Shown here piece by piece: positions 1 to 64,000 of a DNA stretch of 64,000 nucleotides. The translations under genes and the position numbers were made by a program. Numbering within the stretch: the stretch's first letter is position 1; every line of letters starts with the position of its first letter. The stretch is from Candidatus Nanopelagicales bacterium. GTDB taxonomy: Bacteria > Actinomycetota > Actinomycetes > S36-B12. The stretch spans positions 1-64,000 of the forward strand of contig JAGYJJ010000002.1 in assembly GCA_018402235.1 (NCBI GenBank), written 5' to 3'. The notes under the pieces are model-generated. The model had not been told where the DNA came from. It made no database searches and worked only from the letters and a program-made list of their open reading frames with translations.

Positions 1-1172
1 CCGGACTCCATGAGTTCGAGGTAGGGAACGGCGTCGAAGGCTTCCGGGCCCAGCACTCCGGTGCCCTGCCAGACGTTGGTGGCCAGAAGTTCCAGGGCGA
101 TCACCGGATTCATCGCGGTTTGCCAAGTGACGGCCTGGGTTCCGTATTCGCGCATGGACCATTCATTGTCCGTGACGTGGTACAGGTACACCTCTTTGCG
201 CTGACCATCTTTAGTTCCTGTGACCCATGTGCCGGCACACGTCTTGCCGGACATCTTGTCGCCGAGGGTGAGCGGATCAGGAAGGGCCGCGGCAACCACA
301 TCACGCGGAGAAATCTGTTGACCCTTGATGGTGAGGGGTTCGGTGCGATCGAGGCCGAGTTTGTGCAAGGTCTTCAAGACCTCGATGAACTCCTCCCCCA
401 GTCCGTACTTGAACGTGACCTTCTTGCAGTCGATCCAGCGCGGAACGAGCAGGACCTCTTCGTGCTCCACGTTCACGCACTCCTGCGGGCCGACTCCTTC
501 GGGGAAATCGAATACTTCCGCGCCGCTGAACGGCTCGGTGGTGAACCAGCCCCTGTCCTTCTCCCAGATCACCGGCGGGTTCAAACACTCTTCGATCGTG
601 GTCCAGATGGAGAACGTGGGTGCGAAGTCGTAGCCGTGCACCTGCAGGTTGGCGCCATCGCGGATCCCGATCTCGTCAACGTCATCAAAGAGGTGATCTG
701 CTGCGTAACGGGCAAGGACATCGGCCAAACCGGGCTCGACACCCATACCCACTAGCGCAAGCAGCCCCTTGTCCTGCCACTGCTGCTCAGTTGCGAATTG
801 CTCATCGCCGAGTTTGATGCCCGTTTCCACGTGTGGGTTGCTGGGGTGCGGACGCGACAGACTCATCGCGGTGTCCAGATAGTTGCACCCTGCTTCACGG
901 GCACCGGTGAAGATCGGCATTACAAAGCGCGGATCAACGAGGTTCGCAACGTGCGTGATGCGGTGCTGCTTGCAAGCTTCCGTTACGGCTTGTGCGTCGC
1001 TGGCGTCGAGAGCGATTGCCATGAAGCGCTCGTCGTTGGTTCGATCTTTGAGTTCCCTCGCACGCGCTTCGTCGTAGTCCGCAATCACCCAGGTCTCGAA
1101 GAAGTCACGACGCTTGGCGATAAGCGCAGCAGAGGTGCCCACTCCCCCAGCACCGATAGCTAGAACTCGCAT
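1..1172 (-). CDS. Saccharopine dehydrogenase family protein (carboxynorspermidine synthase-like), C-terminus cut by window edge
   Basis: Reverse-strand reading from ATG at 1172: MRVLAIGAGGVGTSAALIAKRRDFFETWVIADYDEARARELK..., Rossmann GxGGVG motif; frame open to base 1, so it is missing from the ORF track. Confidence 0.8.
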   Translation of the reverse strand, partial: MRVLAIGAGGVGTSAALIAKRRDFFETWVIADYDEARARELKDRTNDERFMAIALDASDAQAVTEACKQHRITHVANLVDPRFVMPIFTGAREAGCNYLDTAMSLSRPHPSNPHVETGIKLGDEQFATEQQWQDKGLLALVGMGVEPGLADVLARYAADHLFDDVDEIGIRDGANLQVHGYDFAPTFSIWTTIEECLNPPVIWEKDRGWFTTEPFSGAEVFDFPEGVGPQECVNVEHEEVLLVPRWIDCKKVTFKYGLGEEFIEVLKTLHKLGLDRTEPLTIKGQQISPRDVVAAALPDPLTLGDKMSGKTCAGTWVTGTKDGQRKEVYLYHVTDNEWSMREYGTQAVTWQTAMNPVIALELLATNVWQGTGVLGPEAFDAVPYLELMES

Positions 1173-1177
1173 GGGAA

Positions 1178-2179
1178 TCAGCGCCCCTCCAATAGCGGTG
1201 TGCGCGGATCCCAGATTTCGCCTGATACTCGCTTGGCCATACCCGAAAGTGCCTCGAGGACAACGCGGTTACCCAGCAACGCGGTGATGTCTGCGTGATC
1301 GAATGGCGGCGACACCTCCACAACATCGATGCCGAACAAGGGAACCTTGTAGGCGATCTTTCGTACCGCGTCGAGTAACTCCCGCGAGGTCAAGCCACCA
1401 GGTTCAGGGGTTCCGGTGCCCGGAGCCGATCCTGGGTCGACCACATCGATGTCGACACTTAAGAACACACCGTCGCATTCATCCATCGCAGCGTCGAGCA
1501 CTTCATCGAGAACCGTCTCGAATCCACGTTCGACGATCTCCGTCATTTCGTATGAGCGCATCTTCTGCTCGGCCATCCACTGCAAGATGTCCGGTGGCGG
1601 CCAATAACCGCGCAAACCGATCTGGAAGAACTTGTCTCCACGAGCAGCACCGGATTCGATGAGACGACGCATGGGTTGTCCGTGCCCAACGAGTGAACCG
1701 AACTCAATATCGCCGGTGTCGGCATGGGCGTCGAAGTGAATGACCGAGACCTTGCCCCAGCCGCGCGCGCGGGCCACCCCCGTGACATCCGGCCAGGTGA
1801 TGGTGTGATCCCCGCCAAGAACGAGAGGAACAGCACCGGTTGCCGCAACCTTCTCGATTACCTTCTCCAGGTCCGCGCACGAGCGTTGCGCGTCGCCTGA
1901 GTAGAGCTCGACATCCCCGATATCGACCACGGTGAGATCTTTCAGTCCGTCCACGCGCATCGCCAAAGACGGGCGCGAACCATCGTGGCCGAGATAACAG
2001 GCTGCTCGGATCGCCTGCGGACCAAAGCGCGCGCCGGATCGATAGGACGTACCACCGTCGAAGGGGGCACCGACGATCACTACGTGGGCGTTGGCATACG
2101 TGGCAGGGTCGTCCAAATCGGCCTTGGGAACCCCAAGGAACGTGTAGTCCGGGCCGTATTGACTGCCGTATCGAGCCAT
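1178..2179 (-). CDS. speB: Agmatinase / ureohydrolase family protein
   Basis: Arginase-family metal motifs GGDHT, HFDAHADTG, SVDIDVVDPGSAPGTGTPEPGG. Confidence 0.88.
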   Translation of the reverse strand: MARYGSQYGPDYTFLGVPKADLDDPATYANAHVVIVGAPFDGGTSYRSGARFGPQAIRAACYLGHDGSRPSLAMRVDGLKDLTVVDIGDVELYSGDAQRSCADLEKVIEKVAATGAVPLVLGGDHTITWPDVTGVARARGWGKVSVIHFDAHADTGDIEFGSLVGHGQPMRRLIESGAARGDKFFQIGLRGYWPPPDILQWMAEQKMRSYEMTEIVERGFETVLDEVLDAAMDECDGVFLSVDIDVVDPGSAPGTGTPEPGGLTSRELLDAVRKIAYKVPLFGIDVVEVSPPFDHADITALLGNRVVLEALSGMAKRVSGEIWDPRTPLLEGR

Positions 2180-2209
2180 GGAAAGACTGTAGTCCGCGGG
2201 TGAGGCTTC

Positions 2210-3628
2210 TCAGGAGTCAAAGCCCAGGCCGAGGCGGTCGAGTGTGCGCAGCCATAGATTGCGCCTGCCGCCCTTGGCATCGGCACGTTGCAAGGACGTG
2301 GTTGTCCATTTGATCCCCAAGGACCGCAGCGGCTCGGGGGGAAACGGAATCGGCTTGGTCTGCACCATCTCCAGACGGGTGCGAGCGGTGTCATGGCCAT
2401 CGAGCAGATCGAGGGTGACCTGGGCGGCGAACCTGCTGGCGCCCACTCCAAGTCCGGTGAATCCGGCAACGTAGGCGATCTTTCCCTGCGCTTCGGTACC
2501 CCAGAACGCCGTGAAGCGTGAACACGTGTCGATCGCGCCGCCCCAAGCGTGCGTGAAACGGATACCTTCCAACTGCGGGAAGGTTTGCAAGAAGTGCGTG
2601 GAAAGACGCAGGTAGGACTCCTCGTCGTTATCGAACTGCGGCCCAAACCCATTGCCAGAGTGATACACAGCGTCGTACCCACCCCACAGGATTCGCCCAT
2701 CGGCGGTGGGTCGGTAATAGTGGAACTGGTTACCCGAATCGCTCAGGCCCTCGCGGTCCGCCCAACCGACGTCCCGCCACTGAGCATCGCTGAGCGGTTC
2801 GGTCATCAAGACGTAGTCGTAGACCGGCACGATGCGATGACGCACGGCAGGGATCAAGCTAGGGAAGGCATTCGTGGCCATCACGGCACGTTGGGCAGAA
2901 ATACGGTGGTGCTCGGTGGTGAACACGATGCGATCGTGTTCGTCTTCAAAACCGGTGATCTCGGTGTTCTCGAATACTCGGATGCCGCGCAATCGCGCGG
3001 TTGCCAACAGACCCCAGGCGAGTTTGGCGGGGTCCACCAACGCAACGGACGCGTGATCGCGCAGGCCAGCCAGGTAGGTGGGTGAGGTGATGGTTGATTG
3101 GATTTCATCTTTGTCCATGAAATCAACGTTGAGTCCGAATGCCTGCATGTCGCGCACCGCTTCGCGGAGTTCATCGACTTGATGGTCGGCAACGGCCACG
3201 TCTATTTCACCCGAACGGCGGAAATCGCAGTCGATTCCATTGAGTTTGACGAAGGTTTCGATGTCCTCCAGATTGCGCTGCCCCATCGTGAGCAGCGTTG
3301 ATAGCTCCTCGGGCCAACGCGACAGACCGTTACCGAATCCGTGGGTAATGCTGGCAGCAACGAAACCGCCATTGCGACCTGTCCCACCATCGGCCACCCG
3401 AGTGCGCTCAATCACCACGATGTCGCGGTCGGGGTCTACGTCGTTGGCTAGCAGAGCCGTCCACAAACCGGTAAACCCGGCGCCAACGATCACTAGATCC
3501 GCATCGATGCTCTCGGTGAGCGGCGGCAGTGCTGCGGGGCGTTCAGGTCGGTCGAGCCAATAGACACTTCGTTCGGCGTCTTTCACAGCGTCGATCGCCG
3601 GTGTGGTCGGGGTGGTGGCGAATTCCAT
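2210..3628 (-). CDS. FAD-dependent amine oxidoreductase (PuuB/DAO-like)
   Basis: DLVIVGAGFTGLWTALLA dinucleotide fold, DGGTGRNGGFVAAS, C-terminal GFTGLGVGASRFAAQ; sits in polyamine operon. Confidence 0.85.
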   Translation of the reverse strand: MEFATTPTTPAIDAVKDAERSVYWLDRPERPAALPPLTESIDADLVIVGAGFTGLWTALLANDVDPDRDIVVIERTRVADGGTGRNGGFVAASITHGFGNGLSRWPEELSTLLTMGQRNLEDIETFVKLNGIDCDFRRSGEIDVAVADHQVDELREAVRDMQAFGLNVDFMDKDEIQSTITSPTYLAGLRDHASVALVDPAKLAWGLLATARLRGIRVFENTEITGFEDEHDRIVFTTEHHRISAQRAVMATNAFPSLIPAVRHRIVPVYDYVLMTEPLSDAQWRDVGWADREGLSDSGNQFHYYRPTADGRILWGGYDAVYHSGNGFGPQFDNDEESYLRLSTHFLQTFPQLEGIRFTHAWGGAIDTCSRFTAFWGTEAQGKIAYVAGFTGLGVGASRFAAQVTLDLLDGHDTARTRLEMVQTKPIPFPPEPLRSLGIKWTTTSLQRADAKGGRRNLWLRTLDRLGLGFDS

Positions 3629-3760
3629 GGGATTCCTTATCCGTGGTGGCTATGCGGGACGCGACCGACCGCCGCGTCGTCCCACCAGTCCCTTCCCTTG
3701 GTGCGTAGTGAGATTTTCATTGTAATTCGATGTCGCATGCCATCACGCGATCGCCCGTTT

Positions 3761-3880
3761 CCCGCGAACCTCCCCGCCTGGGCCATCGAACCTCCCCGCG
3801 CCCAACGCCGAACCGCCCTGCAGGGCGGTTCGGCGCGCTGGGCGGGGAGGTTCGATGCGCTGGGCGGGGAGGTTCGCGGG
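3761..3880. repeat. Nested inverted repeat (family B, copy 1) built from GAACCTCCCCG / CGGGGAGGTTC units
   Basis: CCCGCGAACCTCCCCGCC...TCGAACCTCCCCGCGCCC...CCGAACCGCCCTGCAGGGCGGTTCGG...GGGCGGGGAGGTTCGA...GGGCGGGGAGGTTCGCGGG. Confidence 0.9.
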
Positions 3881-3899
3881 GGGAGAGAGAGGGGGGCGG

Positions 3900-4770
3900 T
3901 TAGGAACGGGACAGCGGGGCGTCCATCAGGATCGGGTTGAGGTCGGCTCGCTTGGCCTGCAACTGCTCGCGCATCTGGGCATTGAGCGCCTTGCGCTTGC
4001 GCCAGGCCACGAACTGCGCGATCAGCACGATGGACAAAGCGATCAAGAACACCAAAGTGGCGAGAACATTCACCTGAACCGGGATGCCCCGCTGGGCGGC
4101 ACCCCAGATATAGATCGGGAACGTGACCAGCGTGCCGGCGTTGAAGAAGCTGATGATGAAGTCGTCGAAGCTCAACGCGAAGCCCAGTAGCGCGGCACCG
4201 GCGATACCGGGGGCAACCAGCGGCAACGTGACGTAGCGCAGGGTGGCCCGAGGGCTCGCATACGAGATCTTGCGCCGCTTCCTCTAGCGCCGGATCCATT
4301 CCCTGCAAGCGCGCTTTCACCGCTACCACCACGAACGAGATGGTGAACATGATGTGGGCGATAACCACCGTGGTCTGACCGAGTGGGAACGTGAGATTCA
4401 AGAACAGCGCAAGCAGGCTGGCACCCATCACGACGTCGGGTGTGGACATGGGCAAGAAGATCAACAAATTGGTGGTCTGCCGGCCCTTGAATCGATAACG
4501 AACAAGCGCAATCGCGATCATGGTTCCCAGCGTGGTCGCAACGAGGGTAGAGATAAGTGCGATGCGGATACTGATCATGAAGGAATCGCACACCGCCTGG
4601 ACGCCGCAAATATTGGTCCAAGCATCGAGACTGAATTGATTCCACTGGGTGTTGTAGTCGCTCCTGGGCTTGTTGAAACTCAGGACCCCTACCACCGCAA
4701 CGGGGACGAAAAGGTAGACGAGAACGAGAATCGCCACAACTGTGAGCAGGTGCTTTCGGATGAATCGCAT
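3900..4770 (-). pseudogene. potC: Spermidine/putrescine ABC transporter permease PotC, interrupted by a one-base frameshift at about 4263
   Basis: N-part in ORF 3637..4770 (MRFIRKHLLTVVAILVLVYLFVPVAV...ALEEAAQDL) continues in another frame as YASPRATLRYVTLPLVAPGIAGAALLGFALSFDDFIISFF... (ORF 3900..4226). Confidence 0.85.
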
Positions 4771-5663
4771 CAGACCAACTCCTCCGTTCCTGCGCGGCGG
4801 ATGTAGACGAAGACAATCACCAAAATCAGTGCCATCAGCATGATCGATAGCGCGGCAGCGATCGGGTAGTCACGGAACTGGATGAAGTTGATCTGAATCG
4901 CGTTACCGATCATGCGGTCCCCGGTACTGCCCAGTAATTGCGCATTGATGTAGTCGCCAAAGGCTGGAATAAATGTCAAGAGCGTTCCCGCCACAACTCC
5001 CGGGAGCGACAACGGCCACACCACCTTGCGGAACGTGGTGGCGGGGTGGGCGTAGAGGTCACCCGAGGCCTCGATGAGTCGCGGATCCATGCGATCCAGT
5101 GCCGCGTATAAGGGCAAAATCATGAACGGCAGGAAGTTGTAGGTCAGGCCGGCGATCACCGCGATACCGGTATTGAGAATTCGGTCCTGCGGCAGCACGC
5201 TGAGAGCATTCAAAAAGCTAGTGATGGGACCCTCGTCGGCCAAGATCGTCCGCCACGCGTAGGTACGCAGCAAGAAACTTGCGAACGTGGGGGCGATCAC
5301 CAAAACCAGCAGCAAACCCTTCCACTGACCGCCGCGGAAGGCGATGAAGTACGCGAGTGGATAGGCGATGATCAAGGCAAGGACCGTGGCGATACCTGCG
5401 TAGACGAAGGATCGAATGAACTGCTCGGAGTAGGCCGAGAGGGCCTCGGGGTAGTTCATCAGATCGAACGCCGGCATGTAACGACCGGACTGGCCTGGCA
5501 CGGGTACCTGCAGGCTCGTCACGAACAACGTGATGAAGGGGACGGCAAAGAACACTGCCAACCAGCCCATACCGGGTGCCAGCAGGAAGTAGGCGGTTCG
5601 CGAACGCCGCTTGACCGTTGGCGGCTGTTGGGTCGATGTGGACGCAGGCAGTACGGCGGCCAT
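4770..5663 (-). CDS. potB: Spermidine/putrescine ABC transporter permease PotB
   Basis: BPD permease with EASGDLYAHPATTFRKVVWPLSLPGVVAG loop; position in potABCD operon. Confidence 0.88.
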   Translation of the reverse strand: MAAVLPASTSTQQPPTVKRRSRTAYFLLAPGMGWLAVFFAVPFITLFVTSLQVPVPGQSGRYMPAFDLMNYPEALSAYSEQFIRSFVYAGIATVLALIIAYPLAYFIAFRGGQWKGLLLVLVIAPTFASFLLRTYAWRTILADEGPITSFLNALSVLPQDRILNTGIAVIAGLTYNFLPFMILPLYAALDRMDPRLIEASGDLYAHPATTFRKVVWPLSLPGVVAGTLLTFIPAFGDYINAQLLGSTGDRMIGNAIQINFIQFRDYPIAAALSIMLMALILVIVFVYIRRAGTEELV

Positions 5664-5665
5664 GG

Positions 5666-6763
5666 TCAGCGCGCCAACCCGAAGCTGTGCTCAGGCGCCC
5701 AATGCACGATCACCCGATCCCCCACATCGCATCGATCCCCCACCAGGACGTTCTGCTCAAAGACAGTGATGTCTTGGCCCCAATCGGTATTCACCAAATA
5801 CTGGGTGGACACGCCGGTATAGGACACGTCGGTAACCGCACCGGTGAGCCGGTTATGCGAATCGGGAACTTTGTGGGCATCCGGTTCGTCGAGGATCGTC
5901 ATCTTCTCTGGCCGAACACCCACGTACATGTCCGAACCTTCCGCGGAGTTACGCGCGAGTGGCACGCCGAAGGTCTGACCATGGGACTCAACCGTGATCA
6001 GCTCACCGGAGGTGCCGGTCTTGACTCCGGCAAACAAGTTCGACTGACCCAGGAAGTTGGCGACGAAAACTGTGCGCGGAAGTTCGTAGATATCTGCCGG
6101 ATGGCCCAGCTGTTCGATCCGCCCGGCATTCATGACAGCAACGGTGTCGGCCATGGTCATGGCCTCTTCTTGATCGTGGGTCACGTGCACGAACGTGATC
6201 CCCACCTCCGTTTGGATGCGCTTGAGCTCGATCTGCATCTGCCGGCGAAGCTTCAGGTCTAGGGCGCCGAGCGGTTCATCGAGCAGCAGGACATCGGGTT
6301 GGTTGATCAAAGCGCGCGCCACCGCCACGCGCTGCTGCTGTCCACCGGACAACTGCGTGGGCTTTCGGCGAGCCATCGGCGCAAGCTCGACAAGTTCGAG
6401 CATCTCTTCGACCGGACCCTTGACATCCTTCACCCCGCGACGTCGTAGGCCGAACGCCACATTCTCGAAGATATCCATGTGCGGGAACAGCGCATAGGAC
6501 TGGAAAACCGTGTTGACCGGACGCTTGTACGCCCGAAGACCGGTGATGTCACGCTCGCCGATGCTGATGGTTCCCGACGATGGATCTTCCAGGCCCGCAA
6601 CCATGCGCAGTGTGGTGGTCTTGCCGCAACCGGAGGCACCTAGGAGGGCGAAGAAACTTCCCGCGGGGATGGTGAGATCCAAATCGTCGACTGCGGCCAG
6701 TTCCCCATACTTCTTGGTCAGGTCTCGAAGGTGCAGGTCCTCCACAATGCGCCGTTCGGTCAT
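5666..6763 (-). CDS. potA: Spermidine/putrescine ABC transporter ATP-binding protein
   Basis: Walker A GASGCGKTT, signature LSGGQQQRVAVARAL, Walker B LLLDEPLGALD, C-terminal TOBE-like region. Confidence 0.92.
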   Translation of the reverse strand: MTERRIVEDLHLRDLTKKYGELAAVDDLDLTIPAGSFFALLGASGCGKTTTLRMVAGLEDPSSGTISIGERDITGLRAYKRPVNTVFQSYALFPHMDIFENVAFGLRRRGVKDVKGPVEEMLELVELAPMARRKPTQLSGGQQQRVAVARALINQPDVLLLDEPLGALDLKLRRQMQIELKRIQTEVGITFVHVTHDQEEAMTMADTVAVMNAGRIEQLGHPADIYELPRTVFVANFLGQSNLFAGVKTGTSGELITVESHGQTFGVPLARNSAEGSDMYVGVRPEKMTILDEPDAHKVPDSHNRLTGAVTDVSYTGVSTQYLVNTDWGQDITVFEQNVLVGDRCDVGDRVIVHWAPEHSFGLAR

Positions 6764-6808
6764 TGATCACCCTTTCGCACGTCGACTCGCGTCAGTGGCC
6801 GGATACAC

Positions 6809-6832
6809 GTGCGGGGGCTTTCGCCCCCGCAC
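6809..6832. terminator. Hairpin between potD and potA (intra-operon attenuator/stabiliser)
   Basis: GTGCGGGGGC-TTTC-GCCCCCGCAC, 10-bp perfect stem; no long T-tract. Confidence 0.55.
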
Positions 6833-6866
6833 CAACGCTATTACCGAATCACCAACTAGTTGACGA

Positions 6867-8075
6867 CTAATTACCAATCGCCGTTTGGAACAGCCGCTCG
6901 TACTGCTCGTTTTGCTCCGGCGTGAGTTCCATGAAGACCGAGGTCTGATTCAAGAACTCCTCGGTGGGGAAGATGTAGGGGTTCTCGGCGAGTTCGGGAT
7001 CGATGGCCACCATCGCCTCTTGCGCGCCTTCAACCGGGCACAGGTAATTGATATACGCGGCGACCTCTGCTGCGACCTCGGGGTCGTAGTAGAAATTCAT
7101 GACCGCCTCGGCGTTCTTCTTATGTGTAGAGGTGGACGGAACCAGCATGTTGTCGGTCCACAACGTCCCACCGGACTCCGGCAACGCGAATCCGAAATCC
7201 TCACCGAGGGCGAAGATGTCGCCGGACCAGCCGATCACGCCGATGACGTCGCCGCTTTCGAGCGCTGCGAGGTAGTCGTTGCCGGTCACCTGGCGGATCT
7301 GACCGTTTTGCACCTGCTCGGTCAGCGCGTCGATCGCCTGCTCAAACTGCTCTTGGGTGAAGTTGGCGGGGTCGTTGCCCTGCCAGGCGATGATGCAGCC
7401 CATGGTGTCGCGCATCTCGGACAGCAGCGTGATGCGGCCGCGAAGTGCCGGATCGAAGAGCTGATCCAAGGAGGTCATCTCGCTGTTACCGGTGGCCTCT
7501 TGGTACCGAGCGATGTTGTAGCCCAGGCCGGCGAAACCACCCTGCCAGGGGAGCGTGAAATCACGCGGCTCATCGAAGGAGACACTCTGCAAACGCGGGA
7601 TCAGGTTCGCTGAGTTCGGGATGCTGGCTTTGTCCAACTTCTGCGCGAAGCCGTTCTGGATCCACAGCGCCGCCATCCAGTCGGTGAGGACCACGATGTC
7701 GCGGTCGATGTCCTGGCCCTGCTCAAGTTGGGTGCGAACCTTGGCGTAGAACTCGTTGTTGTCGTTGACGTCCTCGGTGTAGTTCACCGAGATACCGGAC
7801 TCCTCCTGGAAACGCTCCAAAGTGGGGTAGGCGCCGGTGTCCTCGTCGATGTCCATGTACTCAACCCAGTTGGACCAGTCCACGGTCTTCTCAGTGTCGG
7901 AAACGTCCTGGGGGGCACTGCCTTCGGACGCTGTCCCGTCGTCGCCGCCCGTGCCACACGCGGCAGCCGCCACGGCAACCGAGGAGATGCCCGCCACCTG
8001 GAGTAGGCGACGGCGCGAGACCGATGAACGCATGGTGCCGGCCAGCGCGGCGATCATCTCGGGACTGTGCTTCAT
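6867..8075 (-). CDS. potD: Spermidine/putrescine-binding lipoprotein PotD
   Basis: Tat/lipoprotein signal RRRLLQVAGISSVAVAAAACG; SBP body VDWSNWVEYMDIDEDTGAYPTLERFQEESG; start moved to MKHSPEM (GAAAGGA RBS) instead of the longer ORF to 8120. Confidence 0.88.
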   Translation of the reverse strand: MKHSPEMIAALAGTMRSSVSRRRLLQVAGISSVAVAAAACGTGGDDGTASEGSAPQDVSDTEKTVDWSNWVEYMDIDEDTGAYPTLERFQEESGISVNYTEDVNDNNEFYAKVRTQLEQGQDIDRDIVVLTDWMAALWIQNGFAQKLDKASIPNSANLIPRLQSVSFDEPRDFTLPWQGGFAGLGYNIARYQEATGNSEMTSLDQLFDPALRGRITLLSEMRDTMGCIIAWQGNDPANFTQEQFEQAIDALTEQVQNGQIRQVTGNDYLAALESGDVIGVIGWSGDIFALGEDFGFALPESGGTLWTDNMLVPSTSTHKKNAEAVMNFYYDPEVAAEVAAYINYLCPVEGAQEAMVAIDPELAENPYIFPTEEFLNQTSVFMELTPEQNEQYERLFQTAIGN

Positions 8076-8118
8076 GGCGGTCCTTTCTAAGGCGGATTCG
8101 GGCGAGCCCGTGGTTGTC

Positions 8119-8160
8119 ATTTCCGGACGTGGGAAAAATCTAGCCCTTCCCGCCGGAAAT
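8119..8160. terminator. Imperfect hairpin between aldehyde dehydrogenase and potD
   Basis: ATTTCCGG...GGGAA...TTCCC.CCGGAAAT inverted repeat in the intergenic gap. Confidence 0.4.
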
Positions 8161-8176
8161 GGCAGGGCTCAGAAGG

Positions 8177-9658
8177 TCACTTTTCGGAGAAGATCGTGCG
8201 GTGCCAGCCCTTCTTGGCCTCGGCGGTGATGTCCATGGACACGTGCTTCACCTGGGTGTACTCCTCGAAGGAGTAGGTGGACATGTCCTTGCCGAAGCCG
8301 GACTGCTTGTAACCCCCGTGGGGCATCTCGCTGACGATCGGGATGTGGTCGTTGATCCACACGCAGCCGGCCTGGATCTCCCGCTGGGCCCGCAGGGTCC
8401 GAAAAACGTCCTTAGACCAGGCCGAGGCCGCCAGCCCGTAGGGGGTGTCGTTGGCCAGGGCCAGCCCCTCGTCGTCGGAATCAAAGGGCAGGACCACGAG
8501 CACGGGCCCGAAGACCTCCGACTGGACGATCTCGCTGCTTTGCGCGGCATCGGTAATGACGGTCGCCGGGTAGTAGGCACCGCTGGCTAGGGCACCGCCG
8601 GGTATCTGCCCACCCGCGCGGACCTTCGCCCCGTCCTGGCGCGCCCGCTCCACGAAGCCCGCAACCCGCTCTTGCTGTCGGCGCGAAATCAGCGGACCGA
8701 TGTCGGTTGACTCATCGAGTGGGTCACCAATCACGATCTGTGCGAATAGGTCGCTGACCTGCTCAACGAACGCTTCGTATAGCGGACGCTGGACGTAGGC
8801 CCGCGTGGCCGCGGTGCAGTCCTGGCCGGTGTTGATCAGCGCGCCAGCTGCAGCACCTTGGACGGCTGCTTCGAGATCGGCGTCGTCGAAGACTACGAAA
8901 GGTGCCTTGCCACCAAGTTCTAGATGAACGCGCTTGACATCGGCGGTTGCCAGTTCCATCACGCGTTTGCCGACAGCGGTGGAGCCCGTAAAGGACACCA
9001 TGTTCACGTCCGGGTGGGACATCAGCGCTTCACCCGCGACCGGGCCCGCTCCGGCGACCACATTCACCACGCCGGCAGGCATTCCTGCAGCGATGCAATC
9101 CTCGGCAAGCATCAGCGTGGTGATGGGCGTGATCTCCGCCGGCTTCAACACGATGGTGTTACCCGCGGCCGCTGCGGGAAGCATCTTCCACATCGCCATT
9201 TGCAGTGGGTAATTCCATGGGGCGATGGAGCCAACAACACCGATCGGTTCACGACGGATGATCGATGTGTGCGCACCATCCCACTCCGCGGCCGCTTTGC
9301 CCTCGAGGTTGCGCGCCGCGCCAGCAAAGAAGGCCGCGTTATCGATCGAGCCCGGGACGTCGAACTCACGGGACAGGCGAAGCGGCTTGCCCGTTTGCTG
9401 CGTTTCGGCTGCGACGTACTCCTCGGTGCGCGCCTGCATGCGATCAGCCAATTTGCGCAAAACCTCACTTCGCTCAACCGGCGCAGCGCTTGACCATTCC
9501 TTGAAGGCGTTTCGAGCGGCGCCAACAGCGCCGTCAACTTCGGCCGGACCGGCGTACTCGTATGTCTGGACTACTTCACCGTTCGCCGGATTGATCACCT
9601 CGCCGGACTGTCCGGAAGTTCCTGCGCGAGCGGCACCTGCGATGAAAGCGGCATCCAT
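8177..9658 (-). CDS. Aldehyde dehydrogenase (aminobutyraldehyde/betaine-aldehyde DH-like)
   Basis: ALDH motifs VTFGSIAPWNYP-type (VVGSIAPWNYPLQMAMWK), [31 protein letters not shown]. Confidence 0.9.
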   Translation of the reverse strand: MDAAFIAGAARAGTSGQSGEVINPANGEVVQTYEYAGPAEVDGAVGAARNAFKEWSSAAPVERSEVLRKLADRMQARTEEYVAAETQQTGKPLRLSREFDVPGSIDNAAFFAGAARNLEGKAAAEWDGAHTSIIRREPIGVVGSIAPWNYPLQMAMWKMLPAAAAGNTIVLKPAEITPITTLMLAEDCIAAGMPAGVVNVVAGAGPVAGEALMSHPDVNMVSFTGSTAVGKRVMELATADVKRVHLELGGKAPFVVFDDADLEAAVQGAAAGALINTGQDCTAATRAYVQRPLYEAFVEQVSDLFAQIVIGDPLDESTDIGPLISRRQQERVAGFVERARQDGAKVRAGGQIPGGALASGAYYPATVITDAAQSSEIVQSEVFGPVLVVLPFDSDDEGLALANDTPYGLAASAWSKDVFRTLRAQREIQAGCVWINDHIPIVSEMPHGGYKQSGFGKDMSTYSFEEYTQVKHVSMDITAEAKKGWHRTIFSEK

Positions 9659-9738
9659 GTCGATATCTCCTGACGTGTCGATCTTGAGCCCAGCCTACGA
9701 ACACTCAAGATGCCACGGCGCGTGGATAGGCGTGTTTC

Positions 9739-9978
9739 ATGCGGGTATCAGCTCATGACATCCATCAGGTGGTGGCTTTTGGACTTCCCGACGAACAGTG
9801 GGGGCAACGCGTATGCGTGGCGGTGGTGGGTTCCGTGAGCGAAGCACACGTGCGCGAATTCGCAGCGAAGGAGTTAGCGGGACCAAAGCGGCCAAAAACA
9901 TTTTTCATGGTCAAGGCGCTTCCGCAGACACATTCGGGCACAATCGATCGATCAGCGGTTCTTGCATTATTCGCATAA
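9739..9978 (+). pseudogene. C-terminal AMP-binding-enzyme fragment (acyl-CoA synthetase remnant)
   Basis: DIHQVVAFGLPDEQWGQRVCVAVVG...LAGPKRPKTFFMVKALPQTHSGTIDRSAVLALFA matches the end of the ANL superfamily C-domain only; no N-terminal domain upstream. Confidence 0.65.
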
Positions 9979-9990
9979 ACACCAGATATC

Positions 9991-10653
9991 GTGGCGATTG
10001 TGGCTGACTGGAAGAGGCGCATCGTTGTCGTGGAAGACGAAACGCTAGTGGCCACATTGGTTGCCGAAATACTCAAGCAGAACTCTTTTGAAGTTCAGAC
10101 CGCTCAGTCTGCAGCCGAAGCCCGTCAGGTGATCGCTTCCTTCGATCCCGACGCCGCGCTCATCGATATCCACCTAGGTGCTGGACCATCAGGTCTACAT
10201 CTGGGCCACGTTCTTCGACAGGCGCACCCTGAGATGGGAATCGTCTTCTTGAGTAGGTTCACCGACCCTGCCGTGGCCGGACTTCGGGAAGTGGATATTC
10301 CCGACGGCTGCGGATTCATTGCCAAGGAGCAGGTGACGGATGCCAACGTGCTAACCGAGGCGCTGAACTCGGCTCTTCGCGGCGAAGTTGTGATCGAAGG
10401 ACGAACCGATAGCCCGCTGGGTCAATTAACGCCTACCCAGAGCGAGATCTTGCGTATGGCTGCCACGGGAATGACGAATGCTGCGATTGCCAAGCATCGA
10501 AACACCAGCGAACGAACTGTCGAAATGCGCTTGAAGTCTGTCTATGCCGCACTCGGCATTGTGGTGACGTCCGATGTGAATCCGCGGGTGGAAGCCGCGC
10601 GGCAGTACATCGAGGCAGCTGGAGTACCGGAGCATGTCGGACCCCCTGTCTGA
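9991..10653 (+). CDS. LuxR-type response regulator
   Basis: Receiver domain RRIVVVEDETLVATLVAEIL...AALIDIHL and HTH LTPTQSEILRMAATGMTNAAIAKHRNTSERTVEMRLKSVY; GTG start. Confidence 0.85.
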   Translation: MAIVADWKRRIVVVEDETLVATLVAEILKQNSFEVQTAQSAAEARQVIASFDPDAALIDIHLGAGPSGLHLGHVLRQAHPEMGIVFLSRFTDPAVAGLREVDIPDGCGFIAKEQVTDANVLTEALNSALRGEVVIEGRTDSPLGQLTPTQSEILRMAATGMTNAAIAKHRNTSERTVEMRLKSVYAALGIVVTSDVNPRVEAARQYIEAAGVPEHVGPPV

Positions 10654-12416
10654 GCGGTTTCCAGGTGAACGCATCGGGCTTCGAGCCCGGCTTGCTGATC
10701 CACGTCTGGTCTCCTGGCCGACTTTCGTCATCAGCAGCGTGCTGCTCACCTACGAAATCTGGCTGCACGGATTTTTCGTCTTCGCTCTGACGCAGTTTCT
10801 CGTGTTCGCGTGGCTCGCGGCCGCTCGATGGATGTACTTGCGTCGGCGCTATGCGACTCACCACGCCTGGGTGATGGTCGTAACGATTGTCTCTGCGAGC
10901 CTGTTCGGAGCAGTGATTGTTCAACTTCTCCTGGCCGAATCGACCGCAGTCGTCACGGTGGATGGCGCTTTCGCCCGCATGATCGTCATCCCCGCCGCTG
11001 GCCTGTTGAGTGTCTCGCTCATCGATTACCGAAACAACGTACGTGAACTGCGATCCACAACCATTGCCCTCGAAGCTACCCGCGACACCGGTCTTGCTTC
11101 GCTGGCCTCCGCTCGCCAGAACATCGTCGATCAAGTTCGAGCAAGCTTGGAAGGCCGTGTGGACGAATTTTGGGAAGCCAACCCCCGCGCTGCGGCCGAT
11201 GAACTCGCATCCTTGGCGCAGGAAACCGTTCGACCCCTCAGCCACGAACTTGCCGCCACCACGCCGGACTTCACTCCCCTGTTACCTCAAGCCCAGCGGC
11301 TGCGCTGGTCGGCTGTGCTGTCCGAAGTGGCGGGCCGCCCCCTGATCGTGCCGTGGTTGATGGCGTTAGCCGTCACACTCATGAGCATCCGCTTCACCCT
11401 CGCTGAGTCCGACGCCGGGCAGAGCACGGCGGCCGGCGACGTAGGGCCGGTCACCGTCTCCGTCAACGTCGAATCCCTCGCCTCATCCTTCGCATTCTTG
11501 TTTGCGGTTTTCCTGTCGGTGTGGCTCTTCTCAGTGCTGGCAGTACGGATAAGTCGACCGGTCCTAACCCGTGTCTCTGGCGGCATGCGTTGGGTCGTTA
11601 TCGCCGCGAGCGTGGTTGGTATTGGCCTAGGTCTGCAGCTGATCTTGATCGCCGTGCCGGTCTTGCCCGGCCCGCTTGCGAGCATCGACACCGATCCCAT
11701 CGGGCGGTTCTGGGCGTTCGCACCCGTCGTGGTGATCGCTTTGGTTTTGGCTATTGCCCGAACAATCTCCTTCGCGCGCGCCTCAGTTCTTGACGAACTG
11801 AGGGCTATCAACAATGAATTGACATGGGAGGTCGCACGTATCCGCCTAAACCTGTGGGCGCAACAACGCCAATTCGCCCAAGCGATTCATGGCCCACTGC
11901 AAGCCGCCATCACCTCCAGCGCTCTCCTGCTTGGCCAGTCAGGCGATGTCGATCGCGCTGGTGCTATCGAGGCGGCACGCAATCGAATCACGTCAGCACT
12001 CGATCGAGTGACCGGCCACGAGGAACCCGCGGCGGACTGGACAACGGGGCTAGCGGAGATCGAACTCACGTGGGCGGGTGTCTGCGAAGTCGCGGCGAGT
12101 GTTGACGCCGCTGCAGCACGCATGCTCGACCGCGACGACACGTGCCGACAGGCGGCAGTCATGGTGATGGGCGAGTCGGTGGCGAATTCGGCCATTCACG
12201 GCAGGCAACGCGGGTCGACGTCTATGTCGACATGGTGCACGAACGATTCATTCGAATCACGCTCAACGACAACGGTCAAGGAATCGACGCCGCAGCGAAC
12301 ACAGGCTTAGGAAGTGCAATCTTGGACGACACCTGCGGCGAGTGGGAGCTGAATAACACAGGCCACGGCGCGAGACTCACTGCCGTTTTGGCCGCAGTAT
12401 CGCCGGTTCTCGCATA
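10634..12416 (+). pseudogene. Membrane sensor histidine kinase-like protein, frameshifted at about 12200 in the ATPase domain
   Basis: ORF 10634..12310 carries TM blocks and VMVMGESVANSAIHG (N-box-like); ATRVDVYVDMVHERFIRITLNDNGQGIDAAANTGLGSAILDD continues in another frame (ORF 12142..12417). Confidence 0.75.
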
Positions 12417-12436
12417 GTCGCGTCGCCGGTATCCGA

Positions 12437-12791
12437 TCAATCCAAGCGAAGGTGCACACGCAGCGCGTCATCTACGCGCCGCATATCCGAAGCGGACAGA
12501 AAACCCAGGCGGTCTTGGATTCGATGAGTTGAGATCGAGCGCACTTGCTCTGCCTGTGCTTTGGACTCCGCATTCTCGAGCGAAGGGGACCGGTCAACGG
12601 TCACGAGAGCCTGAAAGGGGTGGGCTGGGCTGCTGCTGGACGTGAGCGGCACGACCGTGACAACGCCCGCGTGGCGTAGCGCGGCGGCGTTGGCGCCGTT
12701 ATTACTGACGATAACGACGGGGCGAACTTTGTTCGCTTCTGTGCCCAACCGCCGGCTCGAGATCAGCCCAGTAGACCTCACCACGAAGCAC
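12437..12791 (-). pseudogene. mazF: MazF/PemK-type toxin with one-base frameshift near 12745
   Basis: GTG start at 12791 gives VLRGEVYWADLEPAVG in one frame and TEANKVRPVVIVSNNGANAAALRHAGVVTVVPLTSS in another; an extra G separates them. Confidence 0.75.
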
Positions 12792-12802
12792 CGTCGGCTC
12801 GC

Positions 12803-13057
12803 TTAACGATCAGCACGAGAGCTGTCGCAAGCATCGCTCTCGTCCAATCCGTCCCCCGCCACCGACTCCCACACATCGCTGTGTCCACTGTCGCGCCATT
12901 CCGTGAACGCCTGTGCATACGCGTCTTCCAAACCCTCGTCCCGAAGCGCGCGAACCGCGACCGCCACGGCAGCAGATCGAGATCCCTTGTTGTGCCGCGA
13001 CGCGTACTCATCTAAAAACGCGACATCCTCTGAGTCCAGACTCACGCTGATCTTCAC
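12803..13057 (-). CDS. RHH-like antitoxin partner of the MazF toxin
   Basis: MKISVSLDSEDVAFLDEYASRHNKGSRSAAVAVAVRALRDEGLEDAYAQAF; immediately upstream of mazF. Confidence 0.78.
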   Translation of the reverse strand: MKISVSLDSEDVAFLDEYASRHNKGSRSAAVAVAVRALRDEGLEDAYAQAFTEWRDSGHSDVWESVAGDGLDESDACDSSRADR

Positions 13058-13200
13058 TCCTTCATGCTACTGCGGTAGGAATGATTTCCTACCTTCAGAC
13101 CTCGCTGTGGTGACCATCTCCGAGACTGGCGCATAACATCTGCCCACGGAACCGACAGGGAAGTCGTTGTGGATGCCGTGATCACCGTCTGTGGAAAGCG

Positions 13201-14611
13201 TCAGCGCGTGGAAGCGCCGGACTGACGTGTGCCTCCGGCGGCGCGGGCAAGAGCCTCGGCGATCTGTTCGATACCGGCTTCGTCGTCGGGCAGTTGACCC
13301 GTGGTGATGCGAATGCCGCTGCCAGTTTGCCCGGACTCCGGGCCGACGATGAACGGGCTGCCGGGGGCAACTCGAATTCCCGAAGCAGCCAGCGTGATCA
13401 AAGCATTTCGCTCATCCTCAACCGGGATCCACACGTTGATGCCATCGCCGGGGCTGGTGTCCACGGCGCGGTCTTTCAGGTGCTCGCGCAACACGGTGCC
13501 ACGTCGCGCGTAGGCGATCCGGGCCTGGCGAACCTGCTCCTGCGGATCTTCATGCGTGAGCAGATCGAGGAGAACTGCCTGCAGTAAGCGACTGGTCCAT
13601 CCCGGACCGAGCATCCGGCGGGCGATGATCGGATCGATCACCTCAGCGGCTCCCCCGATCGCTGCGATGCGCAGGTCAGGGGCCATGCGATTTGGAATAG
13701 CTACGGATATGCACGCATCGCTCGGGTAGAAATTGGCCGATGCTGACGTCGTCGGCGATGGAGATATCCCCACAGTGATCATCCTCGATCACCCATGCGC
13801 GACTGCCCGCGAGCACCTCCGCAAGTTGACTAGAGCGAAGCCGCGTCATGGACGTACCAGTGGGGTTTTGCGCCCGGGGTTGCACAAAAACCGCCACTGG
13901 CGCCGCCTGCAAAGCCCCGGTGAGGTCGTTGGGGACGATGCCCTGCTCATCCATCGGGACCGCGATGATCTCCGCGCCGGCCCGCTCGAGCATGTCGATC
14001 AGCGGCGGAAAGCCCGGAGACTCCATCACCACTCGATCCCCGAGGCCCACCACCTGGTCAACCACGCGGGATAGGGCATCGAGGGCGCCATCGAGCACGG
14101 TCAGCCGCTGGGGCCGAAACGGCCACGACGCCTCGAGGTGCTCGCGCAGTGCCGGCAGGACAGGTTCATCGAGATAACTCGAAGTCCAGGCGGTGGCTCC
14201 GGCGGAAAATCTCTCGACGGCCTCATGCAACGCAGGCAAAAGAGCGGGGTCCGGGGTTCCGGTTGACAGATCCATGGCAGCGTCCTGCGTGGGCGCTCCG
14301 CCGATACCGAGGTAACGGGTGGGGCGCGTGGGTTCGGCGACGTCGCGCACGAAGGTTCCGGCCCGCCCCCGGGCCTGGATCGCACCAACGGCACCGAGGG
14401 CCTGCCAGGCCTCGGAAACGGTCGCCGGACTCACGTTGATCGCTACCGCAAGTTCTCGAACAGTGGGCAAGCGGTCTCCTGGCGCGAGGGATCCAGCCCG
14501 GATCATCCGATGGACGGCCGCCGCGATACCCCGAGGCGAACGATCCTCGATGAACGGCACCACATCGGCCGCCGGCACGAGGGTGCCGGAGGCGGGAATG
14601 GAGACCGTCAC
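13201..14611 (-). pseudogene. MocR-type (GntR-HTH + aminotransferase-like) regulator, frameshifted at 13679-13682
   Basis: GDRLPTVRELAVAINVSPATVSEAWQALGAVGAIQARGRAGTFV; HIRSYSKSHGP ends at a stop, DLRIAAIGGAAEVID... resumes in ORF 13201..13782. Confidence 0.85.
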
Positions 14612-14635
14612 GCGTTCGCCTTCCGCCGGTAACAA

Positions 14636-14660
14636 GTTTGTTAAACCGGTGTTGTAACAC
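14636..14660. promoter_or_regulatory. Two adjacent small inverted repeats (candidate operator) in the mocR / ureidopropionase intergenic region
   Basis: GTTTGTTAAAC (14636-14646) and GTGTTGTAACAC (14649-14660) between divergent genes. Confidence 0.4.
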
Positions 14661-14741
14661 AATGTTTAGCGTCTAGGGTGCGAAATCACAAATAGATGAG
14701 GGAGCCTGGCGGCAGGCTCCCCGAGGCAGGCAGGAGACCCC

Positions 14742-15578
14742 ATGAGCGTCGTGCGCGCCGCGTTGGTGCAAACCGATTGGACCGGCGATAAAGAATCCAT
14801 GATCGTCAAGCACGAGGAATACGCCCGTGAGGCCGCAGCCCAGGGCACCCAGGTCATCTGCTTCCAAGAACTGTTCTACGGCCCGTACTTCTGCCAGGTT
14901 CAAGACACCAAGTTCTACGAGTACGCCGAGGCAGTTCCCGGCCCGATCGTCGAGCGCTTCCAGGCACTCGCACGCGAACTCAACATGGTGATGGTGCTGC
15001 CGATGTACGAGGATGCTGGCCCCGGGTTCCTCTACAACACCGCAGCGGTTCTCGATGCCGACGGCTCCTACCTAGGTAAGTACCGCAAGCAACACATTCC
15101 GCACGTGAACGGCTTTTGGGAGAAGTTCTACTTCCGCCCGGGCAACGGCGGGTACCCCGTCTTCGACACAGCGGTCGGCAAGGTGGGCGTGTACATCTGC
15201 TACGACCGGCACTTCCCCGAAGGCTGGCGTGCGCTGGGATTGAACGGTGCGCAGATCGTGTTCAACCCCTCGGCCACCTCGCGCGGTCTGTCGCAGTACC
15301 TGTGGGGCATCGAGCAGCCTGCCGCGGCCGTTGCCAACGAGTATTACGTCGGCGCTATCAATCGGGTGGGTGTTGAGCCACTGGGCGACGACGACTTCTA
15401 CGGCCAGTCCTACTTCGTCGACCCCGAAGGCAACTACGTAGGCGACAAGGGCGACGCCTACAAGTCCGAGTTGATCGTGCGTGATTTGGACCTGGAGTTG
15501 ATCACTACCGTCCGAAACCGCTGGGCGTTCTACCGAGATCGTCGTCCGGATGCGTACGACGACCTCGTTCGGCCATAG
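14742..15578 (+). CDS. Beta-ureidopropionase / N-carbamoyl amidohydrolase (nitrilase superfamily)
   Basis: Glu-Lys-Cys triad contexts CFQELF, YRKQHIPH, VYICYDRHFPEGWRALGLNGAQI. Confidence 0.88.
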   Translation: MSVVRAALVQTDWTGDKESMIVKHEEYAREAAAQGTQVICFQELFYGPYFCQVQDTKFYEYAEAVPGPIVERFQALARELNMVMVLPMYEDAGPGFLYNTAAVLDADGSYLGKYRKQHIPHVNGFWEKFYFRPGNGGYPVFDTAVGKVGVYICYDRHFPEGWRALGLNGAQIVFNPSATSRGLSQYLWGIEQPAAAVANEYYVGAINRVGVEPLGDDDFYGQSYFVDPEGNYVGDKGDAYKSELIVRDLDLELITTVRNRWAFYRDRRPDAYDDLVRP

Positions 15579-15644
15579 TGGTCGGTAACAGTTGAGGCAA
15601 GCGTTCACCGCAGGCGGGCGTGCAGGCGAGCAGGAGGAGAAGCC

Positions 15645-17063
15645 ATGACCATCTTGATCAAGAACGGAAGCGTCGTTTCCTCAACGGGCGTGATTCAGGC
15701 CGATGTTCTCATCGACGGTGAGACCATCGCTGCCGTCTTCGCTCCCGGAGATACGTCTTTGGGATCAAACCTGGAGGCCACTGCCGATCAGGTCTTCGAC
15801 GCCCGCGGGAAGTACGTCATCCCCGGCGGGTTGGATGTGCACACGCACATGGAGTTGCCCTTCGGCGGCACGTTCGCCTCGGACACTTTCGAGACCGGCA
15901 CGCGTGCTGCCGCGTGGGGAGGCACCACCACCATCATCGACTTCGCGGTGCAAAAGTTCGGTGAGCGCGTGCAAGATTCCCTCGCCGCCTGGCACGCGAA
16001 AGCCGACGGCCAGTGCGCAATCGACTACGGCTTCCACCAGATCATCGGCGGCGTGGACGACGATTCACTCAAGGCGATGGATGAACTCGTCAACGAAGGC
16101 ATCACCAGCTTCAAACTCTTCATGGCCTACCCAGGTGTCTTCTACAGCGACGACGGTCAAATCCTGCGGGCCATGCAAACCGCGGCGAATAACGGTTCGA
16201 CCATCATGATGCACGCTGAGAACGGCATCGCGATCGACGTGCTCGTTCAGCAGGCGCTGGCCGAAGGCAAGACCGACCCGAAATACCACAGCCTCACCCG
16301 CCCCTGGGAAACCGAAGCAGAGGCGACTAACCGCGCGATCATGCTCGCGAAGATGACCGGCACCCCGCTGTACATCGTGCACATGTCCGCCAAGCAGGCC
16401 GTGCAGGTAGTCCAGCAGGCACGCGATGAAGCATTGAACGTATTCGGCGAGACCTGCCCGCAGTACCTCTACCTCTCGCTTGAAGATCACCTCTCCCAAC
16501 CAGGCTTCGAGGGCGCAAAATGGGTCTGCTCCACGCCGCTTCGCTCGAAGGCCGAGCACCATCAACAAGAACTGTGGCGCTACCTGCGCACCAATGACCT
16601 CTCGATTGTCTCCACCGACCATTGTCCGTTCTGCATGAAGGAGCAAAAGGAACTCGGCGTGGGCGACTTCTCTAAGATCCCCAACGGCATCGGTTCGGTC
16701 GAGCACCGCATGGATCTGATCTACCAAGGCGTGGTGGACGGTCAGATCACCCTGGAGCGCTGGGTCGAGATCACCGCCACAACCCCGGCGCGTATGTTCG
16801 GGTTATACCCCCGCAAGGGAGTCATCGCACCAGGATCCGATGCCGACGTCGTCATCTACGATCCAGCTGGTCGAACCGAGATCGGGTACGAGAAGACCCA
16901 TCACATGAACATGGATCACTCCGCTTGGGAAGGCTTCAACATCGACGGACACGTCGATACGGTCATTTCCCGCGGAACCGTGGTGGTGGACAACAACGAG
17001 TACCTCGGCACCAAGGGCCACGGCAAGTACTTGAAGCGAGGCATGAACCAGTACCTGGTCTAG
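15645..17063 (+). CDS. Dihydropyrimidinase / D-hydantoinase
   Basis: KYVIPGGLDVHTHMELPFGGTFASDTFETGTRAAAWGGTTTIIDF, MMHAENG, STDHCPF metal-site motifs. Confidence 0.92.
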   Translation: MTILIKNGSVVSSTGVIQADVLIDGETIAAVFAPGDTSLGSNLEATADQVFDARGKYVIPGGLDVHTHMELPFGGTFASDTFETGTRAAAWGGTTTIIDFAVQKFGERVQDSLAAWHAKADGQCAIDYGFHQIIGGVDDDSLKAMDELVNEGITSFKLFMAYPGVFYSDDGQILRAMQTAANNGSTIMMHAENGIAIDVLVQQALAEGKTDPKYHSLTRPWETEAEATNRAIMLAKMTGTPLYIVHMSAKQAVQVVQQARDEALNVFGETCPQYLYLSLEDHLSQPGFEGAKWVCSTPLRSKAEHHQQELWRYLRTNDLSIVSTDHCPFCMKEQKELGVGDFSKIPNGIGSVEHRMDLIYQGVVDGQITLERWVEITATTPARMFGLYPRKGVIAPGSDADVVIYDPAGRTEIGYEKTHHMNMDHSAWEGFNIDGHVDTVISRGTVVVDNNEYLGTKGHGKYLKRGMNQYLV

Positions 17064-17131
17064 TAGCCGCGAATCTCCAGCCAACAGGGCTGACCCGCAC
17101 ACAAGAAAAGACGAGACAAGGGAGAAAGACG

Positions 17132-18619
17132 TTGCGCACCATCAATCACTGGATCGACGGCAAGGAAGTTCCGGCATCCTCAGGGAACTTCGGACCGGTG
17201 TTCAACCCGGCCACCGGCGAGCAGCAAGCGCAGGTCGGTTTTGCCACCGTTGCCGACGTCGATACCGCGGTCGCCAATGCCAAAGAAGCGTTCGCCACCT
17301 GGCGCAAGGCGTCACTGTCGCGTCGCGCCGAGGTGATGTTCCGCTTCCACGAACTTGTCGTTCAAAACCGCGACACGATCGCCAACCTGCTGTCCTCCGA
17401 GCACGGCAAGGTGCCCTCAGATGCCGCCGGTGAGTTGGCACGCGGAATCGAGAACATCGAGTTCGCCTGCGGCATTCCACAACTCATGAAGGGCGGCTTC
17501 TCCGAGCAGGCTTCGACTGGCGTCGACGTCTACTCGATCCGCCAGCCGCTCGGCGTGGTGGCCGGCATCACGCCGTTCAACTTCCCAGCCATGGTGCCGA
17601 TGTGGATGTTCGCCAATGCGATCGCCACCGGCAACACCTTCATTCTCAAACCGAGCGAGAAGGACCCATCGGTTTCGTTGTTCATGGCCGAGTTGCTCAA
17701 GCAAGCTGGGCTGCCTGACGGTGTGTTCAATGTGGTGCACGGCGACAAGGTGGCGGTGGATCGCATCCTGGAGCACCCGGATATCACCGCCGTCTCCTTC
17801 GTTGGCTCCACCCCGATCGCGAAGTACATCTACTCGACCGGCACCGCCAACGGTAAGCGTGTCCAAGCCCTCGGTGGCGCAAAAAACCACATGGTGGTTC
17901 TCCCCGACGCCGATATCGACATGGCGGCCGATGCGGCTGTGAGCGCGGGCTATGGCTCTGCGGGCGAGCGCTGCATGGCTATCTCGGTCGTGGTAGCCGT
18001 AGGCGATGTGGGCGACAAACTCGTTGATGCGATCGCCGCGCGCCTACCCAAGTTGAAGGTGGGCCCCGGCACCGACCCCGATGCCGAGATGGGTCCGCTG
18101 ATCACCCGCGAGCACCGCGACAAGGTTGCCTCCTACGTTGAGGGCGCTCCTGCGGAAGGTGCGAGCGTGATCGTGGACGGCCGCGATAACGATCTTCCCA
18201 AGGAAGGTTTCTTCCTTGCGCCGTCGTTGATCGACAAGGTAAAGCCAGGCATGAAGGCCTACGACGACGAAATCTTCGGACCGGTCCTCTCGGTTACCCG
18301 AGTCAACACCTACGAAGATGCAGTGACATTAATCAACGATCACGAATACGGAAACGGCACCGCGATCTTCACCCGCGATGGTGGCGCCGCTCGTCAGTTC
18401 CAGTTCGACATCCAGGTCGGAATGGTGGGCATCAACGTGCCCATCCCTGTCCCAGTCGCCTACTACAGCTTCGGCGGATGGAAGGCATCACTGTTTGGTG
18501 ATTCCAACATGTACGGCCCAGCCGGGATCGACTTCTACACCCGAACCAAGACGGTCACCTCGCGCTGGCCCGACCCGGCTACCTCGTCCGTTGATCTCGG
18601 CTTCCCGCAGACGCGCTAG
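17132..18619 (+). CDS. mmsA: (Methyl)malonate-semialdehyde dehydrogenase (CoA-acylating)
   Basis: TINHWIDGKEVPASSGNFGPVFNPATGE, GVVAGITPFNFPAMVPMWMFANAIATGN, GGAKNHMVVLPDAD, GSAGERCMAIS; TTG start with AGGGAGAAAG RBS. Confidence 0.9.
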   Translation: MRTINHWIDGKEVPASSGNFGPVFNPATGEQQAQVGFATVADVDTAVANAKEAFATWRKASLSRRAEVMFRFHELVVQNRDTIANLLSSEHGKVPSDAAGELARGIENIEFACGIPQLMKGGFSEQASTGVDVYSIRQPLGVVAGITPFNFPAMVPMWMFANAIATGNTFILKPSEKDPSVSLFMAELLKQAGLPDGVFNVVHGDKVAVDRILEHPDITAVSFVGSTPIAKYIYSTGTANGKRVQALGGAKNHMVVLPDADIDMAADAAVSAGYGSAGERCMAISVVVAVGDVGDKLVDAIAARLPKLKVGPGTDPDAEMGPLITREHRDKVASYVEGAPAEGASVIVDGRDNDLPKEGFFLAPSLIDKVKPGMKAYDDEIFGPVLSVTRVNTYEDAVTLINDHEYGNGTAIFTRDGGAARQFQFDIQVGMVGINVPIPVPVAYYSFGGWKASLFGDSNMYGPAGIDFYTRTKTVTSRWPDPATSSVDLGFPQTR

Positions 18620-18673
18620 CCGCACTACCCCTAGGCGCGTGCGCGCCTCATCGAATCGAAAAAGGAGTTCATC

Positions 18674-19702
18674 ATGGATGTTGGCGTCGTACTGCAGTGC
18701 ACTCCCCCGGCATCACGCGTGGTCGATTTGGCTCGACGTGCCGAGACTTACGGGTTCACCTACGTATGGACCTTCGATTCACACATCCTGTGGGAAGAGC
18801 CGTACGTCATCTACAGCAAGATCTTGGACGAAACTCGCAAGGTGATCGTCGGGCCAATGGTCACCAACCCCGCCACCCGCGACATCACCGTTACCGCGTC
18901 GGTATTCGCAACGCTGAACGAGATGTACGGCAACCGGACCGTGATCGGTATCGGTCGCGGCGACTCCGCGGTGCGTGTCACCAATGGCAAGCCGGTCACC
19001 GTTGCGGAGTTGCGCCAGGCCGTCGTGGACATCAAGGGGCTGGTAAACGGCGAGGCGATCGATTACAAGGGCAACGACCTTCGTCTGCCCTGGGCGCTCG
19101 ACAGCAGGACCGACGTATGGGTGGCCGCCTACGGCCCCAAGGTGCTCGCACTCACCGGCGAGGTGGGCGACGGCTTCATCCTGCAACTAGCCGATCCATC
19201 GATCGCCGAGTGGACCATCAAGGCCGTGCGCGAGGCTGCTGCAGCAGCAGGACGCAATCCAGACGACGTCTACATCTGCGTGGCCGCACCCGCCTACATA
19301 ACCGACGGCTCCCCCGAACAGCATGCTCACGCGGTCGATCAGTTGCGGTGGTTTGGCGGCATGGTCGGCAACCACGTAGCAGACATCGTTGAGCGCTACG
19401 GCGATTCTGGTGCGGTCCCCCAGGCGCTCACCGATTACATCAAGGGACGTCAAGGCTACGACTACAACCAGCATGGACAGGCGGGCAATACCCACACCGA
19501 CTTCGTCCCCGATGAGATCGTCGAGCGCTTTTGCATCATCGGTACGCCGGAGCAGCACGTCGCTCGCTTGGAGGAATTGAAGGCACTCGGTGTGGACCAG
19601 TTCGCTGTCTATCTTCAACACGATGACAAGGACCACACGATGGCTCAGTACGGAGAAAAGGTCATACCGGAAGTCCAAGAAACGGTACTCGCCAAGTCCT
19701 AG
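18674..19702 (+). CDS. LLM-class (FMN/F420-type) oxidoreductase of the pyrimidine/hydantoin cluster
   Basis: Luciferase-like TIM barrel: RAETYGFTYVWTFDSHILWEEPYV...TVIGIGRGDSAVRVTNGKP...DVWVAAYGPKVLALTGEVGDGFIL. Confidence 0.85.
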   Translation: MDVGVVLQCTPPASRVVDLARRAETYGFTYVWTFDSHILWEEPYVIYSKILDETRKVIVGPMVTNPATRDITVTASVFATLNEMYGNRTVIGIGRGDSAVRVTNGKPVTVAELRQAVVDIKGLVNGEAIDYKGNDLRLPWALDSRTDVWVAAYGPKVLALTGEVGDGFILQLADPSIAEWTIKAVREAAAAAGRNPDDVYICVAAPAYITDGSPEQHAHAVDQLRWFGGMVGNHVADIVERYGDSGAVPQALTDYIKGRQGYDYNQHGQAGNTHTDFVPDEIVERFCIIGTPEQHVARLEELKALGVDQFAVYLQHDDKDHTMAQYGEKVIPEVQETVLAKS

Positions 19703-19749
19703 TAGCCAAATTCACAAAGGGCACGGATCACTACCAAGGAGAAACACAC

Positions 19750-20670
19750 GTGAGCAGCGCTGCAGTCCTCGAGCGGACGGTTCCCCCAACCGGAACCCGC
19801 TCGAGCGGCGTGGCTCGGCGCTTAAAGAACGGAAGCATCTCCTTGCTGTGGGCGCTGGCAGGGATAGGCCTGGTTGTCCTCATGTGGGAGTTGGTGAAGT
19901 GGCTCGGCCAATACATTCCGATGCCCTTCAACACCTCGGATATCACCATGCCGCATGTGTGGACCATGGTCTCGGCGATGGGCGAGCCAGAGGTGCGTGG
20001 CTCGGACACAACGGTCTTTGAAGCCGTCGTCTCGGCGGCATTTCGATCGATGACTCTTGCCGTGGGCGGGTTCATCATCGGCGTCGCAGTCGGCCTGCTG
20101 CTCGCTGTGATCATGCAGCGATTTTTGTTCGCTGAACGCGGGTTGCTGCCGTTCGTGATCGCATCGCAGACGGTGCCGTTGATTGCGCTCGCCCCGCTCA
20201 TCGTAGGAATCGGTAATCGAATCGAGATCGGCCCAATTCAGTGGTCCACCACCTACTCGGTGATGTTCATCGCGGCGTACCTCGCATTCTTTCCGCTATC
20301 GGTTGGCGCGCTGCGCGGGCTCCAGGCTCCCAGCGCCACCTCTTTGGAATTGATGCGTTCCTATGCGGCCTCCCCAGGTCAGATGCTCCGCAAGTTGCGC
20401 TTCCCCTCATCCATTCCCTATCTCGTCCCGGCGCTCAAGGTGTCGGCTGCCGCCTCGGTGGTCGGCACCGTGGTAGCCGAGATCTCCACGGGGGTTCGCG
20501 GTGGTATCGGGCGGATGTTGATCGAGTACGCGCGCCAAATCACCTCGCAGCCGGCCAAGGTGTACGTGGCCGTTTTCGGTGCCATCGCGCTCGGTCTGTT
20601 GGTTGCCGCGCTGGTAACCGCTCTAGATGTGTACCTGACCCGCAACCTGCCCAAGGAGAACAAGGCATGA
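19750..20670 (+). CDS. ABC transporter permease (SsuC/NrtB-like)
   Basis: BPD permease EAA-like loop SLELMRSYAASPGQMLRKLRFPSSIPYLVPALKVSAAASVVGTVVAE. Confidence 0.87.
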   Translation: MSSAAVLERTVPPTGTRSSGVARRLKNGSISLLWALAGIGLVVLMWELVKWLGQYIPMPFNTSDITMPHVWTMVSAMGEPEVRGSDTTVFEAVVSAAFRSMTLAVGGFIIGVAVGLLLAVIMQRFLFAERGLLPFVIASQTVPLIALAPLIVGIGNRIEIGPIQWSTTYSVMFIAAYLAFFPLSVGALRGLQAPSATSLELMRSYAASPGQMLRKLRFPSSIPYLVPALKVSAAASVVGTVVAEISTGVRGGIGRMLIEYARQITSQPAKVYVAVFGAIALGLLVAALVTALDVYLTRNLPKENKA

Positions 20671-21482
20671 GTGGACACGAACATGCGGTGAGCGCCGACG
20701 GCGTGTGGAAGATCTTCAACGAAGGCCTCTCCAACGAGGTGACGGCATTGCAAGACGTTCATCTCACCGTCGACACCGGCGAATTCATCTCCCTCATTGG
20801 GCCGTCAGGCTGCGGTAAGTCCACGCTGTTGCGTGTTATCGCCGATCTGACCGATGCCACGCGTGGCCAGATGCGCGTTGCCGGCGTTACCCCACCCGAG
20901 GCCCGCGAGAAGCAGCTGTACGGCATGGCTTTCCAGCAAGCCGCCCTGTTTGACTGGCGCAACGTTCGTCGTAACGTGGAACTACCCCTCGAACTCCAAG
21001 GCTGGAACAAGGACAAGCGCAAGGAACGCGCCATGGAGTTGCTGGAAATGGTCCAACTCGCCGACTTCGCTGAACACCGCCCGTGGGAGTTATCGGGAGG
21101 CATGCAACAGCGCGTCGCAATCGCTCGTTCCCTGGCCGTCGATCCGCCCTTGCTACTCATGGACGAACCCTTCGGCGCGCTCGACGAGATGACCCGCGAG
21201 CGTATGCAAAATGAACTACTTCGCATTCGCCAGGAGACAGGTAAGTCGATCGTGTTCGTCACGCATTCGATCCCCGAGGCGGTTTACCTATCCGACCGAG
21301 TTGTGGTCATGTCTCCCCGTCCTGGTCGCATTACCGATGTTGTGCCGATCCCTCTTGGCGTCGATCGTGACGAAGACACTCGCGAGTCGGATGCGTTCTA
21401 CGAGTCGGTCACCGCCGTACGTGAAGCACTTCGCGGCCACGTTGGCGGAGCAGGCATGCGTGCCCGGGTGGGCGAGGTCTGA
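20667..21482 (+). CDS. ABC transporter ATP-binding protein (SsuB/NrtD-like)
   Basis: LIGPSGCGKSTLLRVIADL, LSGGMQQRVAIARSLAVDPPLLLMDEPFGALDEMTRERMQ; ATGA overlap with upstream permease. Confidence 0.9.
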   Translation: MSGHEHAVSADGVWKIFNEGLSNEVTALQDVHLTVDTGEFISLIGPSGCGKSTLLRVIADLTDATRGQMRVAGVTPPEAREKQLYGMAFQQAALFDWRNVRRNVELPLELQGWNKDKRKERAMELLEMVQLADFAEHRPWELSGGMQQRVAIARSLAVDPPLLLMDEPFGALDEMTRERMQNELLRIRQETGKSIVFVTHSIPEAVYLSDRVVVMSPRPGRITDVVPIPLGVDRDEDTRESDAFYESVTAVREALRGHVGGAGMRARVGEV

Positions 21483-22264
21483 TGTCTGAAGCATGGGCAG
21501 ATCGCCTGAAGTTCGTCTGGCCACCGGTGTTGATCGCACTGGTGTTCCTCGGCGCATGGCAACTGCTCGTGGTGGCCCGCGACATCAAGCCCTTCGTGCT
21601 TCCTGCACCCACCTTGATCGCGGAGAACTTCTTTGGTGGTCTTGACTTGATGTGGGGTACCGCCTATTACACCGGGACAACCGCACTTTTGGGACTTGTG
21701 TTCGGAACAATCGCCGGAATAGTCATGGCGCTCCTCGCCCAGCGATTCATCGTGGTTAACAATTTGATTACTCCGCTTGCCGCGGGCCTAGCAGCAGTGC
21801 CCATCATTGCCCTGACTCCGATTCTGAACAACATGTTCAGCATTACGAGCCGAACGCCTCGAGTGCTCGTTACCGCGATCATCGTGTTCTTCCCGATGCT
21901 CGTGAACGTCACCCGAGGATTAGTACAGGTACAGCCGGTGCAACTGGAGTTGATGCGCTCGATGAATGCACAGCCGCGGACGGTGTTGCGGTCTTTGCGC
22001 GTTCCCAACGCGATTCCATTCTTCTTCACCGGCATGAAGATCGCTGCACCCCTGGCAGTGATCGCAGCCCTGGTTGCCGAATACTTCGGCGGACCACAAC
22101 AAGGACTTGGTAGTCGAATAGCCAGTTCGGCCGCCAACACCGCCTACGGACGAGCGTGGGCTTATGTAGTTGCCGCCATCATCACCGGCCTGGTGTTCTA
22201 CCTGATCGTCGTGGCCGTGGAGAGATGGACAACACCCTGGACAGGCAGAACCAGTTCGGCCTGA
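21482..22264 (+). CDS. ABC transporter permease (second subunit)
   Basis: QLELMRSMNAQPRTVLRSLRVPNAIPFFFTGMKIAAPLAVIAALVAEYFGGPQQGLG. Confidence 0.87.
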   Translation: MSEAWADRLKFVWPPVLIALVFLGAWQLLVVARDIKPFVLPAPTLIAENFFGGLDLMWGTAYYTGTTALLGLVFGTIAGIVMALLAQRFIVVNNLITPLAAGLAAVPIIALTPILNNMFSITSRTPRVLVTAIIVFFPMLVNVTRGLVQVQPVQLELMRSMNAQPRTVLRSLRVPNAIPFFFTGMKIAAPLAVIAALVAEYFGGPQQGLGSRIASSAANTAYGRAWAYVVAAIITGLVFYLIVVAVERWTTPWTGRTSSA

Positions 22265-22282
22265 CACTAAGAAGGAGGAAGC

Positions 22283-23512
22283 ATGCGCAATATCGCACGC
22301 AGTAGGTGGACTCGTGTAGCGAGTCTCGCCGCTGTCGGCGTTCTCGCGCTGTCCGCTTGCGGAGGCTCGGACTCGAGCTCTGACAGCGCAGCAGATGAGA
22401 CCGCCGCGGAGGAGACAGCAACAGACACCGCCACCGAGGAAACCGAGGCCGAGGACGCAGCGAGCGGCGAGGAGTGCACGGAGTTGACTCCGGCCAGCTT
22501 GCAGTTGCAGTGGTTCGTCCAAGCCCAGTTCGCCGGCTACTACGCAGCCAAGGATCTGGGTTTCTATGAGGCAGCCTGCCTCGACGTAACCATCTTGGAA
22601 GGCGGCGTGGATATCGTGCCACAGACTGTCCTGGCCCAAGGCGGTTCGGACTTCGCGATCGCGTGGGTGCCGAAGGCACTGGCCTCGCGTGAGCAGGGTG
22701 CGGGCATTGTGGACATCGCACAGGTGTTCCAGCGCTCGGGCACACTGCAGGTTTCGTGGGCCGATTCAGGCATCACTTCACCTGCGGATTTCGCTGGTAA
22801 GAAGATCGGTAACTGGGGCTTCGGCAACGAGTACGAGATCTTCGCCGCCCTTGCCAAAGAAGGCCTAGACCCGGCTAACGACGTTGAGCTCGTGCAGCAG
22901 CAATTCGACATGCTCGCTCTGCTCAACCGTGAGATCGACGCAGCCGAGGCCATGACCTACAACGAGTACGCACAGCTGCTCGAAGCGGTCAATCCGGACA
23001 CTGGCGAGCTCTACCAGCCGGAAGACTTCAACGTCATCAACTACGCCGACTACGGCGTGGGCATGCTGCAGGATGCCGTCTGGGCATCCGAGGAGCGCTT
23101 GTCGGATCCGGCTTACCAGGATCTAGCCCAGCGTTTCGTGACCGCGTCCTTTGAGGGCTGGATTTACTGCCGCGACAATCCGCAGGAGTGTGCGGACATC
23201 GTGACGGCCAATGGATCCCAGCTCGGCGCGAGCCACCAGTTGTGGATGATGAACGAGGTCAACAAGTTGGTCTGGCCATCACCCAACGGCATCGGCATCA
23301 TCGATTCTGCTGAGTGGGATCAGACCGTGGAGATCTCACTGAACACCCCGAACCTCGAGGCTGCCACGGTCATCACGTCGGCCCCGCCGGCGGAGGCCTA
23401 CACCAACCAATTCGCCGAGGCCGCTAACGCAGCGCTGCAGGCCAATGGAGTGGACACCACCGGTGGTGGCTTCAGCCCGATCACCGTGGAACTGAAGGAG
23501 GGCGGCGCGTAA
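22283..23512 (+). CDS. NMT1/THI5-like substrate-binding lipoprotein
   Basis: Lipobox ALSACGG, acidic linker, then LQLQWFVQAQFAGYYAAKDLGFYEAACLDVTILEGGVDIVPQ. Confidence 0.88.
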   Translation: MRNIARSRWTRVASLAAVGVLALSACGGSDSSSDSAADETAAEETATDTATEETEAEDAASGEECTELTPASLQLQWFVQAQFAGYYAAKDLGFYEAACLDVTILEGGVDIVPQTVLAQGGSDFAIAWVPKALASREQGAGIVDIAQVFQRSGTLQVSWADSGITSPADFAGKKIGNWGFGNEYEIFAALAKEGLDPANDVELVQQQFDMLALLNREIDAAEAMTYNEYAQLLEAVNPDTGELYQPEDFNVINYADYGVGMLQDAVWASEERLSDPAYQDLAQRFVTASFEGWIYCRDNPQECADIVTANGSQLGASHQLWMMNEVNKLVWPSPNGIGIIDSAEWDQTVEISLNTPNLEAATVITSAPPAEAYTNQFAEAANAALQANGVDTTGGGFSPITVELKEGGA

Positions 23513-23570
23513 GCGCCCACTACCTGCAACACCGCTCCACCAGCAAGACAACTGCACATGCAAGGCAAAG

Positions 23571-23602
23571 CGAAGGGCCCGGGCATCCGCCCGGGCCCTT
23601 CG
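23571..23602. terminator. Strong hairpin terminator downstream of the pyrimidine ABC operon
   Basis: CGAAGGGCCCGGGC-ATCC-GCCCGGGCCCTTCG, 14-bp perfect stem, 4-nt loop. Confidence 0.75.
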
Positions 23603-23620
23603 TCGTATGTCCGCCTCTTT

Positions 23621-23690
23621 CCCCGATGCGGTGTCAGTTGTGGGCCGCACGCCTCGGCGTGTCGGCCCAACAACTGACACCGCATCGGGG
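23621..23690. repeat. 70-bp palindromic element (family A, copy 1)
   Basis: CCCCGATGCGGTGTCAGTTGT-GGGCCGCACGCCTCGGCGTGTCGGCCC-ACAACTGACACCGCATCGGGG; 21-bp perfect outer arms. Confidence 0.95.
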
Positions 23691-23705
23691 AGGGGAAGGT
23701 GGAGC

Positions 23706-23960
23706 TCAGCCCGCTAGGGCGAAGTTCGATTCCGTTAACACTCGGCCCGCGATCGCGGCGAGGGCGCGCTCGCGCACCGGCGTGGGCACGGTCTGATCCT
23801 CGAAAACCTCGAGTGCAGCAGGTGCCAGACCGCGGGTACGCGCCGTGGCGATGATCGCCTGGGCGCGGGGGTCCTCGGCGTTCCAGCGACCTTCTTCGAT
23901 GGCCATCGCCAGGGCGTCGTAATCACGCTGGATGGGGGAAATTTCGATTGTTCGGAGCAT
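23706..23960 (-). CDS. Small hypothetical protein (84 aa)
   Basis: MLRTIEISPIQRDYDALAMAIEEGRWNAEDPRAQAIIATARTRGLAP... preceded by RBS GAAAGGAGG; divergent from LysR gene. Confidence 0.65.
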   Translation of the reverse strand: MLRTIEISPIQRDYDALAMAIEEGRWNAEDPRAQAIIATARTRGLAPAALEVFEDQTVPTPVRERALAAIAGRVLTESNFALAG

Positions 23961-24062
23961 GGTTGCCCTCCTTTCGGTGCCGAACGTACGGGAATCGCAA
24001 CATAAAGAAAAACTATGGAAATGGATAGTGTCGATCGTATTATTCAATAGTATTATGCAAGC

Positions 24063-24989
24063 GTGACCCTTCAGCAGGCCTCGTTCCGCCAACTGGCCGC
24101 CTTCGTAGCCGTGGCCCACGAGAGGTCGTTCGTTGCGGCAGCGGATGAACTCGGCCTGAGCCAAGCCACCATCAGCCAACAGGTGGCCGCGCTCGAACGG
24201 CTCCTGGGCACTGGATTATTCGAACGGCCCGGTGGACCCAGGCCCGTATCTCTCACCCCAGCCGGTCGGGTGCTACTGCCGTCGGCCGAACACATGCTTG
24301 GCCACGTGCGCTCGGCCGAGCGCGACGTCCACGACACCTTGGCCGGAACCGCCGGCCGAGTTTCCATCGGGACGTTCCAAAGTGTTTCGGTGCACCTGCT
24401 TCCTCGCGCGGTTCAAGCACTGCGCGAGGAAGCACCAGGCATCACAGTTGCCCTTTACGAGGGCCCGAGCTCTGAAGGACTGATCGATGATCTGCTCGAC
24501 GACGAACTCGACGTCACTTTCATCGAAGGCAGTTATTCCGATCCACGCGTGGACGTGACGGAACTAGGCCGTGACCCGTACCTACTTCTGCTCGCCAAAG
24601 ACAGCCCCCTGCTCAGTCACGTACGTAAGGGTGCTTTTCCCCTCGTGAACCTCGATGGTGTTGCTCTCATCGGTCAGCCACCCCTCACCTACCAAGACGA
24701 CGTAGATGTGCTGTTACGCAGCCACGGCATCACACCTCGATATCTGTTTCGCACCGTCGACAACGGTGCTGTTCAGGCCATGGTGCGCAGTGGCGTCGCG
24801 CCGGCAATCATGCCGCGCCTTGCAATCGATTTGAACGACGACGACGTTGTCAAGTTGCCCCTGTCTCCGCAGGTCGATGCCAGAACCATCTCCCTGGCCA
24901 TCCGGTCAGGTGAGAATGCCCTTCCCGCCGCACGGGCGTTCCTTAATGCCGCGGTCGAAGCGGCCGCCCTCGTCCTCGAACCGTCCTGA
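24063..24989 (+). CDS. LysR-family transcriptional regulator
   Basis: FRQLAAFVAVAHERSFVAAADELGLSQATISQQVAALERLLGTGLFER HTH. Confidence 0.92.
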   Translation: MTLQQASFRQLAAFVAVAHERSFVAAADELGLSQATISQQVAALERLLGTGLFERPGGPRPVSLTPAGRVLLPSAEHMLGHVRSAERDVHDTLAGTAGRVSIGTFQSVSVHLLPRAVQALREEAPGITVALYEGPSSEGLIDDLLDDELDVTFIEGSYSDPRVDVTELGRDPYLLLLAKDSPLLSHVRKGAFPLVNLDGVALIGQPPLTYQDDVDVLLRSHGITPRYLFRTVDNGAVQAMVRSGVAPAIMPRLAIDLNDDDVVKLPLSPQVDARTISLAIRSGENALPAARAFLNAAVEAAALVLEPS

Positions 24990-25001
24990 CCCGCCCCACT
25001 C

Positions 25002-25071
25002 CCCCGATGCGGTGTCAGTTGTCGGGCCGACACGCCGAAGCGTGCGGCCGACAACTGACACCGCATCGGGG
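25002..25071. repeat. 70-bp palindromic element (family A, copy 2)
   Basis: CCCCGATGCGGTGTCAGTTGTCGGGCCGACACGCCGAAGCGTGCGGCCGACAACTGACACCGCATCGGGG; same 21-bp arms as copy 1. Confidence 0.95.
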
Positions 25072-25081
25072 CGGGCGGGGT

Positions 25082-26518
25082 TTAGGAGTTGAGGTCGATC
25101 ATCACGTGCTTGATGCGCGTGTAATCCTCGAAGCCGTACATCGACAAGTCCTTGCCATAACCGGAATGCTTGAAGCCGCCGTGCGGCATTTCGGCAACCA
25201 GCGGAATATGGGTGTTCACCCACACTGTGCCGAAGTTCAAGCCTTTGGCCATCCGCATCGCTCGGCCAATGTCCTTAGTCCACACACTCGATGCCAGCCC
25301 GTACTCCACGCCGTTGGCCCAGCGCAGTGCCTCGTCCTCATCGCTGAAGCGCTGAATAGTGATGACCGGGCCAAAGATCTCGTTTTGGATCATTTCGTCG
25401 TCTTGCTTCAAGTTCGCAACCACCGTGGGCTCAACGAAGAAGCCCCGATTTCCCTGACGCACACCGCCGGCCACAACCTCGGCATGCTTAGGCGCACGCT
25501 CCAAGAAACCCAGCACTCGCTCAAGCTGATTGACGTTGTTGACCGGCGGAACCATCGCCTCGCCGCCAGGACCGTCTTCGAACGTGGTGGCAGTACCCTT
25601 CGCCTGCTCTGCCATCGCAGCTACGAAATCGTCGTAGATCTTCGGAGCCACCAGCATGCGGGTTGCCGCTGTGCAGTCCTGGCCGGCGTTGAAGTAGCCG
25701 GCAACTGCCAGCCACTCCGCTGCAGCAGCAACGTCGGCGTCGTCGAAAATCACCACGGGTGCCTTGCCACCGAGCTCAAGGTGCACGCGCTTGACGTCCT
25801 TCGCTGCGGACTCAGCCACCTGCATTCCCGCACGCACCGATCCGGTGATCGCCACCATCTGCGGGGTGGGGTGCTCCACCAACGTGCGACCGGTGTCGCG
25901 ATCACCGCACACCACGTTCAAGACACCCGGCGGAAGCGCATCGGCTTCGTGGAAAATCTGCGCCATCCTCACCGTTGAGGCAGGCGTCGTGTCGCTGGGC
26001 TTCAGAACGACAGTGTTGCCCGCGGCAATCGCCGGGGCGAACTTCCATACGGCCATCATCATCGGGTAGTTCCACGGCGCGACCTGTCCGATCACGCCAA
26101 TCGGTTCACGGCGGATGATCGAGGTGAAACCACTCATGTACTCGCCGGCCGAGCGACCCTCGAGAACTCGAGCTGCGCCGGCGAAGAACCGGATCTGATC
26201 GACCATCGGCGGAATCTCCTCCGATGCTGTAACAGCAAGCGGCTTGCCGGTGTTCTGGCTCTCCAGCGCGATGAGCTCATCGGCATGCGATTCGATGGCG
26301 TCGGCCATCTTCAGCAAAGCCGCTTGGCGTTCGCTGGGCGTTGTGTTTCCCCAGGTCTCGAAGGCTTTGGCTGCCGCACTGTAGGCGGCATCCACATCAG
26401 GAGAGGTCGACACCGGCGCGCTCGCGAACACCTCGCCAGTAGTGGGGTCGATCAGGTCGCTGGTGCCGCCCTCAACCGCGTCCACGCTGCTACCGTCGAT
26501 GAAATTGCGGATCTTCAC
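25082..26518 (-). CDS. Gamma-aminobutyraldehyde dehydrogenase-like ALDH
   Basis: [70 protein letters not shown]. Confidence 0.9.
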
Positions 26519-26679
26519 GAAAGGCCTCCTCGGCGAGTCCTGGGCAATAGCCTCACGCTAAAGGAGATCGGCACTTTTCGATAGCCAAAAGCCACCATCT
26601 ATACGAAATTCGATGCATTTTCGCTTCATTGCCACTGATTCGCTTGCTATTCGCGGCCGTCTGGGGAAAAGTGGAGACA

Positions 26680-27164
26680 TGCCCACCAAGGCACCCACCG
26701 AGGCACCCACCAAGGCACCGGTTCTCGATGACGTCTCCAAGGCGATCATCGAGCAACTCCAACAAGATGGCCGACGCTCGTACGGCTCGATCGGCAAAGT
26801 GGTCGGGCTGTCCGAGGCGGCCGTTCGCCAACGGGTCCAACGCATGCTGGACTCAGGGGTCATGCAGATAGTGGCCGTGACAGACCCCATGCAGGTCGGC
26901 TTCCCGCGGGAGGCGATGGTGGGCATCACAGTTTCGGGGGATATCGAGCAGGTGGCCGAGCATCTTGAGCGCCTCTCGGAGGTCAACTACCTGGTGATCT
27001 GCGCCGGGGGGTTCGACATCCTGGCCGAAGTGCTCGCCGAAGACGACGACCATCTACTGACCGTCATTAATGATCAGATTCGCTCATTACCCGGAGTGCT
27101 TCGCGCCGAGGCCTTCGTTTACCTGAAGTTACGCAAACAGATATACACCTGGGGAACACGATGA
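26680..27164 (+). CDS. Lrp/AsnC-family regulator
   Basis: LDDVSKAIIEQLQQDGRRSYGSIGKVVGLSEAAVRQRVQRMLDSGVMQIVAVTDP plus RAM-type ligand domain; start assigned at MPTKAPTEAP. Confidence 0.87.
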
Positions 27165-28561
27165 CAACAACACCGCAAGACATCACCGAGTCCGGTTACG
27201 ACTCCATGGCAGAAGCTGCCCGCGAGCACCTGTGGATGCACTTCACGCGCCACTCGGTGTATTACTCCGGCGGACACGTGCCCGTCATCGTCAAGGGGGA
27301 AGGCGCCTACATCTGGGACGACCAAGGCAATAAGTACTTCGATGGCCTGTCCGGGTTGTTCGTGGGGCAACTTGGTCATGGCCGCAAGGAACTCGCGGCC
27401 GCTGCGGCGAAACAAGCCGAGGAACTGGCGTTCTTCCCAATCTGGTCCTACGCCCACCCCGGCGCGATCAAACTCGCTGAGCGCCTTGCCTCCTACGCCC
27501 CGGGCGATCTGAACCGCGTGTTCTTCACCTCCGGCGGCGGCGAAGCAGTAGAGACCGCATGGAAGCTCGCCAAGCAGTACTTCAAGATGACCGGCAAGCC
27601 AACCAAACACAAGGTGATCAGCCGAGCCATCGCCTACCACGGCACACCGCACGGAGCGCTCAGTATCACTGGCATCCCTCCGGCCAAGGTGCCCTTCGAG
27701 CCGCTGGTACCGGGCGGTGTGAAGGTTCCGAATACCAACTTCTACCGAGCGCCCGAGGAATACCGCTACGACGAGAAGGCCTTCGGGCTATGGGCGGCAA
27801 ACCGCATCGCCGAGGCCATCGAGTTCGAAGGACCGGACAGCGTGGCTGCAGTGTTCGTTGAGCCTGTTCAAAACTCCGGGGGCTGCTTTCCTCCCCCACC
27901 CGGATACCTCGAGCGCGTGCGCGAGATCTGCGATGAGTACGACGTCTTGATGGTCGCCGACGAAACCATCACCGCTTTTGGCCGGATCGGCGACATGTTC
28001 GCCATGAATCGCTTCGGCGTAACGCCGGACATCATCACCTGCGCTAAAGGAATGACCAGCGGCTACGCCCCCATGGGAGCGATGATCGCCAGCGACCGAC
28101 TCTTCGAACCGTTCAAGGACGGCACCAACGCGTTCCTCCACGGCTACACCTGGGGAGGCCACCCTGTCGGGGCTGCCGTTGCCCTGGCGAACCTGGACAT
28201 CTTTGAGCGTGAGGGCATTAACGAACACGTCCGCGAGAACGAGGGCAAATTCCGGCAAACCCTCGAAAAATTAAAGGACCTACCCATCGTGGGAGATGTT
28301 CGTGGTGCTGGCTACTTCTATGGCATCGAACTCGTGAAAGACAAGGAGACCAGGGAGTCGTTCAACGACGATGAATCCGAGCGATTGCTGCGCGGCTTCT
28401 TGTCCAAGGCCTTGTTCGACAACGGGTTGTACTGCCGCGCTGATGACCGCGGCGATCCAGTGATCCAACTCGCTCCCCCACTCATCATTGGTCAACCGGA
28501 GTTCGATGAGATCGAAAGAATTCTGCGAAAGGTGCTGACCGAGGCATGGTCGATCCTGTAA
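27161..28561 (+). CDS. Class III PLP-dependent aminotransferase (omega-amino acid/putrescine:pyruvate type)
   Basis: RVFFTSGGGEAVETAWKLAKQYF, MVADETITAFGRIGDMFAM, ITCAKGMTSGYAPMGA (PLP lysine). Confidence 0.9.
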   Translation: MTTTPQDITESGYDSMAEAAREHLWMHFTRHSVYYSGGHVPVIVKGEGAYIWDDQGNKYFDGLSGLFVGQLGHGRKELAAAAAKQAEELAFFPIWSYAHPGAIKLAERLASYAPGDLNRVFFTSGGGEAVETAWKLAKQYFKMTGKPTKHKVISRAIAYHGTPHGALSITGIPPAKVPFEPLVPGGVKVPNTNFYRAPEEYRYDEKAFGLWAANRIAEAIEFEGPDSVAAVFVEPVQNSGGCFPPPPGYLERVREICDEYDVLMVADETITAFGRIGDMFAMNRFGVTPDIITCAKGMTSGYAPMGAMIASDRLFEPFKDGTNAFLHGYTWGGHPVGAAVALANLDIFEREGINEHVRENEGKFRQTLEKLKDLPIVGDVRGAGYFYGIELVKDKETRESFNDDESERLLRGFLSKALFDNGLYCRADDRGDPVIQLAPPLIIGQPEFDEIERILRKVLTEAWSIL

Positions 28562-29211
28562 CCGGGTCCTTGAGCGCCCGAACAAAGATTCGCCGGCTTC
28601 CGGACAAGGCAGTTACCGAACGATCGGCACTTGATTCGATCCTCGACGAAGGATTGGTCGCGCACGTAGGCATCATTGATGGCGAGCAGCCGTTCGTGCT
28701 ACCAGTTGGCTATGCCCGACGCGGCGATGAAGTGATCGTGCATGGCTCTAGCGGATCACGACTCTTTCGAGCCCTCGCAGATGGTGCACCAGCATGCTTG
28801 ACGGTCACTTTGCTCGACGGTTTGGTCTATGCGCGCAGCGCGTTTGAATCCAGCATGAACTACCGCTCGGCGATGATCCTCGGATCCACGCACCGCCTCA
28901 CCGGCGATGACGAACTCGATGCCCTTCGCGTTCTTAGTGATCATCTCCTACCTGGCCGCTGGGATGAAGCACGCCAGCCGAGCAAAAAGGAACGGGTCGC
29001 AACCATCACCGTGGCACTGCCGCTCACCGAGTGGTCGGTCAAGGTGAGCGAGGGCGCCCCCGATGACGACCCCAGCGACTTACAGAACGAACCCTGGCGA
29101 AGCATCTGGGCTGGGCACGTGCCCCTGACCCAGGTGATGCTCCCGGCCGTTACTGATCAGTACGTTCCGGGAAATGTTCCGGTACCGGACTATGTCCAGC
29201 AACGCTTATGA
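28546..29211 (+). CDS. Pyridoxamine 5'-phosphate oxidase-like flavin-binding protein
   Basis: DEGLVAHVGIIDGEQPFVLPVGYARRGDEVIVHGSSGSRLFRAL; FMN-binding split-barrel pattern. Confidence 0.75.
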   Translation: MVDPVTGSLSARTKIRRLPDKAVTERSALDSILDEGLVAHVGIIDGEQPFVLPVGYARRGDEVIVHGSSGSRLFRALADGAPACLTVTLLDGLVYARSAFESSMNYRSAMILGSTHRLTGDDELDALRVLSDHLLPGRWDEARQPSKKERVATITVALPLTEWSVKVSEGAPDDDPSDLQNEPWRSIWAGHVPLTQVMLPAVTDQYVPGNVPVPDYVQQRL

Positions 29212-30599
29212 CCAGCGCCTCGGACATGCTGGATCGAGTTCTGTGGTGGGACGCACTCCCCGAGCAGTTGCGTGAACCCCTGGGTGAACCCCTCGTTGGC
29301 CAGGTGGATGCCGATGTCGCGATCATCGGCGCTGGATACACAGGCCTGTGGACCGCCTACTACCTCCAACAGCAAGTTCCCAGCCTGCGCATAGCGATCG
29401 TGGAAAAGCACATCGCCGGTTATGGCGCTAGCGGCCGCAACGGTGGTTGGGCTTCGGCGCTCTTTCCCCAGGACCACGAGGCAATTGCCAAACGTGCGGG
29501 TCTACCTGCAGCAATCGCGATGCAGCAAGCCATGAACCACAGCGTCGATGAAATTGGTCGCGTGGCCGCGGATCACGGCTGGGACATCGACTGGGCCAAA
29601 GGCGGCACGATCGTCGCGGCGCGAAGCCTCGCCCAGTGGAACGCAATGCGTGAACGAGAGGCGCACCTGCGTGCCGCAGGCATCGACTCCGATGAACGCT
29701 TACTGGATGCACAGCAAACGCTCGACATGATGCACGCCACCGATGTGGTGGGGGGCGTGTACACACCACACTGCGCGGCCATCCAGCCAGCGAAACTGGT
29801 ACGCCACCTTGCCCAACATGTGGTCGAATCGGGTGCGCAGCTTTTTGAGACCAGCCCTGCCCTCGCGGTGGAACCGGGAATCGTGCGCACTCCCACCGGC
29901 AGCGTCCGTGCTCGGTACGTGATCCGAGCAACCGAGGGCTACACCGCCGAAATCCCCGGACAGCGCCGCACGTTGCTGCCGTTCTATTCGCTGATGGTTG
30001 CCACCGAGCCGCTCCCGGAGAGCACCTGGGATCAGATCGGACTGGCAGACCGACCCACATTCTCCGACGGTCGCCATCTGGTGATCTACGGCCAGCGCAC
30101 TGCCGACAATCGGCTCGCCTTCGGTGGACGCGGCGCCCCCTACACCTTCGGTTCCAAGATCCAGTCCCAAACCGAACTCGATGGCCGCATCCACCGAATG
30201 CTCGAGGCGACATTGGTCGATCTGTTCCCGGTCGTGCGGCAGCACCGCTTCACGCATGCGTGGGGCGGCACGCTTGGTATCTCCCGTGATTGGTGGGCCT
30301 CGGTGGGCCTTGACCCGGTGACCGGCATGGGCTGGGCCGGTGGCTACGTGGGCGATGGCGTGGGCACCTCCAACCTCGCTGGTCGAACGCTGGCGGCACT
30401 CATCGCGGGGCGCACCGGCGATCCCCTACTAACGCTGCCCTGGGTAGACCACCGGTCACGTGCATGGGAGCCAGAACCCCTGCGTTGGGCCGCCACCACC
30501 ATCGGGCTCAAGGCCACCGAAGCCGCCGACGCGATCGAATCCAAGACCGGCAAGCCGTCGGTTTTCGGACGACTCGTCGGCTCCCTCACCGGCCACTAA
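29208..30599 (+). CDS. FAD-dependent oxidoreductase (PuuB/DAO-like), second copy
   Basis: DVAIIGAGYTGLWTAYYLQQ, GYGASGRNGGWASALFPQ, GYVGDGVGTSNLAGRTLA. Confidence 0.88.
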   Translation: MTSASDMLDRVLWWDALPEQLREPLGEPLVGQVDADVAIIGAGYTGLWTAYYLQQQVPSLRIAIVEKHIAGYGASGRNGGWASALFPQDHEAIAKRAGLPAAIAMQQAMNHSVDEIGRVAADHGWDIDWAKGGTIVAARSLAQWNAMREREAHLRAAGIDSDERLLDAQQTLDMMHATDVVGGVYTPHCAAIQPAKLVRHLAQHVVESGAQLFETSPALAVEPGIVRTPTGSVRARYVIRATEGYTAEIPGQRRTLLPFYSLMVATEPLPESTWDQIGLADRPTFSDGRHLVIYGQRTADNRLAFGGRGAPYTFGSKIQSQTELDGRIHRMLEATLVDLFPVVRQHRFTHAWGGTLGISRDWWASVGLDPVTGMGWAGGYVGDGVGTSNLAGRTLAALIAGRTGDPLLTLPWVDHRSRAWEPEPLRWAATTIGLKATEAADAIESKTGKPSVFGRLVGSLTGH

Positions 30600-30625
30600 C
30601 CTGATAGCAACGACGGGAGAGTCCC

Positions 30626-31801
30626 ATGAACCAACACGGCACGCATCCACTCGATCTCATCGCCTTCGACGATCTGCTCAGCGAAGAAGAGCGCAGCATC
30701 CAAGATGTGACGCGCACGATTGTGGACGACGTCGTTCGTCCCAAAGTGGCCCACTGGTGGGAAGAAGGTGAGGTCCCGGCACGGGACTTGATGGCCGCTT
30801 TCGGTGAAGCCGGATTGTTGGGCATGCATCTTGAGGGCTACGGCTGCGCGGGAACAACCGCCACGGCCTACGGGCTTGCCGCCATGGAACTCGAGGCGGG
30901 CGACTCTGGCATTCGTTCGATGGTGAGCGTGCAAGGTTCGTTGGCGATGTATGCGATCCATCGTTTTGGTAGCGAGGAGCAACGTGAGCGCTGGCTACCG
31001 GGCCTAGCAAAGGGAAGCCTCATCGGCTGCTTTGGACTAACCGAAGCCGACGCGGGCTCCAACCCCTCATCGATGCGCACTCGAGCGCGTCAAGACGGCA
31101 GCGACTGGGTGCTCGATGGCAGCAAGATGTGGATCACCAACGGATCGGTGGCCGACGTTGCGATCGTATGGGCGCAGACCGACCACGGCATCCGAGGCTT
31201 CGTGGTTCCCACGGACACTGCAGGATTCCAGGCGAACGTGGTGCACCACAAGGTTTCCCTGCGGGCATCCGTTACCAGCGAATTGGTTTTTCGCGACATG
31301 CGTCTGCCGGCCGAAGCGGTGCTGCCCGATGTGACCGGACTCAAAGGTCCCTTGAGTTGCTTGAATGAAGCTCGATTCGGGATCGTCTTCGGCACCATGG
31401 GTGCAGCTCGCGAGTGTTTGGAAACAGCCCTTCGGTATGCCGAAGAACGTGAGCAGTTCGACAAACCAATCGGGGCCTTTCAACTCACCCAGAAGAAGCT
31501 CGTCGATATGACACTGGAACTTGATAAAGGCATGTTGCTCGCACTTCACCTAGGGCGCCTCAAAGATTCCGGGAAGATTACCCCTGAGCAGATCAGCGTG
31601 GGCAAACTCAATAATGCACGTGAGGCGCTCACGATTGCACGCGAATGTCGATCAATTCTGGGCGGGAACGGAATCACCCTGGAGTATCCGGTGATCCGGC
31701 ACATGAACAATCTGGAATCGGTGTTCACCTACGAGGGCACGAATGAAATGCACACTCTGGTGGTCGGTCAGGCGCTGACCGGTATCCCGGCATTCCGGTG
31801 A
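30626..31801 (+). CDS. Acyl-CoA dehydrogenase, glutaryl-CoA dehydrogenase-like
   Basis: LEGYGCAGTTATAYGLAAMELEAGDSGIRSMVSVQGSLAMYAI, GCFGLTEADAGSNPSSM, FTYEGTNEMHTLVVGQALTG. Confidence 0.87.
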   Translation: MNQHGTHPLDLIAFDDLLSEEERSIQDVTRTIVDDVVRPKVAHWWEEGEVPARDLMAAFGEAGLLGMHLEGYGCAGTTATAYGLAAMELEAGDSGIRSMVSVQGSLAMYAIHRFGSEEQRERWLPGLAKGSLIGCFGLTEADAGSNPSSMRTRARQDGSDWVLDGSKMWITNGSVADVAIVWAQTDHGIRGFVVPTDTAGFQANVVHHKVSLRASVTSELVFRDMRLPAEAVLPDVTGLKGPLSCLNEARFGIVFGTMGAARECLETALRYAEEREQFDKPIGAFQLTQKKLVDMTLELDKGMLLALHLGRLKDSGKITPEQISVGKLNNAREALTIARECRSILGGNGITLEYPVIRHMNNLESVFTYEGTNEMHTLVVGQALTGIPAFR

Positions 31802-31868
31802 GTGGTGCACTCGGCCTTCAACCACGGGTAAACGTCGGGGGCGCGAGTGTCGACACCAACCACTTTCA

Positions 31869-32144
31869 CTACTCGAGGGCGATTCGCTTGCGCCTGTTTT
31901 GCAACATGGCGAAAAGGAACAAAACCCCAGCAATTAGGAACAGTGCCCAGCCGAGCAGAGTTTCGAAGGCGAAAGTCTCAGCTATCCCAAGGTCAATCAC
32001 ATCCGAGATCAAGGTGATCAGACCCACACCGATGAACACCCCAGCCACGGCACCCATGATGATTTCGCCGTTCCATGCTGTCACGTACTGCCGAACCTCC
32101 GCGCGCGTCATGAATTGATCGTTGTCGTCCGTCATGCAAGACAC
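31869..32144 (-). CDS. Small membrane protein with two predicted TM segments
   Basis: EIIMGAVAGVFIGVGLITLISDVIDLG...LLGWALFLIAGVLFLFAMLQNRRKR. Confidence 0.6.
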   Translation of the reverse strand: MSCMTDDNDQFMTRAEVRQYVTAWNGEIIMGAVAGVFIGVGLITLISDVIDLGIAETFAFETLLGWALFLIAGVLFLFAMLQNRRKRIALE

Positions 32145-32231
32145 CTCCAGCTTTGTTCGCTATCGAACTTGCAGGCTAACGCTCGTTTCGCTGGCACCAC
32201 CCACTGCCGTGGATCTGTCCGACTATCGGGC

Positions 32232-34115
32232 TTATGTTTTCTGACGTAAAACGTCCACGAGCGCGTCGAGGACCGCAGGATCCTCAATAGTGCTCGGGAC
32301 TGGTTCATCGCGTCCAGCGGCGATTCCGCGCATGGTTCGGCGCAGGATCTTGCCCGAGCGAGTCTTCGGTAGCGCCGGCACGATCACCACTTCCTTGAAT
32401 GCCGCCACCGGCCCTATCTCCTCGCGTACCGATTGCACGATCCGCGCCTGCAACTCGTCTGGATCTGGATCCTCTCCCGCTTTCAACACTACGAAGGCAC
32501 GAGGAATCTGACCTTTCAGATCGTCGTGAACACCGATCACCGCACACTCGGCTACCGCAGGGTGCGCAGCTACCACGGCCTCCATCGACCCAGTTGAAAG
32601 CCGGTGGCCTGCCACGTTGATGACGTCGTCGGTGCGACCCATCACGTACAGGTAGCCGTCCTCGTCGAAGAATCCACCGTCACCGCTGGTGTAGTAGCCG
32701 GGGTGGTCGCTGAGGTAGGACGCGACGTAGCGATCATCGTCTCCCCACAAGGTGGGCAGCGTTCCTGGAGGAAGCGGCAGTTTGATGGCGATATCTCCCT
32801 CACCACCAACCGGCACGTCCTGGCTCGCCGGATCCAAGATCTGTACGTCGTACCCCGGTACCGGGAAACTCGGTGAACCCGACTTGATGGGTAAGGGTTC
32901 GAGGCCGCGTAGGTTCGCCGCAATCGGCCAACCGGTCTCGGTCTGCCACCAGTTGTCGATGATCGGCACGTGGAGGTGCCCACTCGCCCACTCGAAGGTG
33001 TCCGGATCCAGCCGCTCGCCGGCAAAGAAGAATGTTTCAAGGGAACCGACGTCGTACTTCACTAGATGCTCGGCATTCGGGTCTTCCTTTTTGATCGCAC
33101 GGATTGCCGTGGGCGCGGTAAAAACTGCCCTGACGCGATGCTGCTCAATCAACCGCCAGAAGGCACCGGCGTCGGGGGTGCCCACCGGCTTGCCCTCATA
33201 GAGCACGGTTGTTGCCCCGCTGATGAGTGGGGCGTAGACGATGTAGGAGTGACCGACCACCCATCCCACGTCCGATGCCGACCACCAGACATCGCCGGGA
33301 TTCATCCCGTAGACATGGCGAAAGGACCAGGCCATCGCCACGGCATGACCGCCGTTGTCGCGGACGATTCCCTTGGGCCTTCCGGTTGTTCCCGACGTGT
33401 ACAGGATGTAAAGCGGATCGGTTGCCGCAACCGATACTGGATCTGCTGGCACTGCCGAGGAAACGGCATCGTTCCAGTCCACATCGCGCGCCCCCAACTC
33501 CGCTGTGACCTGGGGGCGTTGGAACACGACCACTGCCTGCGGCGCATGTTCACTCATCTCGATGGCCGCATCAACAAGGGGTTTGTATTCGATGATTCGC
33601 GCGGGTTCAATACCGCAACTCGCCGTAAGGATCACCCGTGGCTTTGCGTCATCGATCCGGGCACTAAGTTCCGCGGGTGCAAAACCACCGAACACTACTG
33701 AGTGGACAGCCCCGATACGAGCACTTGCGAGCATGGCAACCACGGTTTGGGGAATCATCGGCATATAGATGACGACGCGATCCCCGTGACGCACCCCGAG
33801 GTCGGTCAAGACGCCCGCAAACCGCGCAACGTGATCGAGTAATTCGGCGTAGGTGATTGTCTGTTGAGTTTCGGTAAGAGGGCTGTCGTAGATGATGGCC
33901 GGTTGGTCTCCCCGACCATCGCGCACGTGACGATCGACTGCGTTGACGCAAGTATTTAGACGTGCATCAGGAAACCATCGATACAGCGGAGCCTGTGAAT
34001 CATCAAGAATGCGGGAAGGATACGTTTCCCAGTCGATGGCCTTAGCTGCTTCACGCCAGAAACTCTCCGGTTCGCGGATGCTCGCTTCGTAGGCTTCCCG
34101 ATAAGCACCCATCAC
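32232..34115 (-). CDS. prpE: Propionyl-CoA/acetyl-CoA synthetase (PrpE-like)
   Basis: YILYTSGTTGRPKGIVRDNGGHAVAMAWSF, WWQTETGWPIAANLRG, YVMGRTDDVINVAGHRLSTG, PKTRSGKILRRTMR. Confidence 0.88.
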   Translation of the reverse strand: MMGAYREAYEASIREPESFWREAAKAIDWETYPSRILDDSQAPLYRWFPDARLNTCVNAVDRHVRDGRGDQPAIIYDSPLTETQQTITYAELLDHVARFAGVLTDLGVRHGDRVVIYMPMIPQTVVAMLASARIGAVHSVVFGGFAPAELSARIDDAKPRVILTASCGIEPARIIEYKPLVDAAIEMSEHAPQAVVVFQRPQVTAELGARDVDWNDAVSSAVPADPVSVAATDPLYILYTSGTTGRPKGIVRDNGGHAVAMAWSFRHVYGMNPGDVWWSASDVGWVVGHSYIVYAPLISGATTVLYEGKPVGTPDAGAFWRLIEQHRVRAVFTAPTAIRAIKKEDPNAEHLVKYDVGSLETFFFAGERLDPDTFEWASGHLHVPIIDNWWQTETGWPIAANLRGLEPLPIKSGSPSFPVPGYDVQILDPASQDVPVGGEGDIAIKLPLPPGTLPTLWGDDDRYVASYLSDHPGYYTSGDGGFFDEDGYLYVMGRTDDVINVAGHRLSTGSMEAVVAAHPAVAECAVIGVHDDLKGQIPRAFVVLKAGEDPDPDELQARIVQSVREEIGPVAAFKEVVIVPALPKTRSGKILRRTMRGIAAGRDEPVPSTIEDPAVLDALVDVLRQKT

Positions 34116-34711
34116 GCGTTTCCGTCTCCACCTGCTGCGTCCGCTTGTTCGCGTCGCTTCCCCTCGCGCGCCTGACGTGCTCGTTGTGCAGCTCCAGTGA
34201 ACACCTTGATGATGACAGCAAGGAAGCCCAGTCCGAGAGCCATTTGCAACATCACGATGAACCGCGCTGCGTCAGTAACCGCGGTGATATCTCCGAAGCC
34301 AACGGTAGCTAAAACGGTCAAGGTGAAGTAAGCGGCTGTGAAGTGAGTGATCGGCTCGGAGAAGGATCCGGGATTGTCGCCTTCGAGGATCACATAGATG
34401 GCACTGAAGATTGCGATGAACAGCCCGGCACTCAAGATGAGCGACTCTGCAGCTACCAGGCCCGGGCGCTTGGACTTCACCACGCGCTTAAGCTGCCACC
34501 GCAGAACCAACCCGTAGATGACCATGCCGATAAGCAACAGCGTGACCGGGATGGATATTCGTGGGTCGCTTTCTTCGGGAACCAGGCTCAGTACCCAGAA
34601 GATGAAAATCAGACCAAGGACAGTACGCAGCGCCGAGAAGATCACCTCGACCCACATAGGGCGATCAGTTTCGGTTACCAGGGATTCCTCCATGGCCGGT
34701 GAGTCTTCCAT
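34112..34711 (-). CDS. Potassium channel family protein (Ion_trans_2-like)
   Basis: Selectivity-filter context AAYFTLTVLATVGFGDITAVTD plus hydrophobic segments. Confidence 0.8.
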   Translation of the reverse strand: MEDSPAMEESLVTETDRPMWVEVIFSALRTVLGLIFIFWVLSLVPEESDPRISIPVTLLLIGMVIYGLVLRWQLKRVVKSKRPGLVAAESLILSAGLFIAIFSAIYVILEGDNPGSFSEPITHFTAAYFTLTVLATVGFGDITAVTDAARFIVMLQMALGLGFLAVIIKVFTGAAQRARQAREGKRREQADAAGGDGNA

Positions 34712-34723
34712 GAAACCCGATGA

Positions 34724-35815
34724 TCAGGCCTCGAGTGCAGCCAACTGGCCGCACGCGCCATCGATTTCCCTACCGCGGGTGTCCCGGACGGTCACAGGCA
34801 CGCCCGCCTCTCGCAGTGCCGCCACGAATTCCCTCTCCGCCTGGGGCGTAGACGCCGTCCACTTGGAGCCCGGAGTGGGATTCAGCGGGATCAAATTCAC
34901 ATGCACCAGATGACCCGCGAGCATCTCCCCCAGCAATTCCGCTCGCCAACGTTGATCGTTAATGTCTTTGATCAGCGCGTATTCGATGCTGGCCCGACGC
35001 CCGGTTTGCTCAACATAGAACCAGGTAGCGTCGAGGACTTCTGACACTTTCCAGCGATTGTTGATCGGCACCAAGGTGTCGCGCAGGTGATCGTCGGGTG
35101 CGTGCAAAGACACCGCGAGGGTGACCGGCATCCCCTCGTCTGCTAGCTGGCGGATACGCGGAACCAAGCCAACAGTCGAGACCGTTATTCCGCGCGCACT
35201 CATGCCCAGACCCTCCAGCGGCGGATCAACAAGGCGATGCAGCGCACCCACCACATTTCGGTAGTTAGCTAACGGCTCCCCCATGCCCATAAACACGACA
35301 TTGCTTACCCGGCCCGGCCCCCCAGGCACTTCCCCCGCGGCAAGCGCTCGAGCTCCTGCCAGCACCTGATCCACGATCTCTGCCGTAGACAGGTTGCGGG
35401 TGAGACCAGCCTGTCCGGTGGCACAGAACGGACAGTTCATGCCGCACCCAGCCTGCGATGAGATACACATCGTCACTCGATCCGGATAACGCATGAGCAC
35501 CGACTCAACAAGAGAACCATCGTGCAATCGAAATAGAGATTTGACCGTGGTGCCGTCGTCGCATGCCACAGTGCGGATGGGATCGAGCAAGGTAGGTAAG
35601 ACGCTGCGCAGCGTTGTGCGATCCGTGGCGTTGATATCGGTCCAGGTGTCCGGGTCATCTTGCAAGTGCACGAATAGGTGCGTGGATACCTGATCGGCGC
35701 GAAAGGCCGGTAATCCCAGCTCAGCCATGGCATCACGACGTTCACTTCGCGACATATCAAGAAGATGCTGCGGTGGCTTTCCTCGGGCTGGCGCCTCCAG
35801 CACTAAATCCACCAT
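34724..35815 (-). CDS. rlmN: 23S rRNA (adenine2503-C2)-methyltransferase
   Basis: Radical SAM motif [18 protein letters not shown]; start at MVDLVLEAP. Confidence 0.93.
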
Positions 35816-36687
35816 CACAGACCCGTCCCACCAGAGCCGAGGAACACCGTGAACAGCGCCCAAGAGGCGAACGCATTCGGCACAAGGGAGTCCAAGCGAT
35901 CCATCATGCCGCCGTGACCGGGCAAGAACGACCCCATGTCTTTGATCCCCAAATCACGTTTGATGGCACTCTCGGCAAAGTCTCCGCCCGTAGCGGTGAT
36001 AGTGAGAACCAATCCGGCGATCACCCCCTGCCACCACGGAGCATTCAGAAGGAATGCGAAGGAAAGGCCGCCAACAACCGCTTGCATGAGCACCGAGCCG
36101 GCAAAACCCTCCCACGACTTCTTCGGGCTGATAGATGCCGCGATCGGATGTTTGCCGTAAAAGATTCCAGCGAAGTACCCACCGATGTCGTTGGAGACAG
36201 TGAGCAAAATGAAAACGATCACCCGCCACGGGCCATCGTCGGTGGCCAGGGTCAACATCAAAAAGCCCGCCATGAAGGGCAGATAAACGATCACGAAGAT
36301 TGATGCGGTGATGTCGCGGACGTAGCCATCGACACCGCGACGAATACGCCACAACGTGGCCAGAAGCACCAGAGCACCGGTTGCCACAAGCTGCCAGATG
36401 GGACCCGCGAAATATGCAACTGTGGGCAACAAGATTACCGAGCCGTAGGCCGGAACGCGCGCGATCTTAATGTTGCGCGAGCCGAAGGCCTGCACCATCT
36501 CCCGCATGGCGATTGCCAAAGCTGCGATCACCACAAGTCCAAAAAGCGCTTTGTACGTGAAAAGACTCGCGATCACGATGACCGCCAGTACTACCCCGGA
36601 GGCAACGGCCGCCGGAAGGTTGCGCCCCGTACGCGAAGGTTTTCTACGTCGGGACTTGTCTTCGTCCCGGTCTGACGTTGATCCCAC
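35815..36687 (-). CDS. cdsA: Phosphatidate cytidylyltransferase
   Basis: C-terminal signature [29 protein letters not shown]. Confidence 0.92.
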
Positions 36688-36689
36688 CT

Positions 36690-37256
36690 TCAGACCTCGA
36701 GCAGTTCGGCCTCTTTGTGCCCCAGGACCTCATCGACGTGCTCCACGTGCTTGTGGGTGAGGTCATCGAGCTGCTTCTCCGCGCGACGAACATCGTCCTC
36801 GCCGGCGTCGCCGTCTTTTTGCAGTTTGTCGAGGGCTTCCTTGGCGTGCCGGCGAATATTGCGAATCGCAACCCGGCCATCTTCGGCCTTGGCTCGGGCC
36901 TGCTTGATGTACTCCTTGCGACGCTCTTCGGTCAACTCGGGTAACACCACGCGGATGATTACGCCATCTGTATTGGGATTAATGCCCAGATCGCTGTCAC
37001 GCAGCGCCTTCTCGACCGCAGGCATCGCACCCTTGTCGTAGGGACTGATGACGATCATTCGAGCTTCCGGGACCTGGAACGAGGCAAGCTGATTGAGCGG
37101 TGTGGCAGTTCCGTAGTAGTCCACGGAGATCTTGTTGAACATCGAGGCGTTCGCTCGTCCGGTGCGGATGGTTCCAAAGTCCTCGCGGGTTACTTCGATG
37201 GCCTTGTCCATCTTCTCGGTAGCCTCGAGCAGGATCATGTCGATGTCTTCACTCAC
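36690..37256 (-). CDS. frr: Ribosome recycling factor
   Basis: FGTIRTGRANASMFNKISVDYYGTATPLNQLASFQVPEARM. Confidence 0.96.
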   Translation of the reverse strand: MSEDIDMILLEATEKMDKAIEVTREDFGTIRTGRANASMFNKISVDYYGTATPLNQLASFQVPEARMIVISPYDKGAMPAVEKALRDSDLGINPNTDGVIIRVVLPELTEERRKEYIKQARAKAEDGRVAIRNIRRHAKEALDKLQKDGDAGEDDVRRAEKQLDDLTHKHVEHVDEVLGHKEAELLEV

Positions 37257-37266
37257 AAGGATCTCC

Positions 37267-38058
37267 TTAAGTGTTCGATGAGACTAACGTGCCTATTCGC
37301 TCGCCCCGGGCCGCACGGGCGATGTTGCCTTCGACTAGCAAGTTGAAGACCACGATGGGCAGAGCGTTGTCCCGGCACAAACTGATCGCAGTGGCATCCG
37401 CCACTTTCAGATCCTGCGCCAGAACCTGATCACATGAGAGATGGTCGTAACGGTGTGCGTTCGGGTTGGTACGAGGGTCGGAGTCGTAGACACCATCTAC
37501 ACCCTTGGCCATCAGCACCACCTCTGCACCGATTTCGAGCGCTCGCTGAGCAGCGGTTGTGTCGGTCGAGAAGTAAGGCTGACCGAGTCCGGCGCCAAAG
37601 ATGACAACGCGACCTTTGTCCAGGTGGCGCATTGCCCGACGCGGCACGTACGGCTCGGCCACCTGACCCATGGCGATGGCCGTCTGAACTCGGGTGTCCA
37701 GGCCGACCTTCTCGCAGAAGTCTTGCAAGGCCAGACAGTTCATAACCGTTCCGAGCATGCCCATGTAGTCAGCTCGCGCGCGGTCCATGCCGCGTTCGGA
37801 TAACTGTGCTCCACGAAAGTAATTGCCGCCACCGATCACCACGGCCACTTCGGTGCCGGACGCGGCGACATCGGCAATCTGCCGGGCGATGGAGGCGACA
37901 ACATCGGGGTCTACTCCCAGACCACCGCCGCCAGCGAAGGCCTCGCCGCTGAGCTTGAGCAGTACGCGGCGCCACCCACCCTCGGGTACCTGCGACCAGG
38001 TTTCGATCGTGCCTTCCAGGGATGGCTGAATCGGCTCCGATGCTCTGGACCGATCCAT
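37267..38058 (-). CDS. pyrH: UMP kinase
   Basis: [50 protein letters not shown]. Confidence 0.95.
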
Positions 38059-38092
38059 TCGCTCTCCCTCGCCTCGACCTGTGGATCCGGCG

Positions 38093-38911
38093 CTACGCCT
38101 GACCCGGCTCGAACCTAGCGAATGCCCGGATCGTGGTGCCGCTCTCGGTCAGGACGTCTGTCACGGACTTCTTGTTATCCACCACGCTCGGCTGCTCGAG
38201 CAGCACATTGTCCTTGAAGTAGGCATTAACCCGACCCTCGACGATCTTGGCGATCGCCTGCTCGGGCTTGCCTTCCTCACGGGCCGCGGTCTCGGCGATG
38301 TGACGCTCGTTTTCGACTGTATCGGCAGGCACCTCATCACGGGTGAGGAATTGTGGTCGCATGGCGGCTATTTGCATCGCCACTCCGCGAGCCGCCTCCT
38401 CGCTGCCGTCGTAGGCCACGAGAACGCCCACCTGAGGCGGGAGATCCGATGCGCGGCGGTGCAGGTAGGTGGCTACCGGTGCTTGCAGGACCGCCACCTG
38501 ACCGAGTTCGATCTTCTCGCCGATTACGCCTGCCATCTCCGCGACGGTGTCTGCGACGGTCTTGCCGGTGTCCAACGTGGCCGCCAGCAATGCGTCGCGG
38601 TCGCCGATTTGACCATCGAAGGCCGCCTGGGTGAGCGTTCCAGCGAGGGCTTGAAATTCCTCGCCCTTGGCCACGAAGTCGGTTTCACACAGCAACTCGA
38701 CCATCGCGTTATCGACGGCGGCAACGATGCCGTTCGAAGCCGTGCGCTCTGCGCCACGCTTGGCAGCCTTCGCCGCTCCGGAGATGCGAAGTGCCTCAAC
38801 AGCCTTGTCGAAGTCACCATCGCTTTCCTCAAGCGCCTTCTTGCACTCCATCATGCCGGCGGAGGTCATCTCGCGTAGCCGCTTAACATCCGCGGCGCTG
38901 ATCGTTGCCAT
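38093..38911 (-). CDS. tsf: Elongation factor Ts
   Basis: [46 protein letters not shown]. Confidence 0.96.
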
Positions 38912-38964
38912 GTTCTTCCTTCAGATCGTTGTGGTGGGAAAGCGAACGTACGGGCGGCCGTTCC

Positions 38965-39792
38965 TTAAGCCTGTTCGGTTGCGGTCTCAACTGCAACCAC
39001 CTGTGCAGCGGCTGCTTCATCGGCAGCACCTGCGCCAGCGAGCAGCTCGCGCTCCCACTCGGCCAATGGCTCCTCGGGCGTTCCCGCGGCGCTAGCTCCG
39101 CCAGCGCGCGCCATGAGACCCTCGGCCACGGCGTCGGCAATGACCCGCGTGAGGAGTGCAACCGAGCGAATAGCGTCGTCGTTTCCTGGAATCGGAAAGT
39201 CGACCTCGTCGGGATCGCAATTGGTGTCGAGCATTGCAATGACGGGGATACCAAGTTTGCGCGCCTCACCGACGGCGATGTGCTCCTTCTTGGTGTCCAC
39301 GACCCAGATGGCACTGGGAATCTTGGCCATATCGCGAATGCCACCGAGTGTGCGCTCGAGCTTGTCCTTCTCGCGGCGCATCATGAGCAATTCCTTCTTG
39401 GTCTTGCCCGAACCAGCGACGTCGTCGAAGTTAATCTCTTCGAGTTCCTTCATCCGCTGCAAGCGCTTGTGCACGGTGTTGAAGTTGGTCAGCATTCCAC
39501 CGAGCCAGCGCTCGTTGACGTACGGCATCCCCACGCGAGTGGCCTGCTCGGCAATGGCCTCCTGGCCTTGCTTCTTGGTGCCAACGAACATAACCGAACC
39601 ACCATGGGCGACGGTTTCCTTCACATACTCATAAGCCCGATCGATGTAGGACAGCGACTGCTGCAGATCGATGATGTAAATGCCATTGCGCTCGGTGAAG
39701 ATGAAACGCTTCATCTTGGGATTCCAGCGACGGGTCTGGTGTCCGAAGTGGACACCGCTTTCCAGCAGCTGGCGCATCGTGACGACGGCCAT
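38965..39792 (-). CDS. rpsB: 30S ribosomal protein S2
   Basis: [40 protein letters not shown]. Confidence 0.97.
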
Positions 39793-40120
39793 GGTCGTAC
39801 TCCTTCGGTGGGCGCGCGCGCCCGTTGGCGGTGCTTGAGCACATCAAGGCACCGCATTCGGTTGCCGGTCCATCCGGTGGACGGACCCCTGGTGACCTCG
39901 GCCCACCCGCCTGCCGGAGCAGGACCATCGGCTGGGACCGGCCATGCTGGGCATAGCAACAGGTCACGCGAAATATGTCTTCGTGTGGGGCACTACTTGG
40001 ATACTGCCCTCACGAAGCGCCCCGAGTCTACGCCGACTGTCCACAGCCCCCGTGCGCACCCTCCCCAGGTGGAAATCAGACCCTGGCGGGGGCACCCGCG
40101 AAGGCACGAGTGTGAGGGGT

Positions 40121-40617
40121 ATGTGGACCTCGATTTCCTCTATCCTCCTGGCCGGGATCATGGCTGCCGGGACACCGATCAGCCCGGTGGGTGCCACCTG
40201 GGTCCCTCCCTTGGCAACCGGGCTCAGCGGCACCGTGCACGGTTTCGAACGGCCAACGAATCGTTTCGCATCAGGGCATCGGGGAGTGGATTTCGCAGCC
40301 CCGATAGGAACCCCGGTGCGATCCATCGGCGATGGGACTATCACCCACGTCGGGAAAGTGGCCGGGGTTGCATCCGTCACGGTGGACCACCAGGTCGTGC
40401 GCTCGAGCTACCTGCCCATCGACGCGGCGGTGGCTGAGGGGATTACGTAACGGCCGGGGATGTGATCGGCTTCGTGGCCGGTCAGCACTGCCCCGTGGCG
40501 TGCCTGCACCTAGGAATTCGCCGGCCCGCTTGGGAAAGACTCGACGCCCTGACCGACCCGTACCTCGATCCGATCGCCTGGCTTCGGCGTATTCCGGTAC
40601 TCAAGCCCCTGGCATGA
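40121..40617 (+). pseudogene. M23-family metallopeptidase, one-base frameshift at 40438-40441
   Basis: GHRGVDFAAPIGTPVRSIGDGTITHVGKVAGVASVTVDHQVV in one frame; VTAGDVIGFVAGQHCPVACLHLGIRRPAWERLDALTDPYLDPIAWLRR resumes in another. Confidence 0.75.
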
Positions 40618-40646
40618 ACTCGACGGCTTTGATTGCAGTACCCGCG

Positions 40647-41570
40647 TCAATTACCTGATCGCGGATGCGCCTGTTCGAATGTGGAACGCAGCCGTTCCAC
40701 GGACACGTGCGTGTAGCGCTGGGTGGTAGCCAAGTTGGCATGTCCGAGCAGTTCTTGCACCGAGCGCAGATCGGCCCCACCTTCGAGCACGTGGGTAGCG
40801 GCGCTGTGCCGCATGCCATGGGGGGCAACAACTGGCACGCCCGCGGCCTCGGTCAAGGTGCGCACCACGTTTCTTACCACTCGCGAATCGATCCGAAAAC
40901 CACGTTCACCAACGAAAAGCGCGTGAACTGACGGCAGCGCCATCTCCCCCCGAACACCCAGCCATGCGTCGATCGCTCGCTGTGCAGGAACTCCATACGG
41001 GACAACCCGTTCCTTGTCCCCCTTGCCGACCACCCGCAACGTTCGATTACCTGCATCCACATCGTCTACGTCGAGGCCACACAGTTCGGCAACACGGATC
41101 GCCGTTCCATACAACACCTCAAGGATCGCCGCATCACGGATGGATCGGTGCGAACCATTGTGCCTACCCGCATATTCGAGTACCTGCAGCGCTTGACCTT
41201 TGTCCAGCACGGCGGGCAATCGGTTACCCACCCGTGGACTCACCAGCCGATGACCGGGGTCCGTGGCTGCCGACCCTCGCCGGTGACACCACGCCGTGAA
41301 TGCTCGCGCCGATGCCGCTCGTCGCGCGATGGTCGAGCGCGATAGCCCTTCGGTGGTTGCCGAAGCCAACCAGGCCCGCAAGGCAGCCAGATCTACGTCG
41401 GCTGGTTCGACGATGCCACGTTGCGCGCAGAAACAACTCAGGTCACGGACATCGGCAACGTAGGCACGCACCGTATGGGGGCTTCGAGCGCGCTCGTCGC
41501 GCAGGTGCGTTGTGAATCCCTCAAGCGCTTCATTCCACGCCGCGCCCGGGAGTTCTTCCATATGGGACAT
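40647..41570 (-). CDS. xerC: Tyrosine recombinase XerC
   Basis: HGMRHSAATHVLEGGADLRSVQELLGHANLATTQRYTHVSVERL; LYGTAIRVAELCGL. Confidence 0.9.
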   Translation of the reverse strand: MSHMEELPGAAWNEALEGFTTHLRDERARSPHTVRAYVADVRDLSCFCAQRGIVEPADVDLAALRAWLASATTEGLSRSTIARRAASARAFTAWCHRRGSAATDPGHRLVSPRVGNRLPAVLDKGQALQVLEYAGRHNGSHRSIRDAAILEVLYGTAIRVAELCGLDVDDVDAGNRTLRVVGKGDKERVVPYGVPAQRAIDAWLGVRGEMALPSVHALFVGERGFRIDSRVVRNVVRTLTEAAGVPVVAPHGMRHSAATHVLEGGADLRSVQELLGHANLATTQRYTHVSVERLRSTFEQAHPRSGN

Positions 41571-41597
41571 GGTGGCAACTCTTGGCCGATCGCAGCA

Positions 41598-42746
41598 TCA
41601 GGCTCGCCCAGGATTGTCCATGTAGACCCACAAACCGTCATCGGAGCAACGCGCGTAGCCCGCCAACTGCGCAGCGAGCAGCCACTCACGAGTCTGGTGC
41701 GGATCGAGTCCGCATCGCACGGCCGTTGCGTCCACGCTTAGTCCACGATTGTGGGAACCGGGCAGGGCATCAAGCACTTCTTGCAACCCGGCCGAAAGCT
41801 GCGGATCTTCGTTCGAAGTAGGAAGACTGACGCGAACGGGTTGAACGCCAGTTCGCAAATCCTCAACATCACTGGCCAAGATCGCCACGCGGTCTTGGAT
41901 CAAGCGATGCGTACCCACCGAGGTTTCTGAGGTGACAGGACCGGGAACGGCATAGACCTGGCGATTCAAATCAGCGGCGTAGGCGGCGGTCCTGGAGGAA
42001 CCGGATCGGCGCGAGGCCTCAACAACACAGGTAGCGGTTGCCAGGGCAGCGATCACCCGGTTGCGAGTAAGGAAACGACGACGACGAACCGTCTCGCCCA
42101 GCGGCGCTTCGCTGATCACCACACCGCGCTCCACGATCTGGGTGAATAGACCCTCGTGTCCGCGCGGATAGGCCTGGTCAACGCCGCCTGCGACCACACA
42201 AATGGTGCTGCCATCGACCGCTAGCGCCCCACGATGTGCAGCGGCGTCGATTCCGTATGCGCCTCCGGAGATGATCGATATGCGCTCACTGGCAAGTGCT
42301 GCGGACCATTCGCGCGCAACCACCTCGCCGTACCTGGTACACGCTCGAGCTCCAACCATGGCCACAGAGTTCAAGGCGTGCAGCCGTAGGTTCGCTTCAC
42401 CCCAGCACCACAGGGCCAGTGGTCGATTTGCTCCCAGATCATCGAGTTGACCGGGCCATTCGAGTTCCCCCGGCACCACGACGCGCACACCTAGTTCCCG
42501 GGCGCGCGTCAGTTGTGCATCGAGGTCCAATTCGGCCAAGCGCGCGCCGATCGAGGCGGCTCGAGGGATACGCACCGGTGCCCCCGAGAGCAAGGCGGCT
42601 ACTACAGCGGTGGGTCCGCGGCTGTCGATGAGATCGGCGAGCCCGGCTTCACCAGGCTCACATACGCACGCCAAGGCGATACGTGCGCGGGTAATGATGT
42701 CCCGATCATCACAGTCCGGGTCGGCTTCGAGCGCACGAGCTTTCAT
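41598..42746 (-). CDS. dprA: DNA-processing protein DprA
   Basis: VAMVGARACTRYGEVVAREWSAALA, ISGGAYGIDAAAHRGAL, EASRRSGSSRTAAYAADLNRQVYAVPG. Confidence 0.93.
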   Translation of the reverse strand: MKARALEADPDCDDRDIITRARIALACVCEPGEAGLADLIDSRGPTAVVAALLSGAPVRIPRAASIGARLAELDLDAQLTRARELGVRVVVPGELEWPGQLDDLGANRPLALWCWGEANLRLHALNSVAMVGARACTRYGEVVAREWSAALASERISIISGGAYGIDAAAHRGALAVDGSTICVVAGGVDQAYPRGHEGLFTQIVERGVVISEAPLGETVRRRRFLTRNRVIAALATATCVVEASRRSGSSRTAAYAADLNRQVYAVPGPVTSETSVGTHRLIQDRVAILASDVEDLRTGVQPVRVSLPTSNEDPQLSAGLQEVLDALPGSHNRGLSVDATAVRCGLDPHQTREWLLAAQLAGYARCSDDGLWVYMDNPGRA

Positions 42747-44266
42747 GCCGCCTCATCCCCCAGTGGCTGATGCCACTCGATTGCTTCGTTCACGTGGCGC
42801 GCATTCGGTCGTGATCGACCGTCCATATCGGCAAGAGTCCAGGCGAGTTTGGCAATGCGATGGGTCGAGCGCATCCCTCCGCTGCCGCGCAGGTGATCTG
42901 CGATCACGTCCTCGGCGCCATCCTCCATCGGATAGGCAGCCAAAGTGCCCGGGCTTACGCGAGCGTTGGCCGATCCCCACCGCCGCTCGGCTCGATCCCG
43001 CGCTTGCAGGACCCGCGCGGCCACCTGAGCACTGGATTCGCCGCGTTCAGCGCTGCGTACTGGCTGCAGACGAAGGCGAATATCGATGCGATCAAGCAAG
43101 GGACCGGAGATGCGTTGGGCGTAGGCGCTCACCGACGTTGGTGGGCAATCACAGTGGCGCCCAAAACTGCGCGGCGTGTGCCGGTATCCGCACGGGCACG
43201 GGTTTGCAGCAAGGATGAGTTGGAAATCGGCTGGCACATCACCGCTCCAGGCGGCCCGATGCAAACTAACCGTTCCACTTTCCAACGGTTGCCGTAGCGA
43301 TTCAAGTGAGTTACGCGGAAACTCCGGTGCTTCGTCGAGGAACAACACGCCCCGGTGGGCCAGCGATACCGCCCCCGGACGCACAGAACCTGCCATCACC
43401 GAACCGAGCAGCGCAGCGGGGCTTGACGAGTGGTGCGGCGATTGGAACGGCGGGCGGCCATCCTCACCGATCACCACTAACCCAGCTCCTGGGCTCGATA
43501 CCAAGGCGTGCACGGCCATGACATCCACCACGTGTTCGGGACTCAAGTCCGGAAGGATGCTCGGGATTCTTTCGGCTAGCAAGGTTTTTCCAACGCCCGG
43601 TGGACCAACCATCGCCAGACTGTGTCGACCCGCAGCTGCGATCTCCAGCGCGCGCCGGCCTTCACTTTGACCCAGCACCTCCGCCAGATCGGGTCCACTT
43701 ACTACGGGGGCCACCGACATCGGCATGCCAGCACGCACACCATCGTCGTCGCCGAGCAAAACATGCACGGCTTGCAAAAGCGATCGCACACCGATCACTT
43801 CAACGCCTGGAACGCGCGCGCACTCGTTCACGTTCTGAACTGGTACCACTATTCGCCGAAAGCCTGCTTGCTGCACTGCGCAGGTGACCGTGATTGCTCC
43901 AGGGATCGGGCGCACCTGACCGTCGAGTCCGAGTTCGCCAACGAAGACCGGCTGATCGTCGCTTTGCGTCATGGCAGGAATTTGCTCATCGGCCGAGAGC
44001 ACACCGATGGCGATGGGCAGATCCAAACCCGTTCCGTGCTTGCGAACGTGCGCGGGCGACAGTCCAATGGTGACGCGCCCCAAAGGCCACGAGAGCCCCG
44101 TGTTGCCTACTGCGCACCGAGCCCGATGGCGCGCTTCGCCGATCGACGTGTCGGCCAAGCCGACAAGACCTACGGCCGGCAACCCCTGGGCAACATCAAC
44201 CTCGACCGTTACGACCGTTCCGCTGACTCCGGACACCACCGCACCGTGCACCTGCGCAAGCGCCAC
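42743..44266 (-). CDS. comM: YifB/ComM family Mg-chelatase-like AAA ATPase
   Basis: VEVDVAQGLPAVGLVGLADTSIGEARHRARCAVGNTG, MVGPPGVGKTLLAERIPSILP. Confidence 0.93.
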   Translation of the reverse strand: MALAQVHGAVVSGVSGTVVTVEVDVAQGLPAVGLVGLADTSIGEARHRARCAVGNTGLSWPLGRVTIGLSPAHVRKHGTGLDLPIAIGVLSADEQIPAMTQSDDQPVFVGELGLDGQVRPIPGAITVTCAVQQAGFRRIVVPVQNVNECARVPGVEVIGVRSLLQAVHVLLGDDDGVRAGMPMSVAPVVSGPDLAEVLGQSEGRRALEIAAAGRHSLAMVGPPGVGKTLLAERIPSILPDLSPEHVVDVMAVHALVSSPGAGLVVIGEDGRPPFQSPHHSSSPAALLGSVMAGSVRPGAVSLAHRGVLFLDEAPEFPRNSLESLRQPLESGTVSLHRAAWSGDVPADFQLILAANPCPCGYRHTPRSFGRHCDCPPTSVSAYAQRISGPLLDRIDIRLRLQPVRSAERGESSAQVAARVLQARDRAERRWGSANARVSPGTLAAYPMEDGAEDVIADHLRGSGGMRSTHRIAKLAWTLADMDGRSRPNARHVNEAIEWHQPLGDEAA

Positions 44267-44267
44267 C

Positions 44268-44651
44268 TCACACCGCCCGAAGGTGTTCGATAACCGGCTG
44301 ACCGACCGGTGGGATGGTCACGGCTACAACGTCGAAGCGCAGCCGCGGAGCGTGAATGGATCGATGCTCCAACCAGGCGAGCGCAAGGGATCGAAGGGTC
44401 CGCATCTTGCGCGTGGTGACCGCCTCCACAGGTGAGCCGTATGCAAGAGATCGGCGTGTCTTGACTTCTACGATGACGAGTTCATCGCCATCGCGAGCAA
44501 CCAGATCGAGTTCACCGCGAACGCCTTGACCGCGAGGGCGCCAGTTGCGATCCAGCACCACCAGGCCGCAAGAACGCAGATAGTCCATAGCGAGTTGTTC
44601 ACCGCGCTGGCCCAGTGCGAACCGATCATCTATTTTCTCGGGAATCTGCAT
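44268..44651 (-). CDS. yraN: YraN/UPF0102 family putative endonuclease
   Basis: GEQLAMDYLRSCGLVVLDRNWRPRGQGVRGELDLVARDGDELVIVEVKTRRS. Confidence 0.92.
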   Translation of the reverse strand: MQIPEKIDDRFALGQRGEQLAMDYLRSCGLVVLDRNWRPRGQGVRGELDLVARDGDELVIVEVKTRRSLAYGSPVEAVTTRKMRTLRSLALAWLEHRSIHAPRLRFDVVAVTIPPVGQPVIEHLRAV

Positions 44652-44718
44652 GCAGGTAAGACTGCGCCCTGCTCACGCCACTTCGCCAGAGGGAATCTTG
44701 CGCCTGTGGACGGGCGGA

Positions 44719-45369
44719 TCAGTGGTTGGGGATAGACATCAGCCGCCACGTTGTGCGGTGGTAGCTGGTGACTCCATGCTCCTGCAGCGCGCGTCGATGC
44801 TCAGTGGTTCCGTACCCAGCATTGCGGTCCCACCCGTAGGCCATGTGCTCGTGATGCAAATCTCGCATCACTGCATCGCGATGCACTTTCGCGATAATCG
44901 ATGCCCCCGCAATGCTCGCGCACGACGCATCACCTTTCACGACGGTGTGGACCTGCCACGTGTCATTGACGGGGGTCAGGAAATCGTGGTGACCGTCGAG
45001 TAGAACTACAGCGGGTGCATCAGCACAGGCCAAGGCAACAATGGCGGCAACTGCTGCTGCCCCCTCTCCCAATGCCTGCACGATTCCCACGTGATCAATC
45101 CGGCTGGCGGGAATATCAACAACCGCACTCGCGCGTGCCCACTCATGAATCGCCGGCACCAAGAATTCGCGTCGCTTCGCAGACAGCGCTTTGGAATCAC
45201 GCACTCCCGCCGGAGCGCCGCCGGTGTGTGCATCGATGGCAACAGCACCGAGGGTCACCGGTCCCGCGAGTGCTCCGCGCCCCACTTCGTCGATAGCGAT
45301 AACGATCTGCGCCGAGCTCTTCGCCAGGAGACCTCGTTCGATGTCCACACCAGGATCGGATCGGCGCAC
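44719..45369 (-). CDS. rnhB: Ribonuclease HII
   Basis: VIAIDEVGRGALAGPVTLGAVAI, VRDSKALSAKRRE, VKGDASCASIAGASIIAKVHRD. Confidence 0.93.
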   Translation of the reverse strand: MRRSDPGVDIERGLLAKSSAQIVIAIDEVGRGALAGPVTLGAVAIDAHTGGAPAGVRDSKALSAKRREFLVPAIHEWARASAVVDIPASRIDHVGIVQALGEGAAAVAAIVALACADAPAVVLLDGHHDFLTPVNDTWQVHTVVKGDASCASIAGASIIAKVHRDAVMRDLHHEHMAYGWDRNAGYGTTEHRRALQEHGVTSYHRTTWRLMSIPNH

Positions 45370-45380
45370 AACAACCTCGT

Positions 45381-46082
45381 TCAGTCCAGCGCGGGGTTAC
45401 CGAAGATGGAGGGAATCGTCTCGATAGCCAGACGATCGAAGGGCCACAGCACCAAGATGACCCGACCCACCGCGTTATCGACCGGGACAGCCCCGTCGTT
45501 CATGTCCAGGTGGTAGCGGGAGTCTCGTGAGTCGCCACGGTTGTCGCCGAGAACGAACATGCCATCGTCAGGAATCGTCACATCGAAACGAACCTGGTCC
45601 GTCGGCCCGATGATGTAGTCCTCATCTAACGGAACCCCATTCACCACGATGCGGCCCTCGGCATCACAGCACGCAACTCGATCTCCCCCGATGCCGATGA
45701 CCCGCTTCACGAGATCGTCGCCGGAATCACTGGGCAATACGCCGATGAACGTGAGCCCCTGCCGGAGCGTGGTGCGCCAATCGTCAGCCGGAGGTAGCGG
45801 TTCGGGTAGCCAGTTCCCCGGATCCTTGAAGACGACGATCTCACCGCGCTTCACACCCGAGAGGGTGGTGGTGACTTTCGAGGCAATGATCCGATCACCG
45901 GGTCGAAGTGTGTCCTCCATCGATGCACTCGGCACGTAAAACGCCTGCAATAGGAATGCGCGAATCAGCGCTGACAATGCGAGGGCAACAACCACAATGA
46001 CGGTCACTTCGCGCAGTCCCCGCCAAAACGGGTGGATCTGCCTCTTCTCGCGGGCGTGCTTGCCGCGCTGATCCTGTGCCAC
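45381..46082 (-). CDS. lepB: Signal peptidase I (copy 2)
   Basis: FYVPSASMEDTLRPGDRIIASKV, KRVIGIGGDRV, VLGDNRGDSRDSRY. Confidence 0.92.
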   Translation of the reverse strand: MAQDQRGKHAREKRQIHPFWRGLREVTVIVVVALALSALIRAFLLQAFYVPSASMEDTLRPGDRIIASKVTTTLSGVKRGEIVVFKDPGNWLPEPLPPADDWRTTLRQGLTFIGVLPSDSGDDLVKRVIGIGGDRVACCDAEGRIVVNGVPLDEDYIIGPTDQVRFDVTIPDDGMFVLGDNRGDSRDSRYHLDMNDGAVPVDNAVGRVILVLWPFDRLAIETIPSIFGNPALD

Positions 46083-46759
46083 TAGTTGTTCGAGCTTTCC
46101 CGGACATCGGCGCCGTAGTCTGGCAGCGGAATATTGGAAATACGGTTCAACGGCCAGACAACTGTCATAGCTCGACCCACCACCGCATCCTCAGGGACGA
46201 AACCGCCTCCGGGATTACCCAAGTAAACGCGCGAATCCGCCGAAGCAGAGCGATGGTCGCCCATGACCCACAGTTTGCCTTCTGGGACTTCCACATCAAA
46301 GGGTTGCAAACTCGGCGCGTCACCGGGGAACAGATAGTCCTCCTCGAGCGGCTCACCGTTGACCAGAATGCGCCCTTGCTCGTCGCAACAGGTAACCCGA
46401 TCACCGCCCACGCCGATTACCCGCTTGATGAAATCGGTGGAATCGGGTGCTACCAATCCGAAGGATTGCCCCACCCACACGAGCGCCCCAGTGATCGGGT
46501 CCCGATCAGGCGTGACCTGGGCGGGAACGAAGGATCCTGAGCCGTCGAACACCACCACATCGCCCCGCTCAATATCTCGGAAGCGATACACCATTCGGTT
46601 GACGAGAACGCGGTCACCGATCTGCAAGGTGTTCTCCATCGAACCAGACGGAATGGAGAACGGTTTAACCACAAAGGTGGTGATCAGCAGAACGACAGCC
46701 AAAGCGATGGCGATCGTGACCGGAATATCCCACCAGGATTGCCGCTCCCGGTCGGCCAA
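46082..46759 (-). CDS. lepB: Signal peptidase I (copy 1)
   Basis: FSIPSGSMENTLQIGDRVLVNRM, KRVIGVGGDRV, VMGDHRSASADSR. Confidence 0.92.
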   Translation of the reverse strand: MADRERQSWWDIPVTIAIALAVVLLITTFVVKPFSIPSGSMENTLQIGDRVLVNRMVYRFRDIERGDVVVFDGSGSFVPAQVTPDRDPITGALVWVGQSFGLVAPDSTDFIKRVIGVGGDRVTCCDEQGRILVNGEPLEEDYLFPGDAPSLQPFDVEVPEGKLWVMGDHRSASADSRVYLGNPGGGFVPEDAVVGRAMTVVWPLNRISNIPLPDYGADVRESSNN

Positions 46760-46761
46760 GG

Positions 46762-47172
46762 TCAGCTCTCCGTTTGCGCGGTGTCTGCCTGATCCACTTT
46801 CTCAGGCTTACTGGAAGCAACTGGCGTGTTGTCGCGACGCTCGCGGATCTTTGCCGCCTTGCCGCGCAGCCCGCGCAGGTAGTAGAGCTTGGCGCGGCGA
46901 ACATCACCCTTGGTGACTAGTTCGATCTTCTCCACCACAGGAGAGTGCAACGGGAAAGTGCGCTCGACGCCCACGCCGTAGGAAACCTTGCGAACGGTGT
47001 ACGTCTCACCGGCGCCCGAACCCGAACGAGCGATAACCACACCCTGGAAGACCTGCACACGGGTCTTGTTACCTTCCACGACCTTCACGTGAACTTTCAC
47101 GGTGTCGCCAGCGCGGAATTCGGGGAGGTCGTCGCGCAGAACTGCGGCGTCGACGGAATCGAGGGTCTTCAT
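46762..47172 (-). CDS. rplS: 50S ribosomal protein L19
   Basis: [60 protein letters not shown]; start at MKTLDSV. Confidence 0.95.
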
Positions 47173-47299
47173 TGCTGCTTCTCTTCTCTGCAAGCGCCAC
47201 AAGTCGCCCACGGTTAGGTGGAGTGGTGTGCCCTCATGCGTCCCTTGTGGCAGACATCGGGCGAAGGTGTCGAAGGCTCACAAGTCTGCCACACCCGCA

Positions 47300-47412
47300 C
47301 GAACCTCCCCGCCGGGGGCCGCGAACCTCCCCGGCGAGGACATCGAGCCTCCCCGCCGGGGAGGCTCGATCAAACGCCCGGGGAGGTTCGAAGAGCCCGG
47401 CGGGGAGGTTCG
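47300..47412. repeat. Nested inverted repeat (family B, copy 2)
   Basis: CGAACCTCCCCGCCGGGGG...GCGAACCTCCCCGGCGAGG...ATCGAGCCTCCCCGCCGGGGAGGCTCGAT...CCCGGGGAGGTTCG...CCCGGCGGGGAGGTTCG. Confidence 0.9.
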
Positions 47413-47415
47413 CGG

Positions 47416-48116
<701 letters not shown>

Positions 48117-48117
<1 letters not shown>

Positions 48118-48626
48118 CAGACGTCCTCGTCGAGCAACCCGTCGGGGGGCGTGATGACAATCCGCCGTGCCGCGATGTCCACGGACGGCACAAACTCTTC
48201 GATGAACGGCACCAACACTTCGCGATCGTCTTCGGTGCGGATAACAAGCATGTCGTGCGCCGGTAGGTGCGACACCTCTCGAACCGAGCCGATCGCGGTG
48301 CCGTCGCTGTCGAAGACTTCACAGCCGACCAGAGCTGAGTCATAGAACTCTTCGGGATCCTCCGGTTGCTCATCATCGGGACGATCCACGCTCAGGATCT
48401 GATTGCGCAGTAGTTCAATGGCATTTCGATCGTCGTACCCCTCAAACGTCAGCAATAACCGACCGCTATGCCAGGTGGACGAGGTGACTACCAGCTCACT
48501 TCCTGCGTCCGTGAGGAGTCGGGCACCGACGGCAAAGCGACGATCAGGTTCGTCTGTGCGAACCTCGATACTGACCGCTCCCCGAACACCGTGAGGACGA
48601 CCAATACGCCCCACCACGACGAGCAC
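48117..48626 (-). CDS. rimM: Ribosome maturation factor RimM
   Basis: VVGRIGRPHGVRGAVSIEVRTDEP, FYDSALVGCEV, PFIEEFVPSVDIAARRIVITPPDGLL. Confidence 0.94.
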
Positions 48627-48637
48627 GGCGGAGGGTC

Positions 48638-48877
48638 TTAGCGTTCGCCGACGTCGAGGAAGTCAACCCGCACGCCGCGACCGTCGTTGATGGCTGTGAT
48701 GACGGTGCGAAGAGCTGTGGCGGTGCGACCATTGCGACCGATCACCCGACCCATGTCCTCCGGATTGACGCTGACCGCGAGCGTGGTGCCGCGACGACCC
48801 GAACGCTCGGTGACCGAGACGTCGTCCGGGCTATCGACGATCCCACGAACCAAGTGGCCGAGAGCCTCATCGAGCAT
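48638..48877 (-). CDS. KH-domain RNA-binding protein (KhpA-type)
   Basis: [22 protein letters not shown]...DMGRVIGRNGRTATALRTVITA (GxxG loop). Confidence 0.93.
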   Translation of the reverse strand: MLDEALGHLVRGIVDSPDDVSVTERSGRRGTTLAVSVNPEDMGRVIGRNGRTATALRTVITAINDGRGVRVDFLDVGER

Positions 48878-49455
48878 TAGTCGGTCTTCTCGGCTTCGGC
48901 CACGACCTCTACTTCGTCAACGACGACGGGTTCGTCCTTCTTGCCCTCGACAGCGTCGACGGCGTCTTCGACGACCTCTTCGACCTTGTGAACGACAGCC
49001 TCGACAACTTCTTCGACCTTCTCGGCAACCGTCTCGACTACTTCTTCGACCTTCTCGGCCGCCTCTTCCACCTTTGACTCAACCTTCTTGCGGGTTGGGG
49101 TCTTGGGCTCGCTGGCAGCTTCCTTCACGGCAGTTTCGTAAGCGACCTTCTTGTCGGCCTTTGGTTCGGCGACCTTCAACGTGCCTTCGGCACCGGGCTC
49201 GCCCTTGAACTTCTGCCAATCGCCGGTCACCTTCAAGATGGCGGCAACAGCCTCGGTGGGCTGCGCGCCCACTCCGAGCCAGTACTGGACGCGCTCGGAG
49301 TCCACCTTGATCAGGCTTGGCTCTTCGAGCGGCTGGTAGATGCCGATCTCCTCGATGGCGCGGCCGTTACGGGCGGTGCGCGAATCGGCGACAACGACGC
49401 GGTACTGCGGTGCGTGGATCTTGCCCACGCGCTTCAACTTGATCTTGACTGCCAC
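48877..49455 (-). CDS. rpsP: 30S ribosomal protein S16 with long acidic C-terminal extension
   Basis: [42 protein letters not shown] core, then KVEEVVE-rich tail. Confidence 0.95.
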
Positions 49456-49624
49456 GGGTGGCTGCTCTCCTGACGTATGGGTGACGGCTCCGCTTCAGCG
49501 TGGGGTGCCACGCGGGACCGACGAGTGGACCGCCGTAAGCGAGGTGAGAGGGCCACGCTTTCGACGAGAACCCCAAAAGTGTGCCAGAACGAACGACGAC
49601 GCCCACCGCCGGGGGCGCAGGACG

Positions 49625-51154
49625 CTAGGACAGCAGCTTTTTGAGGTCGTCGGGGAGTTGGGAAAGATCCGGCGGGGTCATCTGGTCCGGCGCCTGCTCT
49701 GCAGACTCCACACCCGAATCCTGCGCGGCCCGTTTGGCCGGGTTGCCGCTGCGGCCCTTCTTGCCCTTGCGCACGTTTTGTTTGGGCATCTTGCCCTTAC
49801 TCTTCTTACCCCCACCGGTACCCGGCATGCCCGGCATGCCCGGCATACCGCCACCCTTACCCATCTGACGCATCATCTTCTGCGCCTCGCCGAACCGTTC
49901 GATCAAGCCGTTCACGTCACTTACCTGCGTTCCCGAGCCGCGGGCAATACGCGTGCGGCGCGAGGCGTTCAATATCTTCGGGTCCTGACGTTCCCCGGGA
50001 GTCATCGACTGGATGATCGCGGCTACCCGGTCAAGTTCTCGGTCGTCGACCTGATCGAGTTGTTCTTTCATATCCCCCATGCCTGGAAGCATTCCCAGGA
50101 TCTTGCCCAGTGAGCCCATCTTCTTGATGGACTGCATTTGCTCGAGGAAGTCTTCGAGGGTGAAGTCCTCACCGGTTTGGACCTTGCGGGCCATCTTCTC
50201 TGCCTGTTCGGCGTCGAATGCCCGCTCGGCCTGCTCGATCAAGGTCAAGACATCGCCCATGTCCAAGATGCGGTTGGCCATGCGGTCGGGGTGGAACGCC
50301 TCGAAGTCGTCGAGTTTCTCTCCCACGGATGCGAACATGATCGGCTTGCCGGTAACGGTCACGATGGACAAAGCCGCGCCGCCGCGGGCATCGCCATCCA
50401 GTTTGGTGAGCACCACCCCGTCGAAACCCACCTGCTCACCGAATTGCTCGGCGGTAGCGACGGCGTCCTGGCCGATCATGGCGTCGACCACCAGCAGGAC
50501 GTTGTCCGGCTGCACCGCATCGCGTACCTGGCGAAGCTGATCCATCAGTTCCAGATCGATCGCCAATCGTCCCGCGGTATCGACGATCACTACATCGTGC
50601 AGCGCAGTCTCTGCGTGCTTTCGCGCATTGCGCGCTACTTGAACTGGATCCCCCACACCATTGCCTGGTTCCGGGGCGAAGACGGGAACGCCGGCACGTT
50701 CGCCGACCACTGTCAATTGATCGACGGCGTTCGGACGCTGCAAATCAGCAGCAACAAGAAGTGGGGTGTGGCCATCGTTCTTCAGATGCGCCGCTAGCTT
50801 GCCCGCCAACGTGGTCTTGCCGGCACCTTGCAAACCGGCAAGCAGGATGAACGTTGGCCCGGTCTTGGCGAACTGGAGCTGCCGGGTCTGACCACCCAGA
50901 ATGCCCACGAGTTCTTCGTGGACGATCTTGACGACCTGCTGTCCAGGATTGAGGGCGCCCGATACTTCCGTGGACATCGCACGTTCCTTGACCCGCGCGG
51001 TGAAGGCACGCACCACGGGCAACGCAACATCCGCTTCAAGCAAGGCAATACGGATCTCACCGACGGTCGTGTCGATGTCTGCTTCGGAGAGTCGGCCCTT
51101 ACCGCGTAGCCCCTTGAAAGTCGCAGAGAGGCGATCCGACAGCGACGCGAACAC
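49625..51154 (-). CDS. ffh: Signal recognition particle protein Ffh
   Basis: LAGLQGAGKTTLAGKLA, VDTAGRLAID, TKLDGDARGGAAL; M-domain GGGMPGMPGMPG. Confidence 0.96.
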   Translation of the reverse strand: MFASLSDRLSATFKGLRGKGRLSEADIDTTVGEIRIALLEADVALPVVRAFTARVKERAMSTEVSGALNPGQQVVKIVHEELVGILGGQTRQLQFAKTGPTFILLAGLQGAGKTTLAGKLAAHLKNDGHTPLLVAADLQRPNAVDQLTVVGERAGVPVFAPEPGNGVGDPVQVARNARKHAETALHDVVIVDTAGRLAIDLELMDQLRQVRDAVQPDNVLLVVDAMIGQDAVATAEQFGEQVGFDGVVLTKLDGDARGGAALSIVTVTGKPIMFASVGEKLDDFEAFHPDRMANRILDMGDVLTLIEQAERAFDAEQAEKMARKVQTGEDFTLEDFLEQMQSIKKMGSLGKILGMLPGMGDMKEQLDQVDDRELDRVAAIIQSMTPGERQDPKILNASRRTRIARGSGTQVSDVNGLIERFGEAQKMMRQMGKGGGMPGMPGMPGTGGGKKSKGKMPKQNVRKGKKGRSGNPAKRAAQDSGVESAEQAPDQMTPPDLSQLPDDLKKLLS

Positions 51155-51200
51155 TTCGGCTCCTTGCTACGACGACGATACGAATAACGACGCCGTCAGA

Positions 51201-55175
<3,975 letters not shown>

Positions 55176-55249
55176 ATAGCTACCTCCTGTTGTGTGGCCT
55201 CAGCCGCGCCAACAGTGGTGGCAACGCGTTTCATCAGGTAGCGCGCAAC

Positions 55250-55265
55250 GTTTCGCGTCGGTGAC
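55250..55265 (-). promoter_or_regulatory. GlnR-box-like half site
   Basis: Reverse strand GTCAC-CGACGC-GAAAC, matches GTnAC-n6-GAAAC; upstream of amt. Confidence 0.6.
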
Positions 55266-55280
55266 GAAATCACCTTCCGT

Positions 55281-55296
55281 GTTTCGAGTGCGTTAC
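55281..55296 (-). promoter_or_regulatory. GlnR-box-like half site
   Basis: Reverse strand GTAAC-GCACTC-GAAAC, matches GTnAC-n6-GAAAC; upstream of amt. Confidence 0.6.
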
Positions 55297-55305
55297 ATAT
55301 GCCGA

Positions 55306-56520
55306 CTACGCCAGCAGAGCGTCGACGAACTCCGCGGGCTCGAAGGGCGCAAGGTCATCTGGACCTTCTCCCAGGCCTACGAGCTTGACTGGGACGCCGA
55401 GCTCCCGCTGAACCGACACCACGATGCCCCCCTTGGCTGTGCCGTCCAGCTTGGTCAGCACGATGCCCGTCACATTCACCACCTCGGCAAAAACCCGTGC
55501 CTGCACCAGTCCGTTTTGACCGGTGGTGGCATCGAGAACCAGCAGTACTTCGTCGACCTCGCTGTTTTTCTCCACAACCCGCTTCACCTTGCCAAGTTCG
55601 TCCATCAGGCCGGTCTTCGTATGCAGGCGGCCGGCCGTATCAATCACCACGGCGTCTACACCCGCTTGGGCGGCTACATCCACCGCTTCGAAGGCAACCG
55701 CCGCTGGGTCCCCTCCCTCAGGTCCACGCACCACCACGGCCCCCACCCGATCGCCCCAGGTCTGCAGTTGGTCTGCGGCTGCAGCGCGGAAGGTATCCGC
55801 GGCGCCGAGGAGGACGGTTCGACCATCGGCAACCATCACTCGCGCGAGTTTGCCCGTGGTGGTCGTCTTGCCGGTTCCATTTACTCCCACCACCAAGATC
55901 ACCGCCGGGCGCCCCGTGGCTTTGGTGGTGACCGAGCGATCCATCGCCGGATCCACCAATGCCAGGAGTTCCTCGCGCAGGACGGCGCGGACAGCATCGG
56001 GGCTGCTCGCTCCTTCCACCTGGATGCGGTTACGCAGTTGCTCCATCAGTTGCATCGTTGCCGCCACACCCAGATCTGCGGTCAGCAGGACTTCTTCGAC
56101 CTCATCCCACGTGGCATCGTCGATGTCACCCTTGGACAACAGCGCCAACAGGCCCTTGCCGAGCGCAGTGTTCGATCGCGCGAGTCGCTCGCGGAGGCGA
56201 TGCAAGCGACCCTTGGTTGGTTCGGGTACTTCAACTTCCCATAGTCCGGGTTCTTCAAGAGCCTCAGGTTCGGGGATGATCTCCGCCACCGGAGGTTCAT
56301 CCAGCAGGGTCGAGCCGATCTGATCGACGTTGCGGCGCTCGGTGTCGCGGGGAACAGAATCGTCATCCCCAACACCCGGCGCATAGTCGATGCCCGGGCG
56401 CGGTTTGTCCTTTCCAGTCGGAGCCTTCTTGCCGCTTCGGCGAGTGAGCGCGAAGCCGGCTCCGATGGCGAAGCCGAGAAGGACGACGGCGATGACGAGA
56501 TACCAGGTAAGCGAGTCCAT
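55306..56520 (-). CDS. ftsY: Signal recognition particle receptor FtsY
   Basis: VVGVNGTGKTTTTGKLARVMV, LLGAADTFRAAAADQLQTW, TKLDGTAKGGIVVSVQ. Confidence 0.96.
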   Translation of the reverse strand: MDSLTWYLVIAVVLLGFAIGAGFALTRRSGKKAPTGKDKPRPGIDYAPGVGDDDSVPRDTERRNVDQIGSTLLDEPPVAEIIPEPEALEEPGLWEVEVPEPTKGRLHRLRERLARSNTALGKGLLALLSKGDIDDATWDEVEEVLLTADLGVAATMQLMEQLRNRIQVEGASSPDAVRAVLREELLALVDPAMDRSVTTKATGRPAVILVVGVNGTGKTTTTGKLARVMVADGRTVLLGAADTFRAAAADQLQTWGDRVGAVVVRGPEGGDPAAVAFEAVDVAAQAGVDAVVIDTAGRLHTKTGLMDELGKVKRVVEKNSEVDEVLLVLDATTGQNGLVQARVFAEVVNVTGIVLTKLDGTAKGGIVVSVQRELGVPVKLVGLGEGPDDLAPFEPAEFVDALLA

Positions 56521-56534
56521 AGCGGCTTATCCTC

Positions 56535-59500
56535 TCAGGCGCTGACCGCCTCGCGGATTCGCTGCCCGATCACCTGGGTGACGCCGTCGCCGCGCATCGA
56601 GACTCCATACAGGGCGTCGGCGATCTCCATCGTGCGCTTTTGGTGGGTGATGACGATCAGTTGGGAGGAATCTCGCAGTTCCTCGATCATGTCGATCAAT
56701 CGGCCCAGGTTGACGTCGTCGAGGGCTGCCTCGACCTCGTCGAGGACATAGAACGGACTGGGCCGCGACTTGAACAATGCCACCAAGAATGCAACGGCCG
56801 TCAAACTTCGCTCCCCACCGGACAGCAGGGATAGTCGCTTAACGCGCTTACCCGGTGGCCGGGCTTCGACATCGATGCCGGTATTCAACATGTCCGAGGG
56901 GTTCGTGAGAACGAGTCGTCCCTCACCACCCGGGAACAGCCGCGCGAACACCTGCTCGAACTCACGCTCCACATCGCGGTAGGCCTCGGTGAAAACCTGC
57001 TCTACGCGTTCGTCTACTTCCTTAACAATGTCCAAGAGATCGTCGCGGGTGCGCTTGAGGTCGTCGAGTTGCTCGGTTAAGAAACGATGACGCTCCTCCA
57101 TGGCCGAGTACTCCTCAAGCGCAAGTGGGTTCACCTTGCCCAGGACTGCAAGCCCGCGCTCGGCTTGCTTCAAGCGCTTCTCCTGCTCAGCACGCACGTA
57201 TGGATACGGCTGCGGCTCGGGCTCACCTTCGGGGATTTCATCGCCGGGGGCACGCGGCGAGGGGGGCACCAACTGATCGGGTCCGTATTCGGCGATAAGG
57301 ACGTCGGCTTCGATGCCGAAGTCCTCAAGGGCCTTGGCTTCGATCTGCTCGATCCGCATCCGCTGCTCGGCCCGGGCGAGCTCATCGCGATGCACGCTGT
57401 CGCGCAACCCCTCGAGTTCGGTGGCCAATGCACGTAACTTTTCACGCACCACCACGAGTTCATCGGCGCGTTCGCGTGCCGCCCTTTGCAATTCGCTACG
57501 AACGCGCTGGCCTTGCGCAACGGACACGTCAACATGGGACCGAACGATCGTGACGGCTTGCACGATTGCCTGCGCAACTACCAGGTCGCGGGCACGGCGT
57601 TCGCGTCGCTCCGCAGCAGCCTGGCGGGCACGGCGTTCAACCTGGGCGTCGTTTTCTAGTGCAACAGCGCGATCGGTCACGGCCGTCATGCGTTCTTCGG
57701 CTGTTCGCATCGCCAGGCGGGCATCCACTTCCTGGGTGCGTGCGCTCTGCGCGGCCTGTTCAAGCTCCGGGCGCCGATCCGCCCCCGGATCTGCGAGTGG
57801 CTCCCCTTGCATCGCATCGAGGCGTGCGCGCAACTGAGTCAGAGCCGCTTCGTCTGCTTCTAGGCCTTGTCGGGCGGCCATGAGGGCCTGCGCAAGTCGA
57901 TCGCCTTCCCCTGCGGCCGCACGCGATGCCTGCCCGAGGTTGCCCAATTGCTCGGCAACAGCCGCCATCTCCGCGTCGGATTCGTGCAATCGCGCAAGGG
58001 CGCGTTCAACCCCCGCCGCGGCTTCGGCTTGGCTGTCGCGCGCTGCGGCGAGATCGAAGCGAAGGCGTTCACTGCGCTGGATGAGATCGTTCAGTTCGGC
58101 CTTGGCTTGGTCGTAGGCGGTTTGGACTTCTACCAGCGATTCGCTGACGCTTGACCCGCCGCGCACCACCCCGCGGGCCACAACATCTCCGGCCGAGGTG
58201 ACCCACGTGAGGTGACCGGCCGACCGATGCCCTGCCATCGCTGCAGCAACATCGTCCACCAGGGCCGCGTTGTTGAGCAGCGAGTCGACAACCGGACGGA
58301 CCAGGTCATCACACCGCACGAAGTCGCGAAGCCACCGGCCGTTCGGTGGCGCGGAAACCGCGGTGGAAGACGAGGGTGAATCATCGACAACCACGAGCGC
58401 GGCCCGCCCCGCATCGGTTTCCTTCAAAAGCGCCACGGCCTCGATCGCAGCCGATTGGCCGCGCACCACGATGGCGTTCGCAAGATCACCCAAGACTGCA
58501 GCCACCGCGTGCTCAGCCCCGCCGTCGATGTGCAGGTGCTCGGCCAGTGCTCCGATAACTCCCGGCAGCCCGGCGCCCATCACCGAGGCGCCCGCATCGC
58601 TGCGCTTCATGCTCAACTCCAGCGCCTGGCACGTGGCATCGGCAGCAGCCCGCGCCCGCTCAATCCGCGCCTCTTCAGTACGCAATTCCTCCACGGCAGC
58701 ATCTGCGGAAGCCAGCGCCGACTGCGCCCGCTCATGCGCCTCGTCCAGCCCTAGTTCACCTTGGTCCAAACCGACGATGTCGACCTCAACGCGGGCGAAT
58801 TCAGCCTGTGCCTGGTCGGCGCGTTGCCGAGCTTCAGCAATCTGGTCATCGAGCCGTGCAATCTCCGCAGCGCGCGCATCGCGGCGAGACACCGCGGCGT
58901 TCACCTTGCCTTCGATGGTGGCAAGGCCTTCTCGACGATCGGCCGCGGCCGCCTCTACTGCCTGAATGCGGCGCTGTTCAGCGGCGAACTCTTCCTCCGC
59001 GCGCAGTCGTGACGACTCAGTGGCAGCAAGCGCATCGCGCAATCCTTCGACCTCGCGACCGAGTTCGAACTCCTGTGCACGCAAGGAACGCGCTTCGGCT
59101 TCCAACTGCTCTGGATCGCGGCCCGATACGTGCTCGTCTTCTTCCTCTGGCTGCAAGTGGCGAACGGTTGCGCGGGCGAGTTGCTCGAGGCCGTGGAACC
59201 GCTCACCTGCCGCCGATAGCGCGAACCAGGTGTCTTGGCGCTGAACTCAACTCAGGTGCCTGCGTGCGTTCTTGTTCTTCGAACTGCGCTTCCTTTGCCT
59301 GTAGTTCGCCGATCGAGGTTTCCACCTGGGTCTGGCGTGCACGCAGCGACGTTTCGTCGGCAACTTCGGCTTCGAGTGTTTCGCGGAACTGCCCGAGATC
59401 GTCGGCCAGCAAACGCAACCGAGCATCACGGACATCGGTTTGGATCACCACGGCGCGGCGGGCAACCTCTGCTTGCCGGCCAAGCGGCTTGAGTTGGCGG

Positions 59501-60100
59501 CGCAATTCACTTGTGAGGTCCTGCAAACGAGTGAGGTTGCCCTCCATCGAATCGAGCTTGCGCAGCGCTTTCTCCTTGCGCTTGCGGTGCTTCAGAACAC
59601 CCGCTGCCTCTTCAACGAACCCGCGCCGATCCTCCGGAGTGGCGTGCAAGATCGTGTCGAGTTGTCCTTGACCCACAATCACGTGCATCTCGCGGCCGAT
59701 ACCCGAATCAGAGAGCAACTCCTGGATATCGAGCAAGCGGCACTGCTCACCGTTGATGGCGTACTCCGAGCCACCGTTACGGAACAGCGTGCGCGAGATC
59801 GTCACCTCGGAGTACTCGATCGGCAAGGCGCCGTCGGTGTTGTCGATCGTCAAGGAGACCTCGGCGCGACCCAAGGGCGCGCGGCCCGACGGTCCCGGAG
59901 AAGATGACGTCTTCCATCTTGCCGCCGCGCAGACTCTTGGCGCCCTGCTCACCCATCACCCAGGCAAGGGCATCGACCACATTGGACTTACCCGAGCCGT
60001 TGGGACCCACCACGCAGGTGACCCCGGGTTCGAATTCCAAACTGGTGGCCGAGGCGAAGGACTTGAAGCCCTTAAGGGTCAAAGTCTTGAGGTGCACAGG
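56535..60100 (-). pseudogene. smc: Chromosome segregation protein SMC, split over three frames (shifts at about 59890 and 59237)
   Basis: N-terminal [49 protein letters not shown] (ORF 59777..60133), middle ORF 59203..59952, hinge and C-terminal LSLLSGGERSLTAVAFLVALF / FYVLDEVEAALDD (ORF 56535..59156). Confidence 0.9.
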
Positions 60101-60193
60101 TGGTCCGTCTCCCTCTCGAAGTCGACACGCCAAGGTGGCGGGCCGAGATCTACTGATTCCAGCGTGTGCGGGGAAGGCGCCCTCGGACTCTAC

Positions 60194-61108
60194 CTACCCT
60201 CCGTGGCCGCGGTGGGTAGCACGCGCGGCCTCGTCGGAGCTGACCGCTCCGCCGCCACGCCGCGGCGCTACTTGGCACCTTGCGCACCGGTAGCTCGACC
60301 GGTTCATGAAGGCCTCGCGCTTGATTGGAGCGCCGCAACGCCGGCACGGCTCCCCCTCGCGGCCGTAGGCATCCAGTGATCGCTCGAAATACCCGGATTC
60401 TCCGTTCACGTTGACGTACAGGGAGTCGAAGCTGGTGCCGCCTTGGGCCAGGGCCTCTTGCATTACCTCGCGGGCATGCTCAATGAGGCCAATCGCCTCC
60501 TTGCGGCTCAACTTCGATGCAGGCTTGCGTCCGTTGACCTTGGCTCGCCACAGGGCTTCGTCGGCGTAGATATTGCCGATGCCGGAGATAACCGACTGAT
60601 CGAGAAGCACACGCTTGATTTCTGTGTCCTTTCCGCGTATTCGCTTCGCGGTGGCGACGTCGTCGAAATCAGGGTCGAGCGGATCGCGAGCAATATGCGC
60701 GATGGTTGCGGGAACGCCGTCGACTGAGAGTGAGTCCAGATACACCCCACCGAAAGTGCGTTGATCGACAAAACGCATCTGGCGTTTGGCATCGGTGAAG
60801 TGCACGCGAACCCGCAGGTGCTTTTCATCGATCGACTTGGCCGGCTGCATCAGCACCTGACCGCTCATGCCTAGGTGAATGACGAGCGCTAGGTCTGGTG
60901 AGTTCTTGAGCGGCAGCCACAGGTACTTGCCGCGCCTGCTGGCACACCGGAAGGAATCCGTGGTGAGCGCATCGATCAAGGCCCCGGCGCCACCGGGACT
61001 ACGCCTGATGGACCGCGGGTAGAGGACGTTGACGGTTTCGATGGTGCGACCGGTGGCCCAGCGATCGATGCCGCGACGGACAACCTCAACTTCGGGAAGT
61101 TCAGGCAT
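60194..61108 (-). CDS. mutM: Formamidopyrimidine-DNA glycosylase
   Basis: [16 protein letters not shown]-terminus, [15 protein letters not shown], zinc finger [25 protein letters not shown]. Confidence 0.95.
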
Positions 61109-61114
61109 GTAACT

Positions 61115-61855
61115 TCAGGAATCGGGTGCGCCGCTGAGCGCGGCGTACGCCTGCGCAGCCGCTTCTTGCTCTGCCACCTTCTTGCTCCGTCCGTGACCTA
61201 GACCGAGGATCTCACCGCTGATGACCGCCTGGGCCGTGAATTCCTTCGCGTGGTCTGGGCCCGAGTCGGTCACGTGATATTCGGGTACTCCCTTATCCAA
61301 TTCCGCTGAACGTTCCTGCAAGGAGGTCTTCCAATCCAACCCTGCGCCCAACGTTGCCGACGACGTGATGAGCGGACCGAAGATCCGCTCGATGAACGCC
61401 CGGGAAGTTTCTAGGTCCGTGGACATATACATGGCACCGATGACCGCTTCCATGGAATCGGCCAGGATCGAGGATTTGTCATGCCCCCCGGTGCTCTCCT
61501 CGCCTTTACCGAGCAAGAGATAACTCCCCAAGCCCAGCGCCCGTGCCACATCGGCCAAAGCGGTTGCATTCACCACGGCGGCGCGCAACTTGGCGAGTTG
61601 GCCTTCGGGTTCATCGGGGAAATCCCGATACAACCGCTCGGTTACGACCAGGCCGAGCACCGAATCTCCCAGGAACTCAAGCCGCTCGTTGGTGGGAAGA
61701 CCACCGTTTTCATACGCGAAGGAACGGTGCGTGAGCGCTTGACGAAGCAAAGTGGGGTCGAGTCTTTGCCCGAGGGTCTGCATCAAGGACTCCACTGCGG
61801 AATCGTCGACCCCGGTCACAACGACACTCCCCTTTCGGTCAGGTATTTCCATCAC
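61115..61855 (-). CDS. rnc: Ribonuclease III
   Basis: [26 protein letters not shown]-terminal ds[23 protein letters not shown]. Confidence 0.95.
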
Positions 61856-62106
61856 ATATTCGCCTGCAAACGACTACTACGCGATGACGTGACGATAGCG
61901 ATCACGTCGGCGATTGTCGTGACTTCCGAAGTATCGGGTGGGTCGGTAGACATCGACGCTCCCAGATGATCAGCCGCCAATAGCCAATCGGTGGCCGACC
62001 CTGTCCAACCGAGCATGGTGAGCGGGGTATCCGCGCGAACATCATCGGGATCGACATCGAATGCTTGAGCGATGGCCGCAACGTGCTCACTGTTAATAGG
62101 TGTCAC
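61852..62106 (-). CDS. Acyl-carrier-protein-like small protein with atypical DSL region
   Basis: GTG start overlapping plsX stop (GTGA): [72 protein letters not shown]. Confidence 0.65.
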
Positions 62107-63105
62107 GATGCCTCGCCCCGAGAGTTCAGCGGTGAAAAGCGCGTAAGTGATTCGCGAACACGCTCCACGACGTGTCCTGCGTGCATGGCGGCCGCGCGTT
62201 GGATGCACGCCAAGACTTCGGCAGCCGACGACGCACCATGTCCCACCACCACGTTGCCAGGCAAACCCAACAACGCCCCACCGGACAGAAAGTGCGACGT
62301 GCGCAAAACTTCACGCGCAGGCTCGATTTGGCCATACGCGCTCGCCATCGCCGAAACCGACCAGCGCAATGCCCCTTCCATCGATTTCAACGCCACATTG
62401 CCGGTGAACCCGTCCACCACCACTACGTCGGCCTGCGGTTCACCCACGAGATCGTGACCTTCCACCGGACCGGCGTACGCCTGGGAAAAGGCGTCCTCGA
62501 GGAGTTCGTCCGCACGTTTACGTGAGGTGATCACCCTTGCCGCGCTCACCTCCGATACTCAGCAAGCCAACGCGCGCTTGTGTTACTCCCAGCGCTTCGC
62601 TGTATGCCTTACCGGCCGCGGCGAATCTCACAAGATCCTCGGCCGTGGCGTGCGGAGCCGCTCCGCAGTCCAACAAGATCACCGGACCTCGCATGCTCGG
62701 CAGTTCAACGGCTAAGCCGAGCCTGCCCATTCCCGGCAATCGACCAAGACCGAAAGCACTTGCAGCAACTGTGGCGCCGGTGTGACCTATGGATACAAAG
62801 GCATCAGCGCGACCGGTCCGCACGGCATCAACGCCCACAACGCTGGTGAGGTCCGACCGCTGGCGCAGCAGGGCGACGGTTTCGTGGCTGGTTGCCGCCA
62901 TCGGTACGCAATCGTCGGCATGCAACACGTCAATGCGCTGATCGAGATCGATTCCGCGTTCGGCGAGCAACTCGCGAGCAACGTGGTCCGGCCCCACGAG
63001 GCACACGCTGCCACCATGGGGTTGATTCAGGTAGGCGGCCAGCGCATCGGCCACAATCGCGGGCCCTGCGTCGCCTCCGAGTAGGTCGATGGCGATGCGG
63101 GGCAT
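62103..63105 (-). pseudogene. plsX: Phosphate acyltransferase PlsX, one-base frameshift at about 62523
   Basis: MPRIAIDLLGGDAGPAIVADAL...ARVGLLSIGGERGKGDHL then RKRADELLEDAFSQAYAGPVEGHDLVGEPQADVVVVDGFTGNVALKSMEG in ORF 62103..62549. Confidence 0.92.
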
Positions 63106-63109
63106 GTTC

Positions 63110-63283
63110 CTAGACGTCGAGGACGCGCCGCTTGGCGTAGGTGCCGCACGTGGGGCACGCGGTGTGGGCGGGGCGCTTTTCCTTGCAGCGGGCGCAGGTC
63201 ACCAACGTGGGGGTACTGGCTTTCCACTGCGAGCGACGGCTACGCGTGTTGGAACGGGACATCTTGCGCTTGGGGACTGCCAC
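63110..63283 (-). CDS. rpmF: 50S ribosomal protein L32
   Basis: GTG start; [57 protein letters not shown]; absent from ORF track. Confidence 0.95.
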
Positions 63284-63312
63284 GATTCTTCCTCTTCTCG
63301 GGTGGCCGCAGC

Positions 63313-63918
63313 CTAACGGACCGAGTCAGGGTCCCCCTCGGGCGGGTTTTGCCCAGGATCGGAGAGCAAGGACTCCAGGGCCGACCAACGAGGGTCGGTG
63401 ACCGGGTGGTTGTGGGGATTACCTTCCAAACGTTCCCCGCATTCGACGCAAATCCCGGCGCAATCGGGTGAGCACAGCGGCGCCAGCGGCAGGGCAAGCA
63501 CGATGGCATCTCGCAAAGTCTCTTCCAGATCGATGGTGTCGTCCACCACCACTGGGGTGTCTTCGTCCTCGTCGCCGGATTCGATGATCGCCCCGCGAGC
63601 GTCAGTTGCCGGATACCGATACATCTGCTCAAGTGCCACGGATTCTGACCACGAGGTCTCTTCCAGACATCGCGAACACTCCGCAAGGACTTCGACGTCG
63701 GCTATTCCACTCACCCAGATGCCTTCCATCACCGATTCAAGGGTGATGTCGAGATCTAGCGGCGAGCCCTCGGGAACGCGGGCTAAGGCAACCACCATGT
63801 CCGCCGGCGCCGGCAACTCCTTGGCGACCGGCAGCATCGAGCCCGGTTGCCGCGAGAGTCGAGAGACGTCGACGATGGTGGCTTTGACCCCGCCGGCCGC
63901 CGAACGCGGACCGGCCAC
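63313..63918 (-). CDS. DUF177/YceD family protein (metal-binding, precedes rpmF)
   Basis: [14 protein letters not shown]...[20 protein letters not shown]. Confidence 0.88.
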
Positions 63919-63920
63919 GG

Positions 63921-64000
63921 TCAGTACTCCCCGCGGCCTTGATCGACGTTGGCGTCGAAGAAGTCATCACCTTCGACGGGGGCGAGGTCCTCGTACATTT
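63921..64000 (-). CDS. C-terminus of an unidentified protein running off the window
   Basis: Reverse strand ...MYEDLAPVEGDDFFDANVDQGRGEY*; only 25 residues visible. Confidence 0.35.
   Translation of the reverse strand, partial: MYEDLAPVEGDDFFDANVDQGRGEY

Follow-up and report, generated by a model that had tools for sequence, protein, structure and literature searches.

Like the arrays reported here, the REP and BIME elements associated with RAYT (TnpA-REP) in E. coli and Pseudomonas are dispersed, intergenic, located behind genes and grouped in palindromic clusters, and some REPs supply stop codons (PMC3733652). They differ from our arrays, whose units are non-palindromic and which are mostly direct at a 22-bp pitch, another word taking over at the same positions in sister species; in addition, the Y1 transposase domain (Y1_Tnp, PF01797) was found in 0 of 10 genomes of the genus (assemblies 70-94% complete), with positive controls in E. 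coli and four others. The DNA uptake sequences (DUS) of Neisseriaceae likewise come in dialects, a species-specific word occurring genome-wide with inverted pairs near terminators, but they number thousands of copies, also within genes (PMC3630211), whereas here 91 copies lie in phased arrays with almost no single copies. Short, mostly intergenic tandem arrays are also formed by the G-rich heptamer repeats of Xanthomonas and Nostoc, which favour the sense strand 0-50 bp past stop codons (PMC4692102); unlike our arrays, these have a 7-nt period and quadruplex-forming G runs, with neither a core/spacer division nor a 21/22-bp pitch. The TAACTGA direct repeats of Beggiatoaceae resemble ours in forming many dispersed, short intergenic direct-repeat sets, but most of them precede a start by a few nucleotides, and they have a 7-nt unit and use one word across phyla (PMC4679880). 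Prokaryotic satellites are intergenic tandem repeats in families, and the portion of that source consulted here describes no 22-bp, stop-adjacent, core-conserved families (PMC6749651). No description of 22-bp stop-adjacent arrays was found in the literature searched, which took in few subscription papers.

We analyzed a window, that is, the whole stretch of 64,000 nucleotides, in which the palindrome at potC was resolved into six CGAACCTCCCCG-type units, three forward and three inverted, at a strict 22-bp pitch. The features at this locus are as follows.

3765-3776, plus strand: core unit A (CGAACCTCCCCG)
3787-3798, plus strand: core unit B, 22 bp on from A
3809-3820, plus strand: inner unit C (CGAACCGCCCTG)
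3821-3832, minus strand: inner unit C', abutting C and carrying two substitutions identical to those of C
3843-3854, minus strand: core unit B', sense to potC
3865-3876, minus strand: core unit A', sense to potC, 23 nt past the potC stop
3900-4770, minus strand: potC, in two frames in the assembly (about 4770-4246 and 4262-3900), stop codon at 3900

The units thus start at 3765+, 3787+, 3809+, 3821-, 3843- and 3865-, with spacings of 22, 22, 12, 22 and 22. The initial annotation had described a five-part symmetric array, A-B-(CC')-B'-A', of about 120 bp behind potC. This array is real, with all six units placed and arms 85% complementary across 60+60 nt; the extent is now corrected to a core of 3765-3876 built from a 12-nt unit. 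Folded as RNA, it reached -116.5 kcal/mol (z = -11.6 relative to shuffles). The potC gene itself is frameshifted, since a tblastn search with the intact PotC of a sister species matched two frames overlapping at 4246-4262; potC is intact in relatives, and the split is either a pseudogene or an assembly error. At potC of the sister species G005, only a direct array was found, in sense orientation. Because the sister's array is plain direct, the cruciform is dispensable: palindromes come and go, and the sense array after the stop stays.

The second array of the window (47300-47412) lies behind trmD and has the architecture of the first, with spacings of 22, 22, 13, 22 and 22.

47300-47311, plus strand: core unit A
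47322-47333, plus strand: core unit B
47344-47355, plus strand: inner unit C (CGAGCCTCCCCG)
47357-47368, minus strand: inner unit C', carrying the matching substitution
47379-47390, minus strand: core unit B', sense to trmD
47401-47412, minus strand: core unit A', 3 nt past the trmD stop codon
47416-48117, minus strand: trmD, the gene ending at this array

The shared architecture had been recognized in the initial annotation, which called this copy sequence-diverged; that is true of the spacers, whereas the outer core units are identical to those at potC, and differences are confined to the spacers and inner units. As RNA, the trmD array folded with z = -8.7 relative to shuffles. With up to two mismatches, CGAACCTCCCCG matched the window 24 times (11.7 expected), a number reached by no shuffle, and no Rfam 15 family matched the window at the gathering score. 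The trmD array was absent from 8 of 8 genus mates when the stretch behind the stop was compared by eye; in these genomes a conserved stretch upstream of rplS comes next, without an array. An inverted repeat, TGTGGCAGAC...GTCTGCCACA, at 47246-47293 of the window, upstream of rplS, is conserved in the genus mates and is possibly a leader or promoter. A similar repeat, AAGTCTGCCACACCCCG / CCTGCCACACCCCG, adjoins the arrays of L057 and of G005 L166.

To place these two copies in the genome (2.2 Mb in 5 contigs, 94% complete), further copies were searched for genome-wide. Exact CGAACCKCCCCG cores numbered 91, only one of them outside arrays, while the reversed control gave 1; they make up about 21 dispersed, intergenic arrays, so that the dispersed repeat class proposed for the two window copies was borne out, as was its tie to gene 3' ends by the stop adjacency given below. 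About six arrays are 3+3 palindromes, and the remainder are direct, with 3 to 10 units at a 22-bp pitch. Information content in the palindromes is 1.74 bits per core position and 0.47 per spacer position. From copy to copy the spacers are unrelated and the units differ in number and orientation, without the single whole-element consensus and terminal inverted repeats of a MITE. Nor does the unit resemble that of REPs, which is an imperfect palindrome of 20-40 bp, as CGAACCTCCCCG is not self-complementary; and a 12-nt core with 10-nt, often identical spacers differs from the repeats of about 24-48 bp and the unique, similarly long spacers of CRISPR arrays. In many direct arrays the spacers are identical within one array, and certain spacers are found again in several places (CGTGGACCGT at three loci), so that duplication and a degree of exchange do take place. 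Direct arrays folded as RNA no better than shuffles (z from -1.8 to +0.1), and the hairpin is therefore not the feature that unites the class; what is common is core, pitch and place. Inner units of the palindromes vary together, a change on one side being mirrored on the other (permutation P = 0.004), consistent with base pairing or with correction of the palindrome as it is replicated.

We then examined the position of the arrays relative to genes, with gene ends taken from a codon-usage gene caller built for the analysis and the names potC, trmD, valS and clpX assigned by eye. Across the 28 arrays of this genome and two sisters, the array end lay within 7 nt of a stop codon in 18 (9.9 expected), a count reached in 0 of 20,000 simulations that placed each array randomly within its own intergenic gap, and none of the 28 lay within 7 nt of a start codon. 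The commonest junction has the form stop-CCG-CGAACC. Half-arrays within 7 nt of a stop were more often sense than antisense (9 vs 5 here and 7 vs 2 in the sisters), a modest difference. Not all arrays follow stop codons: three lie between divergent genes (L060, L071 and L065:5038), and one of four units (L064:4044-4121) lies inside the ORF of a PutA-like protein, whose frame remains open throughout, just behind the aldehyde dehydrogenase domain, the last Pfam domain of that protein. Arrays away from stop codons, in divergent gaps or in this ORF, count against a role at gene ends. In three species, the array behind the gene that ends at L061:5227 is found 3' of a strong hairpin resembling an intrinsic terminator, and thus cannot be equated with the terminator itself. 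Pfam assigns most of the genes beside arrays to housekeeping functions, including an iron-sulfur succinate-dehydrogenase-like subunit, a PASTA kinase, a PALP enzyme, a LeuA-like protein and an aldehyde dehydrogenase, and no mobile gene was present among those scanned.

In the sister species, the same loci carry other words. As a 22-bp pair with up to 3 mismatches, CGAACCTCCCCG occurred in no other member of the genus. Arrays of G005 and G008 use the word CGAACTTGC at a 21-bp pitch, and those of G004 use CGAAAGGGCAC at 22 bp. Based on flanking-gene comparison, array-bearing loci of this genome host 13 of the 15 fetched G005/G008 arrays, corresponding to 11 loci (three of the 13 come from G008, two of these at loci also counted for G005), and both G004 arrays. 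The shared loci are:

valS/clpX (palindromes in both species), SDR/aldehyde dehydrogenase and EamA/LacI
ABC-transporter end and binding-protein end (two arrays), LeuA-like, potC, kinase and methyltransferase
iron-sulfur subunit/2-hydroxyacid dehydrogenase and PALP enzyme

The sister arrays show the same division between core and spacer (1.97 vs 0.80 bits); they were found by word, and loci with yet other words would escape. Assemblies of the relatives are fragmented, with contigs broken at arrays, and several sister arrays sit at contig ends. G006 has no array at the SDR/aldehyde dehydrogenase site, and no comparable phased arrays of at least three units were present in the 271 kb of G006 and the 92 kb of G010 that were sampled. 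These comparisons show that the word was replaced between sister species while the positions were conserved. Such a change at all loci could have come about by a joint change of the sites and their putative protein, by gene conversion or by biased uptake. Outside the array class, contig L143 of G004 carries at 4479-4647 a 74-bp tandem repeat containing GATCGCTTCGCTC.

The explanation that we favor, with a probability of about 0.42, is that the arrays are sites of a putative sequence-specific, orientation-sensing DNA-binding protein and form a boundary at the ends of transcription units. A DNA-binding protein is suggested by the near-fixed core, the free spacers and the pitch of two helical turns: as in phased binding-site arrays, a conserved core (1.74-1.97 bits) alternates with a free spacer (0.47-0.80 bits) at helical spacing (pitch 21 or 22). 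The nearness of stops and the excess of sense half-arrays point to a role at gene ends. The putative protein, with DNA rather than RNA as its target, would line one face of the helix with one site every two turns (21-22 bp), and the arrays would serve as 3'-end marks for about 20 genes or gene pairs. A palindrome would then represent two facing half-arrays, arising from convergent genes or by later duplication. Bound protein may stop or insulate RNA polymerase leaving the gene, even past an intrinsic terminator; a boundary at the transcription-unit end is the most likely function of the arrays, and our best guess is a polar boundary or insulator. The paired changes of the inner units are a point against binding by such a protein, which does not require them.

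If such a protein exists, its recognition word would have changed between sisters (CGAACCTCCCCG, CGAACTTGC and CGAAAGGGCAC) while the places stayed; because the words differ and the places are kept, putative protein and arrays must then have changed together. One might extend this to a family of gene-end marking systems in actinomycetes, in which the putative protein would bind helically phased arrays past stop codons, and protein and all arrays would switch word between sisters with the marked positions fixed, a fast-turning, genome-wide DNA code, although we consider this generalization doubtful. If bound by a protein, the arrays would constitute a new type of boundary for the ends of bacterial genes, and the word switch at kept positions would be a natural experiment on a protein and dozens of sites changing together. 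Even if the arrays are neutral, kept positions with genome-wide replacement of the core in closely related species need a mechanism of concerted evolution, of which no bacterial description was found in the literature searched.

An element acting at the RNA level, namely a terminator or a barrier to 3' exonucleases that works as a hairpin in palindromes or as an RNA-binding-protein site in direct arrays, would agree with arrays lying 3-4 nt past stops, with the commoner sense orientation, with the folding of the palindromes (z of -8.7 and -11.6) and with the symmetric changes of their inner units. We nevertheless consider it unlikely, given that direct arrays, which do not fold, stand in place of palindromes at orthologous loci, that unstructured RNA would not be expected to keep a 21/22-nt pitch fixed between random spacers, and that some arrays lie between divergent genes. 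Features of an intrinsic terminator are incomplete as well, a hairpin being present in palindromes only and no T run following the window arrays. The initial annotation had suggested an mRNA 3'-end processing element; a 3'-end RNA hairpin cannot be the general mechanism, because direct arrays are unfolded, the potC array of the sister is direct and the L061:5227 array lies beyond a strong terminator-like hairpin in three species. Neutral satellites, expanded by slippage and homogenized by gene conversion across loci with gene 3' ends merely tolerated, would explain the spacers identical within many direct arrays and the recurrence of CGTGGACCGT. However, conversion should homogenize spacers, while palindromes and several sister arrays keep the exact core between unrelated spacers, and arrays adjoin stops more often than their random placement within the same gaps would give; we regard this origin as rather improbable.

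The arrays are intergenic, multi-copy and partly palindromic, and the trmD copy is missing from relatives at an otherwise alignable site, as would be expected of REP/BIME- or MITE-like repeats dispersed by a transposase preferring gene ends. This origin, also raised in the initial annotation, did not hold up and is highly unlikely, as the ten genus genomes gave no Y1_Tnp match, no mobile gene was among the scanned flanking genes, most arrays are direct with spacers unrelated between copies, and positions are common to species with different words. Replacement of words at kept positions would be a natural outcome for DNA uptake sequences with species dialects spread through biased uptake, and Neisseriaceae offer a precedent for both dialects and inverted pairs near terminators (PMC3630211). 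Such sequences number hundreds to thousands, mostly outside arrays, and with 91 units here, one of them outside the phased tandem arrays, this explanation is scarcely plausible. Two further candidates were rejected. Tn7-like ends were considered from the 22-bp spacing, but the genes bordered by inverted pairs of arrays roughly 1 kb from each other (L061 and L065) are ordinary. LexA half-sites (CGAAC) were also considered; the facing half-site four bases on is missing.

Finally, we investigated the occurrence of such arrays beyond the genus. In G435, from another family of the class, CGAACTTGCAGGGTTTGGTCGC is repeated at 22 bp beginning 4 nt past a stop, and a second family (CGAGTYGCCCA..TTGC, 22 bp) follows stops at gaps of 0, 3 and 6 nt. 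Stop-adjacent 22-bp arrays of similar pattern are present in at least one further actinomycete family. Among viral contigs, two of the words had no matches, and CGAACTTGC gave 25 single pairs, which are probably chance. A scan of all genomes returned 15 matches and, with the 22-bp pitch fixed beforehand, is uninformative on pitch in general. Chance as the source of these matches was rejected, as about ten of the 15 sit in longer arrays of 22-bp period, found in Streptomyces, Plantactinospora, Kocuria and MAGs labelled Caulobacteraceae and Ruminococcaceae. Long 22-bp arrays of the GCGAACCAMMYCGGTGAGC type were also observed in MAG 6_bin.52 (L126:2459-2742 and L119:5331-5653), and one array of this MAG begins 1 nt past a called stop.
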